A DNA stretch of 64,000 bases from Candidatus Eisenbacteria bacterium (GTDB lineage: Bacteria > Eisenbacteria > RBG-16-71-46): the NCBI GenBank assembly GCA_020847735.1, contig JADLBL010000014.1, forward strand, positions 1-64,000, written 5' to 3'. Position numbers and translations under genes: made by a program. Shown in pieces: positions 1 to 64,000 of this stretch. The notes below the pieces were generated by a model, which was not told the origin of the DNA, did no database searches, and was given only the letters and a program-made list of their open reading frames with translations. The first letter of the stretch is position 1. Each line of letters begins with the position of its first letter.

Positions 1-18
1 CATGAACCGTGAGCCGAG

Positions 19-136
19 AGTGACGGATGCCCGTGAAGCGCAAGGAGCAGGGCTGGCCAGCGACGCAGTCGTGTCGGTGACACGTCGAGGAAGCTGGCCA
101 GCCCTGCGACGCAGCGATTCGCGGGCATCCGTCACT
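19..136. repeat. Nested inverted repeat (long cruciform-like element)
   Basis: Two 15-bp perfect arm pairs are nested: 19-33 with 122-136, and 47-61 with 93-107. At the apex a 6-bp pair, 70-75 with 79-84, closes a 3-base loop. The 118-bp element could fold into one long interrupted hairpin. It lies just outside the terminator of the hydrolase gene and overlaps no convincing gene. It resembles REP/BIME-type or small palindromic mobile elements in architecture only; no second copy was seen in this window. Confidence 0.75.
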
Positions 137-182
137 TGCAGGCCACGGGCTCGTGAATAGGTCGGGCGAGCCTGTCCGGTTC

Positions 183-222
183 GCGAAGGGGCGCCGGCCC
201 TCGAGGACCGGCGCCCCTTCGC
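183..222 (-). terminator. Perfect hairpin downstream of the hydrolase gene
   Basis: A 15-bp perfect stem (183-197 with 208-222) has a 10-base loop and starts 24 bases past the stop of the leftward gene. There is no T-run on either strand, so it is a GC-rich intrinsic-like hairpin that could act in both directions. Confidence 0.55.
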
Positions 223-245
223 AGGCCGTCTTCAGGCCGGAGGGT

Positions 246-2306
246 TCAGTGGACGATCACGATCCGGCTCGAGGCGCTCACGCCGCCCTGCCGGGCGTGC
301 ACGAGGTAGACGCCGGGCGAAAGCCCCGCCGGGTCGAGCGGGACCGAGGATCTGCCCCGGGCGTCGGCCGCGAGCAGGGTGCGCACGCGCCGGCCGGAAA
401 GATCCAGCAGCTCGACCCGGGCGTTTCCGGCTCCCGGCCAGTCCACCTGCAGGGCGGTGACGCCGCGCACCGGATTCGCCGCGAGCGAGAGGCGGGGGAC
501 GCGCGGCGCCGCCGGAGTCCCGACCGCCAGGGTGCTGGACGGTTCGAGGGTCAGGCGCGAGCCATTCGGCACGACGGGCACGGCCGGCACGGTGAGCAGG
601 AACAGGTCGTCGGCCTCGAGGCTGCCGCTCTGCAGGATTTCACCGGTCCCGTAGTCCGAAACGGAATACCGGTAGGTCGTGCGGTTCGAAACGAGGAAGT
701 TCTGCAGCCGCCGCGGCGTCACGTCCACGCGGATGGGCCCGCTGGCGGTCAGGTCGCCGTTGCGCGTGTGCAGCGTGCGCGGGCGCAGCACGATCTGCCA
801 GAGGTCGCGCGTGTCCAGCAGGCTCGAATCGTCCCAGTCCACGAAGCCGTTGATCGTGCCGACCGAGTCGCCGACCGCGGGGTCGCCATCACCCGGATCC
901 GAGTCGGCGCTGCAGTTCGACAGGGCCGGGAAGCTGCGGTCGAGCCGGAAGCGGTAGAGCCGCTTCCAGTCGAGCTGCTCGGGCGACCAGGTCGTCAGGT
1001 TCTGGTTGTCGGTGTGGGTCCGCTCGTCCCAGAACCAGGCGCCGCCCGCGCGGTGCGTCTCGAGGGCCTGGAAGAGGGGAATCTTCTCCTGCCACCCGAC
1101 GACGTGATCGTTCTTGCCCACGAAGCCGAAGACCGGCGAAGCGCCGCGACCCTCGTAGCGCTGGGCAAGGTATCGGCCGTCCATGTACTCGTAGACGGGG
1201 GTGCCGTCCACGACCGGCAGGTTGACCGAGATCGGCGACCACATGCGCTCGAACGAGGTGACGAGCGTCGGCTGCGTGTCCTCGGTGAGCCCCGTGCAGG
1301 TCTTGGGGATGTTGGCCAGCGAGGCGGCGATCCGGTCGGGATGGTGCCAGGCGAGGAAGAAGGCGAAGGAGCCGCCCATCGAGGACCCCATCGCGTAAAC
1401 CCGCTCGCGATCGGCACCGAAGTTGGCCAGCCCCCAGTCGAGCAGGTACATGACGAAGCGGTCGGTGTAGTCGAAGACGAAACCGCCGCTCGCGGGCCGG
1501 TTGTAGCCCTGGCTCGGGTCGTAGGATCCGTTGAAGCCGAGGTAGAAGGACGAAGCGTCCCATGAGGGCAGGTAGTCGTCGGGGGCGATGACGGTCTCGC
1601 CCGGCGTGCTGGTTCCGACCATGGAGTTGAAGTAGCTGCCGCCGTGCCCGTGACCGTGCAGAACGAGCCCACCGCCCGGGGCGCCCGGGATGACGCCGAA
1701 ATGGCGGGCGTGGCCGTCGGACTCCCAGGTCGCGGGGAACCCGGGGACGTCGTTGCACGACGTGAAGATCACGTAGTCCTCGCAGCGCGGCGCCGCGATC
1801 GAGCGCTGCCAGACCGGCCTCGGCACTCCGAGCACCTCCCAGACCGGCAGCACGGTGGTGTTCTGGCCGGGGAAGAAGCTGTAATCGATCGGGAAGATCG
1901 AGTTCTCGGCGAGGATGACGTAGTGCGTCAGTCCGGTCTGGGTGGGGGTCGTCACGAACAGACCGCGGGTCAGCGAAAGCTCCGGGCCGGCGCTGTCGGT
2001 GTGGAAGGCGAGCGTCTGGCCGAGCAGCGAGGAGATGCGTCGGTCCACGGCGCTCGAGTCGCCGACCGAACCGATCTCCCACGCGTAGCTGAAGAAGTCC
2101 GAGGTGGTCCGCACCGCGCCGGCACTGGCGTACACGTGGTACGTCCAGCCGGTGCCCGGCAGGTTGTTCCACGAGACGAAGGTCTGTCCCCGGCGGTTTT
2201 CAGCGGAGATGCCGGTGACCTGCAGCGCGTGGGCGGCGCCGGCCATCGTCAGCAGGAGCGAGAGAACCGTGAGCGAGAATGCACGAGCTGGATAGGTTCG
2301 CGGCAT
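246..2306 (-). CDS. Secreted alpha/beta hydrolase with FlgD-like C-terminal sorting domain
   Basis: This is a 686-residue protein when started at the ATG at 2306, which is followed directly by a signal peptide ending near ALQV; an upstream in-frame ATG at 2369 would bury it. The middle is an alpha/beta hydrolase: HGHGHGG is a likely oxyanion loop, GSSMGGS near residue 308 holds the nucleophile Ser, and a GKNDHV stretch and later THTDN could supply Asp and His. This looks like the esterase/prolyl-oligopeptidase side of the fold; the substrate is unknown. The last ~80 residues (NPVRG..., LLDLSGRRVRTL, GVYLVHARQ) are the FlgD-like/T9SS type A-like tail shared with four other proteins here, so cell-surface export is likely. 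It is transcribed alone. Confidence 0.8.
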   Translation of the reverse strand: MPRTYPARAFSLTVLSLLLTMAGAAHALQVTGISAENRRGQTFVSWNNLPGTGWTYHVYASAGAVRTTSDFFSYAWEIGSVGDSSAVDRRISSLLGQTLAFHTDSAGPELSLTRGLFVTTPTQTGLTHYVILAENSIFPIDYSFFPGQNTTVLPVWEVLGVPRPVWQRSIAAPRCEDYVIFTSCNDVPGFPATWESDGHARHFGVIPGAPGGGLVLHGHGHGGSYFNSMVGTSTPGETVIAPDDYLPSWDASSFYLGFNGSYDPSQGYNRPASGGFVFDYTDRFVMYLLDWGLANFGADRERVYAMGSSMGGSFAFFLAWHHPDRIAASLANIPKTCTGLTEDTQPTLVTSFERMWSPISVNLPVVDGTPVYEYMDGRYLAQRYEGRGASPVFGFVGKNDHVVGWQEKIPLFQALETHRAGGAWFWDERTHTDNQNLTTWSPEQLDWKRLYRFRLDRSFPALSNCSADSDPGDGDPAVGDSVGTINGFVDWDDSSLLDTRDLWQIVLRPRTLHTRNGDLTASGPIRVDVTPRRLQNFLVSNRTTYRYSVSDYGTGEILQSGSLEADDLFLLTVPAVPVVPNGSRLTLEPSSTLAVGTPAAPRVPRLSLAANPVRGVTALQVDWPGAGNARVELLDLSGRRVRTLLAADARGRSSVPLDPAGLSPGVYLVHARQGGVSASSRIVIVH

Positions 2307-2341
2307 GGGGGGATCTCGCGGGGGGTTGAGGTGGTGGCGCG

Positions 2342-2370
2342 ATTGTACGCATCTCTGGTCATTCTCCAAA
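2342..2370 (-). promoter_or_regulatory. Probable promoter of the secreted hydrolase
   Basis: Read on the minus strand, TTTGGA (2365-2370) is followed after 17 bases by TACAAT (2342-2347). It sits in an unusually AT-rich patch about 35 bases ahead of the ATG at 2306. Confidence 0.6.
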
Positions 2371-2659
2371 CGATTTCTTCACCCGCGCCGGACGAAAACC
2401 GGCGACTCGCGGTCCGCGGACTTGTTTCAACGGTTTCATGCCAGTGCCCACTCTTCAGCAGGAGCAATCGCGCCCGACCCGCGCACGCGGGTGCGCCGTC
2501 GCTTCGCCCGGCGGGCCGGCGGCGGACCGCCGCGTGCGGGCGGCACGCCTCGTTGCGCCGGCTCCCGCCGCTGAAGCGCATCGCCCCCGCGGGCCGTGGC
2601 CGGCGGGGGCGAGGCAAGAAGCGTTCGGGCGCCGCGTCGCGGCGGCGCGATCGCGGAGG
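2371..2659. other. Intergenic region between leftward genes, with GC hairpin
   Basis: This contains a 9-bp perfect inverted repeat (2582-2590 with 2603-2611) about 50-80 bases past the stop of the pyrophosphatase gene, probably its terminator, although no T-run follows. Nothing else recognisable was seen; open frames here are overlaps from high G+C. Confidence 0.5.
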
Positions 2660-5053
2660 TCAGCGCTCGGCGATGCGCATGCCGTAGAACGAGCGCCAGA
2701 CGAAGAACAGCGCCACCAGCATGGCGACGGCCGAGACGATCGGCGCGATGCCGGGGTTCGACACGCCCATCTCGACGGCGAGCAGGCCGAAGAGGGTGGT
2801 GAACTTGATGATCGGGTTCAGCGCGACCGAGGAGGTGTCCTTGTACGGGTCGCCCACCGTGTCGCCCACGACCGTCGCCGCGTGCAGCTCGGTGCCCTTC
2901 GCGTCCAGCTCGACCTCGACGACCTTCTTGGCGTTGTCCCACGCGCCACCGGCGTTCGCCATGTACACGGCCTGGAACAGTCCGACGATGGCGATCGAGA
3001 CGAGGTAGGAGATGAAGAACGTCGGGTTGAAGAACGCGTAGGCGATCGTGATCGAGAAGATCACGATGAAGATGTTGAACATGCCCTTCTGGGCGTACTC
3101 GGTGCAGATCCGCACCACCGTCTTGGAGGCTTCGATGTCGGCGGCCTCGGCGGTGTCCAGCTTCATGTTGCGCTTGATGAACTCGACCGCGCGGTAGGCG
3201 CCGGTCGTCACGGCCTGCATCGAGGCGCCGGTGAACCAGTACACCGTGGCGCCGCCCAGGATCAGTCCGAGCAGCACGTACGGGTCCAGCAGGTCGAGCG
3301 AGAACGTCTGGCCGAGGTCGGCGTAGTGCTTCTGCAGCACGAGGATGATCGAGAACACCATGGTCGTCGCGCCGGCGACGGCCGTGGCGATGAGCACCGG
3401 CTTGGCGGTCGCCTTGAACGTGTTGCCGGCGCCGTCGTTGTCCTCGAGGTAGTGCTTGCCCTTGGCGAAGTCGGGCTTGAAGCCGAACTGCTTCTCGATT
3501 TCGCCCGCCGCACCCGGCGTGGTCTCGACCTGCGAGAGCTCGAAGATGGACTGGGCGTTGTCGGTGACCGGTCCGTAGCTGTCCACCGCGATCGTCACCG
3601 GGCCCATGCCGAGGAGGCCGAACGCGACGAGACCGAACGCGAACACGGCCGGGTAGCTCATGTACGCCGACAGGCCCTGCATCGAGTAGTGGTAGCTCAC
3701 GTACAGCAGGATCGCGATCGTGAGGCCTTTCCAGAACACCGAGAAGTTGCCCGCGACCATGCCCGACAGGATGTTGAGCGAGGCGCCGCCTTCCTTCGAA
3801 GCCGCGACGACTTCCTTGACGTGACGCGAGTGCGAACTGGTGAAGACCTTGGTGAACTCGGGAATAACCGCCGCGGCGATGGTGCCGCAGGAGATGATGA
3901 TGGACAGCGTCAGCCACAGGTTGCCGCCGAGCCCGCCGAGCATCCACTTCGAAACGGCGAACGTGACGAGGATGGAGACGATCGAGCAGATCCACACGAG
4001 GCTCGTGAGCGGCGCCTCGAAGTCCATCTTGTCCTTGCCGGTGTTCTGCGCGCGCGCCACCGCCGCGTTCACGACGTAGGAGGCGACCGAGGTCACGATC
4101 ATCAGGATCCGCATGACGAAGATCCAGACCAGGAAGAGCGCCTTGTATTCCGGGAGCACCGCCAGGGCGATGAACGAGATGAGCGCGACGCCGGTGACGC
4201 CGTAGGTCTCGAACCCGTCCGCGGTCGGGCCCACCGAGTCGCCGGCGTTGTCGCCCGTGCAGTCCGCGATGACGCCGGGGTTGCGCGGGTCGTCCTCCTT
4301 GACCTTGAAGACGACCTTCATCAGGTCCGAGCCGATGTCCGCGATCTTGGTGAAGATGCCGCCCGCGATGCGGAGCGCGGCGGCGCCGAGCGACTCGCCG
4401 ATCGCGAAGCCGAGGAAGCAGGCGCCTGCCATCTCGGCCGGCACGAACAGCAGGATGGCCAGCATCATGATGAGTTCGACGCAGATCAGCATGACGCCGA
4501 TGCTCATGCCCGACTGGAGCGGAATCTCGTAGACCGGGAGCGGCTTGCCCTTGAGCGAGGCGAACGCGGCGCGGCTGTTCGCGTAGGTGTTCATGCGGAT
4601 GCCGAACCAGGCGACGCCGTAGGAACCGAGGATGCCCAGGATCGAGAAGGCGATGATGGTCAGCACCTTCGCGGCCTCGAGATGCTGCAGGACGCCGAAG
4701 TAGTAGATGATGCAGGCGCCGATGAAGACCTCGAGCACCAGCAGCAGTTGGCCCTGCTTGAGCAGGTACGCCTTGCACGTTTCGTAGATCGTGTGCGAGA
4801 CGTCGAGCATGAGCTTGTGGGCCGGCATGTTTTTGACCTGCACGAACATCGCCATGCCGAAGGCCATGCCGGCGATGCACACCCCGATGCCGTAGAACAG
4901 CAGCGTGCGCTGGCCGGGCTCGAGGTTCGGCAGCTGCAGGTCGAGTTCGCTGGCGAACGCCAGGACGGGGAGAAGCATTCCCGCGAGGAACGCGAGCAGG
5001 CCGGGCAGGATCGGTTTCCGCAGGGCGGATCCCGCGGTGCGGAACAGCTTCAT
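2660..5053 (-). CDS. hppA: Membrane-bound proton-translocating pyrophosphatase
   Basis: This 797-residue polytopic membrane protein couples PPi hydrolysis to ion export. The ATG at 5053 has a GAGGAG ribosome site 8 bases upstream and opens a membrane/signal segment. The catalytic region near residues 250-285 carries EDDPRNPGVIAD and GDNAGDSVGPTADGFETY, matching the family's PPi/Mg sites, with a second GDPYKDTSSVALNP near the C-terminus. Near residue 545 the sequence reads GNTFKATAK. In this family Lys at that position (GNTxKA) marks K+-independent H+ pumps, whereas Ala (GNTxAA) marks K+-dependent ones. The gene is monocistronic with a GC hairpin after it. The energy role is PPi recycling and a proton gradient. 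Confidence 0.95.
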   Translation of the reverse strand: MKLFRTAGSALRKPILPGLLAFLAGMLLPVLAFASELDLQLPNLEPGQRTLLFYGIGVCIAGMAFGMAMFVQVKNMPAHKLMLDVSHTIYETCKAYLLKQGQLLLVLEVFIGACIIYYFGVLQHLEAAKVLTIIAFSILGILGSYGVAWFGIRMNTYANSRAAFASLKGKPLPVYEIPLQSGMSIGVMLICVELIMMLAILLFVPAEMAGACFLGFAIGESLGAAALRIAGGIFTKIADIGSDLMKVVFKVKEDDPRNPGVIADCTGDNAGDSVGPTADGFETYGVTGVALISFIALAVLPEYKALFLVWIFVMRILMIVTSVASYVVNAAVARAQNTGKDKMDFEAPLTSLVWICSIVSILVTFAVSKWMLGGLGGNLWLTLSIIISCGTIAAAVIPEFTKVFTSSHSRHVKEVVAASKEGGASLNILSGMVAGNFSVFWKGLTIAILLYVSYHYSMQGLSAYMSYPAVFAFGLVAFGLLGMGPVTIAVDSYGPVTDNAQSIFELSQVETTPGAAGEIEKQFGFKPDFAKGKHYLEDNDGAGNTFKATAKPVLIATAVAGATTMVFSIILVLQKHYADLGQTFSLDLLDPYVLLGLILGGATVYWFTGASMQAVTTGAYRAVEFIKRNMKLDTAEAADIEASKTVVRICTEYAQKGMFNIFIVIFSITIAYAFFNPTFFISYLVSIAIVGLFQAVYMANAGGAWDNAKKVVEVELDAKGTELHAATVVGDTVGDPYKDTSSVALNPIIKFTTLFGLLAVEMGVSNPGIAPIVSAVAMLVALFFVWRSFYGMRIAER

Positions 5054-5208
5054 CGGATGTGCTCCTCGGGTATTGGTGGGGCTGGCGGCGGGCAGCGCCG
5101 CGGGCACCCGCCGCGCCGGGCTTCCGCAAGGGTGCGAATCGGGGAGCGGCCCGCTCGACGGGGGGAATGGTGCAACCGGAGCCCGACGCCGGGTCCGGAA
5201 GGCGCGGA

Positions 5209-5238
5209 AGGATATCCGAAGGCGCGCGCCTGAAACAA
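5209..5238 (-). promoter_or_regulatory. Candidate promoter of hppA
   Basis: On the minus strand TTGTTT (5233-5238) precedes TATCCT (5209-5214) by 18 bases. The spacer contains the palindrome GGCGCGCGCC. The implied leader is about 150 bases. Matches are moderate, so this is tentative. Confidence 0.35.
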
Positions 5239-5252
5239 GCCGCAAGCCGTGC

Positions 5253-6128
5253 CTAACGGGTGACAGCCAGCCGTCGAACGAGGTGTTCCCCGCCACGGGC
5301 CGCGCGCACGAAGTAAAGCCCCGCACGAACCCGCGACCCGGAGTCGTCGCGCAGGTCCCACGAGAACTCGTGGGTGCCCGCGCCAAGGGGGCGGTGCGCG
5401 AGTCCGCGGATGCGCCGTCCGTCGAGTCCGAACACCGCGACGCTGACGGGCGGGCCCTCGCCCGCGGGCACCATGAGGGTGAGTCGCGCGGCGTTCGCGA
5501 CCGGGTTCGGAACGGGCGGGGAAAGCGCGAATGCGGCTCCGAGATCGCCGACGCCGGCGGTCGAGCGCACGCGCAGCAGGCCCGGCGTGACAGCGACGCT
5601 CGGCGAGCCCTCGTTGCACAGGACGTGCTGCAGCGTCAGAGGCATGTCGGTGCCCGGGGTGGCCGAGGGGGATACGGTCAACTCGAGCGTGTTGACCCGC
5701 GTGCCGGCCGAGGCGATGGCCGGGAAGCCCGCATTCGCCACGGCGATGAACGACGCGTTGCCGTTCACGAACGGTGCGCCCCAGTAGGGCATCCAGCCAT
5801 CGGCCCACGATGCCGAGCCGCTGATCACGCCCGGCGTGAAGTCCATGCGGAACTCGATGGCCAGGATTCCGAGTCCGTCCGGCGGCGTGCTCGACTCGAT
5901 CGGAACGACGACCGTGGCTCCCGGAGGCGCGGTCACCGTGGGCAGCGTGAACTGCAGATCCGCGGCCGCCGCGGGCCCGCGGACCGCGGCGGCGAGGGAC
6001 AGGGCCATGGCGATGCCCACCGCGAGCCCGCGGTGACCGTTAGCGGCGCACCCGCCGGTGCGGATCGGCGGCAGGCCGGCACCGTTCGTTCCCGGACAGG
6101 CGACGCCTGTGCCGCCGGCACAGTTCAT
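5253..6128 (-). CDS. Secreted single-cohesin protein with FlgD-like sorting tail
   Basis: A 291-residue protein started at the ATG whose ATGA overlaps the stop of the preceding gene; an inner ATG at 6008 directly before the hydrophobic signal segment is an alternative. Residues ~60-195 form one cohesin-like module: a GATVVVPIESS entry strand, LGILAIEFRMDF, and a closing HVLCNEGSP strand. The NEG-x-P signature recurs in all three cohesin-like modules of the upstream gene. The last ~90 residues are the FlgD-like sorting domain (VPNPVANAARL, WDLRDDSGSRV, GLYFVRA). Cohesins bind dockerins; the first gene of this operon has a dockerin-like pair, so binding within the operon product set is inferred. 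Confidence 0.75.
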   Translation of the reverse strand: MNCAGGTGVACPGTNGAGLPPIRTGGCAANGHRGLAVGIAMALSLAAAVRGPAAAADLQFTLPTVTAPPGATVVVPIESSTPPDGLGILAIEFRMDFTPGVISGSASWADGWMPYWGAPFVNGNASFIAVANAGFPAIASAGTRVNTLELTVSPSATPGTDMPLTLQHVLCNEGSPSVAVTPGLLRVRSTAGVGDLGAAFALSPPVPNPVANAARLTLMVPAGEGPPVSVAVFGLDGRRIRGLAHRPLGAGTHEFSWDLRDDSGSRVRAGLYFVRAARGGEHLVRRLAVTR

Positions 6129-8191
6129 CGCACCACCCCGACTTTCCGCGTCAGGCTCCTGCCCGCCGCTTCGAGTCGCAGGAAGTAGAGTCCGGGTCCG
6201 ACCGCGCGGCCGAGGTCGTCGCGCACGTCCCAGCGCGCCTCGTGCGCGCCCGCCGGCAGGGCCCCGTTCACGAGCGTGCGTATGCGCGCGCCGCCCAGAT
6301 CGAACACCTCGAGCCGGACGGGCGAGCCGTATCCGGCCGGGGAGGGCAGTGTGAACGGCACGCGGGTGGAGCCGCGCGCCGGATTCGGCACCGGCGCCCC
6401 GAGCGCAAAGGCGACCTGCGCCGGGCCGGCGTCGGTCGTGTTGCGCACCTGGATCACGCCGTTCGCCAATTGCGGGCTGGGGTCGCCCTCGTTGCACGTC
6501 AGCCCCGAGAGCGTCAGCGCGACGTTCGTGCCCGGCGTCGCCGACGGCGAGATGTCGAACTCGAACGCCGCCAGCGTCGTGCCGGCGTCGTCGAGCGTCG
6601 CCGTGCCCGCCGCGGCCGCGGTGATCGAGTTCGGGGTGGAACTCCAGGCCAGCGAGCCGAATCCCCACTCGGACCACAGCGCCGAACTCACCGGCCGCGC
6701 CGCGGTGAGCGCCGCGCCCGCCCAGGAAAGCGTCATCTGCTCCGACCAGATGCCCAGCGACCCGACCAGCCGGTCCGAAGTCAGGGGCACCCGGACGGTG
6801 GTGCCGGGCGCGCCGGTCACGGTGCCCAGCGTCGCGCGCAGGTCGTACACGCGCAGCATCGTGTTCAGGTCCGCCGAACCAAGCGCATCCTCGGCGCGGA
6901 CCTGCGTCACGCCGCCGTGCAGCGCGGTGAGCAGGCCGGAGCCGTCAATGCTCGCGACCAGTGGATCCAGCACCGACCACGTCACGGGCGGTGTCGGGGT
7001 GCCGCCCAGCGTCATCTGCTGGGTGGCGCCGGCCAGCAGCGTGACCTGATCCGGGTAGACGTAGATCGGCGGCAGCGTCGTGAGCTGGATGTTTCCGTTC
7101 GTGGTCTTCGCGGGAAGCGTCTCGTTGAAGATCGCGTCCGAGACGGTGAGCGTGCTGTTCCCGGTCTTGTCGGGCAGGCCGGAGAACTGGACGTAGCACA
7201 GGACTCCCGAGCCGCCGAGATCGCTGGTGCCGGCGAAGTCCACGGTGCAGAAGTTGGGGCTCGCACCGAGCACGGGCGTGCCCCAACCGTTCAACAGCGT
7301 GCCCGGGGGAGCGCTCACCCCGGTGGCGGCGACGAACGATCCGGTCCACGAGAGCCGGAACTGGCCCGAGCGGATTCCGAGCCCGGCGAGCGAGGTCACC
7401 GTGATCGGCACGGACACCGACTGGTTTTCCGGAGCGACGCCGGCCCCCGCCGTGAGCCCCATCCCGCGGATCAGGATGTCGCCCGTGGTCTGGCTCGAAT
7501 GCAACGCGGCGTCCGTGCCGGTGACCCGCACCGCTCCGGGCGCGACCCCGGTCAACAGGCCGGCGGGGGAGATGGTCGCGACCAGCGGATCCGTGGTCGT
7601 CCACGACATGGGATTCGTGACGCTGCCGGAGACGAGGAACTGAAGGGTCTGTCCGCGGACGATCTCGCCGTTGTCGGGAGAGACGTTGATCTGCGGTGTG
7701 GCGTTCACGGTCAGCGTGCCGTTCGTCGTGGTCGCCGGCGGCGTGCCCTCGTTGAAGAGCACGTTCGACAGCGTGAGCGCGCTGCCCCCGCCATTGATGA
7801 GCGCCGGGTTGATCGTGAAGCGGACGATGACGAGCGTGCCGGCGCCCGCGAGCGGCGCCGTGCCCGCGTCGCTCACCATGATCTTCCCGGTGCCCGCCAC
7901 GTTCGTGACGTTCCACGCGGGCGCGGTCCAGCCGGCCGCGGACGGCAGCGTGCCGGTCGTGAGTACGTTCACGGCGGTCACGACCGTGTTGTTGTAGCTG
8001 AGCGAGAATTGCAGCGAGACGACGCCGAGACCGGTCAGGTCCGCCGTGCTGATGGCGATGTCCACGTTGTCGCCGGCCAGGCCGCTGCCGCTGCCCGCCG
8101 TGACGAGCGCCGCGCGGGCGGGGCCGGCGCCGACGGCCAGGGCCGCCAGCGCCAGCGCCGCCGCCAGCGTGAAGACGCGAGTTCGGAGCAT
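6125..8191 (-). CDS. Secreted three-cohesin scaffold-like protein with Ig-like spacers and sorting tail
   Basis: 688 residues from the ATG at 8191, which has GAGGAG upstream and a clear signal peptide ending at ARA. Modules in order: cohesin-like 30-165, BIG2-type Ig-like 165-245 (VATISPAGLLTGVAPG), cohesin-like 245-372, BIG2-type 375-450 (VASIDGSGLLTALHGG), cohesin-like 450-582, FlgD-like sorting domain 592-688. Each cohesin-like module ends with a related NE(G/T)-x-P ... NG strand. The alternation resembles a small scaffoldin, but there is no carbohydrate-binding module. It lies 28 bases after the beta-helix/dockerin gene and overlaps the next gene by 4 bases, so all three should be co-expressed. 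Module names rest on visible pattern only. Confidence 0.75.
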   Translation of the reverse strand: MLRTRVFTLAAALALAALAVGAGPARAALVTAGSGSGLAGDNVDIAISTADLTGLGVVSLQFSLSYNNTVVTAVNVLTTGTLPSAAGWTAPAWNVTNVAGTGKIMVSDAGTAPLAGAGTLVIVRFTINPALINGGGSALTLSNVLFNEGTPPATTTNGTLTVNATPQINVSPDNGEIVRGQTLQFLVSGSVTNPMSWTTTDPLVATISPAGLLTGVAPGAVRVTGTDAALHSSQTTGDILIRGMGLTAGAGVAPENQSVSVPITVTSLAGLGIRSGQFRLSWTGSFVAATGVSAPPGTLLNGWGTPVLGASPNFCTVDFAGTSDLGGSGVLCYVQFSGLPDKTGNSTLTVSDAIFNETLPAKTTNGNIQLTTLPPIYVYPDQVTLLAGATQQMTLGGTPTPPVTWSVLDPLVASIDGSGLLTALHGGVTQVRAEDALGSADLNTMLRVYDLRATLGTVTGAPGTTVRVPLTSDRLVGSLGIWSEQMTLSWAGAALTAARPVSSALWSEWGFGSLAWSSTPNSITAAAAGTATLDDAGTTLAAFEFDISPSATPGTNVALTLSGLTCNEGDPSPQLANGVIQVRNTTDAGPAQVAFALGAPVPNPARGSTRVPFTLPSPAGYGSPVRLEVFDLGGARIRTLVNGALPAGAHEARWDVRDDLGRAVGPGLYFLRLEAAGRSLTRKVGVVR

Positions 8192-8219
8192 GGGATCGAT
8201 CTCCTCAGGTTCGCGCCGG

Positions 8220-11200
8220 TCAGCGGACCACGATGAGACGCTGCGTGAAGACGCCTCCCCGGAGGTTCGCGCGGACGAAGTAGAGTCCGGCGGGCACGGC
8301 CCGCCCGGCATCGGAGGTGAGGTCCCAGGTCAGCGGGTGGACTCCGGCGGCGAGCGGCCCGTCGTGGAGCGTGCGCACCGCCCGGCCCGTGACGTCCATG
8401 ACGCGCACCCGCGCCGGCGCGCCGGCGTCGGACGGGGCGATGGCGAGCCGCAGCACGGAGGACTCGCGCACCGGGTTCGGCGACGGCCGCCCGAGGAAGC
8501 TGAGCGCCGGCGCCGCCGGCGCGACCGACAGCGTCACGGCGTTCTCGTTGACACGCGCGAACGCGAGCCGCGGCGCCTGAAAGTCCGCCGCTGCGGCCGG
8601 GAAGCGCAGCACGGCCACCTCGCCCGCGGTCAGCGGTTCGAGGGCCGCGAGCGCCGCCGCCGCGGCACCCTCGCCGGGCCGCGCCGCCCGCAGCACGCGC
8701 TCGCCGTCGGAGGCCGTCACGTCCGCGAGCGAGCCGGCGTCGCCGCCGGCCAGCCGCAGCTCGAGCGCCCAGATCGGCGCGTCGCCGGTCACGGTCACCG
8801 GCACGAGCCATTCGTCGCCCTCGCGGCGGGCGTCGCCGAGGGTCACCTCGAAGCGTCCCTGCGCGCGGCGCGCGAACTCGCGGGCCGCCACCACGTCCGC
8901 GGCGCGCTGCGCGCCGTTCGCCGCGGCGGGGAACGCCGGGATGACCCCGGCCACGTACTGGAGGATCAGCGAAGCATCGAACGCGGTGACGCCGGCCGCG
9001 CCGCTCACGTCGCCGACGAGCAGTTGGAGCGGACTCAGGCTGATGGCGGAAACGGCGTACTGCAGCACGAGCGAGGCGTCGTAGGCGAGCACCTGCCCGT
9101 TCAGCGACACGTCGCCGAGCAGCGCGTTCTGGATGCCGCTGGTCGCGAACGGCAGGTAGTCCACGTTGTTGCTGACGATGTCGCCCGTGCCCGCGTTCGT
9201 GCCGAGCCCGCACAGATCGGCGGTCGCCGAAGCGTCGTTCGGGCCCGAAGGGGCGCCCCACCAGTTGCCCTCGGCGTTCACGCAGAACGCGGCGCCGGTG
9301 TTGTTGATGCCGTAGTAGGTGTTGCCGTAGATCGAACAGCCGTGCACGACCGGATTGCTGGAGCCCTCGACCGAGATGCCCACCTGGTTGTAGGCGAAAA
9401 GCGTCGAATCGATCGTCGGCGAGGAATTCACGCAGCGAAGCGCGCCGTAGCTCGAGCCGCTGCCGCCGTAGCGGAAGACGCAGTTGCGGAAGACGACCTG
9501 CGGGTCGATCGCGGTGCCGTCGATGGTCGCGTAGTACCAGTCGCCCGGGGCGGGAGCGGTCAGCGAGCCGTCGTTGTTCGAGTCTCCGCCGTAGAAGTCG
9601 TCACGGTACGAGGTGAACACGATCAGGCTCTCGGGATCGGTCCGGCCCACGGCGCTGATCGCGCGTTGCACCAGAACGGAGCCGCCGCCGCTCAGCTTCA
9701 CCTGCACGCCCGGCTGGATCGACAGCGTCGCGCCGAGACCGATGGTCAGCTGGGAATTGAGGAAGTAGGGCATGTTCTCGCGGCCGGCGACCGGGCGGAT
9801 CTTCCAGAGCACGTCCTGGGCCACGCTCTCGCCGATGACGCCGAGGGCGGTGTACCAGTTGCCCACGAAGGTGCAGTTGTTGAACACCGGGTCGCTGACG
9901 ATGGACATGAACACCGGCAGCCCGATGCCCGCCGCCCGGGTCGAATCGAAATCGCAGTTGTTGAAGACCGGTGTGGAGGCGCCCTCGATGTAGACGGGTG
10001 CCGCCCAGTTCTCGCTGAACTGGCAGTTCGAAAGCGTCGGACCGGCGCTGACGAAGCTGAGGACACCGCCGCTGTAGCTGCCATAGCGGAAGCGGCAATG
10101 CTGGAAGCTGTTGGCGACGTCGCTGCTGACCGCCTCCAGCTGGATGCCGTACCACTGGCCGGGTTGCGGCGTGGACGCGGCGCCGTCGTTCATCACGTCC
10201 TGCCCGAACGCGTCGTCGGCGAGCGAGGTGAAGACGATCAGGCTGTCGGGCTTGCCGACGGCCGAGATGGCGCCCGAGACGTCGATGTACGTTCCGACCG
10301 GGTCGTTGAAGACGCGCCCGAACTTGAGCACCACGCCCGGGTCGATCGTCCACTTCGCGCCGAACGCGATCGTCAGGTTGCCGGCGGGCGCGTAGTTGAG
10401 ATTCGAGTAGGGGCCGATCTTCGCGACCCTCGTGCGGACGTCCTGGGCGATCGTCTCGGACAGAATGCCGAGCGCGAGGTAGGCGTTGTTCGCGAACGTG
10501 ATGTGCTGCCCGTACGTCGGGTTGCTGATCAACGACGAGACGATCGGAAGCTGCGTGCAGTTGAGGATCGTCAGCGAGTCCAGCGAGGGCTGCGACGTCC
10601 CGGTGAACGTGAACGCCGTGCGGTTCTGGAAGAACTCGAGGCGCGCGAAACGCGGGCCGGCGCTGTTCGTGGTCAGCACGCCGGAGGTCTGCGCGGGGCC
10701 GCCGAACTGGAACAGGCAGTAGCGCACGACGCACGACGCGTCCACGGCCGTGTCGTCGAACTGAATGCTGCCCCAGTCACCGGCCTGCGGGGTCGAGGCG
10801 TCGGTGGGGGTGGTGTCGCCCGCGATCGCGTCGTCGCGCCTCGAGGTGAAGAAGATGCGGCCCGTCGTCCCGTTCGATCCGACCAAATTGAGCGAACCGT
10901 CCACGTCGAACACGACGAACGAACTGGTGGGCTTGAGAACGACCTGCGGATCCACGGTCAGCGTGACCCCGCTGGCCACGGTGATGGTGCCGGTCGGCAG
11001 GTACGCGAACGTGGGGCTGGCCGCGTTTCCCACGTTCGGCCGGTACCGGATGCGCGCGTTCTGCGACAGCGTTTCGGACAACAGCGCCAGCGCGTTGTAG
11101 CCGTTCGTCGTGTAGGTGTTGTTCGTGCTGATCTGCGGGTCCGACAGCACGCTCATCGCGATCGGCGCGTAGGTGAGGTTGTCGAAGGTGTTCCCGTCGA

Positions 11201-13004
11201 TGATCGGGGCGCCGTCGCCGTCCACGCGGATGCCGTAGGGGCACTTGAAGAAGGAGCTGTTCGTGATTCGCGGGCTGGCGCTGGTCGTCCACACGCCGGG
11301 CGGCCAGCCGTCGCCCGTGTAGTAGCCGCCGTACGAAATCCGGCAGAAGTCCAGCACGCAGGTCGCGTCGTTCGACGTGCCGGTGAAGCGGAGGTACTGC
11401 CAGTTGCCGGACGACGGCGTCGTCGTCGCGCCATCGCCGTTCGTGTCGGCGGGGTTGCCGTACTGGTCGTCGTACAGCGAGGTGAACACGATGGGCGCGA
11501 CCGACGTGCCGTCGGCCACCAGCGCGCCATCGCAGACGATGCCGCCGCCGCCGCCCTGATTCTTGATGACGACGCCCGGGCTGATCGTCAGGGTCACTCC
11601 GCTCAGGACGTGCAGCGCGCCGTTCATCAGGTAGTACGTGATGTTGGCGAAGCCACCGGTGTTGCGCTGCGGGATCACCGAGTTGACGGCGACGTCCTCG
11701 CCGTGGAGTCCGATCGCGGTGATCGCGTTGGCGAGGAAGCTGACGTTCGTGAGCGTCGGGTTCGCCGCGACCGACATCAGGATCGGCGTGGACGAGCAGT
11801 TGTTGATCGCCACGTCGCTGATCGCCGGGTTCGAGGTGCCGAAGAGCGCGAGCCCGTGCCCGGCCTCCGAGAGCAGCGTGTTGGAGACGCCGATGTTGTT
11901 GTTGGTCATCTGCACCATGCCGCCGGCGTTATTCGTGGTCCCGAACTTGAGCCGGCAGCGCTGGATCGAGCCGGTCGCGCCCTGCGCGAACACGATCTGG
12001 CCCCAGTCGCCGCGCGAGGGCGCGGTGATCGAGCCGTTGTTGTTGGTGTCGTTCGGCGAGCCGAAGTTGTCGTCGTGGATCGAGGTGATCGTGATCGTGT
12101 CCCCGGCGGCCGCCGTGCCGTTCATCGTCAGGTTGCCACCGCTGCCGACGAGGAACGAGTACGCGGCGATCGGCTTGATGACGACGCCCGGCGCGATCGT
12201 CAGGCTGCCGCCCGCATTAATCGTCAGCGAGCCGAGCAGGACGTAGGTGACGTTCGTGATCGGATTCACGCCGACCGTGGCGCCGCGCTTCGTGAGTGAG
12301 GTGGCGGTCGCCAGTGTGCCGCCGCGAATGCCAATCGCGTCGTAGCCGTTGTTCGCGGTCGAGAACGCGAGGCTCGAGAACGCGGGGTTGGCCGTGAAGT
12401 CGATCACGACCGGCGTGTAGGTCGAGGCTTCGATGCTGGTGCTGTTCAGCGTCGGCGCCGCGGATCCGCCGCAATCAATGCCGTAGGTGGACTTGCGGAT
12501 CACGCAGTTCGTCACCGGATGGCTGCAGTTGTTGAAGTCGAGTGCGCCGTAGTTCGACGAGCCCGCGTAGCGGATGTCGCAGTAGGTCAGCGCCGAGCTT
12601 CCGTCCACGGTCCCGTCCGCGAACACGATGCTGTTCCAGTCGGCGGTCGCCGGCGTCGTGGCGTTGCCGTCGGCGTTCGTGTCGCCGGCCGGGTTGTTGT
12701 CGTCCTTGATGGAGGTGAAGTAGATGTTGCTGCCCGCCGTACCCACGGCCTGCAGGGCGCCGTTCACCGCGAGCTGGGCCCCGCCGTTGAACTTCACGAC
12801 CACCCCGGGCTGGATGGTGAGCGTGACGCCCGCGCCGATCGAGATGTTGTTCATGATGCGGAAGGTCGTGCCGACGACGGTGCCCGTCGGCCCCCAGGTC
12901 GTGTTCGCGTTGACGTTCGTGGAGACCTGGACGACCTGGGCGGACGCGGAGGACGCGAGCAACGCGGACGCCGCGGCGAGCATGAGAACGCGAGTGTGGC
13001 GCAT
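8220..13004 (-). CDS. Giant six-unit beta-helix protein with dockerin-like module and sorting tail
   Basis: 1594 residues from the ATG at 13004 (GGAG 7 bases upstream; signal peptide ending SASAQ). Six tandem units of ~205 residues begin near 61, 268, 470, 680, 886 and 1095, each opening with a strand like GVTLTIQPGVVVKF, then a FTSxxDD turn and right-handed beta-helix rungs. Residues ~1297-1360 hold two dockerin-like half-repeats: GDVSLNGQVLAYDASLVLQY fits the Ca-loop spacing D1-S3-N5-G6-D12, while GDVSGAAGVTAFDASLILQY has lost the position-5 ligand. Residues ~1370-1500 look like another cohesin-like beta-sandwich, and 1505-1594 is the FlgD-like tail. No catalytic residues for a pectate lyase are evident, so it may be an adhesin or a polysaccharide-binding surface protein. 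Confidence 0.8.
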   Translation of the reverse strand: MRHTRVLMLAAASALLASSASAQVVQVSTNVNANTTWGPTGTVVGTTFRIMNNISIGAGVTLTIQPGVVVKFNGGAQLAVNGALQAVGTAGSNIYFTSIKDDNNPAGDTNADGNATTPATADWNSIVFADGTVDGSSALTYCDIRYAGSSNYGALDFNNCSHPVTNCVIRKSTYGIDCGGSAAPTLNSTSIEASTYTPVVIDFTANPAFSSLAFSTANNGYDAIGIRGGTLATATSLTKRGATVGVNPITNVTYVLLGSLTINAGGSLTIAPGVVIKPIAAYSFLVGSGGNLTMNGTAAAGDTITITSIHDDNFGSPNDTNNNGSITAPSRGDWGQIVFAQGATGSIQRCRLKFGTTNNAGGMVQMTNNNIGVSNTLLSEAGHGLALFGTSNPAISDVAINNCSSTPILMSVAANPTLTNVSFLANAITAIGLHGEDVAVNSVIPQRNTGGFANITYYLMNGALHVLSGVTLTISPGVVIKNQGGGGGIVCDGALVADGTSVAPIVFTSLYDDQYGNPADTNGDGATTTPSSGNWQYLRFTGTSNDATCVLDFCRISYGGYYTGDGWPPGVWTTSASPRITNSSFFKCPYGIRVDGDGAPIIDGNTFDNLTYAPIAMSVLSDPQISTNNTYTTNGYNALALLSETLSQNARIRYRPNVGNAASPTFAYLPTGTITVASGVTLTVDPQVVLKPTSSFVVFDVDGSLNLVGSNGTTGRIFFTSRRDDAIAGDTTPTDASTPQAGDWGSIQFDDTAVDASCVVRYCLFQFGGPAQTSGVLTTNSAGPRFARLEFFQNRTAFTFTGTSQPSLDSLTILNCTQLPIVSSLISNPTYGQHITFANNAYLALGILSETIAQDVRTRVAKIGPYSNLNYAPAGNLTIAFGAKWTIDPGVVLKFGRVFNDPVGTYIDVSGAISAVGKPDSLIVFTSLADDAFGQDVMNDGAASTPQPGQWYGIQLEAVSSDVANSFQHCRFRYGSYSGGVLSFVSAGPTLSNCQFSENWAAPVYIEGASTPVFNNCDFDSTRAAGIGLPVFMSIVSDPVFNNCTFVGNWYTALGVIGESVAQDVLWKIRPVAGRENMPYFLNSQLTIGLGATLSIQPGVQVKLSGGGSVLVQRAISAVGRTDPESLIVFTSYRDDFYGGDSNNDGSLTAPAPGDWYYATIDGTAIDPQVVFRNCVFRYGGSGSSYGALRCVNSSPTIDSTLFAYNQVGISVEGSSNPVVHGCSIYGNTYYGINNTGAAFCVNAEGNWWGAPSGPNDASATADLCGLGTNAGTGDIVSNNVDYLPFATSGIQNALLGDVSLNGQVLAYDASLVLQYAVSAISLSPLQLLVGDVSGAAGVTAFDASLILQYVAGVIPAFPAAANGAQRAADVVAAREFARRAQGRFEVTLGDARREGDEWLVPVTVTGDAPIWALELRLAGGDAGSLADVTASDGERVLRAARPGEGAAAAALAALEPLTAGEVAVLRFPAAAADFQAPRLAFARVNENAVTLSVAPAAPALSFLGRPSPNPVRESSVLRLAIAPSDAGAPARVRVMDVTGRAVRTLHDGPLAAGVHPLTWDLTSDAGRAVPAGLYFVRANLRGGVFTQRLIVVR
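9640..12860 (-). repeat. Six tandem protein-level repeats in the beta-helix gene
   Basis: The coding region repeats about every 620 bases. Equivalent points fall near 12820, 12200, 11595, 10965, 10345 and 9720. Protein similarity is clear (TIxPGVVxK, FTSxxDDxxGxDTN, DW), but the DNA has diverged, so the duplications are old. Limits are approximate. Confidence 0.75.
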
Positions 13005-13464
13005 GACGACTCCGGTTTCGTGGGATCGGGACGAAACGCGCCCCGCAGGATCGGCGTGGATGAGCCCCTGCGGGGAGGGTCTGGGGAAAGCTCCTCGGCA
13101 TCGGCAGGTGGGAAACGTCATCCGGCCTCTGCGCCTTGCAAGAATCTAACGCCGCGCGCCCGTACTTCATCACAGGGTTTTTTGCGCGATCCGATAATCT
13201 GGCCCCTTGAAACCGGCACGCGGTGGCGCGCACGAGGGGCGCAGCGGATTCCAGGGGGAGGGCAGTTGCGCCCGTGGCGGCGGCCCCGATTCGGGCGCGA
13301 TTGCGGGACGCGATGCGCCGATGAAGACCGGGTCCCCGCCGTTTGGTGGGCGAGCGGTGGCGCGTTAGGCTGCGCGCGACTGTTGCACGACATCACGACG
13401 CCGGGTTGAACTCCCGAGGTCCGGCCGCACGGGCGGCCGGCCGAACCCGAACCGGGGCCACGCC
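13005..13464. other. Divergent intergenic region between the beta-helix operon and the acyl-CoA dehydrogenase
   Basis: About 460 bases separate divergent genes, so promoters for both should lie here. On the minus strand TAGATT (13143-13148) matches the -10 seen elsewhere in the window, but its -35 is poor. On the plus strand an AT-rich patch at 13178-13198 has GATAAT. No gene, tRNA or repeat was seen. Confidence 0.4.
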
Positions 13465-15354
13465 ATGAGCGAAGCCAAGCCGCAGGTCAGCGAGCAGGAG
13501 GCCCGCGCCGTCGCCGAAGGCGCGCGCGAGAGCTCCTGGGAAGCGCCGTCGTTCGTCCGCGAACTGTTCCTGGGCCGGCTCGATCTGGGCCTGGTCCACC
13601 CGTGGCCGGAGCCGGATGCCGACGAGCAGAAGCGCGCGGCCGAGTTCCTGGCCGTGCTCGGGCGCTTCGCGCGGGAGCGGATCGACGGCGAGCAGATCGA
13701 GCGCGACGCGAAGATCCCCGAGTCGGTAGTTCAGGGCCTGCGCGACATCGGCGCGTTCGGAATCAAGATCCCGCGCGAGTACGGCGGGCTCGGCCTTTCG
13801 CAGTTCACCTACTGCCGGGCCATGTCGCTGCTCTCGACCGTCAACTCCTCGGTCGTCGCGCTGCTGTCGGCGCACCAGTCCATCGGCGTTCCCGGTCCGG
13901 TCAAGATGTTCGGAACCGAGGAGCAGAAGAAGCGCTTCCTGCCCCGGCTCGCGAAGGGCGCCATCTCGGCGTTCGCGCTCACCGAGGAGGAGGTCGGCTC
14001 GGATCCCGCGCGCATGACGACCACGGCGGTGCCGACGCCCGACGGCAGCGCGTGGATCCTGAACGGCAACAAGCTGTGGATCACGAACGGCACGGTCGCG
14101 GAGCTGATGGTCGTGATGGCGCGCACGCCCGGCAAGGACGGCCGGCCGGGCCCGATCACCGCGTTCGTCGTCGAGTCGAACAGCCCCGGCTTCGAGGTCA
14201 CGCACCGGCTCGGCTTCATGGGTCTGCGCGGCATCGAGAACGCGACGCTCAAGTTCACCAACGTGCGCGTGCCGAAGGAGAACCTGCTGTGGGGCGAGGG
14301 CAAGGGCCTCAAGCTGGCGCTCATCACGCTCAACACCGGCCGGCTGACGCTGCCCGCGACCATGGCCGCGCTCGGCAAGTGGTGCCTGGGCATCTGCCGC
14401 CAGTTCGGCAACGAGCGGGCGCAGTGGGGAAAGCCGGTGGGAAAGCACGACGCCGTCGCGCAGATGCTGGCGAAGATGGCGTCCGACACCTACGCGATGG
14501 AGGCGGTCGCGGACCTGGGCTGCCTTCTGGCCGACCGCGGACGAAGCGACATCCGGCTCGAGGCGGCGATCGGCAAGCTGTGGAACACCGACCTCGCCTG
14601 GGCGCTGTGCGATGACGCGATGCAGATTCGCGGCGGCCGCGGCTACGAGACCGCGCCGAGCCTCGCCTCGCGCGGCGAGGCTCCGGTGCCGCTCGAGCGG
14701 GCGATGCGCGACCTGCGCATCAACCGCATCTTCGAAGGCTCGAACCAGGTCATGCGGCTGTTCATCGCCCGCGAGGCGCTGGACCTCCACCTCACGGTGG
14801 CGGGTGACGTCGTGATGCCGAACGTGCCCCTGGGCCGGCGGCTCGCGGGGCTCGTCCGATCGGCGGTCTTCTATCTCGGCTGGTATCCGTCGCGCTGGCT
14901 CGGCTGGGGGCGCTGGCCGCAGTACGCGGAGTTCGGGCCGCTCGCGGACCACGTCCGCTGGGTCGAACGCACCGCGCGGCGGCTCGCACGGCAGGTCTTC
15001 CACCTGATGGTCGTGCACGGCCCGGCGCTCGAGCGCCGTCAGATGCTGCTCTTCCGCGCCGTGGACGTGGGCGCCGAACTGTTCGCGATGGTGGCGGTGT
15101 GCTCGCGCGCCCTCCGCGACACGCGTCGCGGCGTGGGCGCGGGCGGCGCGATGGAACTGGCCGACGTGTTCTGCCGCGCGGCACGGCGGCGTGTCGAGTC
15201 GCTGTTCGCGGCCATCGCGGCGAACGACGACGAGCGCAACTACCGCACCGCCCGCGGCGTGCTCGAGTCGCGCTTCGACTGGCTCGAGGAAGGCATCGTC
15301 GCCGCGCCGGCGTCCGGGCCCGCGGCCGACCGGCGGGGCACCGCGGCGAGCTGA
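13465..15354 (+). CDS. Acyl-CoA dehydrogenase (long, VLCAD/ACAD9-like size)
   Basis: 629 residues. This flavoenzyme introduces the alpha-beta double bond into an acyl-CoA in fatty-acid beta-oxidation. The N-terminal helical domain is followed by FALTEEEVGSDP near residue 175 (acyl-CoA dehydrogenase signature 1) and the FAD/substrate middle domain. RIFEGSNQVMR near residue 430 places the catalytic Glu at the usual FEG/YEG position. A ~190-residue C-terminal extension makes it the size of very-long-chain enzymes rather than the ~380-residue short forms. It stands alone, without neighbouring beta-oxidation genes. The ATG at 13465 has no strong ribosome site. Chain-length specificity cannot be read from the sequence. 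Confidence 0.9.
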   Translation: MSEAKPQVSEQEARAVAEGARESSWEAPSFVRELFLGRLDLGLVHPWPEPDADEQKRAAEFLAVLGRFARERIDGEQIERDAKIPESVVQGLRDIGAFGIKIPREYGGLGLSQFTYCRAMSLLSTVNSSVVALLSAHQSIGVPGPVKMFGTEEQKKRFLPRLAKGAISAFALTEEEVGSDPARMTTTAVPTPDGSAWILNGNKLWITNGTVAELMVVMARTPGKDGRPGPITAFVVESNSPGFEVTHRLGFMGLRGIENATLKFTNVRVPKENLLWGEGKGLKLALITLNTGRLTLPATMAALGKWCLGICRQFGNERAQWGKPVGKHDAVAQMLAKMASDTYAMEAVADLGCLLADRGRSDIRLEAAIGKLWNTDLAWALCDDAMQIRGGRGYETAPSLASRGEAPVPLERAMRDLRINRIFEGSNQVMRLFIAREALDLHLTVAGDVVMPNVPLGRRLAGLVRSAVFYLGWYPSRWLGWGRWPQYAEFGPLADHVRWVERTARRLARQVFHLMVVHGPALERRQMLLFRAVDVGAELFAMVAVCSRALRDTRRGVGAGGAMELADVFCRAARRRVESLFAAIAANDDERNYRTARGVLESRFDWLEEGIVAAPASGPAADRRGTAAS

Positions 15355-15425
15355 CGGCCGGGGGCGCCGCTCGCGGACGCCGGCGGAGGGCGCCTATGGC
15401 GAGGCGGGCCCGGAAATTCCCGCCA

Positions 15426-15454
15426 TTGCCCCGACCGCGCGGGTTGTGCACAAT
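15426..15454 (+). promoter_or_regulatory. Candidate promoter of the ftsK operon
   Basis: TTGCCC (15426-15431), a 17-base spacer and CACAAT (15449-15454) lie about 130 bases ahead of the ftsK start, after the stop of the acyl-CoA dehydrogenase at 15354. Confidence 0.45.
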
Positions 15455-15581
15455 GCCGCCGCACTCGCCAGGGAGGCGGGTGGCTGGGCGGGCCCGCCCC
15501 GGGTTCCGCCCGCGCTGGCGCGGCGGCCAGGCTCCGGCTCCAAGCCCAAGGATTTCACGGGACTTAAGGTCGCGACCTCCA

Positions 15582-17891
15582 GTGGCTTCTTCAATCTCGG
15601 ACAAACGACAACGCCAGATGCTCGCGGTGCTCCTCGGGGCGTTCGCCGTCCTCGCGACCGCCAGCATCGCCACCTTCCATGTCCCGCTCGAGGGCGAGGC
15701 CCCGTGGCGGACCGCGAACGCCTGCGGTCCGGTGGGCGCGGCGCTCGCCTACGGGCTCGTCTGGATCTTCGGGCGCGCCGCGGCGTTCGGAGTGCCGCTG
15801 CTCGCGCTGGTGTGGAGCTGGAACCGGCTTCGCAACCGGCCCGCGCCGCCGCTCGTCGCCACGAGCGCGATGGGCGTGCTGCTGGTCTTCGAGATCTGCG
15901 CTCTCTTCGGCCTCGCCGGGCTCGACCGCTGGACCTGGGCGGGAGCGTGGGGGCTCGCGGGGGCGCTCGCGCTGCAGGCTTCGCTCGGGCACATGGGCTC
16001 CTGGATCACGGCCGGCGCGTTGCTCCTGCTCTCCGTGCTGGCGGCGAGCGAGATGGGCTTTCACTGGATCGGGCGGCTCGCGCACGGACTGGTGCTGAGC
16101 CCGGCCCGCGGCCTCGCCGGCGGGATCGGCGGCGCATTCACCCGCTGGCGCGACGCCCGCGCCGAGTCCGCGCGCCGCGCCGCGAAGAGCGGCGCCCGGG
16201 AGGCGCGCGGCCGCAGGTCGAAGACGGCCGGCGGCGCCGAGGTCACCGCCTCGTCCGCGCCCGCGCCGAAGATCGACACGCCCGCGTCCGCGCCTGCGGT
16301 GCCGGCTGCCGCCGCGACGCAGCTCGAGCTTCCTGCACCGCCGCCCGTCATCAAGAAGGCGGTGGCGCCCAGGCCGCGGCCGCTCGAGGCCGAGCGCCCG
16401 ACCGGACCCGCGCCGACCGAGGCGCTGCCGCCGCTCAGCCTGCTCGAGCTGCCGAAGCAGCCCGAGGATCTGGTGACGGCCGCCGACCTGACCGCGCAGG
16501 CCAACCTGCTCGTCTCCAAGCTCGGGGACTTCGGCATCCAGGGCCGCGTGACCGAGATCCATCCGGGTCCGGTCGTGACGATGTTCGAGTTCGAACCCGC
16601 GGCGGGCGTCAAGGTGAACTCGATCGTGGCGCTCGAGGACGACCTGGCGCTGGCGCTGCGGGCCAGCCGCATTCGCGTCATCGCCCCGCTCCCGGGCAAG
16701 GGCACCGTCGGGGTGGAAATCCCGAACCCGAGGCGGCGGACGGTGTATCTGCGCGAGGTGCTCTCCTCGCAGGCGTACGACCAGAGCGACGCGGCGCTCA
16801 AGGTGCCGCTGGGCGTGGATGTGAACGGTCAGCCGTTCGTGGCCGACCTGACCCGGATGCCGCACGTGCTGGTCGCGGGCTCGACCGGCGCGGGCAAGAG
16901 CGTGTGCCTGAACTCGGTCATCACCGGCCTGCTCTTCCAGCACGACCCGTCGTCGCTGCAACTGGTGATGATCGACCCGAAGATGGTCGAGCTGTCCATG
17001 TTCAACGGCGTGCCGCACCTGGTCTGGCCGGTCGTGACCGACGCGAAGGTGGCCTCGAAGACGCTGCGCAAGATGGTCGGCGAGATGGAGACGCGCTACA
17101 AGCTGCTGGCGGGCTGCGGCGCGCGGAACATCGACACCTACAACGAGCGCGTCGCCGAGGGAAAGCTGCCGCCGCCCGAGAACGGGCAGCGCCCGCCGCA
17201 GCGGCTCGGCTACGTGGTCGTCATCATCGACGAGCTGGCCGACCTGATGCTCACCGCCCCGGCCGAGATCGAGGAGCCGATCGCGCGGCTCGCGCAGATG
17301 GCCCGCGCCGTCGGCATCCACCTCGTGCTCGCCACGCAGCGCCCCTCGGTGGACGTCATCACCGGCGTCATCAAGGCGAACTTCCCGTCGCGCATCGCCT
17401 TCCGCGTCGCCTCGAAGACCGATTCGCGGACCGTGCTCGACATGAACGGCGCCGAGAACCTGCTCGGCATGGGGGACATGCTGTTCCTGCCGATGGGCAA
17501 GTCCGAGCCCGTGCGCGTGCACGGCGGTTTCGTTTCCGAGGAGGAGACGGCGCGCGTCGTGGATTTCTGGAGGGCCAAGGCCGCCGCGCTCGCAGCCCCG
17601 CCACCCCCGCCGCTGGCGACCGACGTGAACGCGCCGCTGGACGAGGAGGAGGAGGAGGAAGGCGACGGATTCATGGACGACGAGCTCGTGCCCGAGGCGG
17701 CGCGCCTCGTGGTCATGCACAACCAGGGTTCCACCTCGCTGCTGCAGCGGCGCCTCAAGGTGGGCTACTCGCGCGCGGGCCGGCTGATGGACCAGCTCGA
17801 GCAGCTCGGGGTGGTGGGACCGTTCAACGGCAGCAAGGCGCGCGACGTGCTGGTGGACCAGCACTGGCTGCAGCAGAAGGGGTTCGAGTGA
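15582..17891 (+). CDS. ftsK: DNA translocase FtsK/SpoIIIE
   Basis: 769 residues from the GTG at 15582, which keeps the basic DKRQRQ stretch before the first membrane helix; the ATG at 15618 is the alternative. It pumps DNA at the septum and couples chromosome dimer resolution to division. Four or five membrane helices (to ~residue 175) lead to a Pro/Ala-rich linker, then the motor: Walker A GSTGAGKS near 433 and Walker B VVIIDELADLM near 545. A short acidic linker (EEEEEEGDGF) precedes the gamma winged-helix domain at ~704-765 (QGSTSLLQRRLKVGYSRAGR), which reads KOPS-like polarity sites. It heads a six-gene overlapping run and overlaps rimO by 4 bases. Confidence 0.96.
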   Translation: MASSISDKRQRQMLAVLLGAFAVLATASIATFHVPLEGEAPWRTANACGPVGAALAYGLVWIFGRAAAFGVPLLALVWSWNRLRNRPAPPLVATSAMGVLLVFEICALFGLAGLDRWTWAGAWGLAGALALQASLGHMGSWITAGALLLLSVLAASEMGFHWIGRLAHGLVLSPARGLAGGIGGAFTRWRDARAESARRAAKSGAREARGRRSKTAGGAEVTASSAPAPKIDTPASAPAVPAAAATQLELPAPPPVIKKAVAPRPRPLEAERPTGPAPTEALPPLSLLELPKQPEDLVTAADLTAQANLLVSKLGDFGIQGRVTEIHPGPVVTMFEFEPAAGVKVNSIVALEDDLALALRASRIRVIAPLPGKGTVGVEIPNPRRRTVYLREVLSSQAYDQSDAALKVPLGVDVNGQPFVADLTRMPHVLVAGSTGAGKSVCLNSVITGLLFQHDPSSLQLVMIDPKMVELSMFNGVPHLVWPVVTDAKVASKTLRKMVGEMETRYKLLAGCGARNIDTYNERVAEGKLPPPENGQRPPQRLGYVVVIIDELADLMLTAPAEIEEPIARLAQMARAVGIHLVLATQRPSVDVITGVIKANFPSRIAFRVASKTDSRTVLDMNGAENLLGMGDMLFLPMGKSEPVRVHGGFVSEEETARVVDFWRAKAAALAAPPPPPLATDVNAPLDEEEEEEGDGFMDDELVPEAARLVVMHNQGSTSLLQRRLKVGYSRAGRLMDQLEQLGVVGPFNGSKARDVLVDQHWLQQKGFE

Positions 17892-19291
17892 CGAAGTCCG
17901 GCCGCGCCGGAGCGCCGGCGCTCGCGTTCGTGACCCTGGGCTGCCCGAAGAACACGGTGGACTCCGAACACATGCTCGGCGCGCTCGTGCAGGACGGCTT
18001 CCGCACCGTCGCCGACGTGGCCGAGGCCGACGTCGCGGTCGTCAACACCTGCGCGTTCCTGCAGAGCGCGGTTCGCGAATCGAAGGACGCGATCGCCCGC
18101 GTGGCCGAGCTCAAGGCGTCCGGGCGGCTGCGGGCGCTGATCGTCACCGGCTGCCTCGCCCAGCGCGCGGGCGCTTCGCTGCTCGAGGAGTTCCCCGGAG
18201 TGGACGCGGTGCTCGGCACCGGCCACTGGAAGGACATCGTCTCGGCGGCGCGCCATTGCCTGAGCGGCTCGCGCGAGCGGATCGTCGACACCTCGTATCC
18301 GGGCGGCGCCGTGGACCAGCTGACGCCGCGGGCGCTCAGCACCCCGCGCCACATCGCCTACCTCAAGATCAGCGAGGGCTGCGACCACCGCTGCACGTTC
18401 TGCATCATCCCGCGCCTGCGCGGAGACCAGAAGAGCCGCACGATCGAGTCGCTGGTCGCCGAAGCGGAACAACTCGCCGCCCTCGGCGTCCGGGAGCTGA
18501 ACCTGATCGGCCAGGACACGACCGGTTACGGCACCGACCTGCCCGGCCGGCCGGCGCTCGCCGAACTGCTCGCCGCCCTCGACGCGGTGGAGGGGCTCCA
18601 CTGGATCCGGGTCCAGTACACCTACCCGCGGCTCTGGGACGACCGGCTGATCTCGACCTGGGCGAACGCGCGGCGGGTCGTGCCGTACGTGGACATGCCG
18701 CTCCAGCACATCGCGCAGGACCTGCTGCGCCGGATGGGCCGCGCCATGACCGAAACCCAGACCCGCGAGCTGGTGCGGAGGATCAAGCGGGGCATTCCGG
18801 GCGTGGCGTTCCGCACCAACTTCATCGTAGGCTTCCCCGGCGAAACGACCGAGCACTTCGAGACCCTCCTGCGCTACGTCGAGGAGGAGCCGTTCGACAA
18901 CCTCGTGGTGTTCGGCTACGAACGCGAGCCGGAAACGCCCTCGCACGCCATGGAACCGCGCGTCCCGTACGCGACCCGGCGCTCGCGGCGGGCGCGGCTG
19001 CTCGCGCTGCAGCAGCGCCTTTCGCACGACCGGCTGACGCGCCGCATCGGCGAGCGGCTGACGGTGATGGTGGACGGTCCCGCGCCCGGGACCGGGCGCG
19101 GGGGGCCTTCGCAGTGGGCCGCCCGCACGGCGGGCTCGGCCTTCGAAGTGGACGGTGGAGTGGTGGTGGAGGGGGAGAACCTCGTTCCAGGGCAGCTCGC
19201 GACGGTGCGCGTCACCGGGGCGGCCGCCTACGATCTGTTCGCGCGGGTGGAGCGGCCTGCCGAGCCCGCGCTCAACATCCTGCCGTGCTGA
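17888..19291 (+). CDS. rimO: Ribosomal protein S12 methylthiotransferase RimO
   Basis: 467 residues from a GTG sharing 4 bases with the ftsK stop. This radical-SAM enzyme adds a methylthio group to an Asp of ribosomal protein S12. The N-terminal UPF0004 domain has VTLGCPKNTVDSE and further Cys residues (NTCAF, TGCLAQ) for the auxiliary cluster. The radical-SAM cluster motif is C-x3-C-x2-C in CDHRCTFCIIPRLRG near residue 164. GQDTTGYG is typical of RimO rather than MiaB. A TRAM-like C-terminal region completes the family layout. The open frame extends far upstream, but that part is a shadow of ftsK. Confidence 0.96.
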   Translation: MTKSGRAGAPALAFVTLGCPKNTVDSEHMLGALVQDGFRTVADVAEADVAVVNTCAFLQSAVRESKDAIARVAELKASGRLRALIVTGCLAQRAGASLLEEFPGVDAVLGTGHWKDIVSAARHCLSGSRERIVDTSYPGGAVDQLTPRALSTPRHIAYLKISEGCDHRCTFCIIPRLRGDQKSRTIESLVAEAEQLAALGVRELNLIGQDTTGYGTDLPGRPALAELLAALDAVEGLHWIRVQYTYPRLWDDRLISTWANARRVVPYVDMPLQHIAQDLLRRMGRAMTETQTRELVRRIKRGIPGVAFRTNFIVGFPGETTEHFETLLRYVEEEPFDNLVVFGYEREPETPSHAMEPRVPYATRRSRRARLLALQQRLSHDRLTRRIGERLTVMVDGPAPGTGRGGPSQWAARTAGSAFEVDGGVVVEGENLVPGQLATVRVTGAAAYDLFARVERPAEPALNILPC

Positions 19292-19305
19292 AGGGGACCT
19301 TCCGG

Positions 19306-20061
19306 ATGCGTGCACGCCTGGCTGCCCTGCTGTTCGCGGCGCTGGCTCTCGGGGCCGTCGCGACGGCCGCCGATGCGAAGCGGTTCCGGTACGCCAGCGG
19401 GCCCAAGGCGCCCGCGGACTCCGCGCTCGCGGTCGCGAACCCGTACCTCGATCCCGTGGTGCGCTCGCGCGGCCCGCGTGTGCCGTACACGAACCTGCAG
19501 CTCGCCGGCTTCGTCGCCGACAGCGCCATCTCGGCGGGTCTCGCGGGCGCCCCGCTCGAGTCCGGCGTGCGCGTCGTCGTCGCGCCCACGCACGACCACT
19601 CGCTGAACTTCCTGATCGAGGACGCACTCGTCGAGCAGCTCACGCGCCGCGGGCTGCAGGTCGTGATCCGCCGCACGCCGATCCCCGACGACAGCCTCGC
19701 GACGCTTTTCGCCGGAGCGGGCGACCCGATCGTCGAGTACACGCTCGCCTCGGTGAAGGTCACCTACCTGCGGCTCGTGGGCTTCCTGCCGGGACGGGTG
19801 AAGATCGAGCGGCAGGTGCTGGTGCAGGGCACGCTCGGCCTGCGGGAGCCCGTGGGCTCGCGCGTGCTGTGGAGCAACCGTTTCGCGCAGAACTTCGTGG
19901 ACCGCTTCAGCCGCTCGCAGGTCGCGCTGGTCGAGGACCCGCAGCGCCCCGAACTCAAGGACACGCCGCCGTCGCGGAACGTGGACAAGGTGTTCGAACC
20001 GGTGCTGGTCGTGGCGGTCGTCGGCGGGCTGGTCGCCTTGTTCTTCCAGAACCGGCCGTGA
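19306..20061 (+). CDS. Secreted or envelope protein of unknown function
   Basis: 251 residues from the ATG at 19306 (AAGGGGA upstream). A signal peptide (LAALLFAALALGAVATAADA) is followed by a mixed alpha/beta body, and the protein ends with a hydrophobic segment (VLVVAVVGGLVALFF) and a short polar tail. No family is recognised. Its place between rimO and bamD, with 4-base coupling to the latter, suggests an envelope role. The central region (VVAPTHDHSLNFLIEDALVE, RRGLQVVIR) resembles small domains that sense or assemble at the outer membrane, but this is only an impression. Confidence 0.7.
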   Translation: MRARLAALLFAALALGAVATAADAKRFRYASGPKAPADSALAVANPYLDPVVRSRGPRVPYTNLQLAGFVADSAISAGLAGAPLESGVRVVVAPTHDHSLNFLIEDALVEQLTRRGLQVVIRRTPIPDDSLATLFAGAGDPIVEYTLASVKVTYLRLVGFLPGRVKIERQVLVQGTLGLREPVGSRVLWSNRFAQNFVDRFSRSQVALVEDPQRPELKDTPPSRNVDKVFEPVLVVAVVGGLVALFFQNRP

Positions 20062-20096
20062 GCGGCGGTTCGCTTCGCTCCCCGGAGGGAGGTCGG

Positions 20097-20957
20097 GTGT
20101 TTCGTTCCGTTCGCACCGCGCTCGCGGGGGCCGTGTTCGCGGCGCTGCTGGCCGGCTGCGGCGCCGCTGTCGTGCCGCAGATCATGAACGACGCGAGCCG
20201 CCTGCCGCTGGCACGCCAGCTCTACGACAAGGGCGACTACACGCTCGCCGCCCAGGTGCTCTCGTCCTACGCGCAGTCCGGCGCCGGCAACGCGGACATC
20301 GACGAGGCGGTCTACCTGCTCGGCCTGACCTACCTGCGCCAGCGGGACTGGGCGAACGCGCAGGTCCAGTTCGAGCGCGTGCTGCGTGAGTACCCCGAAA
20401 GCGACAGCGCGTCGTCGGCCTCCTACCAGCTCGGCGAGGCGCTGTTCGGCCAGTCGCGCAAGTCGGACTTCGACCAGGAGTTCACGCTCAAGGCGCTCGG
20501 GCAGTGGCAGGAGTTCGAGAAGAGCTGGCCGGCGAGCCCGTACACGTCCCTCGCGCGCGAACGCATCGGCGAATGCCGCGCGCGACTCGCGCGCAAGCTG
20601 TGGCGAACCGGCGACCTGTACCTCAAGCAGGCGTACTACGCGCCGGCCAAGCTGTACTTCCGCAGCGTCATCGAGCAGTACTCGGACACCCCCCTGTACG
20701 GCGACGCGCTCATCGGCCTCGCGCTCGCCGACGCGCGGCTCGGCCAGAAGGACAGCGCGCTGACCGTGCTGCGCGGCCTCGTCACCGACTTCGCCGGCAA
20801 GCCGCTCGGCGAGCAGGCCGGCAAGGCGCTGCGCAAGGTCGAGAAGTGGCCCGCCGAGGGCGATCGGCGGGGGAAGCGGCACCGGATGATCGAGCCCTCG
20901 CAGACCCCGGCGCCCGTGACGCCCAGCTCGACCGGCGGGATCTCGGGAACGCCGTGA
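20097..20957 (+). CDS. bamD: Outer membrane assembly lipoprotein BamD-like
   Basis: 286 residues from the GTG at 20097, preceded by GGAGGGAGG; an earlier GTG at 20058 overlaps the previous stop but would lengthen the signal peptide. The lipobox is LLAGC. About five TPR-like helix pairs follow (ARQLYDKGDYTLAAQVL, YLLGLTYLRQRDWANAQVQF, FYRSVIEQYSDTPLYGDALI-type repeats), matching the BamD/YfiO layout. BamD is the essential lipoprotein partner of BamA in inserting outer-membrane barrels. The C-terminal ~30 residues are Pro/Thr-rich. General TPR lipoproteins are the alternative, but size, lipobox and repeat pattern favour BamD. Confidence 0.85.
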   Translation: MFRSVRTALAGAVFAALLAGCGAAVVPQIMNDASRLPLARQLYDKGDYTLAAQVLSSYAQSGAGNADIDEAVYLLGLTYLRQRDWANAQVQFERVLREYPESDSASSASYQLGEALFGQSRKSDFDQEFTLKALGQWQEFEKSWPASPYTSLARERIGECRARLARKLWRTGDLYLKQAYYAPAKLYFRSVIEQYSDTPLYGDALIGLALADARLGQKDSALTVLRGLVTDFAGKPLGEQAGKALRKVEKWPAEGDRRGKRHRMIEPSQTPAPVTPSSTGGISGTP

Positions 20958-21580
20958 CCGCGGCGCGACGCCCGCGGCTCGCCGGAGTCCGCCGGCTGGG
21001 AGTGTTCGGCGGAACCTTCGATCCCCCGCACGTCGGCCACCTCGCGCTCGCCGAACGGGCCCGCGAGGAGTTGCGGCTCGATCGCGTGCTGTTCGTTCCC
21101 GCCGGCACGCCGCCGCACAAGTCGGCCGCGCGCGCGAGCGTCGCGCATCGCCTCGCCATGACGCGCGCCGCCGTGCGCGGCAACCCGGCATTCGCGCTGT
21201 CCACGATCGAGACCCGGCGCGCGGGCCCGTCGTACACCGCCGACACCCTTGCGGCGATCGCGCGCGCGCACCCGCGCGCCCGGCTGTTCCTGCTGATGGG
21301 CGCCGACATGTACGCGACGTTCGACTCGTGGGCGCGGCCGGACGAGATCGCGGCCCTCGCGACCCTGGTGGTGGCGCTGCGGCCCGGCGTGAAGCCGCCG
21401 CGGGACTCGCGCGCCGCGACGCGCGGGCGGGGAGTGCGCCGGCTCTCGAACCCGGCCCTCGAGGTGTCCTCGAGCGCCCTGCGGACCGTGGCCGCGCGCG
21501 GCCGGTCGCTGCGCTACCTCGTGCCCGACGCGGTCGCGCGCTACGTCGCGAAGCACCGCCTGTACCGGCGGAGCCGATGA
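20954..21580 (+). CDS. nadD: Nicotinate-nucleotide adenylyltransferase
   Basis: 208 residues from a GTG overlapping the bamD stop by 4 bases. It adenylates nicotinate mononucleotide in NAD synthesis. LGVFGGTFDPPHVGHL is the nucleotidyltransferase GxFDPxHxGH motif near residue 15-30. FVPAGTPPHKS and VSSSALR (the SSTxxR-type motif) near 175 complete the active site. Length and motifs fit bacterial NadD. The following methyltransferase overlaps its stop. Confidence 0.94.
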   Translation: MTAARRPRLAGVRRLGVFGGTFDPPHVGHLALAERAREELRLDRVLFVPAGTPPHKSAARASVAHRLAMTRAAVRGNPAFALSTIETRRAGPSYTADTLAAIARAHPRARLFLLMGADMYATFDSWARPDEIAALATLVVALRPGVKPPRDSRAATRGRGVRRLSNPALEVSSSALRTVAARGRSLRYLVPDAVARYVAKHRLYRRSR

Positions 21581-22308
21581 CCTACCGGCCGGCCGAGTAC
21601 TGGGAGCGGACGCTCGCGGAGCAGTTCGACCTGCGCGGCACCGGCGAGCCCGGGCTGTCGCTCGCCTACAACCGCGCCTGCTACGCGCTGCGCCGCCAGG
21701 TGCTCGACGGCGCGCTCGCCGGCGCCGGGCTCGATCCGAGAGGGAAGCGGGTGCTCGACGTCGGCTGCGGCACCGGCTTCTGGACCGCCTACTACACCGG
21801 CCGCGGCGCGAACTACACGGGGCTCGACATCGCGCCGACCAGCATCGCGAAGCTGCGAGCGGCCTACCCGGACGCGCGCTTCGTGCTCGCGGACGTCGGT
21901 GAAGCCGAGATCGAGGGCACCTACGACCTCGTCAACGTCTTCGACGTGCTCTATCACGTCACCGACGACGCGAGGTGGGAGTCCGCGTTGACCCGCCTCG
22001 CGCGCGCGGTGGCTTCCGGCGGAGCGCTGCTCGTCACCGATCTCTTCAGCGCGCCGGCGGGCCTCGCCGAGCACAACAAGATGCGGCCGCTCGAACGCTA
22101 CCGCGCCGTGCTCGATGCGAGCGGCGCGCGCTTCGAGCTCGCGCCGCTCGTGCCCACCCACGTGCTGCTGAACCGCCACCTCGGCTTCTGGCGGTTCCTG
22201 AACCGGTTCCCCGGCCTGCTGCTGGCCATGGACCGGACGCTGCTCGCGCTGGGCGCGAGACCCGGGCGCGGCACGAACCGCCTGCTGGTGGCGAAGCGCC
22301 TCGGGTAG
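21577..22308 (+). CDS. Class I SAM-dependent methyltransferase
   Basis: 243 residues from the ATG in an ATGA overlap with nadD. The SAM-binding motif I is VLDVGCGTGFWTAYY, followed by the acidic loop GLDIAPTSI and motif IV-like FDVLYHV. The C-terminal ~60 residues contain aromatic/hydrophobic stretches (FWRFLNRFPGLLLAMDRTLL) that may contact membrane or lipid. The substrate is unknown. It is the last gene of the ftsK run; a GC hairpin follows. Confidence 0.85.
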   Translation: MTYRPAEYWERTLAEQFDLRGTGEPGLSLAYNRACYALRRQVLDGALAGAGLDPRGKRVLDVGCGTGFWTAYYTGRGANYTGLDIAPTSIAKLRAAYPDARFVLADVGEAEIEGTYDLVNVFDVLYHVTDDARWESALTRLARAVASGGALLVTDLFSAPAGLAEHNKMRPLERYRAVLDASGARFELAPLVPTHVLLNRHLGFWRFLNRFPGLLLAMDRTLLALGARPGRGTNRLLVAKRLG

Positions 22309-22312
22309 TACC

Positions 22313-22337
22313 GCCGCGCCCGCGGTGCCGGCGCGGC
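22313..22337 (+). terminator. GC hairpin after the ftsK operon
   Basis: An 8-bp stem (22313-22320 with 22330-22337) with a 9-base loop begins 4 bases after the last stop. No T-run follows. The 110 bases between here and polA show no clear promoter. Confidence 0.4.
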
Positions 22338-22446
22338 GCGCACCGCCGCCTCGCCTCCGGGGACCGGGCGCGCCGGGGGGCGGCCCGGCCGACCGCGAAC
22401 GCGGCCGGTTGACGCCCCGCCATCCCGGCGGCGAGAGTCCCACGCC

Positions 22447-25302
22447 ATGCCCCGCCTCGTCGTCCTCGACGCGCTCGGTCTCGTCTACCGTGCCTACTAC
22501 GCGTTCATCGGCCGGCCGCTGCGCAACAGCCGCGGCGAAAACACGTCGGCCATCTTCGGCTTCGCGAACACCGCGCTCAAGCTCCGGCGCGAGCTGAGCC
22601 CCGACCTGTGGGCGCTCGCGTGGGACGGTCCCGGCCCCACGTTCCGCCACGAGCTCTACCCGGAGTACAAGGCCCACCGGCCGCCCATGCCGGACGATCT
22701 GCACTCGCAGCTCGACCCGATCGAACATCTCGCGCGGGCCATCGGCCTGCCGGTGATCGAGCAGTCGGGCATGGAGGCGGACGACGTGATGGGGACGCTC
22801 GCGCGCGCCGGCGCGGCGGCCGGTTACGACGTGGTGCTCGTGACGGGCGACAAGGACATGCTGCAGCTCGTGAACGACCGCGTGCTCGTGCTCGCGCCCC
22901 AGGGCAAGGGCGACGACCTGAAGGCGATGACGGCCGACGAGGTGCGGGCCCGGTGGGGGGTGGGTCCCGAGCGCATTCGCGACGTGCTCGCGCTGATGGG
23001 CGACTCGTCGGACAACATCCCGGGCGTGCCCGGCGTCGGCGAGAAGACCGCGGTGGAGCTGCTGGGCCGCTTCGGTTCGCTCGAGGAACTCTACGGGCGG
23101 CTCGCCGAGGTGACGAAGCCGGCGCTCAAGGCCCGGCTCGAGGCGAACCGCGAGCTGGCGCTGCTGTCGCGCGAACTCGCGACCATCCGCACGGACCTCG
23201 ACCTCGGCCTCACGCTCGACGAGCTCGCCGTCGCGCCCATCCGGCGCGACGAGCTGCTGGCGTTCGCGCAGCACTGGGAGGTGCGCCGGCTCGAGGCGGT
23301 CGCGCGCGAGCAGGGGGTCGCGGACGGGGAGGCGGGGGCGCCGGTCGCGGCGCGTCCGGCCGGGCGACGCGGCACGGCCGCCGAGCAGCGCGAGGAGCCG
23401 CCGCCGGGGCCGGCTTCGCTCGCCGCGGAGTTCGGCCGTCCCGGCATCGCGCCGCCCGCGACGCCGCTGCCGGCGGTGCTTGTGCGCGCCGCGCAGGGCG
23501 ACCTGTTCACCGCCGCCGCCGAGGCGGACGGCGGTGTCTCGCTCGCCGCCCTCGAGGCGAAGGTGCACGAAGTCCGCGCGCGCGGGCTGCACGGCGTCGC
23601 GGTCGTACCGGTCTTCACCGGCGACGCCGCGCGACACGCCGCCCTGGTCGGAATCGCGCTCGCTTCGCGCGACGGCCGGACGGCCTACCTGCCGCTCGCG
23701 CACGAGGCCGGCCCCAACTTCACGCTCGCGCAGGCCCGGTCGTGGCTGGGGATGCTGTTCGCCGACGCCACGGCCGGCAAGGTCGCGCACGACCTGAAGC
23801 GCGACACGCACGTGCTGGCCGCCCACCAGCTGCCGCTCGCGGGCGGGGTGTTCGATCTGCACCTCGGCTCGTTCCTTTGCGACCCGGCGCGCGAGCACTC
23901 GCTCGAGGCGCTGGCGCGCGACGTGCTCGGCGTCGAGCTGGCGCCGCTCGAACCGGCGGCGCGCGGGCGCGCCCGCACCGGGCCGGGGGCGCTGCCGGTC
24001 GGCGTCGTCGCGGACGCAGCCGAACGCCGCGCGGCCGCCTGCTTCCCGCTCGCCGACGCGCTGCGCGCCCAGCTCGAGGCCCGCGAGCAGTGGTCGCTCT
24101 ACGAGAAGCTCGAGCACCCGCTCATCGAGGTTCTGGTGGCGATGGAGAGCGCCGGCATCGCACTCGACGCCGGCGTGCTCGCCACGCAGTCGGCTTCCGC
24201 CGCGGCCGGGATCGCGGAGCTGGAGGCGAAACTGCACGAGCTGGCCGGTGAGCCCATCAACCTCGCGAGCGGGCCGCAGCTCGGCCGGCTGCTGTTCGAG
24301 AAGCTGAAGCTGCCGGCGAGCAAGCGGACCAAGACCGGCTGGTCCACGGACTCCGAAGTGCTCGAGGGCCTGGCGGCGAGCCACGACTTTCCGCGCCTGC
24401 TGCTCGAGTGGCGCGCGCTCGCCAAGCTCAAGTCCACCTATCTCGACGCCCTGCCGCTGGCGGTGGACCCGGCCGACGGTCGCGTGCACACGACCTTCGA
24501 GCAGACCGGCGCCGCCACCGGGCGGCTCGCTTCGCTCGACCCGAATCTGCAGAACATTCCCATCCGCACGCCCCTCGGCCGCGCGATCCGGCGCGCGTTC
24601 GTCGCGGCGCCCGGTTGCGAGCTCGTCGGCGCCGACTATTCGCAGATCGAGCTGCGCGTCATGGCGCATCTCTCGGGTGATCCCGGCCTGCTCGAGGCGT
24701 TCCGCGCCGGCGAGGACGTGCACGCCGCGACCGCCCGCCGCATCTTCAAGGTCGCCGGCGAAGTTCCGGCGGAGCTGCGCTCGCGCGCCAAGGTCGTCAA
24801 CTTCGGCGTCATGTACGGCATGGGCTCGCGCAGCCTCGCGCAGCAGATGGGCATCGAGCTCAAGGAGGCGAAGGAATTCATCGACGGCTACTTCACCGCC
24901 TACGCGGGCGTGCGCCGCTACCTCGACCGCACGCTCGAGGAGGCGCGCGAGCGGGGCTATGTCCAGACGCTGCTGGGCCGCCGCCGCTGGCTGCCGCAGT
25001 TGCGCGGCGGCGGCATGGAGCGCTCGATGGCCGAGCGCGTCGCCATCAACACGCCGATCCAGGGATCGGCGGCCGACCTCGTCAAGCTGGCGATGCTGCG
25101 CGTGCACGCCGCGCTCGGCCGCAGCGGCACGGGCGCCCGGCTGCTGCTGCAGGTGCACGACGAGCTGCTGATCGAAGCGCCGGCCGCCGCGGCCGAGCGC
25201 GTCGGGGCGCTGGTCCGGCGCGAAATGGAAGGCTGCTTCGAGCTCTCGGTGCCGCTCACGGTTTCGCTCGGGCGGGGTGCGACGTGGTACGACGTGCACT
25301 GA
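22447..25302 (+). CDS. polA: DNA polymerase I with degenerate proofreading domain
   Basis: 951 residues. Residues 1-290 are the 5'-3' exonuclease (WALAWDGPGPTFRHELYPEY, MEADDVMGTL, VTGDKDMLQLV and the helix-hairpin-helix GVPGVGEKTAVELL). Residues ~350-530 correspond to the 3'-5' exonuclease, but the DxE of Exo I is replaced (VAVVPVF), and of Exo II only the final Asp (DLKRD) remains, so proofreading is probably absent as in Taq and Bst enzymes. The polymerase domain is intact: motif A GADYSQIELR near 730, motif B KVVNFGVMYG, motif C VHDE near 903. It repairs gaps and removes RNA primers. coaE follows after 73 bases. Confidence 0.96.
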   Translation: MPRLVVLDALGLVYRAYYAFIGRPLRNSRGENTSAIFGFANTALKLRRELSPDLWALAWDGPGPTFRHELYPEYKAHRPPMPDDLHSQLDPIEHLARAIGLPVIEQSGMEADDVMGTLARAGAAAGYDVVLVTGDKDMLQLVNDRVLVLAPQGKGDDLKAMTADEVRARWGVGPERIRDVLALMGDSSDNIPGVPGVGEKTAVELLGRFGSLEELYGRLAEVTKPALKARLEANRELALLSRELATIRTDLDLGLTLDELAVAPIRRDELLAFAQHWEVRRLEAVAREQGVADGEAGAPVAARPAGRRGTAAEQREEPPPGPASLAAEFGRPGIAPPATPLPAVLVRAAQGDLFTAAAEADGGVSLAALEAKVHEVRARGLHGVAVVPVFTGDAARHAALVGIALASRDGRTAYLPLAHEAGPNFTLAQARSWLGMLFADATAGKVAHDLKRDTHVLAAHQLPLAGGVFDLHLGSFLCDPAREHSLEALARDVLGVELAPLEPAARGRARTGPGALPVGVVADAAERRAAACFPLADALRAQLEAREQWSLYEKLEHPLIEVLVAMESAGIALDAGVLATQSASAAAGIAELEAKLHELAGEPINLASGPQLGRLLFEKLKLPASKRTKTGWSTDSEVLEGLAASHDFPRLLLEWRALAKLKSTYLDALPLAVDPADGRVHTTFEQTGAATGRLASLDPNLQNIPIRTPLGRAIRRAFVAAPGCELVGADYSQIELRVMAHLSGDPGLLEAFRAGEDVHAATARRIFKVAGEVPAELRSRAKVVNFGVMYGMGSRSLAQQMGIELKEAKEFIDGYFTAYAGVRRYLDRTLEEARERGYVQTLLGRRRWLPQLRGGGMERSMAERVAINTPIQGSAADLVKLAMLRVHAALGRSGTGARLLLQVHDELLIEAPAAAAERVGALVRREMEGCFELSVPLTVSLGRGATWYDVH

Positions 25303-25375
25303 CCGCGGACGCCGCCCCGTCGGGCCGTGGCGGTCGCGGTCCCGCGAACGCCCCGGCCCGGGGAACGGGGACGCC

Positions 25376-26056
25376 ATGACGCACGCCCCGGAGTCCCGGC
25401 AACCCGGGCGGCCCCGCCGCGCGCCGGCTTCCGACGGACTGCTCATCGTCGGCCTCGTCGGCCGCGCCGGCAGCGGCAAGAGCACCGTCGCCGCGGCGCT
25501 CGCGGCGCGCGGCGCGCTCGTGCTCGACGCCGACCGCATCGGGCACGAGGTCACCGATACCGATCCGGCGGTGCGCGAGGAAATGCTGAGCGAGTTCGGC
25601 CCGGCGGTCTACCTCGACGACGGCCGGCTCAATCGCCGCCTCGTCGCCGCACGCGTGTTCGCCGACGCGCGCGCGCTCGAGTGGCTGAACGGCCTCGTGC
25701 ACCCGCGCATCCTGCGCCGGCTGCGCGATCGGCTCGCGGCCCTGCCCGCCGAGGGTCACCGCGGGCCGGTCGTGATCGACGCCGCGCTGATGCTCGACTG
25801 GGCGTTCGAGCGCGAGTGCGACGCGGTGATCGCGGTCGTCGCGCCCGAGGAGGCGCAGGTCGAGCGGCTGGTGCGCGCACGCGGCTGGAGCGAGGCCGAA
25901 GCCAGGCGCCGGCTCGCGGCCCAGCGGACGAACGCGTCCTTCGCGGCCGCCGCCGACGAGGTGATCGACAACCGCGGCAGCGAGTCCGCGCTGGCGACCG
26001 CGGCGGCCGAGGCCCTCGAGCGGCTCCGGCAGGCGCGGTCGGGCCGCCTCAATTAG
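25376..26056 (+). CDS. coaE: Dephospho-CoA kinase
   Basis: 226 residues from the ATG at 25376. It performs the last step of coenzyme A synthesis. The P-loop is GRAGSGKST near residue 30, followed by DADRIGHEV (substrate Asp), a lid region, and the characteristic VIDAALMLDW and RTNASFAAAADEVIDNRG end. The polA-coaE order is common in bacteria. Ribosome site GGGG lies 10 bases upstream. Confidence 0.93.
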   Translation: MTHAPESRQPGRPRRAPASDGLLIVGLVGRAGSGKSTVAAALAARGALVLDADRIGHEVTDTDPAVREEMLSEFGPAVYLDDGRLNRRLVAARVFADARALEWLNGLVHPRILRRLRDRLAALPAEGHRGPVVIDAALMLDWAFERECDAVIAVVAPEEAQVERLVRARGWSEAEARRRLAAQRTNASFAAAADEVIDNRGSESALATAAAEALERLRQARSGRLN

Positions 26057-26112
26057 AAGAGGGCGCCGGCCGGGGGTTTCGCCGCCCCCGGGGGTGGTGA
26101 GAAGATTGAGCC

Positions 26113-27975
26113 ATGCACGAGCCCGCGACCCGCTCCGGCCCCCTCGCCCGCCTGCGCGCGCGCCTGAGCGCGTGGGCCCGGCGCGCGTTCGGCCGGCCGG
26201 CGCCCGGCGGGCCGCGGCCCGCCGGGGCGGAGGATGGGCCCGCGCAGGACGCCGCGTCCGCCCTGGCGCTCGCGCTGGCGGAGCGTTCTCCGGAGGTGCG
26301 GCTCGGCAAGCTGCGCGCGGCGCTGGCGCTCTGCGAACGGCTGCCCGGGGCGGCGGGCGACGTCATGGTGATGGAGGCGTCCCTGCACCTGGGCGAGCGG
26401 CTGCGCGCGATCGGCGAGAGCGACGAGGCCGCGGCCCACCTGCGCCGGGCGATCGAGCGATCGTTCCGCGTGCCGGATCCGACCGGGCGCCAGCGCCGGG
26501 CCGGCGCGCTTTCGCGCCTCGCGATCCTCGATCAGGAATCGGGCGACCTGGCGGGGGCGCGCCGACGCTACGAGGAGGCGCTCTCGCTCGGAGGGGACGC
26601 GGAGGGACCGCTGCTGCTGGGCATGCTGACGCAGGCGGCCTTCAACCTCGGGCTGCTGCACAGCGAAACCGGCGACGACGAGGGCGCGGCGCTCGTCTGG
26701 GAGCGCGCGATCGAACTGGGTTCCCGCGCGGCGCACCCGAGCGGCTGGGATCCCGCCGGACTCGCCGCCTTCAACCTCGGCCACCTCTACGCACGCCGCG
26801 GGGACGCGGCGCGTGCGCGCGAGCGGCTCGAGGACGTCGGCCGCATCACCGAGCCCGGCGGCACGCCGCTCGGGCTCATGGCGTCGGCCAAGGCGGCGCT
26901 CGCCCTGGCCTCGATGGCCGAGCGCGAGGGGCTGCTCGGGGAATCGGACGCCGCGCGCCACTACCGACGCGCGATCGAACTCGGCCGCGCCTGCGGGCTC
27001 GCCGACGGCGCGCTCGCCGCGGCGCAGGCGGCCATCGGCCTCGGCGAGCAGGCGCTCGCCGCGGGCCGGCACGCCGAGTCGCTTCCGCACTACCGCGAGG
27101 CGCAGGCGCTGGCGGCGGACTGCGAGCCGGACGCGCGGGAACGTTTCGAAGTGCTGGCCGGCATGCGCATCGGACAGTCGCTGGGCGAAGCCGGCGAGCG
27201 CGAGGCCGCCGCGCAGCATCTCGCGGCCGCGTTCGCGCGGGGCCGCGGGCATGCCGAGGCGTCGGTGCGCGAGCTTGCGGCGCAGGCCGCGTGCACGCTG
27301 CACCGGGTGCTGTGCGGACTCGATCGCTGGGAGGAGGCGGGCCGGCTCGCGGCCGAAGCCGAGGCCTTCAGCGCGACCATCGCCACCCCGACGGGCAGGG
27401 CGCTGTCGGCCGCGGCGGCCTACGCGCGCGCCTTCGGGCGACTGCACGCGGGCGATGCGAAGGGGGCTCGCGGCGAGCTGGAGGGAATCGCGGCGACCGC
27501 CTTCTCGAGCGGCACGCCGGTGGGCGAGCGAATCGGACTCGACGCGTTGCTGCTCGCCGGCCACCTCGACCGGCAGGCCGGCCGGCACGAACGCGCGCTG
27601 GAACGATTCCGCGAGGCGGGCGCGAGACTGCGCGAGCGTCACGACCCGGAAGCGGACGCGATGGCGGCGATGGCCCTGGCCAGCGCCGGGCACTGCCTGC
27701 TCGCGCTCGAGCGGGAGTTCGAAGCGGGGAACACCTACGAGCGCGCGCTCGCCCGGGGCCGCTCGAGCGGACTCGGGGCCGGACGTGCGGCCGCGGCCAA
27801 CGCCGCGCTCAACCTCGCCTCGCTCGCGGAAGGCGCGCGGCGGCGGGAACTGTTCGAGGTGGCGGGAGCGCTCGGGCGCTCGAGCGGCACTCCGCTCGGT
27901 CGCGAGTGCGCGAAGGCGGCCGAGCGGGGCCTGCGCGAGGGCGAAGGCGGCGGCGGGGACGACAGCGGGGACTGA
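26113..27975 (+). CDS. TPR-rich protein of unknown function
   Basis: 620 residues, almost all alpha-helical tetratricopeptide-like pairs of ~35-45 residues. No signal peptide is visible; the N-terminus is basic and amphipathic (LARLRARLSAWARRAFGR). A recurring motif, GTP-x-G, caps several repeats (GGTPLGLMASAKAALAL, SGTPVGERIGLDALLLA, SGTPLGRECAKAAERGL), which is not part of the usual TPR consensus. It probably acts as a cytoplasmic protein-protein scaffold. It stands 57 bases after coaE with GGTGAG upstream, and could be on its own transcript. No enzyme motif was found. Confidence 0.8.
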   Translation: MHEPATRSGPLARLRARLSAWARRAFGRPAPGGPRPAGAEDGPAQDAASALALALAERSPEVRLGKLRAALALCERLPGAAGDVMVMEASLHLGERLRAIGESDEAAAHLRRAIERSFRVPDPTGRQRRAGALSRLAILDQESGDLAGARRRYEEALSLGGDAEGPLLLGMLTQAAFNLGLLHSETGDDEGAALVWERAIELGSRAAHPSGWDPAGLAAFNLGHLYARRGDAARARERLEDVGRITEPGGTPLGLMASAKAALALASMAEREGLLGESDAARHYRRAIELGRACGLADGALAAAQAAIGLGEQALAAGRHAESLPHYREAQALAADCEPDARERFEVLAGMRIGQSLGEAGEREAAAQHLAAAFARGRGHAEASVRELAAQAACTLHRVLCGLDRWEEAGRLAAEAEAFSATIATPTGRALSAAAAYARAFGRLHAGDAKGARGELEGIAATAFSSGTPVGERIGLDALLLAGHLDRQAGRHERALERFREAGARLRERHDPEADAMAAMALASAGHCLLALEREFEAGNTYERALARGRSSGLGAGRAAAANAALNLASLAEGARRRELFEVAGALGRSSGTPLGRECAKAAERGLREGEGGGGDDSGD

Positions 27976-27994
27976 GCCGCCGCGTGCGGTCCGC

Positions 27995-28023
27995 TTTTCG
28001 CGGCGCGGGTTCTTCGCTAAGGT
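27995..28023 (+). promoter_or_regulatory. Tentative promoter of the prfB run
   Basis: TTTTCG (27995-28000), 17 bases, then TAAGGT (28018-28023), about 46 bases ahead of the prfB start. The -35 is weak. Confidence 0.3.
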
Positions 28024-28068
28024 GCATCGCCCGCGACACCCGCGCACTCCTTCCCGGACCCACGAGCC

Positions 28069-29188
28069 ATGCTGACCTCCGCCGAACTGCGCAAGCGCCT
28101 CGAGCAGACCCGCGACCGTCTCGCGGGGCTGCGGAGGTACCTTTGACGTCGAGGGCTGCGCGCGCGACGTGACCGCCTTCGAGGCGAAGATGGCCGAGCC
28201 CGGCTTCTGGGACCGGCCCGAGGACGCGCAGAAGGTCGTCGCGCGCCTCAAGACGGCCAAGCGCACGCTGGACGACTGGGGCGGGCGCGATTCGGCGCAA
28301 CGCAATCTCTCCGAGTTGCTGGAACTGGCCGAGGCCGAGGGCGACGAGGCGATGCTCGGCGAGGTCGAGAAGGAACTCGGGGCGCTCGAGGCGCAGGTCG
28401 CGGACCTCGAAACCCGCAGCCTGCTCTCGGGCCCGCACGACCAGCTCGGCGCGATCGTGATCATCCATCCCGGCGCCGGCGGCACCGAGTCGCAGGACTG
28501 GGCCGAAATGCTCATGCGCATGTACCAGCGCTGGGCCGAGCGTCGGGGCTACCCGGTCTCGATCCTCGACTACCAGGCCGGTGACGAGGCGGGCATCAAG
28601 GACGCGACACTCGCGATCGACGGCGAATACGCCTACGGCTATCTCAAGGCCGAGTCGGGCGTGCACCGTCTGGTCCGCATCTCGCCCTACGACGCGAACG
28701 CGCGCCGGCACACCTCGTTCTCCAGCATTTCGGTGCTGCCGATGCTGGACGACACCATCAAGGTCGAGATCGCGCCCGGCGATTTGCGCATCGACACCAT
28801 GCGCGCCGGCGGCGCGGGCGGCCAGCACGTCAACAAGACGGAGTCCGCGGTCCGCATCACGCACCTGCCGAGCGGGATCGTCGTCCAGTCGCAGGCCGAA
28901 CGCAGCCAGCACCGCAACAAGGACGCGGCCATGAAGATCCTCATGGCGCGCCTGTTCGTGCTGAAGGAGCAGGAGGCCCGGGCCAAGACCGACGCGCTCG
29001 CCGGCCCGAAGAAGGACATCGACTTCGGCAGCCAGATCCGTTCGTACGTGCTGCAGCCCTACACGATGGCGAACGATCACCGCACCGAGACGAAGATCGG
29101 CGACGTGCACGGGGTGCTGGACGGCGGCATCGATCCGTTCATCGACGCGTGGCTCAAGGCCCAGCAGCCGAGCAAGGAGAACGCATGA
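28069..29188 (+). CDS. prfB: Peptide chain release factor 2 (programmed +1 frameshift)
   Basis: The gene starts at the ATG at 28069; 25 codons in, at CTT TGA C, translation must shift +1 to continue in the frame ending at 29188, giving 372 residues. RF2 recognises UGA and UAA. The catalytic GGQ is in RAGGAGGQHVNKTESAVR near residue 250. The codon-reading tripeptide, normally Ser-Pro-Phe, is Ser-Pro-Tyr here (RISPYDANARRHTSF). The in-frame UGA with a Shine-Dalgarno-like GGAGG just ahead is the standard autoregulatory device: low RF2 favours the shift. This explains the apparent gap between the short first frame and the main one. It overlaps the phosphohexomutase start by 4 bases. Confidence 0.95.
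28133..28147 (+). promoter_or_regulatory. prfB programmed frameshift site
   Basis: GGAGG (28133-28137), then TAC, the slip codon CTT (28141-28143), UGA (28144-28146) and C. The spacing from SD-like element to slip codon equals that of the E. coli site. Reading resumes with GAC at 28145. Confidence 0.95.
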
Positions 29189-30552
29189 TCCCCGGCCACA
29201 TCTTCCGCGAGTACGACATTCGAGGACTGCACGCGACCGAGCTGACGGACGAGACGGCGGAAGCCGTGGGGCGGGCCTTCGCGACGATTCTGCGCCGCGA
29301 AGGCGGCGCACGCGCCGCCCTCGGCCGCGACGTGCGGCCGAGCAGCGTGCGGCTCGCCGCCGCGGCCGAGAGGGGCATGCTCGCCGCCGGGCTGCACGTC
29401 GAGCGCGTCGGCACGGTGCCGACGCCGGCGCTCTATTACGCCGTCGCCGCCCGCGGCCTTGACGGAGGCATGCAGATCACCGGCAGCCACAATCCGCCGG
29501 AGTTCAACGGCTTCAAGATGACGAAGCGGAAGCTGCCGCTCTACGGCGCCGAGATCCAGCAGATGCGGGAGAGGATCGCTTCGGGCGATCTCGACTTGGG
29601 GCAGGGAGGCTGGTCGGACCGGCCGATCCTCGACGAGTACCGCGCGATGCTGATCGAGCGCTGCCGCAGCCCGCGGGGGCTGCGCGTGGTCATGGATTGC
29701 GGCAACGGCTGCGCGGGCACCGTGGTGCCGCAGGTGTTCGAGCGCATGGGTCACACGGTGCACCCGCTGTTCGCCGAGCTGGACGGCACGTTTCCCAACC
29801 ACCTGCCCGACCCGACGGTCCCGGCGCTGCTCGTGGACCTGCAGAAGAAGGTGGCGGAAACGGGCGCCGACTTCGGCATCGGATTCGACGGCGATGCCGA
29901 TCGCATCGGAGCGGTCACCGGCTCGGGACGCATCGTCTGGGGCGACCAGCTGCTGGCGCTGTTCGCGCGCGACGTGCTCGCCCGCGTGCCCGGGGCCGAG
30001 ATCATCTTCGACGTGAAGTGCTCGCAGGCGCTGGCGGAGGACATCGCCGCGCACGGCGGCCGGCCCGTGATGTGGAAGACCGGCCATTCGCTGATCAAGA
30101 AGCGGCTGCACGAGACCGGCGCCCCGATCGCGGGCGAGATGAGCGGGCACATGTTCTTCAACGAGGGCTTCTTCGGCTTCGACGACGCGCTGTTCGCGGC
30201 GGGGCGGCTGCTGCGCTACGTCGCCTCGACCGGCCGGAGCCTCGACGAGCTGGTCGCCAGCCTGCCGCAGTACTGCTCCACGCCCGAGACCCGGCTCGAG
30301 TGCCCCGAGGAGCGGAAGTTCCAGATCCCCGAGGAGATGAAGCGGGAGTTCGCCGGCCGCTACCGGGTGATCGACATTGACGGCGCGCGCGTCGAGTTCG
30401 GCGACGGCTGGGGCCTGGTGCGCGCGTCCAACACGCAGCCGGTCGTCGTCGTGCGCTTCGAGGCGCGGACTCCGGAACGCCTCGCCGAGATCCAGGCGTC
30501 CATGATGGAGCCGCTGCGCCGCCTCGGCGTCGGCGCCGAGAAGGCGCACTGA
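29185..30552 (+). CDS. Phosphomannomutase/phosphoglucomutase
   Basis: 455 residues from the ATG whose ATGA overlaps the prfB stop. It is an alpha-D-phosphohexomutase, interconverting hexose 6- and 1-phosphates for cell-envelope sugars. The phosphoserine loop is TGSHNPPEFNGFKM near residue 96-110, the metal loop is GFDGDADRIG near 235, the sugar loop is GEMSGHMFF near 320, and the phosphate-binding end carries RASNTQPVVVVRFEA. The layout fits AlgC/ManB-type bifunctional enzymes rather than GlmM. Which hexose is preferred cannot be decided here. Confidence 0.92.
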   Translation: MIPGHIFREYDIRGLHATELTDETAEAVGRAFATILRREGGARAALGRDVRPSSVRLAAAAERGMLAAGLHVERVGTVPTPALYYAVAARGLDGGMQITGSHNPPEFNGFKMTKRKLPLYGAEIQQMRERIASGDLDLGQGGWSDRPILDEYRAMLIERCRSPRGLRVVMDCGNGCAGTVVPQVFERMGHTVHPLFAELDGTFPNHLPDPTVPALLVDLQKKVAETGADFGIGFDGDADRIGAVTGSGRIVWGDQLLALFARDVLARVPGAEIIFDVKCSQALAEDIAAHGGRPVMWKTGHSLIKKRLHETGAPIAGEMSGHMFFNEGFFGFDDALFAAGRLLRYVASTGRSLDELVASLPQYCSTPETRLECPEERKFQIPEEMKREFAGRYRVIDIDGARVEFGDGWGLVRASNTQPVVVVRFEARTPERLAEIQASMMEPLRRLGVGAEKAH

Positions 30553-31214
30553 CGTCGCGGCGCGCGTCCCGGCCGCTGCCGCGCGCGTTCTACGCCCGCG
30601 ATCCGGTGGTCGTGGCGCGCGCGCTGCTCGGCCGGGTGCTCGAGTGTGATCTCGGGCGCGAGCGCGTCGCCGGCCGGATCGTCGAGGTCGAGGCGTATCG
30701 CGGCGAAAGCGACCCGGCGAGCCACGCCTTTCGGGGCGAGACGCCGCGCACCCGGGTGATGTTCGGGCCCGCGGGCCACGCGTATGTCTACTTCACCTAC
30801 GGAATGCACCACTGCCTGAACATCGTCTGCGGACGAACGGGCACGGCGGCCGCGGTCCTGGTGCGGGCGCTGGAACCGCTCGAAGGGCTGGCTCTGGCCC
30901 GGGAGCGGCGCGGAATCCGGGAAACCGAACGTCTCATGCGCGGCCCGGGCTGCGTCGCGAAGGCGCTCGGGCTGACGCGCGAGCACAGCGGTCTCGACCT
31001 GGTGCACGGCCCCCTGCGCGTGACCGCGGCCGCGCCCGTGCGCACGGGCAGGCGGGTGGTCGCGGGCGTGCGCGTCGGGATCCGGGTCGGGCTCGATCGT
31101 CGCTGGCGTTTCTGGCTCGAAGGCCATCCCTGTGTCTCTGGCCCGGGGCGTCCGCGTCGCGGGCGACGGGGTCGCGCGACTCCACCGTTGACACCCTCGC
31201 GCGCGCGTCCCTAG
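30549..31214 (+). CDS. 3-methyladenine DNA glycosylase (AAG/MPG family)
   Basis: It removes alkylated purines in base-excision repair. The domain shows VEVEAYRGESDPASHAF (with the catalytic Glu), MFGPAGHAYVYFTYGMHHC and a closing WLEGHPCVSG. The conserved start LPRAFYARDPVVVARALLG lies upstream of the first GTG (30606); the only frame-matched upstream starts are CTG at 30549, overlapping the previous stop as CTGA, or CTG at 30576. The boundary given uses 30549 (221 residues). About 26 Arg/Pro-rich residues follow the usual C-terminal end and overlap the promoter of the next gene, so the tail may be a by-product of a lost stop. Confidence 0.85.
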   Translation: MTSRRASRPLPRAFYARDPVVVARALLGRVLECDLGRERVAGRIVEVEAYRGESDPASHAFRGETPRTRVMFGPAGHAYVYFTYGMHHCLNIVCGRTGTAAAVLVRALEPLEGLALARERRGIRETERLMRGPGCVAKALGLTREHSGLDLVHGPLRVTAAAPVRTGRRVVAGVRVGIRVGLDRRWRFWLEGHPCVSGPGRPRRGRRGRATPPLTPSRARP

Positions 31215-31217
31215 TAT
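31188..31217 (+). promoter_or_regulatory. Strong promoter inside the 3' end of the glycosylase gene
   Basis: TTGACA (31188-31193), an 18-base spacer and TAGTAT (31212-31217). It drives the barrel gene at 31334, with a leader of about 110 bases. Confidence 0.7.
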
Positions 31218-31333
31218 CCCGCTCCCTGTTCCGCACCGTTCGTTGACCGTGCGTGACCCTCACCGGATGGTGGGCCCGTCCACCGTCCGCACGGTGACGT
31301 CCGTCCTCGCGTCCATCGGTTGAAAGGAGTGCC

Positions 31334-32950
31334 ATGAGCCCGTCACGCAGGGTTCTGACGAAAGCGCTTGCCCTCGGCCTCGCTGCCGCCGCCCTCGTGG
31401 CCGGAGCCGCGAGGGCCCAGTTCTACGATCCGGCGCTTCGCTCGCTCGACCTCGTGACGGACGTGGCCCGCAGCCCGCGCCTGCAGGGCATGGGCGGACT
31501 TTCGCTGGTGATTCCCGATCGCGACAACCGGATCACGCTCTGGGACTTCGCGAACAGCCCGCTCGGCGCCTTCGGCCAGGACTCGACCGGAAGCATGGAG
31601 ATCCGGCCGTCGGCCGGCTCCGCTTCGGACGTGCACGGCATGCCCACGGGTTTCGGTGAGCGCCAGCATCTCGCCGGCCGCACGACCAGCCTGCAGTTCG
31701 AGTCCTTCTACAGGGACCACAAAGCCTCGGCCTACGGCGCGGTGGGCGTGCTGAACTCGCTTCGCAGGGACGCGCCGTATTCCGACGGACTCGAACAGCG
31801 GCGGGCCGTGGGCCTGCCGGAGATCATGCCGATCTTCAACGGCGCGTTTCCCTACTTCGGCGGGGGCAGGCTGCGCTACGCGCTGCGTCTTCGCTTCGGC
31901 GGCGAGCATCAGCTCGACCAGTACCGCACGATCACGACGAACCCGAACGGCCAGTTCCTGTCCCTGGATGGCACGACCGTGCCCACGCCGGTCTTCTTCG
32001 TCCCCGACGAGTACCGCGTGAACACGTCGGGAATCGGAGCAGGGCTCTCGTACGCGCTCGGGACCGGCACCGTGCTGGCCCTGGGGATGGACGCCGTGGA
32101 TCAGCGGATCAAAGGCTCGAACAACTCCGACCGCTACTCGGCCGAGCGGCGCGAGAAGCGTCCCTACACGATCGGCCAGGCCTCGATCATCGGCCGGCTC
32201 GGCGAGGCGATCGAATACGGCGTGGACGGACGCGCCTGGCGGGCGAACTCCGAGGAGAGCTGGTATTTCACGATCTCCGCTGGCGTCGGCGCCGACCCGC
32301 TCGTCGGCCGCGGCAAGCTGCTCGAGCGCGAGGAGGAGGGATCCGCGCTCAGGAGCCGCGTGCGCGTCACCGCGGGCAATCTCGAACTGGGCGGCGGCTT
32401 CTGGACTCGCGCGAGCAAGGTCGGGATCACCCCGCCGGACAACAGCGATCCGACTTCCTTCAACCGGTTCCTCAACCAGGTCTACTACCGGCAGAACGCC
32501 GACTCGCTGGCGATGCCCGACAGCGTCGTCGCCAACGAAATCCGCGAGTACGCCTGGGGATATGGCGTCGGCGCCTCGCTGCGGGGAAGGAAGACCCTCC
32601 TGGGCGCCGAGTTCCACTGGTCCAGGGACCTGTACGACGAATGGATTTCCGGACTCGGGCCCAGGTCGCTCGCCTGGGACGTTCGGGCGGGGCTGGAGTA
32701 CGCGTGCACGAGCATGCTGACGGGCCGGTTGGGCTACGGCTACCGCTGGTGGGACCGGGACGACTTCGTGCGCCAGAACGAGTTCAAGGGAAACTCCGCG
32801 AGCATGGGGCTGGGCGTGCACCCGAGCGGCACCTCGTGGAGCTTCGAAGGCGCGTGGACCTTCGCCTGGCACCAGAGCGATTTCGGCGACCCGACCCTGG
32901 CGCACGGCACGCGGCAGCGGGTCTCGAGTCAGGTGCGCTGGGACTTCTGA
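31334..32950 (+). CDS. Probable outer-membrane beta-barrel protein, unknown function
   Basis: 538 residues, with AAGGAG 7 bases before the ATG. A signal peptide (LALGLAAAALVAGAARAQ) is followed by FYDPALRSLDLVTDVARSP, a form seen at the N-terminus of PorV/OmpP1-like barrels, and then by many alternating amphipathic strands with aromatic residues. The last strand ends RQRVSSQVRWDF, with the terminal Phe typical of BAM-inserted barrels. No family is assigned. It has its own strong promoter and a weak hairpin (32952-32970) after it, so it is probably monocistronic. Confidence 0.75.
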   Translation: MSPSRRVLTKALALGLAAAALVAGAARAQFYDPALRSLDLVTDVARSPRLQGMGGLSLVIPDRDNRITLWDFANSPLGAFGQDSTGSMEIRPSAGSASDVHGMPTGFGERQHLAGRTTSLQFESFYRDHKASAYGAVGVLNSLRRDAPYSDGLEQRRAVGLPEIMPIFNGAFPYFGGGRLRYALRLRFGGEHQLDQYRTITTNPNGQFLSLDGTTVPTPVFFVPDEYRVNTSGIGAGLSYALGTGTVLALGMDAVDQRIKGSNNSDRYSAERREKRPYTIGQASIIGRLGEAIEYGVDGRAWRANSEESWYFTISAGVGADPLVGRGKLLEREEEGSALRSRVRVTAGNLELGGGFWTRASKVGITPPDNSDPTSFNRFLNQVYYRQNADSLAMPDSVVANEIREYAWGYGVGASLRGRKTLLGAEFHWSRDLYDEWISGLGPRSLAWDVRAGLEYACTSMLTGRLGYGYRWWDRDDFVRQNEFKGNSASMGLGVHPSGTSWSFEGAWTFAWHQSDFGDPTLAHGTRQRVSSQVRWDF

Positions 32951-33305
32951 TCCGGCGGAACGGGCGCCGGCAGACCCGACGAAAAAACTCGTTGACGTTT
33001 GGCCGGGGCTTCTCGATAGTACGTGGCGACCGGGCGGTGGGCACCGCCGCGAACGGTAAACGTTCGTGTCCCCAGGGTGCCCCGATCGCAGGCAGGAGAT
33101 GGACCGCCGCGACCCTACTTACCGCGCCGACGTCACTCAATGGCTCCGCCGGCCTCGAACGTGGTTCCCGCTCCGCGTGTGGAACCCGCGGCTCGCGAAC
33201 GAGTTGAACCCGGGAAATGCGTTGACACATTCTTTCGGAGTTGGCACCTTGTGGCGGATTTTTCCAACAACCGTCAAGTGGTCTTCACGATGAGGGTCGA
33301 GTCCC
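32951..33305. other. Intergenic region ahead of the TonB-receptor operon
   Basis: A 6-bp hairpin at 32952-32970 may end the barrel transcript and is followed by an A-run. A promoter pair lies at 32992-33020. A second TTGACA at 33222-33227 sits in an AT-richer stretch but lacks a good -10. No gene was supported. Confidence 0.5.
32992..33020 (+). promoter_or_regulatory. Promoter candidate for the TonB-receptor operon
   Basis: TTGACG (32992-32997), 17 bases, GATAGT (33015-33020). The leader to the ATG at 33306 would be about 280 bases, long enough for post-transcriptional control. Confidence 0.5.
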
Positions 33306-36083
33306 ATGCTGACTAACGCCGGGCGTATCCTCGTGACCTCGTGGGTCACGGCGTTCGTGCTGGCGCTTGCGCTCCCCGCGCATGCCCAGCAGAAGCCCGC
33401 GACCGGCACTCCGGCCCGACCGGCGACTCCCGCTCCGGCCGGCGCGCCGGCCGCCGCGGTCGGAAAGGTCGCGGGGCAGGTGACCGAGAAGGGTCAGCCC
33501 GTCGCCTACGCCAACGTGATCATCCTCGGCACGCGGCTGGGGACCATGACCGACGAGAACGGCAACTTCTCGATTCCCGGCGTCGCGGTCGGCAGCTACC
33601 AGGTCAAGATGATGGCGACCGGCTACGACCCCGTCATCCAGCAGGTGCAGGTCAACGCCGGCGCGACCTCGACGGTCCATTTCACGGTCGGCGCCCAGAA
33701 GGTCGTGAAGCAGATCGACGAGATCGAGGTTCGCGCCGAGAAGCGCATCGACACTAAGTCGTCCAGCACGAAGGCCAGCATCTCGGCCGAGAAACTGCGC
33801 GAGATCCCGGTGGACAACCTGAGCCAGGCGATCGCGACCAAGGCCGGCATCGTCGCGCAGGGCGGGGAACTGCACTTCCGGGGCGGCCGGGGCGGCGAGG
33901 TGAAGTTCCAGTTCGACGGCGTCGAGGCCACCGATCCCGCGTTCGGCGGCAACGCCGGCATCGCGAGCCTGGCCGTCGCCGGCACCGACGTGCTCTCGGG
34001 CGGTTTCGACGCCGAGTACGGCAACGCCCTCTCGGGCGTCGTCAGCGTCAGCACGAAGGAGGGTGGCGAGCGGTTCGGCGGGGAAGTCCGCTGGGACACC
34101 GACCGCTACGGCGACCCGACCAAGACCTTCGACAACTTCGACCGGTTCACCTTCGGCTTCGGCGGGCCCACGCCGATCAAGAACCTCACCTACTTCGCGA
34201 CCTACGAAGGCACGTTCCAGGACACGTACCTGCGCTCGTCGCTGACGAAGCCCACGCGCACGCTGCTCGACTTCATCCAGGTGGGCAACCGGCAGAGCAA
34301 CCAGGTCAACACGAACTTCAAGCTCGCCTACCGCGCGAATCCCCGGAACAAGGTCACCTTCGAGACGATCAACAACCGCACGATCAGCACGCCGTACAAC
34401 CACATGTGGAGCCGCCGCGGCTACGTGCAGGTGCTCTACGACACGACGCGCGCGATCGGGCAGCCGGACAGGCTGACCCCGCGCTACGGGGGATGGTCGG
34501 CGACCCGCACCGACTCGACCTACCAGTACGTGAACATGCCGGACCACATTCCGACGACGGACGACCGTTTCCAGCAGCTCACGGCGGTGTGGACGAACCA
34601 GGTGTCGGACAAGAGCGTGTGGACCAGCCGCCTTTCGAGCCTGACGTTCAACACCCTGTCGTCCGTCGGTCGCAAGGCGCCCTGGGAGTACGACATCCAG
34701 AGCCCGTTCTACTGGAGCGGCAACACGGTGTTCGGAACGGAGAACAACCCGTACTTCGCGACGCACGGCGACTACCCGCGGTACCTGAAGCGCCAGACCA
34801 ACGTCTACAACCTCAAGACCGACTTCTCCACGCGCCGCTGGAAGCAGCACACGTGGAAGACCGGCATCGAGGCGAAGTACAACCGGGTCCAGAACCTCTC
34901 GCTGTTTTCGCCCAACTCCGAATCCAACGGCCTGCCGGGCGGCACGCGCTCGGACTTCGTGAACTACAACCCCGAAGGAGCCGCGTACCTGCAGGACCGG
35001 TGGGAGTTCGAGGGCCTCGTCCTCAACGCCGGCGTGCGCTTCGACCTGTTCTCGCCCGGCGACCAGATCGAGAGCATCTACCTGCGCAGCGGCCGGCGCT
35101 TCAAGCAGCAGTTCAGCCCGCGCCTCGGCATCGCCTACCCGGTTTCGGACCGGGATGTGCTGAGCTTCCACTACGGCTGGACCTACCAGACGCCGACCCG
35201 CACGTACATCTTCGAGAACCGCGGCATCAACTCGACCGTGAACGTCCGCGGCAATCCCGACCTCGAGCCGGAAACCAACATCGCCTACCAGGCCGGCGTG
35301 CAGCACCTGTTCTCGAAGGACATCTCGGGGACGTTCTCGGTGTTCTTCAAGGACATCTACGGCCTGATCACCGTGCGCCAGGAGCGCGACGAGTTCGGCA
35401 ACCTGGTGAACGTGTATTTCAACGGCGACTACGCGTCGGCGCGCGGCTTCGAGGCCAGCCTGTCCAAGGCCTTCAGCCACAAGTTCTCGGCCGACATCAG
35501 CTACACCTACTCGATCGCCACCGGTGTCGCGTCGGACCCGAACTCGGCGCTGCAGTTCTTCAACGGCGGCCGGCTGTACCTGCCCATTTCCGAGCAGGCG
35601 CTCGACTGGGACCAGCGCAACACGGTGAACATCAACGCCACCGTGCGCGATCCCGGCAAGTGGGGCTTCCGGCTCCTGTGGTCGTACGGCTCCGGCTTCC
35701 CGTTCACGCCGGCGTTCCGCAACGATCGCCGTCCCGACCCGGTGCTGAACAACTCGCGCCGCCTGCCTTCCGAGTCGCGGCTGACGATCGACGGCGACAA
35801 GTTCTACCGGGTCTGGGGCCAGAACGTGACGTTGTTCGTGGACGCGAGAAACGTCCTGAGCGCCAAGAACATCAGCGGACTCAGCCAGGGGGCGTTCCCG
35901 AACCCTTACGTCAACGCGGCCGGTGACGACTACACCATCTACTACACCGAGACGGGTCGTGCGGGCGGCGCCTACCTGCAGGACATCAACGGCGACAACG
36001 TTCTCGACTGGGTGCCGGTCCGCGATCCGCGGGTCTTCGAGGAAGGCCGCGCCGTGCGCATGGGCATCAGCGTCACCTTCTAG
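33306..36083 (+). CDS. TonB-dependent outer-membrane receptor with N-terminal carboxypeptidase-regulatory-like domain
   Basis: 925 residues. A signal peptide ending AHAQ is followed by a Pro/Ala linker and then a CarboxypepD_reg-like beta-sandwich at ~45-130 (GKVAGQVTEKGQPVAYANVI, NGNFSIPGVAVGSYQVKM). The plug domain (~145-245) contains ELHFRGGRGGEVKFQFDGVE, and the rest is a 22-strand-type barrel ending in SVTF. This architecture is that of SusC/RagA-like or Oar-like receptors in the FCB group; the ligand is unknown. It heads a run with a 971-residue secreted protein, a PorV-like protein and a GWxTD protein, so it may serve surface assembly rather than nutrient uptake. No SusD partner is present. 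Confidence 0.9.
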   Translation: MLTNAGRILVTSWVTAFVLALALPAHAQQKPATGTPARPATPAPAGAPAAAVGKVAGQVTEKGQPVAYANVIILGTRLGTMTDENGNFSIPGVAVGSYQVKMMATGYDPVIQQVQVNAGATSTVHFTVGAQKVVKQIDEIEVRAEKRIDTKSSSTKASISAEKLREIPVDNLSQAIATKAGIVAQGGELHFRGGRGGEVKFQFDGVEATDPAFGGNAGIASLAVAGTDVLSGGFDAEYGNALSGVVSVSTKEGGERFGGEVRWDTDRYGDPTKTFDNFDRFTFGFGGPTPIKNLTYFATYEGTFQDTYLRSSLTKPTRTLLDFIQVGNRQSNQVNTNFKLAYRANPRNKVTFETINNRTISTPYNHMWSRRGYVQVLYDTTRAIGQPDRLTPRYGGWSATRTDSTYQYVNMPDHIPTTDDRFQQLTAVWTNQVSDKSVWTSRLSSLTFNTLSSVGRKAPWEYDIQSPFYWSGNTVFGTENNPYFATHGDYPRYLKRQTNVYNLKTDFSTRRWKQHTWKTGIEAKYNRVQNLSLFSPNSESNGLPGGTRSDFVNYNPEGAAYLQDRWEFEGLVLNAGVRFDLFSPGDQIESIYLRSGRRFKQQFSPRLGIAYPVSDRDVLSFHYGWTYQTPTRTYIFENRGINSTVNVRGNPDLEPETNIAYQAGVQHLFSKDISGTFSVFFKDIYGLITVRQERDEFGNLVNVYFNGDYASARGFEASLSKAFSHKFSADISYTYSIATGVASDPNSALQFFNGGRLYLPISEQALDWDQRNTVNINATVRDPGKWGFRLLWSYGSGFPFTPAFRNDRRPDPVLNNSRRLPSESRLTIDGDKFYRVWGQNVTLFVDARNVLSAKNISGLSQGAFPNPYVNAAGDDYTIYYTETGRAGGAYLQDINGDNVLDWVPVRDPRVFEEGRAVRMGISVTF

Positions 36084-36113
36084 TACCGGGTTTCGCGAAG
36101 GAGCGAGAGACAC

Positions 36114-39029
36114 ATGAACCGAACCACCCACCGGATCGCGGGCGCGGCGCTCGTGCTGGCCGCCCTCGTGACCGCGGCGACGCCCGCGCTGGCCCGGATG
36201 CGCGAAGGCGATCCGGAGTATCAGGATCTCCTCGAGCTCGAAAAGGAATACCAGGTCGGTCCGTACCAGAACGCCACGCCGGGCGGCAAGCCGGGCGCGC
36301 GTCCGGCGGCGATTCCCGACATTTTCGGGCCCGGGGCCGTGCTGACGGTCGGAAACGTGTTCATGAAGGTCACGAACTACGGGCTGGTGGGCAATCCGTT
36401 CACCAACGTCTCGAGCGACCCCTCCTGCCAGTGGCCGGGGCCGTCGGGAATCGAGTACATGAACTACCTCGGGCTCGCGGTGGCCGCCGTGAATCCGCTC
36501 GCCTCCGACCCGACCGCGGTGCGGCGCGTGAGCCTGAACACCGAGTGGCGGCCCGCGACGCTCGATCCCGAGGACCGGATGTACCGCTCGTACGACGGCA
36601 TCATCAACGGCGGCCGGTTCATCAACGACGACACGGACATCGACCCGCTGACCGGGGACCCGCGAATCGACGAGGATTTCCTCGACGGCCGCGACAACGA
36701 CGGCGACGGTCGCATTGACGAGGACTTCGGCGCGGTCGGTCAGATGATGTGGTCGTGCGTGATCCGCGACGATACGCAGCAGGCGATCCAGGCGGCCGCC
36801 AGCGAGCGCCACGTGCCGCTCGGGCTCGAAGCGCGCCAGTCCGCGTGGGCCTACTCGATTCCCGGATACACCGACTTCAACATCGTCCAGTGGGACATCT
36901 ACAACCGCTCGGGCCACGAACTCGACTCGGTCTATGTCGGCTTCCGTTCCGACATGGATTGCGGTCCGCTCGAGAAGGCCGACTACTTCTCCGACGACTT
37001 CAACATTCCGTTCTACCCGCAGGGCGACTTCTGGGTGAAGACGAAGCTCGACGACGGCCGCTACCAGGGACCGAGTTCGCACGCGCCGCTGGGCGACGAC
37101 TTTGACGGCCAGCCGCTGTGCCCGCAGTTCAAGGTCCGGATCCAGGGCTTCTCGCTGGCCGACGACGACGGCGACGAGAACAAGACGCCCGGCGCGCCCA
37201 GCATCTTCCTGATCAGCCACAGCATCGATCCGCTCGGCATCAGCGGGCCCACCAAGGTCGGCTTCCGTGCGTTCCGATCCTGGACGGGCGGCACGCCGTA
37301 CCAGCAGGGCGGCAACCCGACGATCGACCAGCAGCGCTTCGAGTTCATGTCGGGCAGCGAGAACATCGATCCGGAGACCGGGTTCATCAACCTGCCGACG
37401 GGCGACCAGAAGGGCGACTACACGGACTACTCCTCGATCGGTCCGTGGCGGCACTGGCCGAACAACGGAATGATCAGCGTCGTCATGGGAATCGGCGTCG
37501 CCCCGGCGCGGTGGCAGGACGGCTCCCTGCAGCGCTACCTGGCCGCCTACGCGCTCGCCGCCGATCCGACGACGAAGGTGGTGAGCGCCGAGGACACCCC
37601 GGCCCTGCTCGACTCCTACTCCGGACTCGCGAACGCCTACGCCGCGCAGGTCGCGTTCGAGGGCAAGTACGACCAGACGCCGTGGATTCCGGTGCCCGAC
37701 TTCCACGGCCGCGAGTACTGCGTCAAGGCGCCCCCCGGGCAGCTCATCTCGCTTCAGGACTGCCACGACATCGCCCAGCGGCTGGTCGGAGACCGCAAGT
37801 ACGAGTGCTTCGACATGGACTGCGACTACTGCACCGGCGCGTACGACTTCGCCAAGGGCATCGGCCTCTTCCACCGGACGTGGCTGGCCGAGGCGCCGCC
37901 GCCGAGCCCGGCGACGAACCTGTCCGTCGGCTACAACTACTCCGACAACCCGGACCGCCGCTTCCCGCCTGCGGGTGACGGCCAGGTGACGGTCGCCTGG
38001 GACAACCTCTCCGAGACGTCGGTGGACCCCAAGTCGGCGCAGTTCGATTTCCGCGGCTACCGGGTCTGGAAGGTTTCGAACTGGCTCCGACCCGTCGGCT
38101 CGGCCGGCCCGGCCGAGGACGACTGGACGCTGCTCGCCGAGTACCGGCTCTTCGACTATGCGCCGTCGAACCGATCGGTCGGCCAGTGCCCGCCCGAGAG
38201 CGTCACCGCCGGCGTGTGCACCGCGGCCGACACGCTGTGCCCCCTCGTCTTCGTGCCGCAGAAGAACGCCTACGAGCGCATCTGCCTTCAGTACGGCGAC
38301 CTTTTCAACCGTCAGAACGGCAGCGTGATCCATCCCGACCCGACGGTGCTGTGCAGGGGCTGGCCGGAGTGCCAGACCGCGTCGGGCTGGCTGAACGGGC
38401 AGTCCACCGGTCCGACCACGGAGCGGATCAAGTACCCGGTGGGCCGGTATCGGTACGTGGACCGGGAAGTGAAGAACGGCTTCCTGTACTTCTACTCCGT
38501 GACCGCCTTCGACTCGACCGGCTCCGGAGACGGAATCACCGAATTGGGCAGTCGTCGCGCCGCGGTCGAAGCCGAAGGCGTGACGCCGCAGGTCCGGTCC
38601 GACGTCGTGAACAACGGCAAGAAGGTCTGGGTGGTGCCGAATCCGTACCGGGGCGCGCGGCTGATCAAGGACCGCCCGTCGTCCTGGGACCTGACCCCGA
38701 ACGCCACCGATCCCACCGGCACGCACATCGACTTCTACGGCCTGCCCCGGGAGGAGTGGCGCATCAAGATCTTCACCGTGTCCGGCGACCTCGTGACCGA
38801 GTTGAGCGCCAAGGACGCCGTCAACGAATCCGTCCGCGGCGAGGCCACCGACGACCAGGGCGTGAAGCACCCGGGGTACAACCGGCAGCAGGACACGCCC
38901 GACGACGGCCAGGCCCGCTGGAACCTCATCTCGAGGAACGGCCAGGACGTGGTGAGCGGAATCTACCTGTACACCGTCGAAGTGGGCGGTTCCGTCATCT
39001 ACCGCAGCAAGTTCGTCATCATCCGCTAG
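36114..39029 (+). CDS. Large secreted protein with C-terminal FlgD/T9SS-like sorting domain
   Basis: 971 residues from the ATG at 36114 (AAGGAGCGAGAG upstream), with a signal peptide ending ALA. The body is a low-similarity, aromatic- and Asp-rich beta protein. DGRDNDGDGRIDEDF near 190-205 looks like a calcium-binding thrombospondin-type-3 style loop. Two Cys-rich patches near 565-580 and 690-750 suggest disulfides. The C-terminal ~140 residues carry WVVPNPYRGARL, IKIFTVSGDLVTEL and YLYTVEVGG, ending RSKFVIIR, the T9SS type A-like pattern. It lies 30 bases after the TonB receptor and 24 before the PorV-like gene, fitting a surface-exposed product exported by that neighbourhood. Function is not known. 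Confidence 0.8.
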   Translation: MNRTTHRIAGAALVLAALVTAATPALARMREGDPEYQDLLELEKEYQVGPYQNATPGGKPGARPAAIPDIFGPGAVLTVGNVFMKVTNYGLVGNPFTNVSSDPSCQWPGPSGIEYMNYLGLAVAAVNPLASDPTAVRRVSLNTEWRPATLDPEDRMYRSYDGIINGGRFINDDTDIDPLTGDPRIDEDFLDGRDNDGDGRIDEDFGAVGQMMWSCVIRDDTQQAIQAAASERHVPLGLEARQSAWAYSIPGYTDFNIVQWDIYNRSGHELDSVYVGFRSDMDCGPLEKADYFSDDFNIPFYPQGDFWVKTKLDDGRYQGPSSHAPLGDDFDGQPLCPQFKVRIQGFSLADDDGDENKTPGAPSIFLISHSIDPLGISGPTKVGFRAFRSWTGGTPYQQGGNPTIDQQRFEFMSGSENIDPETGFINLPTGDQKGDYTDYSSIGPWRHWPNNGMISVVMGIGVAPARWQDGSLQRYLAAYALAADPTTKVVSAEDTPALLDSYSGLANAYAAQVAFEGKYDQTPWIPVPDFHGREYCVKAPPGQLISLQDCHDIAQRLVGDRKYECFDMDCDYCTGAYDFAKGIGLFHRTWLAEAPPPSPATNLSVGYNYSDNPDRRFPPAGDGQVTVAWDNLSETSVDPKSAQFDFRGYRVWKVSNWLRPVGSAGPAEDDWTLLAEYRLFDYAPSNRSVGQCPPESVTAGVCTAADTLCPLVFVPQKNAYERICLQYGDLFNRQNGSVIHPDPTVLCRGWPECQTASGWLNGQSTGPTTERIKYPVGRYRYVDREVKNGFLYFYSVTAFDSTGSGDGITELGSRRAAVEAEGVTPQVRSDVVNNGKKVWVVPNPYRGARLIKDRPSSWDLTPNATDPTGTHIDFYGLPREEWRIKIFTVSGDLVTELSAKDAVNESVRGEATDDQGVKHPGYNRQQDTPDDGQARWNLISRNGQDVVSGIYLYTVEVGGSVIYRSKFVIIR

Positions 39030-39053
39030 CGGCGAGTGCAAGGAGGAAGAATC

Positions 39054-39998
39054 GTGAAGAGACTGATCGCGGCAGCGGGCCTGGCGGGTTTGTTGGTGCC
39101 CGGACTGGCGCTGTCCGCCAACATCTTCGAAAAGGTGGGCACCTTCGACGGGCAGTTCCTCAAGATCGGCGTCGGCGCGCGCGGCGCGGCGATGGGCGGC
39201 GCCTTCGTCGCCGTGGCCGACGATGCCACCGCGCTGTATTACAACTGCGCCGGCATCGCGCGCATTGACGCGGACCGTTCGGAGCTGTCGCTGAACCACG
39301 CGAACTGGCCGGCCGAGATGAACTTCGACCAGGTCGGGTACGTCTTCCACATGAAGAAGATCCCCGGCGCGTTCGGCCTGCACGCGCGAGCGCTGACCAT
39401 GCAGCCGATGGAAGAAACCACCGCGTACCAGCCGTACGGAACGGGCCGCACGTTCGACGCGGGCATGATGGCCTTCGGCTTCACCTACGCGCGGTCGTTC
39501 ACGGACAAGTTCAGCGCCGGCGTGACGGCGAACTTCATCCACGAAGGCCTCGCCGACCTGAGCCAGCAGACCACGTCCTTCGACATCGGCACGCTCTACG
39601 ACGTCGGCACCGCGGGAATGAAGATCGGCATGGCGATCCAGAACATCGGCTCGCAGATCAAGTTCATCGATCGTGAAGCGCGCATCCCGGGCATCTTCCG
39701 GGTCGGCACCTCGGCGACACTGATGTCGTCGTCGGATCAGAAGCTGATCGGCTCCTTCGAGTTCTCGCACCCGCCGGACAACTCGGAGCGCATGAACGTC
39801 GGCGCGGAGTATTCGTTCCGCCGCTACCTGTTCGTGCGTGGCGGCTACAACATCAACCACGACACCGAGGCGCTCGCGGGCGGAGTGGGATTCCACTTCC
39901 CGGTGTCGGTCGCCGGCGTCGCCGACGTGGACTATGCTTACACCGACATGCAGGACCTCGGCGCGGCGCACCGCTTTTCGCTGAAGTTCCAGTTCTAG
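39054..39998 (+). CDS. PorV/PorQ-family outer-membrane protein
   Basis: 314 residues from the GTG at 39054, placed by AGGAGG at 39041-39046; an upstream GTG at 39036 would put that ribosome site inside the gene. A signal peptide is followed by FLKIGVGARGAAMGGAFVAV and ALYYNCAGIA, the hallmark opening of PorV/UPF0164-type FadL-like barrels, and the protein ends in KFQF. In type IX secretion PorV shuttles cargo with C-terminal signals to the attachment complex. Its position after a cargo-like protein with such a signal supports that role. No other type IX component is in the window, so the full machine is not shown. Confidence 0.85.
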   Translation: MKRLIAAAGLAGLLVPGLALSANIFEKVGTFDGQFLKIGVGARGAAMGGAFVAVADDATALYYNCAGIARIDADRSELSLNHANWPAEMNFDQVGYVFHMKKIPGAFGLHARALTMQPMEETTAYQPYGTGRTFDAGMMAFGFTYARSFTDKFSAGVTANFIHEGLADLSQQTTSFDIGTLYDVGTAGMKIGMAIQNIGSQIKFIDREARIPGIFRVGTSATLMSSSDQKLIGSFEFSHPPDNSERMNVGAEYSFRRYLFVRGGYNINHDTEALAGGVGFHFPVSVAGVADVDYAYTDMQDLGAAHRFSLKFQF

Positions 39999-40013
39999 AG
40001 GCGCCACCACGCG

Positions 40014-41516
40014 GTGAACATGGCGCCCTCCCGATCCGCTCGCTGGCCGGCGCGCTTCCTTGCGGGAGCGCGCCGGTCGGCGTTTGCGGCCGTGCTGCTG
40101 CTCGCGTGCGCCCTGCGCGAGCCGGCGGGAGCCGCCGAACGGATGGAAGGGCCCCCGCCGTGGAGGATCGGCGGCCGGGTCGGCTTCACGCTCGACACCT
40201 GCGTCCGACCCGACAGCTCCGGGCTTTCGCTCGACATCCTCCTGCGCGTGCCTCCGGCGACGCTGGCGCAGCTCTCGCGCGACGATTCGGGGGAGGCGAG
40301 GCTGCTCGCGGAAGTCCGGGTGCGGGGCAGATACGGCGCCAGGGTCCAGCAGGACTCCCGCGAGTTCCGCATCTTCCCGGGAGACAGCGCGGGTGGGATC
40401 GGTCGCGTGCTCGTCCTGCGCTTTCCCGCCGCGAGCGGCCCGTGCCGGGTGACCGCGAAGCTGACGGACCTTCACTCGCACCGACCGGCGCTGCTCCCCG
40501 GAAAACCGCACGAGCAGGGCGAGCTCTCGGGGGAATTCGAGGTGCCACGGCCGCAGGAGGGCCGCGACGCCTCGCAGATCGAATTCTTCTGGCCGCGCGT
40601 GGGCGAGGCCCAGGGCGCGATCTTCGAGCGGGGGGGGCGTACACGCGTGCCGAATCCCGACCGGCTCTACGGCCTGTTCGCCGAGGAACTCCTCGCCGGC
40701 TTCGAGGTGCGGGGACGTGCGGGCGACCTGCGTCCCTGGCACTGGGTGGCCCGCGTCTACGACGCCCGTGGCGGGGGCGTCGCCCAGCGGGAGAGCACCG
40801 CGACCGCCGGACGGTTTCTCGACGCCGAGGCGTCGTTCGACCTCTCGGGCGAACCCGCCGGGGGCTACGAGCTCGAGTTCAAGGCATGGCAGGAGGGCGA
40901 TGCGAAGGCCCTGATGCGACGCGAACGGTTCAGCATCGGCTGGCAGCCGGACACCTGGCTGCGCAGCGCCGCGGAGGCCAACGACGAGGTGCATTTCCTG
41001 CTCGAGTCGGGCGCCGAGGAGGAGTTCGTGCGCATGCATCCCGGTGAACAGGAAGCCTATCTCGAAGAGTTCTGGCGAAGGCGCGATCCGACCCCCGAGA
41101 CGGCGCTCAACGAGGCGCTCGAGACGTTCCGCGCACGAATCCGATACGCGAACGCCAACTTCACGCGGACCGGCCTCGAGCGCGGAATGTTCAGCGACAT
41201 GGGCCGCGTCTACATCCGTTACGGCGAACCGTCCGAGATCCTCCGGCAGGTCATACCCGCCGGCGAGTCCACGCTCGAGCGCCAGCTGCAGCAGATCCTC
41301 GACACCGAGGATCGCCAGCCCACCGACGTGCAGCAGAAAGGACTCGGCGGCGACATGCGGCCGTTCGAGGTCTGGATCTACGAAGGGGACATTCCGCTCC
41401 CGCCGGACGCCGACCCGCGCGAGGAAGCACGGGGACGCTCCCGGCGGCGCCTGCTGTTCCTGTTCGTGGACGAGCAGGGCACGGGAATCTACCGGCTGCG
41501 CTACTCGACGGAGTAG
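40014..41516 (+). CDS. GWxTD-domain protein (variant)
   Basis: 500 residues from the GTG at 40014 (the ATG at 40020 is equally possible). An N-terminal hydrophobic signal precedes a beta-rich region of ~300 residues, then the GWxTD domain: EEFWRRRDPTPETALNEALE, then GMFSDMGRVYIRYGEPSEI. The family's naming motif Gly-Trp-x-Thr-Asp is Gly-Met-Phe-Ser-Asp here, with the surrounding RGRVYIxYGxP core kept. GWxTD proteins are found in Bacteroidetes/Acidobacteria-like diderms and their role is unknown. It ends the TonB-receptor run, 15 bases after the PorV-like gene. Confidence 0.75.
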   Translation: MNMAPSRSARWPARFLAGARRSAFAAVLLLACALREPAGAAERMEGPPPWRIGGRVGFTLDTCVRPDSSGLSLDILLRVPPATLAQLSRDDSGEARLLAEVRVRGRYGARVQQDSREFRIFPGDSAGGIGRVLVLRFPAASGPCRVTAKLTDLHSHRPALLPGKPHEQGELSGEFEVPRPQEGRDASQIEFFWPRVGEAQGAIFERGGRTRVPNPDRLYGLFAEELLAGFEVRGRAGDLRPWHWVARVYDARGGGVAQRESTATAGRFLDAEASFDLSGEPAGGYELEFKAWQEGDAKALMRRERFSIGWQPDTWLRSAAEANDEVHFLLESGAEEEFVRMHPGEQEAYLEEFWRRRDPTPETALNEALETFRARIRYANANFTRTGLERGMFSDMGRVYIRYGEPSEILRQVIPAGESTLERQLQQILDTEDRQPTDVQQKGLGGDMRPFEVWIYEGDIPLPPDADPREEARGRSRRRLLFLFVDEQGTGIYRLRYSTE

Positions 41517-41875
41517 CCCTCGCGGCCGCGAGAGGGACCGGCGACCCGCCGTGTCCCTGGATCGCCGCGCAACCGGGGCGTCCCTTGACCCTCGAGCCGG
41601 AGCTTGGGCATAGTCCGCTCGCGTTCATCCCGGCGCCGTGAACGCGGCCCGCCAGCGGTCGCGAGCACGTTGCCGACCCTGGCGTCGTAAGGGCCGCATG
41701 GCCCGGCGCGACCCGCCGTCTCCCCGGGGTGCGACCGGCTCGATCCGGCGCCTTCGTCGCGGCCCGGCGGGAGCGGGCTCGCGCCGCCGCGCGGCTCCCC
41801 GGCACCGCAGCAATCGCATCCGGCAAGGTCCCCTGCAGCGGGCAGGCCGCCGCTCGCACTCCCAAGGAGAGCTCC
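41517..41875. other. Intergenic region before the glycolytic operon
   Basis: It contains the 14-bp palindrome CTCGCGGCCGCGAG (41519-41532), three bases after the preceding stop, and the promoter at 41585-41614. The remaining ~260 bases are a GC-rich leader of unknown role with no convincing gene. Confidence 0.45.
41585..41614 (+). promoter_or_regulatory. Promoter candidate of the gap-pgk-tpiA-secG run
   Basis: TTGACC (41585-41590), 18 bases, CATAGT (41609-41614). The implied 5' leader is about 255 bases. Confidence 0.55.
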
Positions 41876-42877
<1,002 letters not shown>

Positions 42878-42890
42878 GGAGGTGAGGCCC

Positions 42891-44110
42891 ATGGCCGTCA
42901 CGAACACGGCGTTCGCCAAGAAGTCCGTCCGGCATCTCGACTGCGCCGGCAGGCGCGTGCTCGTTCGGGTGGACTTCAACGTCCCGACGAGGGGCGACGA
43001 GGTGACCGATGACACCCGCATCGTCGCGGCGCTGCCGACGATCCGCTACCTGCTGCAGAAGGGCGCGCGGGTCGTGCTGATCTCGCACCTCGGCCGCCCG
43101 AAGGGCGGACCGGATCCGAAGTACTCCCTGAAGCCGGTGAGGACGCGTCTCGAGCGGTTGCTTCGCCAGCCGGTGGCGTGGGCCGACGACTGCGTCGGAC
43201 CGGCCGCCGAACAGGCGTCGCGGGCGCTGCAGGACGGCGGTGTGCTGCTGCTCGAGAACCTGCGCTTTCACCCCGAGGAGGAAAGGAACGATCCGGCCTT
43301 CGCAGGGCAGCTCGCGCGGCTCGGCGACAGCTACGTGAACGACGCTTTCGGCACGGCGCACCGGGCGCACGCGTCCACCGAGGGCGTGACCCGGTTCCTG
43401 AAGCCCGCCGTCGCCGGGTTCCTCATGCAGCAGGAGCTCGAGTATCTCGGCAGGGCGCTCGAGCGCCCGGCGCGCCCGTTCGTGGCGGTGCTCGGCGGCG
43501 CCAAGATCTCGGGCAAGATCGACGTGCTCACCGCGCTGCTCGGACGCGTGGACCGCCTGCTCGTGGGGGGCGCGATGATGTTCACGTTCCTCAAGGCGCA
43601 GGGGCTCCCCGTCGGCCGCTCGCTCGTCGAGGACGACCGGCTCGAGACGGCGGGCGCCGTGCTCGCGCAGGCGAAGGCGAAGGGAGTGGACCTGGTGCTG
43701 CCGGTGGACTGCGTCGCCTCGACCGCGCCCGACGGCACGGCGCCGGGTGTGCCGAAGGCCATCAGCGCGCTGGCCGCGGATGAGATGGGCGTGGACATCG
43801 GGCCCGAGACGGTGAAGCTCTTCGCCGAACGGCTGCGCGACGCGCGAACGGTCGTGTGGAACGGCCCGATGGGCATCTTCGAGGTGCCGGCCTTCGCGGC
43901 GGGCACGCTCGGCGTCGCGCGGGCGATGGCCGGCCTGAAGGAGCAGGGGGCCGTGACCGTGGTCGGCGGAGGAGACTCGGTCGCTGCCGTGCAGGAGAGC
44001 GGGCTCGGCGAGAAGTTCTCGCACCTCTCGACGGGCGGAGGCGCGTCGCTCGAGTTCCTGGAGGGCAAGGTGCTGCCGGGCGTCGCCGCGCTCGAGAACG
44101 AGGGGGCCTG

Positions 44111-44111
<1 letters not shown>
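42891..44111 (+). CDS. pgk: Phosphoglycerate kinase
   Basis: 406 residues. The ATG at 42891 is chosen because AGGAGGT lies 6-7 bases ahead; an in-frame GTG at 42882 overlaps that site. It transfers phosphate from 1,3-bisphosphoglycerate to [11 protein letters not shown] and SHLGRPKGG form the substrate site, and the C-terminal GGGDSVAAV and [13 protein letters not shown] form the nucleotide domain. Its TGA overlaps the tpiA ATG by one base. Confidence 0.97.
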
Positions 44112-44902
<791 letters not shown>

Positions 44903-44944
44903 CCGCGGGGCGCCGATCGCTCGCGGAGGACGTCGCCGGCGGTT

Positions 44945-44973
44945 TTGACGACCTCCGGCACGGCTGCTAGATT
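44945..44973 (+). promoter_or_regulatory. Promoter between tpiA and secG
   Basis: TTGACG (44945-44950), 17 bases, TAGATT (44968-44973). It gives secG and the downstream tRNA their own start about 60 bases before the secG ATG. Confidence 0.65.
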
Positions 44974-45033
44974 CTCCGCCCGCTTCCCGCGCCACGGCGG
45001 CGCGGAACCAGGAATCCCTCTCCAGAGGTCGGC

Positions 45034-45426
45034 ATGTACGGCGTCGTACTCGCGCTTCACCTCATCGTCTGCCTCGCGCTCGTCGCGGTCGTCCTCGTCC
45101 AGTCGGGTCAGGGGGGCGGGCTCGCCGGCGGCGCTTTCGGCGGCGCAACGCAGACGGTCTTCGGCGGCCGCGGGGCCACGGACTTCATCACCAAGGCCAC
45201 CGTCTGGCTGGGGGTGACGTTCTTCGTCACCTCGCTGGTGCTGGCCAAGATGACGACCGGGACGGTCAGCAGCGGCGCGAAGCGAAGCCTGATCCAGCAG
45301 CAGGCCCGCAAGGCGGCCCAGTCGGCTCCGGCGGCGGTCCCGTCGTCCCCGGGCGCGACGCCGGTGCCGGGGGCGGCTCCGTCGGGCGGGGCGCCTGCGC
45401 CGTCGCCGGCGGGCGGCTCGCGCTGA
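45034..45426 (+). CDS. secG: Preprotein translocase subunit SecG
   Basis: 130 residues with two membrane helices (ALHLIVCLALVAVVLVQSG and VWLGVTFFVTSLVLAK) and the conserved cytoplasmic loop GGGLAGGAFGGATQTVFGGRG. SecG assists SecYE in protein export. A Pro/Ala/Gly-rich ~45-residue tail follows, as in many high-G+C bacteria. It is followed after 26 bases by tRNA-Leu. Confidence 0.93.
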   Translation: MYGVVLALHLIVCLALVAVVLVQSGQGGGLAGGAFGGATQTVFGGRGATDFITKATVWLGVTFFVTSLVLAKMTTGTVSSGAKRSLIQQQARKAAQSAPAAVPSSPGATPVPGAAPSGGAPAPSPAGGSR

Positions 45427-45452
45427 CGCGCGGCCCGCGGGAGAACATCCGT

Positions 45453-45537
<85 letters not shown>

Positions 45538-45549
45538 TCAGGAGATCGG

Positions 45550-45586
45550 CCGGGCCTCGCGCGACGCGCGGGGCCCGGTGCGTTTT
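45550..45586 (+). terminator. Intrinsic terminator after tRNA-Leu
   Basis: A near-perfect 13-bp stem (45550-45562 with 45566-45578, 7-bp outer part CCGGGCC/GGCCCGG) with a small loop is followed by TTTT at 45583-45586, the clearest intrinsic terminator in the window. Confidence 0.85.
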
Positions 45587-45632
45587 CGAGGGAGCGGTCA
45601 TCGCTCCGACGCGCGGATTCCCGGAATGAGGA

Positions 45633-45663
45633 GACGCCCGCCGGGGTACGAGGGGCGGGCGTC
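45633..45663 (-). terminator. Hairpin downstream of the thioredoxin-like gene
   Basis: A 10-bp perfect stem (45633-45642 with 45654-45663), 28 bases past the stop of the leftward gene. Confidence 0.55.
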
Positions 45664-45690
45664 GGGTCGGGACGGGAGGTGCGAATGCCG

Positions 45691-46194
45691 CTAGGGAAGA
45701 ATTTCCTGCACGTAGCCTTCCATCGTCTCGCCGTCGATGTAGCCGACGACGCGACGAACGATCTCGCCCTTGCGGTTGATGAAGAACGTGGTCGGGATCG
45801 AGCGAATCGGGCCGTAGGCGTCGAGAACTTCGTCGTTGGCCATCGCGATCGTGAACCGCACGCCCAGGTCCCGCGCGAAGCGCCGCACCGGTGCCGGCCC
45901 GGTTTCGTCCACCGACATGCCGATGACCGCGAGTCCGCGTTTGGCGTAACGCTGCTGCATGCTGCTCAGGTGCGGCATGCTCGCCCGGCACGGGGCGCAC
46001 CATGTGGCCCAGAAGTCCACGATGACGGGCCGGTTCCGGTAGTCGGAGGAACGCACCGCACGCCCCTCCACGCTCTTGACCGAGAAGGCGGGAGCGTGGT
46101 TGTCGCCGGCGCCCGCGGGCACCGCGAAAGCGCCGATCGCGAGCAGGACGGCGAGGCCGATGGATTTCGGGTGGGGGAGCGCTGGAGACCGCAC
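45691..46194 (-). CDS. TlpA/ResA-like secreted thioredoxin-fold protein
   Basis: 167 residues from the GTG at 46194, supported by AAAGGA six bases upstream and a signal peptide (SIGLAVLLAIGAFAVPAGAG). A longer frame starts at 46302 but would put 36 residues before the signal. The redox motif is WATWCAPC near residue 65, with the cis-Pro in SIPTTFFINRKGE. It probably reduces disulfides in exported proteins or apocytochromes. It is a single leftward gene facing the tRNA terminator. Confidence 0.9.
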   Translation of the reverse strand: MRSPALPHPKSIGLAVLLAIGAFAVPAGAGDNHAPAFSVKSVEGRAVRSSDYRNRPVIVDFWATWCAPCRASMPHLSSMQQRYAKRGLAVIGMSVDETGPAPVRRFARDLGVRFTIAMANDEVLDAYGPIRSIPTTFFINRKGEIVRRVVGYIDGETMEGYVQEILP

Positions 46195-46246
46195 GGCGTG
46201 TCCTTTCGCTGCGATGACGACGATGTGTTCGGCCGTTCGACACACG

Positions 46247-46267
46247 ACTCTAAACCCTCGCGAGGGT
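46247..46267 (-). promoter_or_regulatory. -10 and palindromic possible operator of the thioredoxin-like gene
   Basis: On the minus strand, TAGAGT (46247-46252) lies next to the 14-bp perfect palindrome ACCCTCGCGAGGGT (46254-46267), which would sit in the promoter spacer. No clear -35 was seen. Confidence 0.35.
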
Positions 46268-46429
46268 GTCGCACGCCCGGGAGCGGCGAAATTTTCAGGC
46301 ACTTGACCGCCGCGCGCTTCGTCGCGGGGTTCGCGGGTGTCTCGCGGGTCCGCGCGAGTCGCGCGTGTGCGCGGTGTGAATGCCCGCCGCCCCGAGCCGC
46401 GCTTTGCTCTGGGTGCCGGCGGCGCGCTG

Positions 46430-46438
46430 TGCTAGCGT
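46430..46438 (+). promoter_or_regulatory. Extended -10 candidate of the tol operon
   Basis: TGCTAGCGT (46430-46438) is an extended -10 form about 75 bases ahead of tolQ; the -35 is not clear. Confidence 0.35.
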
Positions 46439-46511
46439 GCCGACGCTCTCCCGACACCACCCCGACCGGCCCGCTCGGGTCCGGACCGACTTCACAAGGA
46501 AGGTGAAGCCG

Positions 46512-47210
46512 ATGGAAATGTCCTTCGTCGTTCTGCAGCTCGGGGGCGGGGTCCGCTCCACGATCCCCTCGCTGATCGCGCACGCGAGCCTGTTCTCCAA
46601 GGGCGTGTTGCTGCTGCTGCTGGTCATGTCGGTCTATTCGTGGGCGATCCTCTGGGACCGGCTGCGGCTCTACGCGACGGCCCGGCGACAGGACGCCTCG
46701 TTCCTCACCGCGTTCCGCCGCCTGGGCGACGCCGCCGACTGCCGGCTCGTGGCCGAGCAGCATCCGGCCAGCGTCCTGGCGCGCACGGCGCTCGCCGGCC
46801 AGAAGGCGCTCGAGCAGTACTCGTCCGAGCACATGGGCCCCGCGGCCCGCTGGGAACTCGCGCAACACGCCATGGACCGGGCCGCCAACGAGGAGGTGGC
46901 CTCGCTCGAACGCCACGTCGGCTTCCTCGCGACCACCGGCAGCGTGGCGCCATTCGTCGGCCTGATGGGCACCGTGTGGGGCGTCATGGTGTCGTTCGTG
47001 AACATCGGCGCCCAGGGCTCGGCGACGCTCGTGGTGGTGGCGCCCGGCATCGCCGAGGCGCTGATCGCGACCATCGCCGGCCTCGCGGCCGCGATTCCGT
47101 CGGTCATCGGTTACAATCATTGCCTCGGCCGGCTGCACGAGGCGGGCAATCGCGCGTCCTCCTTCACGGCCGAGTTCCTCGCCGGCAGACTCGGAGCGCA
47201 GCTCAAGTGA
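46512..47210 (+). CDS. tolQ: TolQ/ExbB-type proton channel
   Basis: 232 residues from the ATG at 46512 (AAGGAAGGTGA upstream). Three membrane helices: ~25-50 ([15 protein letters not shown]), and two near the C-terminal half ([20 protein letters not shown] and [19 protein letters not shown]) with the conserved Thr/Gly pattern of the MotA/TolQ/ExbB channel. With TolR it uses proton flow to energise envelope constriction. First of a six-gene Tol-Pal run. Confidence 0.94.
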
Positions 47211-47614
47211 TGGCCGCCGGGGGTGGCCGGCGCCGGCCGATGGCGGAGATCAACGTCACGCCGCTGGTGGACGTGGTGCTGGTCCTGCTCATCATCTTCA
47301 TGGTGACCGCGCCCTTCCTCTCCGGCGGGCTCGAGATCGACCTGCCGAAGGTCTCCACGCGCGGACTCGACGTGCACGAGGGCCTGATCGTCAGCATCCG
47401 CAGGGACCTGACGCTGGCGGTCGGGGAGAAGGTCGTGCCCGCGCGCGGCTTCGAGGCCGCCCTCGTGGCCGCCCGCGCCGCCGAACGCCCTGTCTTCCTC
47501 AAGGCCGACCAGGCCGTGCCCTACGGAACCATCGTCGAGTACATCGCGCGCATGCGTCGCGCCGGCGTCTCGCAGCTCGGCCTCGTCACCGAACCTCCGA
47601 GGACGCCGCGATGA
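47210..47614 (+). CDS. tolR: TolR/ExbD-type channel partner
   Basis: 134 residues from the ATG overlapping the tolQ stop by one base. [19 protein letters not shown] holds the proton-carrying Asp in the single membrane helix. The periplasmic domain ends with [20 protein letters not shown], usual for TolR. Confidence 0.94.
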
Positions 47615-48267
47615 AGAGCGCGGTCGCCGGCTCGGCCGCCGTGCACCTCGGGCTCGCCGCCGTCGTGCTGCTGTGGCGCGCGGGTGGCACGGTGCTCGTG
47701 CCCGGCCCCGACGTCGTCCAGGTGTCGCTGGTGGACGCCTCGCTGGCCGCCGCCCCCGCGGCGGCGGCGGCCCCGGCCGCGACGCGGCCGGGCGAACGGG
47801 CGCCGACCGACGAACCGGGCGTGCGCATCGAAAAGCCGAAGAAGCGCGAGCCGCGCAAGCCTGAGGACGCGCTCCCACCCGCGCCCGCGCGGCCGGCCAC
47901 CCCCGCGCCGGCACCGAAGGTGGCGCTGCCCTACGCCGACGTCGGCGGCGGAATGCGCGGGCAGGTGGCGGTGGACGCCAGCAACTTCGAGTTCGCCTAC
48001 TACCTGCAGCAGGTGCGCGTGCTGATCGCGCGCAACTGGACGCCGCAGCCCGGCCTGCCGCCGGGCACCCGCGCCGAGGTCTACTTCCGGGTCTCGCGCG
48101 ACGGTTCGATCACCGCCCCGGTCGTGGAGCGGCCGAGCGGCAACGATTACTTCGATCAGTCCGCGCGCCGCGCGGTGCTGGTGACCGGTCACCTGCCCCC
48201 GCTGCCGCTGGGCTGGGCGGGCGCCGACCTCGGCATTCACTTCGGTTTCGAATACTCGGGAGACTGA
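47611..48267 (+). CDS. tolA: TolA/TonB-like energy-transducing protein
   Basis: 218 residues, with ATGA-type overlap to tolR. A single N-terminal membrane helix ([14 protein letters not shown]), a Pro/Ala/Lys-rich periplasmic linker ([20 protein letters not shown]) and a C-terminal domain ([34 protein letters not shown]) of TonB/TolA type. It bridges the TolQR motor to Pal/TolB. The linker is shorter than in E. coli TolA. Confidence 0.85.
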
Positions 48268-49547
48268 TGCGAACCTCTCCGTTCGCGATGCTGTCGCCGT
48301 GGGTCGCCCTGCTCGCGCTCGCCTCGGCGGCGCTGGCGCAGGACGTGCGCCTCGACATCCGCTCGGGCGCCTCGAGCCGGCTGCCCATTCGCTGCCTGCC
48401 CCTCGCGCCGGCGGGCGACCGCGACGCGCGCACGAGCAGCGTTCAGGCGGACGAGGTGCTGGCCTCCGACCTGCAGGCGTCCGCGGTGTTCCAGGTGGCG
48501 AAGGCCTGGGACCCGGGCGTGCTCGCGCCGCCTCCCGCCCAGGCCGACATCGGCGGCAAATGGACCGTCAACGGCGCCTCCGTTCGCCTGGCGGGCGAGG
48601 TCGTGGACGCGACCAGCCGCAAGGCGATCCTCACGCGCGAGTACCGCGGTCCGCTCGCGCGCTGGCGCGAACTCGTCCACCGGTTCGCCGACGACATCGT
48701 GATGCAGTTCACCGGCGAACCCGGCGTCGCCTCGACGAAGATGGCGTTCGTCGCCCAGGAAGGCCGCGCGAAGGAACTTTGGGTGATGGATGCCGACGGC
48801 TGGGGCGCCCATCCGCTCACCGCGGACGGCTCGATCGTGCAGTCGCCGGCCTGGGCGCCCGACGCCTCGCTGCTGCTGTTCACTTCCTATCGGGGCGGGA
48901 CGGGGCCGCAGCTCTGGGTGCTGTCGCCGGAGCAGCGCAAGCCGTTCCTCGTCTCGGGCCGGCCCGGGCTGAACACCAGCGGAGCCTACTCGCCCGACGG
49001 CCAGAGCATCGCCTGCACGCTGAGCCGCGACGGCAACGCCGAAATCTACCGGCTCGACGCCCGCGGCGGCTCCCCGCAGCGCCTGACGGATTCGCGGGGA
49101 ATCGACACGTCTCCCGCGTGGTCGCCCACCGGGCGCGCGATCGCCTTCACCTCGGACCGCTCCGGCCAGCCACAAGTCCATGTCATGGATGCCGACGGCA
49201 GCAACGTGCACCGCTTGACGTATGACGTGAGCTACACCGACTCTCCGGCCTGGTCCCCGAAGGGCGACCGGATCGCGTTCGTGACGCGAACCGGCGCAGG
49301 CTTCGATATCTGGATGTGCCGACCGGACGGCAGCGGCGCGACGCCGGTGGTCACCGGCGGCAGCAACGAGAACCCGCGCTGGTCGCCTGACGGCCGGCAC
49401 CTCGTTTTCACGTCGAACCGCGACGGCAGCCGTTCCCTGTGGGTCAGCGACATCGACGGGGCGGAGCCGAGGAAGCTCGACACTGGAGGCCGCAAGGCAT
49501 TCTCACCCGCATGGTCCCCTCGCATCACCGGCGAGGTCCGGCCCTGA
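48267..49547 (+). CDS. tolB: Tol-Pal system protein TolB
   Basis: 426 residues. A signal peptide ending ALAQ is followed by an N-terminal alpha/beta domain (~25-150), then a six-bladed propeller of PD40-type repeats (YSPDGQSIACTLSRDGNAEI, WSPTGRAIAFTSDRSGQPQ, WSPKGDRIAFVTRTG, WSPDGRHLVFTSNRDG). It is the periplasmic partner of Pal. One base overlap with tolA. Confidence 0.95.
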   Translation: MRTSPFAMLSPWVALLALASAALAQDVRLDIRSGASSRLPIRCLPLAPAGDRDARTSSVQADEVLASDLQASAVFQVAKAWDPGVLAPPPAQADIGGKWTVNGASVRLAGEVVDATSRKAILTREYRGPLARWRELVHRFADDIVMQFTGEPGVASTKMAFVAQEGRAKELWVMDADGWGAHPLTADGSIVQSPAWAPDASLLLFTSYRGGTGPQLWVLSPEQRKPFLVSGRPGLNTSGAYSPDGQSIACTLSRDGNAEIYRLDARGGSPQRLTDSRGIDTSPAWSPTGRAIAFTSDRSGQPQVHVMDADGSNVHRLTYDVSYTDSPAWSPKGDRIAFVTRTGAGFDIWMCRPDGSGATPVVTGGSNENPRWSPDGRHLVFTSNRDGSRSLWVSDIDGAEPRKLDTGGRKAFSPAWSPRITGEVRP

Positions 49548-49582
49548 GGCCCGCCATGCATCGCCCGAGAAGGAGTTCCCGC

Positions 49583-50101
49583 ATGCGTCTTGCCCCGATC
49601 CGCTTCGCGGCCCTCGCCCTGATGGCGGCGGCCCTCCTCGCAGCCGGTTGCGCGAAGAAGACGACGCCGGTCCAGACCGCCCCCGTTCCGCCGTCCACGA
49701 CGCCCGCGCCGACGCCTTCGACGCCCGCGCCCGTGCCGACGCCTCCCGCGCCTTCGACTCCCGCCGCCTCGATCTCGGACCTCGCGACCGTGCACTTCGC
49801 GCTCGATTCCTCGGCGCTCGACGACGCGGCACGCGCGATCCTGGACCGCAACGCCAGGCTGCTTCGTGACAACGCCGACTGGACCGTGACCATCGCCGGC
49901 AACTGCGACGAACGCGGAACCGTCGAATACAACCAGGCGCTCGGAGAGCGGCGCGCCCTCGCGGTCCGCGACTACCTGATCGCCGCCGGCGTGCCGGACT
50001 CGCGACTCAAGACGATCTCCTACGGCAAGGAGATGCCGGTGGACGACGGTCACGACGAGGCCGCCTGGGCGAAGAATCGCCGGGCGGATTTCTCTCGGTG
50101 A
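49583..50101 (+). CDS. pal: Peptidoglycan-associated lipoprotein Pal
   Basis: 172 residues from the ATG at 49583 (AAGGAG upstream). The lipobox is LLAAGC near residue 22, then a Pro/Thr-rich linker, then the OmpA-like peptidoglycan-binding domain: VHFALDSSALDDAA, GNCDERGTVEYNQALGERR and a C-terminal GKEMPV. It tethers the outer membrane to the wall. Confidence 0.94.
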   Translation: MRLAPIRFAALALMAAALLAAGCAKKTTPVQTAPVPPSTTPAPTPSTPAPVPTPPAPSTPAASISDLATVHFALDSSALDDAARAILDRNARLLRDNADWTVTIAGNCDERGTVEYNQALGERRALAVRDYLIAAGVPDSRLKTISYGKEMPVDDGHDEAAWAKNRRADFSR

Positions 50102-50943
50102 CGCCCGCCGGGGCCGCGGCTCCCCTCCGGCGTGGCGCGGGCGCGATCGCCGTGCTCGTGCTGCTCGGTTCGTCGGCGCTGACCCCGGGCTGCTATACGA
50201 CGCAGCTCGGGCTGCTGCGCTCGGGACTCGACAGCCTGCGAGCGCAGGTGGACACGATGCGCGCGAACGACGCGGTCGCGGCCCGCCTGATCGAGGACAC
50301 GCGGCGTGAAGTCGGGGAGCAGCGCGACCTCGTCCTCAGCGCGCAGGCGCGGCAGTCGTCCACACAGCGCGACCTGGCGGACCTGGTCTCGCGGCTCGAG
50401 GGACGTCTCGACGAGGTGCTGAGCCGCGTGACGCGGGTGAGCGAGCGGTCGGGAGCCTCGCGCCCGCCCGTGGCTCCGCATCCGGATGCCGGCAGCGTGC
50501 CTGCGGCCGGCGGAACGGCTGCGCCGGGCACGCCGGCGACCTCGGCGCCGGCATCGCCCTCCGGGCCGAGCCCCTCGCAACTCTTCGACCTCGCGACCCG
50601 CGATCTCACCGAGGGTCGCTACCCGCTCGCGCTGCAGGGCTATCGCGAGTTCCTCGCGAAGTTCCCGGACACCGAACTCGCGGACAACGCGCAGTACGGC
50701 GTCGGCGAATGCTTCTTCGCGCAGGCGGCGTTCGACAGCGCGGCGGCCGAGTACGCGAAGGTCGGGGAACGCTGGCCGCAGGGGGACCGCGCCCCGGCGG
50801 CGCTCTACAAGCTGGCGCTCAGCCAGGAGCGGCTCGGCCGCTCAGCCGACGCGCGCGCGACGTTCGAGGATCTCGTCAAACGCTTCCCGGCTTCGAGCGA
50901 AGCCGGGCTCGCCCGCGACCGCATTGGCGCCTCGCGCCGCTGA
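50098..50943 (+). CDS. cpoB: Cell division coordinator CpoB/YbgF-like protein
   Basis: 281 residues from a GTG overlapping the pal stop by 4 bases. A lipobox-like LTPGC sits near residue 31, whereas classical CpoB is periplasmic without a lipid. A coiled-coil trimerisation segment (~40-115) and three TPR-like repeats (LFDLATRDLTEGRYPLALQG, YGVGECFFAQAAFDSAAAEY, YKLALSQERLGRSADA) follow a Pro/Ala linker. It closes the canonical tol-pal order. Confidence 0.88.
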   Translation: MTPAGAAAPLRRGAGAIAVLVLLGSSALTPGCYTTQLGLLRSGLDSLRAQVDTMRANDAVAARLIEDTRREVGEQRDLVLSAQARQSSTQRDLADLVSRLEGRLDEVLSRVTRVSERSGASRPPVAPHPDAGSVPAAGGTAAPGTPATSAPASPSGPSPSQLFDLATRDLTEGRYPLALQGYREFLAKFPDTELADNAQYGVGECFFAQAAFDSAAAEYAKVGERWPQGDRAPAALYKLALSQERLGRSADARATFEDLVKRFPASSEAGLARDRIGASRR

Positions 50944-52594
50944 AGGGCACGGGCGTCGGAACCGCGCGCGGCGCGCTCGCGCCGCGCGCCTTTCCGTCCT
51001 GACGCTCGCGGTGTTCGCCGGCGCCGGCCCGGCCCGCGCCGCCGACCTGCCGGCCGACACGCTCACCGGCCGGATCGTTCGTCGCGTCGAGGTGCGGGCC
51101 TTCGAGATCTTCGATCCGCTGCCGGCCGGCCGCCTGCGCGGGCTCTACGCGCTGGCGAATCGCCTGCACGTGCGCACCCGGGAGTCCACGATCCGCACCG
51201 CGGTCGTCGCCCGCCCGGGAGCGCGCTGGTCCGCCGGGCGGCGGGCCGAGAGCGAGCGACGCCTCCGGGCGCTGGACTTTCTCGTGCCCGACTCGGTGGT
51301 GGCAGTGCCCGTCGCCGGCTCCGCGGATTCGGTGGACGTCCTCGTGACCACGCACGACAACTGGACCACGAGTCCCGAGGCGACGCTCGAGAGCGGCGGC
51401 GGCCAGCGCTACGGTTCGCTCGCGTTCACCGAGCGCAATCTGGCGGGGCTCGGCATCACCGTGACCGCGACCTACCGCGAGGAGCCCGCGGGCATTTCGC
51501 GCTTCCTGTGGGTGGAGGACCCCGCCATCGCGGGCACGCACTGGAGGGCGCGCTTCCTCACCGGCAACGGCGATACGGGCAAGCGCAACGGCGCCGAGTT
51601 CGGACTGCCGTTCTGGGCCGACGACGCGCCGATCACGGTCGGTGGGGCGTGGAGCCGCGAAGTCTCGCAGGCCCAGCTCTGGTCGCGTGGCGAGGAGGTC
51701 GCGCAGGTTCCGCTGCGCGAGGAGATGGCCGAGGCGCGCTGGGGAACGGGGCGCCGCGCGGCCGACGGAACGGTGCAGCGATTCGTGGCGACGTACCGCG
51801 CCTACGATCGGCGCCTCGGCGTGAGCGTCCTCGAGCCGGACGCGCCGGCGGAGTTCGGCGGCTCCGAGGAGGAGCTGCGCCTGCGCCGGCTGGAGGGGGA
51901 GGTGACGCTCTGGAGGCCCGACTTCCGCGTTCGCCGAGGCGTGGACTTCATGGATCGCGAGGAGGATTTCGACCTCGGCACGCTCACGCAGGTCGGCGTG
52001 GGCGTCGCGCCGCGCGCCTTCGGAAGCGGCGCGGACGAAGGCTGGCTCTACGGCCGCCTCGGCGCCGGGGTGGATCGCGGCCCCGCCGGATTCGGGCTCG
52101 CGAGCACCGAGTTTCGCACCCGCGTGCGTTCGGGGCTGCGGGAGTCCTTCGCCCGCGTGCGCGTGCGCTGGATCGTGCAACCCCGGCCGGGCGCCGCGCT
52201 CGTCGCGGCGGTCGAGGGGGCAGCGGGCCGGCGCATGCCCCGCAACTTCCAGTTGAGCGCCGGCGGACTCACCGGACTGCGCGGTTTTCCGGTGCAGGAA
52301 GTCGCGGGAACGCAGCTGTGGCGGGCCAACGCCGAGGCCCGCTGGACGCTGAGGCACGCCGTCCTGCAACTCGCGACCTTCGGCGGGGCGGTTTTCTGGG
52401 ATACGGCGCGCGCCTACGGCCCGGGGTCGGGCGGCGAGAGCTGGCACCACGACGCCGGCTTCGGCCTGCGCGTTTCGCTGCCGCACTCGGCCCTGAACGC
52501 GGTCGCGCGATTCGACATCGCCTGGCCGATCGCGCCGGCCGTGGACGGCCGGCGCGGGCCCGCCTACTCTTTCGGCTCGGGTCAGGCCTTCTAA
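50924..52594 (+). CDS. Omp85/BamA-like outer-membrane protein
   Basis: About 556 residues from a TTG at 50924 inside the end of cpoB; no ATG or GTG precedes the signal peptide (LSVLTLAVFAGAGPARA), so the start is uncertain. A region of one or two POTRA-like units (~50-150; RIVRRVEVRAFEIFDP, RRLRALDFLVPDSVVAV) leads to a 16-strand-type barrel. GGLTGLRGFPVQE near residue 450 is the L-RGF motif of the L6 loop in Omp85 proteins. It ends SFGSGQAF. It is smaller than BamA, so a TamA/FhaC-like or single-POTRA type is possible. Its link to Tol-Pal suggests an envelope role. Confidence 0.75.
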   Translation: MAPRAAEGHGRRNRARRARAARLSVLTLAVFAGAGPARAADLPADTLTGRIVRRVEVRAFEIFDPLPAGRLRGLYALANRLHVRTRESTIRTAVVARPGARWSAGRRAESERRLRALDFLVPDSVVAVPVAGSADSVDVLVTTHDNWTTSPEATLESGGGQRYGSLAFTERNLAGLGITVTATYREEPAGISRFLWVEDPAIAGTHWRARFLTGNGDTGKRNGAEFGLPFWADDAPITVGGAWSREVSQAQLWSRGEEVAQVPLREEMAEARWGTGRRAADGTVQRFVATYRAYDRRLGVSVLEPDAPAEFGGSEEELRLRRLEGEVTLWRPDFRVRRGVDFMDREEDFDLGTLTQVGVGVAPRAFGSGADEGWLYGRLGAGVDRGPAGFGLASTEFRTRVRSGLRESFARVRVRWIVQPRPGAALVAAVEGAAGRRMPRNFQLSAGGLTGLRGFPVQEVAGTQLWRANAEARWTLRHAVLQLATFGGAVFWDTARAYGPGSGGESWHHDAGFGLRVSLPHSALNAVARFDIAWPIAPAVDGRRGPAYSFGSGQAF

Positions 52595-52613
52595 CGGCAC
52601 GCGAGGTGACGCC

Positions 52614-53096
52614 ATGAACCTGAGCGCCGTCCCGCTCACGATTCCCGCCGACTGCAACGTCGTCGCGGGGCAGTCGCACTTCATCAAGACCGTCGAGGAT
52701 CTCGCCGAGATCGTGGTCACGACCGTCCCCGGCGCCCGGTTCGGCCTCGCGTTCAACGAAGCCTCCGGCCCGTGCCTGATCCGCACCGAAGGCAACGACG
52801 AGGAACTGGTGTCGGCCGCGGTGGACAACGCCTCGCGGGTCGGCGCGGGGCACACGTTCTGGCTGCTGCTGCGCGGCGCGTACCCCATCAACCTGCTGCC
52901 GGCGATCAAGCAGTGCCAGGAGGTGTGCGCGATCTTCTGCGCGACCGCGAATCCGGTTCAGGTGCTGGTGGCCGAGACGGAGCAGGGACGGGGGGTCGCC
53001 GGCGTCGTGGACGGCGGAGGGCCCCGGGGAATCGAGGATGCGTCCGCGAGACAGGCGCGCCGCGAGTTCCTGCGGAAGATCGGCTACAAGCGCTGA
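52614..53096 (+). CDS. Adenosine-specific kinase family protein (PF04008)
   Basis: 160 residues. The family pattern is clear: FGLAFNEASGPCLIRTEGND, VGAGHTFWLLL, EVCAIFCATANPVQVLVAET and GRGVAGVVDGGGPRG. Founding members are archaeal, where phosphorylation of adenosine has been reported, so a nucleoside-linked role is a family inference. GAGGTGA precedes the ATG. It starts a run of overlapping genes and is one base from the next gene. Confidence 0.85.
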   Translation: MNLSAVPLTIPADCNVVAGQSHFIKTVEDLAEIVVTTVPGARFGLAFNEASGPCLIRTEGNDEELVSAAVDNASRVGAGHTFWLLLRGAYPINLLPAIKQCQEVCAIFCATANPVQVLVAETEQGRGVAGVVDGGGPRGIEDASARQARREFLRKIGYKR

Positions 53097-53920
53097 TGCT
53101 GCGCTTCGGCACCTCGGGCATTCCGCGCTCCAGTGTCCGTCCGGGCACGGTCGCGGGCATCGCCCGGGCCCGCGAACTGGGCCTCGATCACCTCGAGATG
53201 GCGTGGGTCAACGGCGTCCGGATGTCGGACGAGTCCGCGGACCGCATCGCCGAGGCCTCCCGCACGCACGACGTGAGCCTGACCGCGCACGCGCCTTACT
53301 ACGTGAACCTGTGCGGCGAACCCGAGGTCGTCGAGCGAAGCCTCGCGCGCCTGATCGAGACCGGGCGGCTCGGCTCCCGTTGCGGCGCGCGGTCCTATTG
53401 CTTCCATGCGGGCTTCTACGGCAAGCTCGGCGAGCGGGAGGCCGGAACGCGCGTGCGGCGCGGGTTGCGCGCGGTCACGGCCGCGCTCCGCAGACTGGAC
53501 GCCCGGATCGACGTGCGCACCGAACTCACCGGCAAGGCGTCGCAGGCCGGGTCGCTCGACGAGGTGCTGGCGTGGAGCGCGGCGGTCCCGGGCGTGCAGC
53601 CGTGCGTGGACTTCTCGCACCAGTACGCCCGCGGGCTGGGAAAGCACAACCACTACGACGACTTCGCGGCCACGCTGGTCTCGATCGGGGAACGGCTGGG
53701 TCGCGCGGCCCTGGAGCGGCTGCACGTGCACATCTCGGGCATCCAGTACGGACCGAAGGGCGAGCGCCGGCACGAACCGCTGCGCGAGACCTCGTTCCGC
53801 TGGCGGGAACTGCTCAGGGCCCTGAAGGACCTGCGCGTCTCGGGGTGGGTGGTCAGCGAATCGCCCGCGATGGAGGACGACGCCTTGCTCCTGCAGAAAA
53901 CCTACCGGAGGCTCAAGTGA
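53096..53920 (+). CDS. Endonuclease IV-like TIM-barrel protein
   Basis: 274 residues, one-base overlap with the kinase-family gene. It belongs to the AP-endonuclease-2/xylose-isomerase-like TIM-barrel class. Metal-ligand-like residues occur in order: TAHAPYYVNL, CFHAGFYG, RTELTGK, CVDFSHQYARG, HVHISG and SESPAMEDDA, following endonuclease IV layout. It could repair abasic sites, or be a sugar isomerase of the same fold; the first is favoured by these motifs. Confidence 0.75.
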   Translation: MLRFGTSGIPRSSVRPGTVAGIARARELGLDHLEMAWVNGVRMSDESADRIAEASRTHDVSLTAHAPYYVNLCGEPEVVERSLARLIETGRLGSRCGARSYCFHAGFYGKLGEREAGTRVRRGLRAVTAALRRLDARIDVRTELTGKASQAGSLDEVLAWSAAVPGVQPCVDFSHQYARGLGKHNHYDDFAATLVSIGERLGRAALERLHVHISGIQYGPKGERRHEPLRETSFRWRELLRALKDLRVSGWVVSESPAMEDDALLLQKTYRRLK

Positions 53921-55074
53921 GCGGAGACGTCAGGTCGGCGCCCGTGGTCGTCATCGGTTCGGGCTGCATCGGGGCGGCGATCGCCTACCACCTCGGGCTT
54001 CGCGGCGTGAAGGGCGTGGTCGTCCTCGAGCGCGAGCTGCAATCCGGCGCCGGCTCGACCGGCAAATGCGCGGGCGGGATCCGCCAGCAGTTCTCGACGG
54101 CGGTGAACGTCCGGCTCGCGCAGCAGTCGGTGAAGGCGTTCGAGACGTTCGCCCGGGACATGGAAACCGGCGAGACGTTCTGGCCGGTCGGCTACCTGTT
54201 CCTGCTCTCCGACGAAGCGCAGTGGCGCGCGTTCCAGGCGCAGGCGGAGTTCCAGCGCTCGCTGGGCGTGCCGACGCGCACGCTGGCGCCCGCCGACGCG
54301 CTCGCCCTCGTGCCCGAACTGAACCTCGACGGCGTGCTCGGGGCGACCTTCTGCCCGACCGACGGGCTCGGCGACCCGCACATGATCACCCACGGCTTCG
54401 AGTCGCAGGCGCGCGCGCGCGGGGCGAAGTTCCTGTTCGGCGTCGAGGCCACGGGGCTCGTCATGGACGGCGGAAGGGTGGCCGGAGTGCGGACCTCGCA
54501 GGGCGAGATCGCCACTCCCATGGTCGTGAACGCGGCCGGCGCGTGGGCCGCGCGAGTCGCGGCGTGGGCGGGTGTCGAGCTGCCGGTCGCTCCCTACCGG
54601 CGTCACTGCTTCACCACCGCGCCTCTGCCGTTCGTGCGCGACACGCTGCCCATGATCGTGGACATGAAGTCGGGCGTGTACATGCACCGGGAAAGCGGCG
54701 GCCTGCTGCTCGGCCTGGCCGACCGGAACGAGCCGCCGTCGTTCGACCAGAGCGTCAACTGGGATTTCCTGGAATCGGTCGTCGAGCCGGCGATGACGCG
54801 CATCCCGGCGCTCGAGGCGGCCGAGATCAACAACGCCTGGGCCGGCCTTTACGAGACGACGCCGGATCACAACGCGATCCTCGGTCCGCCCGAGGGCGTC
54901 GCGGGACTGATGCTCGCCAACGGCTTCAGCGGCCACGGATTCATGATGGCGCCGGCCGTGGGCCGGCAGCTCGCGGAATGGATCGTGGACGGCCGCCCGA
55001 GCCTGGATCTTTCGGACCTCGCCCTCGAGCGCTTCCGCACGCAGCGCACGCTGGCCGAGGCCAACGTCATCTGA
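53917..55074 (+). CDS. FAD-dependent oxidoreductase (DAO/sarcosine-oxidase-like)
   Basis: 385 residues from a GTG overlapping the previous stop. VVIGSGCIGAAIAYHL is the dinucleotide-binding GxGxxG, ERELQSGAGSTGKCAGG the FAD-contact region, and VVNAAGAWAARVAAWAG and NGFSGHGFMMAPAVG the family's later motifs. The fold is that of DAO-type amine oxidases (sarcosine oxidase beta, proline dehydrogenase-like subunits). The amine substrate is not indicated by neighbours. Confidence 0.88.
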   Translation: MSGDVRSAPVVVIGSGCIGAAIAYHLGLRGVKGVVVLERELQSGAGSTGKCAGGIRQQFSTAVNVRLAQQSVKAFETFARDMETGETFWPVGYLFLLSDEAQWRAFQAQAEFQRSLGVPTRTLAPADALALVPELNLDGVLGATFCPTDGLGDPHMITHGFESQARARGAKFLFGVEATGLVMDGGRVAGVRTSQGEIATPMVVNAAGAWAARVAAWAGVELPVAPYRRHCFTTAPLPFVRDTLPMIVDMKSGVYMHRESGGLLLGLADRNEPPSFDQSVNWDFLESVVEPAMTRIPALEAAEINNAWAGLYETTPDHNAILGPPEGVAGLMLANGFSGHGFMMAPAVGRQLAEWIVDGRPSLDLSDLALERFRTQRTLAEANVI

Positions 55075-55075
55075 C

Positions 55076-55720
55076 ATGGCGCTGCGCAACCGCACCCTGA
55101 ACCTCGGACCGCTCGAGAACAACACGTACGTGCTCACCTGCCCGGCGACGCTCGAGACCGCCGTGGTGGACGTCGGCTTCGAGCCGGAGGCGGTGGTCGA
55201 GCTGGTCCGGCGGGAGGGGCTGAGCGTGCGCTGGCTGCTCGGCACGCACGCGCACTACGACCACGCCGCGGGCATGCTCGCGGTCCAGCAGGCCGTCGGC
55301 GGAATCTACGCCCTCCATCCGCTCGACCGGCCGCTGCTCGAGGCGCTGTCGCTGCAGGGCGAGATGTTCGGTTTCCCGCCCGCCGAGCCCGCGGCGATCG
55401 GGCATGAACTCGTGGACGGCGAAGCCATCCGGATCGGCGAGGAGCTGCTCGAGGTGATCTTCACGCCCGGGCATTCTCCCGGACACTGCGCCTTCCGCCA
55501 GGGCCCGATCGCGTGGGTCGGCGATCTGCTCTTTCGCGGCTCGATCGGGCGCACCGATCTGCCCGGCGGCTCGTTCGAGACGCTCGCGCGCTCGATTCGC
55601 GAGCGGATCTTCCCGCTCGGCGACGAGGTCGCGTGCCTGACCGGTCACGGACCGGCCACGACCGTCGGCGAGGAACGCCGGCACAACCCGTACGTCGGCG
55701 AAGCGGCGGGGCAGCCGTGA
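55076..55720 (+). CDS. Metallo-beta-lactamase-fold hydrolase (glyoxalase II-like)
   Basis: 214 residues. The metal motif THAHYDHAAG (THxHxDH) near 60, a TPGHSPGH loop, WVGDLLF and the final LTGHGPATTVG place it among hydroxyacylglutathione hydrolase-like enzymes. Substrate is uncertain; such proteins cleave thioesters or act as generic hydrolases. It sits between the FAD oxidoreductase and the gamma-carbonic-anhydrase fusion. Confidence 0.88.
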   Translation: MALRNRTLNLGPLENNTYVLTCPATLETAVVDVGFEPEAVVELVRREGLSVRWLLGTHAHYDHAAGMLAVQQAVGGIYALHPLDRPLLEALSLQGEMFGFPPAEPAAIGHELVDGEAIRIGEELLEVIFTPGHSPGHCAFRQGPIAWVGDLLFRGSIGRTDLPGGSFETLARSIRERIFPLGDEVACLTGHGPATTVGEERRHNPYVGEAAGQP

Positions 55721-56766
55721 GCCGGCGCGACGACCTGCCCGTGAACCTGCGCATCGATCCGGGCGCATGGATCGCTCCGGGTGGCATCGTGGTCGGCGAG
55801 GTGACCCTGCGCGCGGGCGCGAGCGTCTGGTTCAACAGCGTCCTGCGGGGAGACACCGCTCCCATCGAGGTCGGCGAGTGGACCAATATCCAGGACAACT
55901 CGACCGTTCACGTGGACGAGGGGATGCCGGCCCTGATCGGACGGCGCGTCACCATCGGGCACCGCTCGATCGTCCACGGCTGCGTGATCGAGGACGACTG
56001 CCTGATCGGCATGGGCGCGGTGGTGCTGTCCGGGGCCCGAATCGGCACGGGCTCGCTGCTCGGCGCCGCGGCGCTGGTCAAGGAGGGGCAGGTGATTCCC
56101 GCGGGTTCGCTCGCGGTCGGCGCGCCGGCGCGCGTTCTCGGCCCCGTGAACGACGGCCATCGCGCCGCGATCGCCGAGGGCGCCCGGCACTACGCGGCCC
56201 TGGCGCGGGCGTACGCCGCCAAGGGTTTCGCGCGTCCCCACCCGGCCGCGCACGACCCGCTCGGCACCGCAAGCCCCGTGCACGGACCGATGTCCCGTTC
56301 GGAGTGGGGAGGACTCGTCATGACCCTCGCGGAGTCGCCCGGGTGGGTGGGGGAACGCATGGCCGGCCGGCAGGCCGACTTTCTCCGCGCCCGTCCCGCG
56401 CCGGAACGCTGGAGCGCTCACGAACTGGTCGGGCACCTGCTCGACGCCGACGTCGAGGTCTACCACCCGCGTCTCGAAGCCCTGCTCGGCGAGGAGCTTC
56501 CGGCGTGCCCGGCGGTGGACCTGGAGGGGGCCGCCCGCGTCGCGGCGTACGCGCCGGCGGCGACCGCGGAGTTGCTCGATCGCTGGCGCGCCGCGCGGAC
56601 GCTGCTGGTCGCGCGCCTCGCGCCGCTCGGGCGCGCGGAATGGGCGCGGGCGGGCGTGCACTCGCTGCGCGGCCCGTTCACCGTCGCGACCATGGTGCGC
56701 GAATGGGTCGAGCACGATCTCTCGCATCGGCGCCAGCTCGCCGCGGCGCTCGGGCTGACGCCGTGA
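55717..56766 (+). CDS. Gamma-carbonic anhydrase-like/DinB fusion protein
   Basis: 349 residues from a GTG overlapping the previous stop. Residues ~8-150 form a left-handed beta-helix of gamma-carbonic-anhydrase type with the expected His trio (TVHVDEG, VTIGHRSIVHGC) and a typical VLGPV end. After a ~45-residue linker (YYAALARAYAAKGFARPHPA-like), residues ~195-349 are a DinB/YfiT-like four-helix domain (AHELVGHLLDADVEV and VEHDLSHRRQL as likely metal His sites). The frame is continuous, so this looks like a genuine fusion. Both domains keep metal-site residues. No known protein with this order comes to mind. Confidence 0.8.
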   Translation: MSRRDDLPVNLRIDPGAWIAPGGIVVGEVTLRAGASVWFNSVLRGDTAPIEVGEWTNIQDNSTVHVDEGMPALIGRRVTIGHRSIVHGCVIEDDCLIGMGAVVLSGARIGTGSLLGAAALVKEGQVIPAGSLAVGAPARVLGPVNDGHRAAIAEGARHYAALARAYAAKGFARPHPAAHDPLGTASPVHGPMSRSEWGGLVMTLAESPGWVGERMAGRQADFLRARPAPERWSAHELVGHLLDADVEVYHPRLEALLGEELPACPAVDLEGAARVAAYAPAATAELLDRWRAARTLLVARLAPLGRAEWARAGVHSLRGPFTVATMVREWVEHDLSHRRQLAAALGLTP

Positions 56767-57446
56767 TTCTCGCGCCCGGGCGGCTCGACCCGCCGGCCGA
56801 CCGACTGCTGGCCGCCCTCGCGGCGGCCGGGGAGGAGGTCGTGACCGGGCCGGCGCGGCTGCCCGCCGGCGAGACACCCGTGACGATCGCGATTTCGACC
56901 GGCCCGTTCGTGTTCGACTACGTCGGCGTCGTCGCGGCGCTCGGCGGGCGGTCGTTTCGCGCGCTCGTCCTGTCGCGGCTGGGCGCCCACCCCGACGCCC
57001 GCTCGAACGCGCTGCGGCGGCTGTGGCGGCTCGAGGAACACGTGCGCGGCGGTGGCGCGCCGACGCTGACGCTGCGCTTCGCGCCCCTGCTCGGGCCGGC
57101 GACGCCGCTCTGGCGGCGGCTCCGCTCGCGGCCTTCGCTTCCCGGGGACGGGCGAATGCTGCTTCAGCCGGTCGCCGAGGCGGACGCCATCGAGACGCTG
57201 CTTCGCGCGCTCGACGGGCGCGCGGCATGGAGCGGCTGGTACGAGGTCGCGGGGCCGGCGGTGTGGAGCCTCGCCGAGCTGCGCGAGCTCGCCTCCACCG
57301 CCGGTCCCGCGAGCGACCGGGGCGGGTGGGAGCCGCCCCTCGACGAACTGGCCGAACAGCGCCTCGCCGAGTGGGAGCCCTGGGCGTCCCACTTCGGCAT
57401 CGCGCCCACGAGCGTCGAAGCCGGAGTCGCGGAGCCCGTGTCGTGA
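56763..57446 (+). CDS. Rossmann/SDR-like protein lacking the N-terminal glycine motif
   Basis: 227 residues from a GTG overlapping the previous stop. The middle and C-terminal parts resemble atypical SDR or NDUFA9-like epimerase proteins (FRALVLSRLG, LRRLWRLEEHV, TLRFAPLLGPATPLW, QPVAEADAIETLLRAL, WYEVAGPAVWSLAELRELA). The expected GxxGxxG nucleotide motif at the start is missing (ILAPGRLDPPADRLLAAL), so NAD(P) binding may be lost. Function is unknown. Confidence 0.65.
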   Translation: MILAPGRLDPPADRLLAALAAAGEEVVTGPARLPAGETPVTIAISTGPFVFDYVGVVAALGGRSFRALVLSRLGAHPDARSNALRRLWRLEEHVRGGGAPTLTLRFAPLLGPATPLWRRLRSRPSLPGDGRMLLQPVAEADAIETLLRALDGRAAWSGWYEVAGPAVWSLAELRELASTAGPASDRGGWEPPLDELAEQRLAEWEPWASHFGIAPTSVEAGVAEPVS

Positions 57447-58060
57447 CCCCCCGGCGCGGCAAAGGGCGGACCCACGCCCCATCGCGGACGCGGCGAACCG
57501 GGGTCGCAGCGGGCCGCGGCCCGCGTCTCGGCGTCGTGCGTCCGCCCGAGCATGCGCCGCACCAGGCCGCGCCGCGGGCCGTCGGCTGCGCGATCGTCAC
57601 CGTCAGCGACACCCGCCGCGGGGCGCTCGACCGCAGCGGCGCGCGGGCGCACGAGCTCATCGAGCGCGCCGGCTTCGAGGTGATCCGCCGCGCCTGGGTG
57701 GCCGACGAGCGCGGGGCGATCCGCCGCGTGGTCGCGGCCCTGCTGAAGCTGCGCACCGTGGACTGCGTGATCGTCACCGGCGGCACCGGGATGGCGAAGC
57801 GCGACGTGACCCCGGAGGCGCTGAGGCCGCTCCTGCAGCGGGACCTGCCGGGCTTCGGCGAGCTCTTTCGCGCCCGCTCGACCGAACAGGTGGGCGCGGC
57901 CGCGTGGTTTTCCCGTGCCGGCGCCGGTGTCGCGAACGACCGCCTGCTGGTGATGCTTCCCGGCTCGACCGCCGCGGTCGAACTGGCGCTCGAACGAATC
58001 CTGCTTCCCGAACTCGCACACGCCGTACGACTGCTCGGCCGCTTCCCATCCGGAGCCTGA
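57443..58060 (+). CDS. MoaB/MogA-like molybdenum cofactor protein
   Basis: 205 residues from a GTG overlapping the previous stop. An Arg/Pro-rich ~45-residue N-terminus precedes the conserved MoCF domain: CAIVTVSDTRRG, VIVTGGTGMAKRDVTPEAL and LPGSTAAVELALERILLPEL. It is MoaB/Mog-type (molybdopterin adenylylation or substrate binding). No other molybdenum gene lies nearby. Confidence 0.82.
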   Translation: MTPRRGKGRTHAPSRTRRTGVAAGRGPRLGVVRPPEHAPHQAAPRAVGCAIVTVSDTRRGALDRSGARAHELIERAGFEVIRRAWVADERGAIRRVVAALLKLRTVDCVIVTGGTGMAKRDVTPEALRPLLQRDLPGFGELFRARSTEQVGAAAWFSRAGAGVANDRLLVMLPGSTAAVELALERILLPELAHAVRLLGRFPSGA

Positions 58061-58063
58061 ACC

Positions 58064-58618
58064 ATGTCCATCAAGCCCGACCACTGGATCCGCAGGATGT
58101 GCCGTGAACACCGGATGATCGAGCCGTTCGAGGAGAAGCTCGTGCGCGAAGGCGTCGTCTCGTTCGGCCTGTCGTCCTATGGCTACGACATCCGCGTGGC
58201 GGACGAGTTCAAGATCTTCACCAACCTGAACTCGACGGTCGTGGACCCGAAGCAGGTGGACCCGCGCAACATGGTGGACTTCAAGGGCGACGTCTGCATC
58301 GTTCCGCCCAACTCGTTCGCGCTCGCGCGCACGGTCGAGTACTTCCGCATGCCGCGGAACGTCCTCGCGATCTGCCTGGGCAAGAGCACCTACGCGCGCT
58401 GCGGCATCATCACGAACGTGACGCCGTTCGAGCCCGAGTGGGAGGGCTACGTGACGCTCGAGATCTCGAACACCACGCCGCTGCCGGCGAAGATCTACGC
58501 GAACGAAGGCCTTGCGCAGGTGCTGTTCTTCGAGTCCGACTCGCCGTGCGAGGTCTCGTACCGGGACCGGGGCGGCAAGTACCAGAAGCAGGTGGGCATC
58601 ACCCTGCCGAGGCTGTAG
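58064..58618 (+). CDS. dcd: dCTP deaminase
   Basis: 184 residues; starts 4 bases after the MoaB-like stop. It deaminates dCTP to dUTP for thymidylate synthesis. [18 protein letters not shown] and the catalytic-Glu region [17 protein letters not shown] match the family, and the C-terminal GKYQKQ closes the active site. Whether it also cleaves dUTP cannot be told. Confidence 0.93.
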
Positions 58619-58678
58619 CGGCGGGGAAGGAGGGCGCGCGCGGGGCCGCGAATCGGCGGCGGGCGCGGCCGCACCGTC

Positions 58679-58707
58679 TTGCGCCGTCCACGGGCCGGGG
58701 CTAGTCT
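58679..58707 (+). promoter_or_regulatory. Promoter candidate of nuoI
   Basis: TTGCGC (58679-58684), 17 bases, TAGTCT (58702-58707), about 50 bases ahead of the nuoI ATG. Confidence 0.5.
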
Positions 58708-58756
58708 GCCCGCAACTTCAGGCGGCATGGCACCACCCCAGCGATGGAGCCCTTCG

Positions 58757-59203
58757 ATGATCAAGGAGCTCGCCACGGGACTCGGCATCACGCTCGGGTA
58801 CCTCGGCAAGAAGCCCTTCACGGTCCAGTACCCGGACGAGAAGCTCGAGATGTTTCCGCGCTTCCGCGGCCTGCACATCCTGGCCCGGCACGAGGATGGC
58901 CTCGAGCGCTGCGTCGGCTGCGAACTGTGCGCGGTGGCCTGCCCGGCCGACGCGATCTTCGTGAAGGCCGCCGAGAACGACCCGGCGAATCCGGCGTCGC
59001 ACGGCGAACGTTACGCCGAGCGCTACGAGATCAACATGTTGCGCTGCATCTTCTGCGGCATGTGCGAGGAGGCCTGCCCGGAGGACGCGATCTGGCTCGA
59101 GAAGGACTACGAGCTGGCCGACTACAAGCGCGACGCGTTCATCTACACGAAGGACGAACTGCTCGTCCCGATGGAGAAGTCCGGCTACCTCCCGACCCGC
59201 TGA
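58757..59203 (+). CDS. nuoI: NADH-quinone oxidoreductase subunit I (NuoI)-like ferredoxin
   Basis: 148 residues from the ATG at 58757 (GGAG upstream). Two [4Fe-4S] motifs, CVGCELCAVACPADAI near 55 and CIFCGMCEEACPEDAI near 100, and the N-terminal KPFTVQYPDEK match NuoI, which carries clusters N6a/N6b between the peripheral arm and the membrane in complex I. It stands alone; no other nuo gene is in the window. A free ferredoxin role is the alternative. Confidence 0.88.
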   Translation: MIKELATGLGITLGYLGKKPFTVQYPDEKLEMFPRFRGLHILARHEDGLERCVGCELCAVACPADAIFVKAAENDPANPASHGERYAERYEINMLRCIFCGMCEEACPEDAIWLEKDYELADYKRDAFIYTKDELLVPMEKSGYLPTR

Positions 59204-59271
59204 TCGCCCGGAAATCCGCGATCCCGGCCGGATCGTCGCTCCCGGTCGCCCCCGCGGCGCATCGCCCGGAA

Positions 59272-60240
59272 TCAGCGCGGAAGCTGGGCCAGAAGCTTCT
59301 CGGCCAGCTTCGGCCATGCCCACGGTTCCGCGCTCGCGGGACCTGCCGACGCGAGGCGCTCGCGGAGCGCGGCGTCCGCGAGCACGCGCCGCAGCGCGCG
59401 GCGCAGGAAATACGGGTGACGCCAGGCGAGGAGCGCGTTGTCGCCCTCGCGGGCGAAATCGCGCGTGCCGCTGCGCGTGCACACCAGGGCGCAGCCGCAG
59501 GCGAGCGCTTCGAGCGCGGTGTTGCACCAGCCGGCCTTGCGCTCGGCGGCGGCGAAGACGTGCGAGGACTGATAGAGCGCGACGAGTTCGTCCTGCGTGG
59601 GATTCAGGACGAAGCGGGCGTTCGGGGGCAGCGGAGCGCCGTCGCGGGGATCCTGCCGGTTGTGCGCGTCCACGGAGTCGAACAGCACGACTTCGAACGG
59701 CGGCAGGTCGCGCAGGCCGCGCAGCGCCGCCAGCAGGAGGTCGGTGCCCTTCTTGGCGCGCGAGCGGCGGCCATTGAGCAGCACTCGCAGCGGCGTCGCG
59801 GCCCGCCGGGCCGGATCGGGCCGGAACTGCGTGGTGCGGATGCCGCCGGCCCCGTCGATCACCTCGCGCCGGGCGCGACGCCTGAGGGCGGCGCGCAGGG
59901 CGCCCGAGTTGGCCGCCAGCGCCACGGCCGGATCGCCCACGGCCCGCGAAATCCCCGCGTCGCCCTCGAGGACGCAGTAGTAAAGGTGCGTCCTCGAGGC
60001 GCTGGCCCGGAAGGCGTCGTAGGTGTGGGCGTCGGCGCAGATCGCGAGATCTGCGACCGCGCCGGCCGCCGCCGCGAGGGGCGCGATTCGGCCCCGGAAG
60101 GCGAGCCAGGCAGGCGGGGAGCCGTCGGAGTGGAAGAGCGAGACGTCGTGACCGAGGGCGACCCACTCGTTGCCGAGTTCGAGGAATCGGCGGACGCCGC
60201 CGAACACGCCGACATGGGGCAGGAAGAGGGCGATGCGCAT
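59272..60240 (-). CDS. Glycosyltransferase family 1/4-like protein
   Basis: 322 residues, GT-B fold. N-terminal MRIALFLPHVGVFGGVRRF contains the acceptor-domain glycine loop; a nucleotide-sugar region is SRAKKGTDLLLAALRGL and AGWCNTALEALACGCALVC, including the E-x7-E-like Glu. It transfers a sugar to an unknown acceptor in surface polysaccharide. It stands alone, divergent from the metalloprotease run. Confidence 0.85.
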   Translation of the reverse strand: MRIALFLPHVGVFGGVRRFLELGNEWVALGHDVSLFHSDGSPPAWLAFRGRIAPLAAAAGAVADLAICADAHTYDAFRASASRTHLYYCVLEGDAGISRAVGDPAVALAANSGALRAALRRRARREVIDGAGGIRTTQFRPDPARRAATPLRVLLNGRRSRAKKGTDLLLAALRGLRDLPPFEVVLFDSVDAHNRQDPRDGAPLPPNARFVLNPTQDELVALYQSSHVFAAAERKAGWCNTALEALACGCALVCTRSGTRDFAREGDNALLAWRHPYFLRRALRRVLADAALRERLASAGPASAEPWAWPKLAEKLLAQLPR

Positions 60241-60628
60241 CGGGCCGGCACGCTAGCCGATGTTCGCGGCCGGGTCGATCCATGGCGCACGCTGCCGGCG
60301 TCCTGCCGGGCGGCAGGCCATGGGGATTCGGCCGCCGCCGGCCGGGCTGAAACAGGACCGAAGAAAGGTCTTGACGCTTTCTGGTCATGGCGCGACCGTA
60401 CGCCCGTCCGCACTTCGACTGGCTAAGGAGCTCGTCTTTCGCCGGCCCGTCGACGCAGGGTGTTCGCCCCCCGCCCTCATCCGCGCCGCCTCGCCCAGGG
60501 TTTCCGGGCAAGTGCCCTTGACGCGCGGAGCGCTGTCCGCGCAATGACCATCCCGCCGCGCGCGCTCGGGATGGATGGCTTCCACTCTCCCCAATCCCCG
60601 GCCGCTCCGTGCCGGAAGGAGGAATGCC
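60241..60628. other. Divergent intergenic region
   Basis: It lies between a leftward glycosyltransferase and the rightward metalloprotease run. A TTGACG at 60371-60376 has no good -10 at 17 bases; TAAGGA at 60424-60429 resembles other -10 boxes. No gene was supported. Confidence 0.4.
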
Positions 60629-61111
60629 ATGGCTCACGCGATCTCCCCGATTCGAACCATGACCGCGCTTGCACTGGCCGCCGTGCTCGTCGCACCGGCC
60701 CTTGCCGCGGAGGCGCCGCAGGCCGGTGGCGCGCGCCTGGATGCGAAGGCGGCCGTGCCGGCCGTCCAGGATCTCGCGCGTGCGCCCCGCACGCCCGAGG
60801 ATCTGGCCCTGGCCGACGTGCGAAACGCGACGCAGGCCCGCGTCGCCGAACTGCTCGTCTCCATGAAAGGGCTGCAGGACGGCCCGGCTCTGCGGGCGCT
60901 GCAGCTCAAGGTCGTCGAGTTGAAGCGCGAAGGCGACCTGCAGTTCCTGCGCACCAAGGCGCAGTTCGCAAGGCAGCGCGGCGACCTCGGGGCCGCGCAA
61001 CTGCTCGAGGCCCGGATCCTGGCGATCACGAATCCGCCGGCCCGCAGGGCCCCGGCCCTGGTCAGCCGTCCCGCGCCCGGGGCGACACCGACGGAAGGAG
61101 GCCGGCCGTGA
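60629..61111 (+). CDS. Small secreted protein of unknown function
   Basis: 160 residues from the ATG at 60629 (AGGAGG upstream). A signal peptide (ALALAAVLVAPALAAEA) precedes a helical body of ~85 residues with regular Leu/Ala heptad-like spacing (VAELLVSMKGLQDGPALRAL, KVVELKREGDLQFLRTKA) and a Pro-rich tail. No family is recognised. It overlaps the next gene by 4 bases and precedes the secreted metzincin, so it may be a partner or chaperone. Confidence 0.7.
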   Translation: MAHAISPIRTMTALALAAVLVAPALAAEAPQAGGARLDAKAAVPAVQDLARAPRTPEDLALADVRNATQARVAELLVSMKGLQDGPALRALQLKVVELKREGDLQFLRTKAQFARQRGDLGAAQLLEARILAITNPPARRAPALVSRPAPGATPTEGGRP

Positions 61112-61602
61112 CCCGCCTCCGCGCGATGCTCGTGGCCGCGCTCGGGCTGCTCCTCGCGGCGCCCGCGCTGGCGTACATGTTCGAGGCCCCGCTCGAGGAG
61201 ATCGTGGCTTCGTCGGACCTCGTCGTGAAGGGCCGGGTGACGGGCCTGCAGAGTCGTTTTCTCGATTCCTCCACGCGCTTCATCGTCACCGACGTGACGC
61301 TGTCCGTGGACGAAGTGTGGGCCGGCACGATGGGCGCGGGTCGCACGGTCACGTTCACCATCAACGGCGGGGAAGTGGGCGAGATCGGGATGAGACAGGA
61401 GCACCAGCCCGTCTTCTCGCAGGGCGAGGAAGCGCTCGTCTTTCTGCGCGCCGGAACGGACGCGCGACTGGCGGTCAACTACGCGGAACAGGGGAAGTTC
61501 ACGGTGCGGGGCGAGCAGGCGGTCGGCTTCAAGCAGATGCCGATCGCGCTGAAGAGCCTGCGCGGGGACGTCGCCCGGCTGAAGCCGGCCCGTCCGCGCT
61601 GA
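61108..61602 (+). CDS. Small secreted beta-rich protein, companion of the metzincin
   Basis: 164 residues from a GTG overlapping the previous stop (GGAAGGAGG upstream). A signal peptide ending ALA precedes a beta-sandwich-like domain: EEIVASSDLVVKGRVTGLQS, FIVTDVTLSVDEVWAG, TFTINGGEVGEIGMRQ, GEEALVFLRAG. Proteins of this pattern commonly sit near secreted matrixin-type proteases; a binding or inhibitory role is inferred only from position. Confidence 0.7.
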   Translation: MTRLRAMLVAALGLLLAAPALAYMFEAPLEEIVASSDLVVKGRVTGLQSRFLDSSTRFIVTDVTLSVDEVWAGTMGAGRTVTFTINGGEVGEIGMRQEHQPVFSQGEEALVFLRAGTDARLAVNYAEQGKFTVRGEQAVGFKQMPIALKSLRGDVARLKPARPR

Positions 61603-61636
61603 CCATCCACCCTCACCCCTGCGCCGGAGGACCGCC

Positions 61637-64000
61637 ATGAATCGCACCCGACTCACGACCGCGATCGCGCTGCTGCTGGCGCTGCCAGCGCTCGCGCTCG
61701 CGCAACCCAACATCACCGGCATTTCGCCGGGCAAGACCTCGGCAAACACCGGCGCCACGGTGGACATCACCGGCACCGGATTCGGCGCTTCGTTCGCCGA
61801 CGTCGCCTTCTTCCCGGGAGGGGGAGCGGCGACGCCACTCGCGCTCATCCCGGGTGGCATCCGCGTCCGCGTTCCGGCCACCTGGAGCGGCGGCGTGCAG
61901 GTGCAGGCCGCCGGCGTCGGACCGCTCAGCAACGCCTTCAATCTCGACATCAGTTTCAGCTGGTCCGGCCAGTACTGGCCGGGCGGCAGCCTGCCGTTCA
62001 CCTGGTTCCTGAACAACGCCGCGGCGCCGGGGTGCACGTTCAATGACACGCGCGACGCGCTCATCGACGGCTACAACGCCTGGACGTGCGCCTCGGGAGT
62101 GTCGATGAGCTACGGCGGTGGGACCGCCCTGGCCGTGACGGCCTACGACGGCGTCAACTGCCGGTACTGGTCGAGCTCCGGCTGGAGCTCCGGCACGGTC
62201 GCGGTCGCCAACTGGTGGTACAACTCCACGACCAACCAGACCCTCGAAGCCGACATCGCGTTCAACAGCCAGCACTACACCTGGAGCACGACCGGGGCCT
62301 CGACGGCCATGGACGTGGGCAACGTCTGCACGCACGAGGAAGGCCACACCATCGGCCTGCTCGACATGTACGGGTCGGCGGACTTCCCGCACACGATGTA
62401 CGGCTACGTGGCCAACGGCGAGGTTCTCCGGCGCACACTGCACACGGACGACGCGCTGGGCGCCGAGTGGATCTATCCGCACGCTCGTCCGAACCTGACG
62501 GCGGCGACGCCCGCCGGCTGGTGGGGGCCGGTCGTGCCGCGGATGCTCGCCGACGCCAACGGCAGCTACGCACCGCTGCCGGCGACGCTCACGGGCAACG
62601 CGACGTGCTACGTGAACACCGCGCTCACCAACAACGGCGGCGACTGTGCCGCACCCTCCAACAACAACCAGCTGCTCCTCGACGAGGAGGCCTACTACAA
62701 CATGTGGTGGAACGGCGTCCTCGGCGCGGGGTTCGCGTTCGGAGGCTGGACGAACTGGGGAATGTACGTGCGCGGCGGGCGGCACACGCTCCGCTGGGAC
62801 CTCGACACGGGCCAGGAGACGCTCGAGTCGAACGAGTTCGACAACACCTATCGCGAGCAGTTCGTCTGGAGTCCCTACGCGCTGTCGGACATGACGCCGC
62901 TCGCGCGCACGGTGCCGCCGCCCCGCGGAGTGATGGCCGATGACAACTGTGACGGCTTCCAGTTCACGGGCAACTATTGGGGGGCGGTCGGCGTCATCCC
63001 GGTTTCGTCGGCCGAGGATTTCGACGTCGAACTGTTCAACGACTATGCCGGCAGCACGGCCGGCTTCAGCAACGAGCTGGCGGTGTCTCCCGCCGGCTCG
63101 GGCGGCACCGACTTCGTGCTCGTGAACGGGAACGTCGTCGGCTACGGCGCGACGCTGCAGGCCGGCGTCCTCCGCTTCACTTCCGGAGCGGTCAACAACT
63201 ACATCGTCGAGCAGGCCAATGCCTACGGAAACTCGACGATCACGCCGGGCACGCTCTACGGCTCGACGGTGACCTCCGGCTCCGTGAACATGGGCGCCTA
63301 CCAGATCCTCAAGGTGCACGAGGTCTACCTCGCAAGCGCGGGCACGGCGTACACCTTCACGCTTCACAACCTGAGCGGCACCGCCGACCTCAACCTCAGC
63401 CTCTACGATCGGGCCGGCAGCTACTTCGGCCGGTTCAGCTACCTGGCCATAGGGCAGGCCAATCCCGGCGGCATGGACGAGAGCTTCACGTACACGCCTT
63501 CCGCCTCGGGCTACTATGGCGTCGTCGTGTGGAAGGGAGGCTCGGGAGACCTCGGCCTCGCGAACGACTACGAGCTGATCGTTGGACCGGCACTGTCGAA
63601 CCTGAGCACGACGGTCACGCCCGGCGGCTGGACCGCTCCGGCCGTGCCGCGCAACGACGCGATTTCGCCCGGCGTCGTTTCGCCCACGCTGGACGGCAAC
63701 ACCGGCAACACGTACATCAGCTACTCCGTGCACCAACTGGGCCCCAATCCGACCCCCGGCGGTCAGCTCGACCTCGACATTGACGACTGGTGGACGATCA
63801 CGGCGGGCCTGCCGAATCCGGCGGCGGTGAGCATGTACTACGTCGCGGCGTACGGGCCGCTGAACGTTCGCGGCGGCCGGCACACGCTCTCGGACGTGGT
63901 GGACCGGCCGGGCACGGTTCCGGAGAGCGACGAGACGGACAACGTCTCCTACTCGCAGTTCGTGTGGAGCCCGCTGCTCGTGGGCAAGCACGCCCCGGTC
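61637..64000 (+). CDS. Secreted metzincin-like protease with CARDB- and PPC-like modules (partial)
   Basis: At least 788 residues; open at the window edge. Signal peptide ending ALAQ (GGAGG before the ATG), an IPT/TIG-like Ig domain at ~25-105, then the protease: THEEGHTIGLLDMYG near 235, an HExGHxxGxxD metzincin site with Asp as third ligand, followed by a Met-turn candidate (HTMYGY). Two repeats of ~130 residues (near 290-425 and 655-785; GGWTAPAVPR, NVRGGRHTLS, VWSP) look like CARDB adhesion modules and flank a PPC-like domain (~560-650). Third-ligand Asp is seen in snapalysin-like enzymes. It probably cleaves protein outside the cell. The C-terminus, perhaps with a sorting tail, is cut off. 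Confidence 0.85.
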   Translation, partial: MNRTRLTTAIALLLALPALALAQPNITGISPGKTSANTGATVDITGTGFGASFADVAFFPGGGAATPLALIPGGIRVRVPATWSGGVQVQAAGVGPLSNAFNLDISFSWSGQYWPGGSLPFTWFLNNAAAPGCTFNDTRDALIDGYNAWTCASGVSMSYGGGTALAVTAYDGVNCRYWSSSGWSSGTVAVANWWYNSTTNQTLEADIAFNSQHYTWSTTGASTAMDVGNVCTHEEGHTIGLLDMYGSADFPHTMYGYVANGEVLRRTLHTDDALGAEWIYPHARPNLTAATPAGWWGPVVPRMLADANGSYAPLPATLTGNATCYVNTALTNNGGDCAAPSNNNQLLLDEEAYYNMWWNGVLGAGFAFGGWTNWGMYVRGGRHTLRWDLDTGQETLESNEFDNTYREQFVWSPYALSDMTPLARTVPPPRGVMADDNCDGFQFTGNYWGAVGVIPVSSAEDFDVELFNDYAGSTAGFSNELAVSPAGSGGTDFVLVNGNVVGYGATLQAGVLRFTSGAVNNYIVEQANAYGNSTITPGTLYGSTVTSGSVNMGAYQILKVHEVYLASAGTAYTFTLHNLSGTADLNLSLYDRAGSYFGRFSYLAIGQANPGGMDESFTYTPSASGYYGVVVWKGGSGDLGLANDYELIVGPALSNLSTTVTPGGWTAPAVPRNDAISPGVVSPTLDGNTGNTYISYSVHQLGPNPTPGGQLDLDIDDWWTITAGLPNPAAVSMYYVAAYGPLNVRGGRHTLSDVVDRPGTVPESDETDNVSYSQFVWSPLLVGKHAPV

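Follow-up and report, generated by a model that had tools for sequence, protein, structure and literature searches.

In this work, we have analysed by computational means a leftward run of three genes in a Candidatus Eisenbacteria genome. Two of them, coding for a beta-helix protein that bears a dockerin (A) and for a scaffoldin-like protein with three cohesins (B), form the core of what is most likely a non-enzymatic dockerin-cohesin surface assembly, with a third, single-cohesin protein (C) as a possible member. The genes for A and B are also neighbours in distant bacteria, so that their products probably interlock at the cell surface.

The run occupies positions 5253-13004, on the minus strand, of the window (the whole stretch of 64,000 nucleotides that was analysed), which comes from a 3.66 Mb Candidatus Eisenbacteria MAG that is 99.6% complete. 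The open reading frames agree with the coordinates and lengths given by the first-pass annotation, which was made from the letters of the window, and the four families that it had named for checking (Cohesin, Dockerin_1, Big_2 and FlgD_ig) were all matched in the set (Table 1). The stop of A and the ATG of B are separated by 28 bp, and the stop of B overlaps the ATG of C (ATGA), a usual sign of translational coupling. An Rfam scan of the window gave zero matches.

Table 1. Genes A, B and C and their modules, in window coordinates.
Feature	Positions	Strand	Composition or basis
Gene A, 1594 aa	8220..13004	-	ORF, Pfam; signal peptide, beta-helix, dockerin, cohesin-like module, sorting tail
A right-handed beta-helix, six units of ~205 aa	9300..12917	-	Pfam Beta_helix 3.8e-34
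A dockerin, aa 1293-1359, two repeats	8928..9128	-	Pfam, profile, model
A cohesin-like module, aa 1380-1488, directly after dockerin	8541..8867	-	orthologue Pfam scores, fold
A C-terminal sorting tail (FlgD_ig / Por_Secre_tail type)	8223..8480	-	TIGR04183 24.8 bits, FlgD_ig 1.3e-7
Gene B, 688 aa, scaffoldin-like	6125..8191	-	cohesin-BIG2-cohesin-BIG2-cohesin-tail (Pfam)
B cohesin 1	7709..8101	-	Pfam Cohesin, best stretch aa 31-161
B BIG2 1	7454..7702	-	Pfam Big_2
B cohesin 2	7073..7453	-	hhalign 99.5% probability to B cohesin 1
B BIG2 2	6851..7072	-	Pfam Big_2, two stretches
B cohesin 3	6452..6850	-	PDB cohesin 6kgc at aa 451-570; Pfam 19.2 bits
B sorting tail	6128..6403	-	FlgD_ig 6.7e-8
Gene C, 291 aa from ATG	5253..6128	-	single cohesin ~5559-5960, sorting tail ~5256-5513

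Protein A starts with a signal peptide that is evident by eye, and the units of its beta-helix open with a PGVVxK-type motif (residues 66, 272, 476, 686, 889 and 1098); several units hold a loop of the DTNxDG type, and these loops are likely calcium-binding. Orthologues of A are 47-75% identical in Eisenbacteria and 31-34% identical in Bacteroidota. The union of a beta-helix with a two-repeat dockerin, as originally proposed, is borne out by Pfam, by profile comparison and by structure prediction. The repeats follow the patterns GDVSLNGxVxA[YF]DASL and DVSGxxxVxA[FLYM]DASLILQ, and the second calcium loop of the window protein (DVSGAAGVTAFD) is degenerate. Dockerin_1 (PF00404) scores only 15.4 bits in a Pfam scan of the whole protein; in the genome search it scores 22.6 bits, or 23.2 bits with the neighbours in frame, for a cut-off of 22.9, and the A-type dockerins of orthologues reach up to 46 bits. 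Searched against the PDB, a profile built from eight A dockerins picks out dockerins at 3e-11, with the best score going to the dockerin of Acetivibrio cellulolyticus ScaB (4uyp/4uyq), and the AlphaFold model of the A dockerin matches 2ccl_B, the dockerin of a C. thermocellum xylanase, with a TM of 0.92 by target length and an rmsd of 0.9 over 61 columns; the repeats therefore score as dockerin both by sequence profile and by fold.

Between this dockerin and the tail, A holds a beta-sandwich of about 110 residues, which was absent from the first-pass annotation, as was the breadth of the A-B pair. In the window protein, neither Pfam nor any other sequence method matched this module to cohesin. 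At the same position in the Bacteroidota orthologues, Pfam Cohesin exceeds its cut-off in six of the seven tested, and the closest fold to the module is that of the cohesin-like 2jh2_B (probability 1.00, with a modest TM). On the evidence of orthologues and fold, the module thus appears to be cohesin-like, and the dockerin adjoins such a module in all the A orthologues examined. When the two modules were modelled together from eight close relatives the dockerin was unresolved, and with 31 sequences it was resolved, in a model of 205 residues with a pLDDT of 93.8 and a pTM of 0.90. The description of A as a beta-helix client of the cohesin proteins stands as far as the beta-helix and its dockerin are concerned; because A holds both a dockerin and a putative cohesin, the term adaptor scaffoldin suits it better than simple client.

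Protein B, in which a signal peptide is also evident by eye, has the predicted layout of three cohesins split by BIG2 modules, as supported by Pfam (Big_2 1.3e-17, Cohesin 7e-15 with 55.9 bits, FlgD_ig 6.7e-8), by hhalign and by the match to 6kgc. The B proteins of named Candidatus Eisenbacteria MAGs are 46-62% identical to that of the window. Protein C is 41% identical to the part of B that runs from cohesin 3 to the tail. By itself, Pfam recognises FlgD_ig in C and leaves Cohesin (PF00963) at 16.6 bits, below the cut-off of 24.1; the assignment of a single cohesin to C was upheld by a profile search, which reached PDB cohesins at 2e-5, and by hhalign, which gave a probability of 99.3% against B cohesin 1. 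A signal peptide had been claimed for all three proteins, and the claim holds for A and B; for C, whose hydrophobic segment begins about 35 residues after the ATG, the start is uncertain. In agreement with the earlier reading, no glycoside hydrolase and no carbohydrate-binding module was found by Pfam in A, B or C.

The FlgD-like tails ascribed to the three proteins were likewise recovered by Pfam (FlgD_ig). The tail of A passes the cut-off of the type IX sorting-domain family TIGR04183 (24.8 versus 23 bits), and those of B and C are FlgD_ig-like and lie below it. SprA is the type IX outer-membrane translocon; a homologue is encoded in the source genome (contig C20; 499.5 bits with the neighbours in frame, cut-off 200), and SprA is present in 11 of the 11 genomes tested, the source and ten others. 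Given this homologue, the tails of A, B and C are probably type IX sorting domains. Most Bacteroidota B proteins scanned carry a Por_Secre_tail at their end, and most have a variable stalk after the three cohesins (fn3, ASH, SprB, BACON or Ig). FlgD-type tails are general in the source genome, with more than 100 candidates, so the tail alone is nothing special about A, B and C.

How far does the pair extend? Of 47 Eisenbacteria genomes, nine carry B; these nine belong to a single family, and in each of them A adjoins B, collinear. C, which was found in Eisenbacteria only, lies beside B in seven of these genomes and elsewhere in two. Outside the phylum, a named search returned the pair from two Bacteroidales MAGs and one Balneolales MAG, and from one further Bacteroidota MAG a B that is cut by the contig end. 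A profile of the five-module core of B found it in 22 of the 396 genomes of a Bacteroidota sample and in 4 of the 395 genomes of one class. In all 20 Bacteroidota-side loci that were opened, an A-type gene of about 30% identity lies directly upstream of B on the same strand (in one of them, L112, a single-cohesin gene stands between A and B), and no third conserved gene was found around the pair in the Bacteroidota loci. The reverse search of the 396-genome sample, with the dockerin-cohesin end of A, gave a strong match in 22 of the 22 genomes with B, and of the 28 hits that score more than 157 bits, 27 have a B match no further than 1.6 kb away, as found by reading the two tables against each other. 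Across 31 loci the distances of A and B are correlated (r 0.83; 0 of 2000 permutations) in a test that leaves shared ancestry in, and Eisenbacteria form one group in both the A tree and the B tree. This shows that A and B are inherited as a unit; co-inheritance by itself is not evidence of contact. The earlier proposal of a compact system holds for the conserved pairing of A with B, and not for a set of three genes: since C turned up in Eisenbacteria only and is apart from B in two of nine genomes, A and B make up the core of the system.

Between Eisenbacteria and Bacteroidota, the dockerin of A is the best-conserved module (56% identity) and the putative cohesin of A the least conserved (19%), with 33% for the beta-helix, 28, 30 and 23% for cohesins 1, 2 and 3 of B, and 24-27% for the sorting tails. 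The higher conservation of the dockerin and of B cohesins 1 and 2 compared with the cohesin of A is what one would expect of a dockerin that can enter more than one of the B cohesins. Specificity in type I dockerins lies in the residues that precede the final aspartate of the loop, and in the A dockerins these are nearly fixed in both repeats (A-Y/F, and A-F/Y/L/M in repeat 2). A census of dockerins and cohesins, made by family searches of the source genome, found Cohesin matches at four loci and a single dockerin over the Pfam cut-off, that of A, so that a partner within the same cell must be among these few cohesins.

We propose, and consider rather probable, that at the cell surface the dockerin of A engages B, and perhaps also C. 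The three proteins would first cross the inner membrane and then reach the surface by a type IX-like system, to which their C-terminal tails would direct them. B, attached by its tail and with BIG2 modules spacing its three cohesins, would be the scaffoldin, and A the ligand, a long beta-helix fibre whose dockerin would plug into one of the cohesins of B (or into that of C), with up to three A fibres per B; the putative cohesin of A could itself take a further dockerin, giving a longer array. Such an assembly might serve as a surface coat or an adhesin. Against docking on B, it may be argued that A has a tail of its own and could be anchored without B, and that one calcium loop of the window dockerin, the second, is degenerate.

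The chief doubt about this proposal is that the dockerin of A could instead bind the cohesin of its own chain, forming a rigid cap between beta-helix and tail, in which case the B cohesins would serve other ligands or act as spacers. AlphaFold puts the two modules in one confident unit, with a pTM judged higher than two independently mobile modules would give; the dockerin may accordingly pack on its own cohesin, and their adjacency in every orthologue examined is consistent with this. However, the packing need not involve the binding face of the dockerin, the poor conservation of the A cohesin beside that of the dockerin argues against its being the main partner, and the strict linkage of A and B would be left unexplained; we regard such an internal lock as unlikely. 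The presence of one dockerin and one cohesin-like module in every A examined, together with the recurrence of surface proteins with both kinds of module, would also suit a chain of A molecules, each docked by its dockerin on the cohesin of its neighbour, so that homopolymer fibres grow from a starter B at the surface. This we find improbable, since in Eisenbacteria the cohesin-like module of A is diverged, short and without a Pfam match, and a sorting tail on each A fits a free polymer poorly.

It is also conceivable, though very improbable, that these surface proteins are simply co-transcribed, their dockerin and cohesin modules having a structural role only, without any docking: Ig-like and BIG2 modules are common spacers, but the conservation of the dockerin is unusually high, and the order of a client followed by a cohesin gene recurs for unrelated clients. 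The scaffoldin-type layout of B could finally suggest a cellulosome-like complex in which B gathers dockerin-bearing hydrolases. We rejected this reading, which has hardly any chance of being correct, because there is a single dockerin, on A, and there are no enzymes: Pfam found neither hydrolases nor carbohydrate-binding modules in the three proteins, and with the A dockerin alone over the cut-off in a nearly complete genome, no enzyme with a recognised dockerin is available and the set is not a cellulosome.

Non-cellulosomal cohesins and dockerins have been listed for years in many lineages. The docking of A on B that we favour would belong among them: our literature search found no description of the A-B cassette, and nothing on Eisenbacteria with cohesin or type IX secretion, and A-B is a new variation on the known non-cellulosomal cohesin-dockerin systems. 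It shares with the clostridial cellulosome a non-catalytic protein with several cohesins and a type I-like dockerin, but it is without enzymes and without a cellulose-binding module, its ligand is a beta-helix, and its surface tails are type IX-like, whereas the clostridial complex is anchored by sortase or SLH modules. In joining a dockerin and a putative cohesin in one polypeptide, A resembles adaptor scaffoldins such as Acetivibrio ScaB; it differs from them in its 1200-aa beta-helix and in the single cohesin-like module after the dockerin. In the cellulosome-like complex of Candidatus Stygibacter (Cloacimonadota), a scaffoldin-like protein of 3755 aa with tandem cohesins, CBMs and a C-terminal sorting domain that presumably anchors it at the surface has chitinase, amylase and peptidases as clients (PMC8542988). 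B is like it in its tandem cohesins and C-terminal sorting domain, but the window set has a single beta-helix client and no CBM. The dockerin/cohesin proteins of ANME archaea, and the Archaeoglobus fulgidus sequences cited with them, are non-cellulosomal, and some join a dockerin with cohesins; their domain make-up is reported to be highly variable (PMC9012536). In contrast to these archaeal proteins, A-B has a fixed two-gene layout across two phyla and a putative type IX route.

The A-B cassette is a clear test case, with one dockerin and three named sockets predicted for it; it suggests how type IX bacteria might build non-covalent surface arrays, and it offers new orthogonal plug-and-socket pairs. 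The pattern may be wider. Other Bacteroidota proteins have the same dockerin-cohesin-tail end behind starch-binding, subtilase, fn3-repeat or Kelch and laminin-G parts, and for unrelated dockerin clients a cohesin gene, usually with a sorting tail, is directly next in six of eight loci. Client first and cohesin partner second appears to be the rule, with A-B as its most conserved case. As a tentative extension, which we hold to be possible rather than probable, Bacteroidota and Eisenbacteria could share a general type IX-exported plug-and-socket toolkit, with beta-helix, starch-binding, subtilase and adhesin proteins among its clients. If so, each client would end in a dockerin-cohesin dyad, with the gene for its own cohesin partner lying immediately downstream, and cells would build extendable surface arrays, enzyme-free or mixed, by dockerin-cohesin docking. 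The source genome itself holds a second set of client and cohesin genes, at contig C26.

The window genome carries a second set on contig C26, in which a 1308-aa protein combines a NosD-like β-helix, a divergent long-loop dockerin-like repeat, a cohesin and a FlgD tail, and is followed by two small genes, both matched by the cohesin profile. Pfam did not detect the dockerin-like part of this protein, which was sub-threshold. Judged by eye, its C-terminal layout is shared by proteins on contigs C2 and C6.

Genomes carrying the gene pair of A (β-helix protein with dockerin) and B (scaffoldin-like protein) also encode, at five loci (L126, L127, L128, L129 and L133), a second client, a surface protein ending in dockerin, cohesin and sorting tail. 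This lies 12–24 kb from the pair in four of the five cases, is followed by a cohesin gene in all five, and bears starch-binding modules in two (L127 and L128).

At one Bacteroidota locus (L112), A and B are separated by a distinct single-cohesin gene, which is similar to the additional gene C of Eisenbacteria. In the relative G005, gene C is disrupted by an in-frame TAG (L041 13413), and A and B are intact.

At three Bacteroidales loci (L056, L057 and L058), B ends in a distinct two-repeat GDxNxDxxVxxxD-type motif and has no sorting tail; this end is a putative further dockerin-like element, placed on the scaffold itself.

Coordinates of related features by locus
Feature	Locus	Coordinates	Source
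β-helix protein and two small cohesin-profile genes	L001	4911-10268	window genome, C26
Divergent dockerin-like repeats, cohesin, FlgD tail (by eye)	L002	7549-9546	window genome, C2
Divergent dockerin-like repeats, cohesin, FlgD tail (by eye)	L003	4936-9165	window genome, C6
Separate single-cohesin gene	L112	6393-7400	Bacteroidota
B with two-repeat end	L056	5444-7825	Bacteroidales
B with two-repeat end	L057	6027-8408	Bacteroidales
B with two-repeat end	L058	2-2080	Bacteroidales
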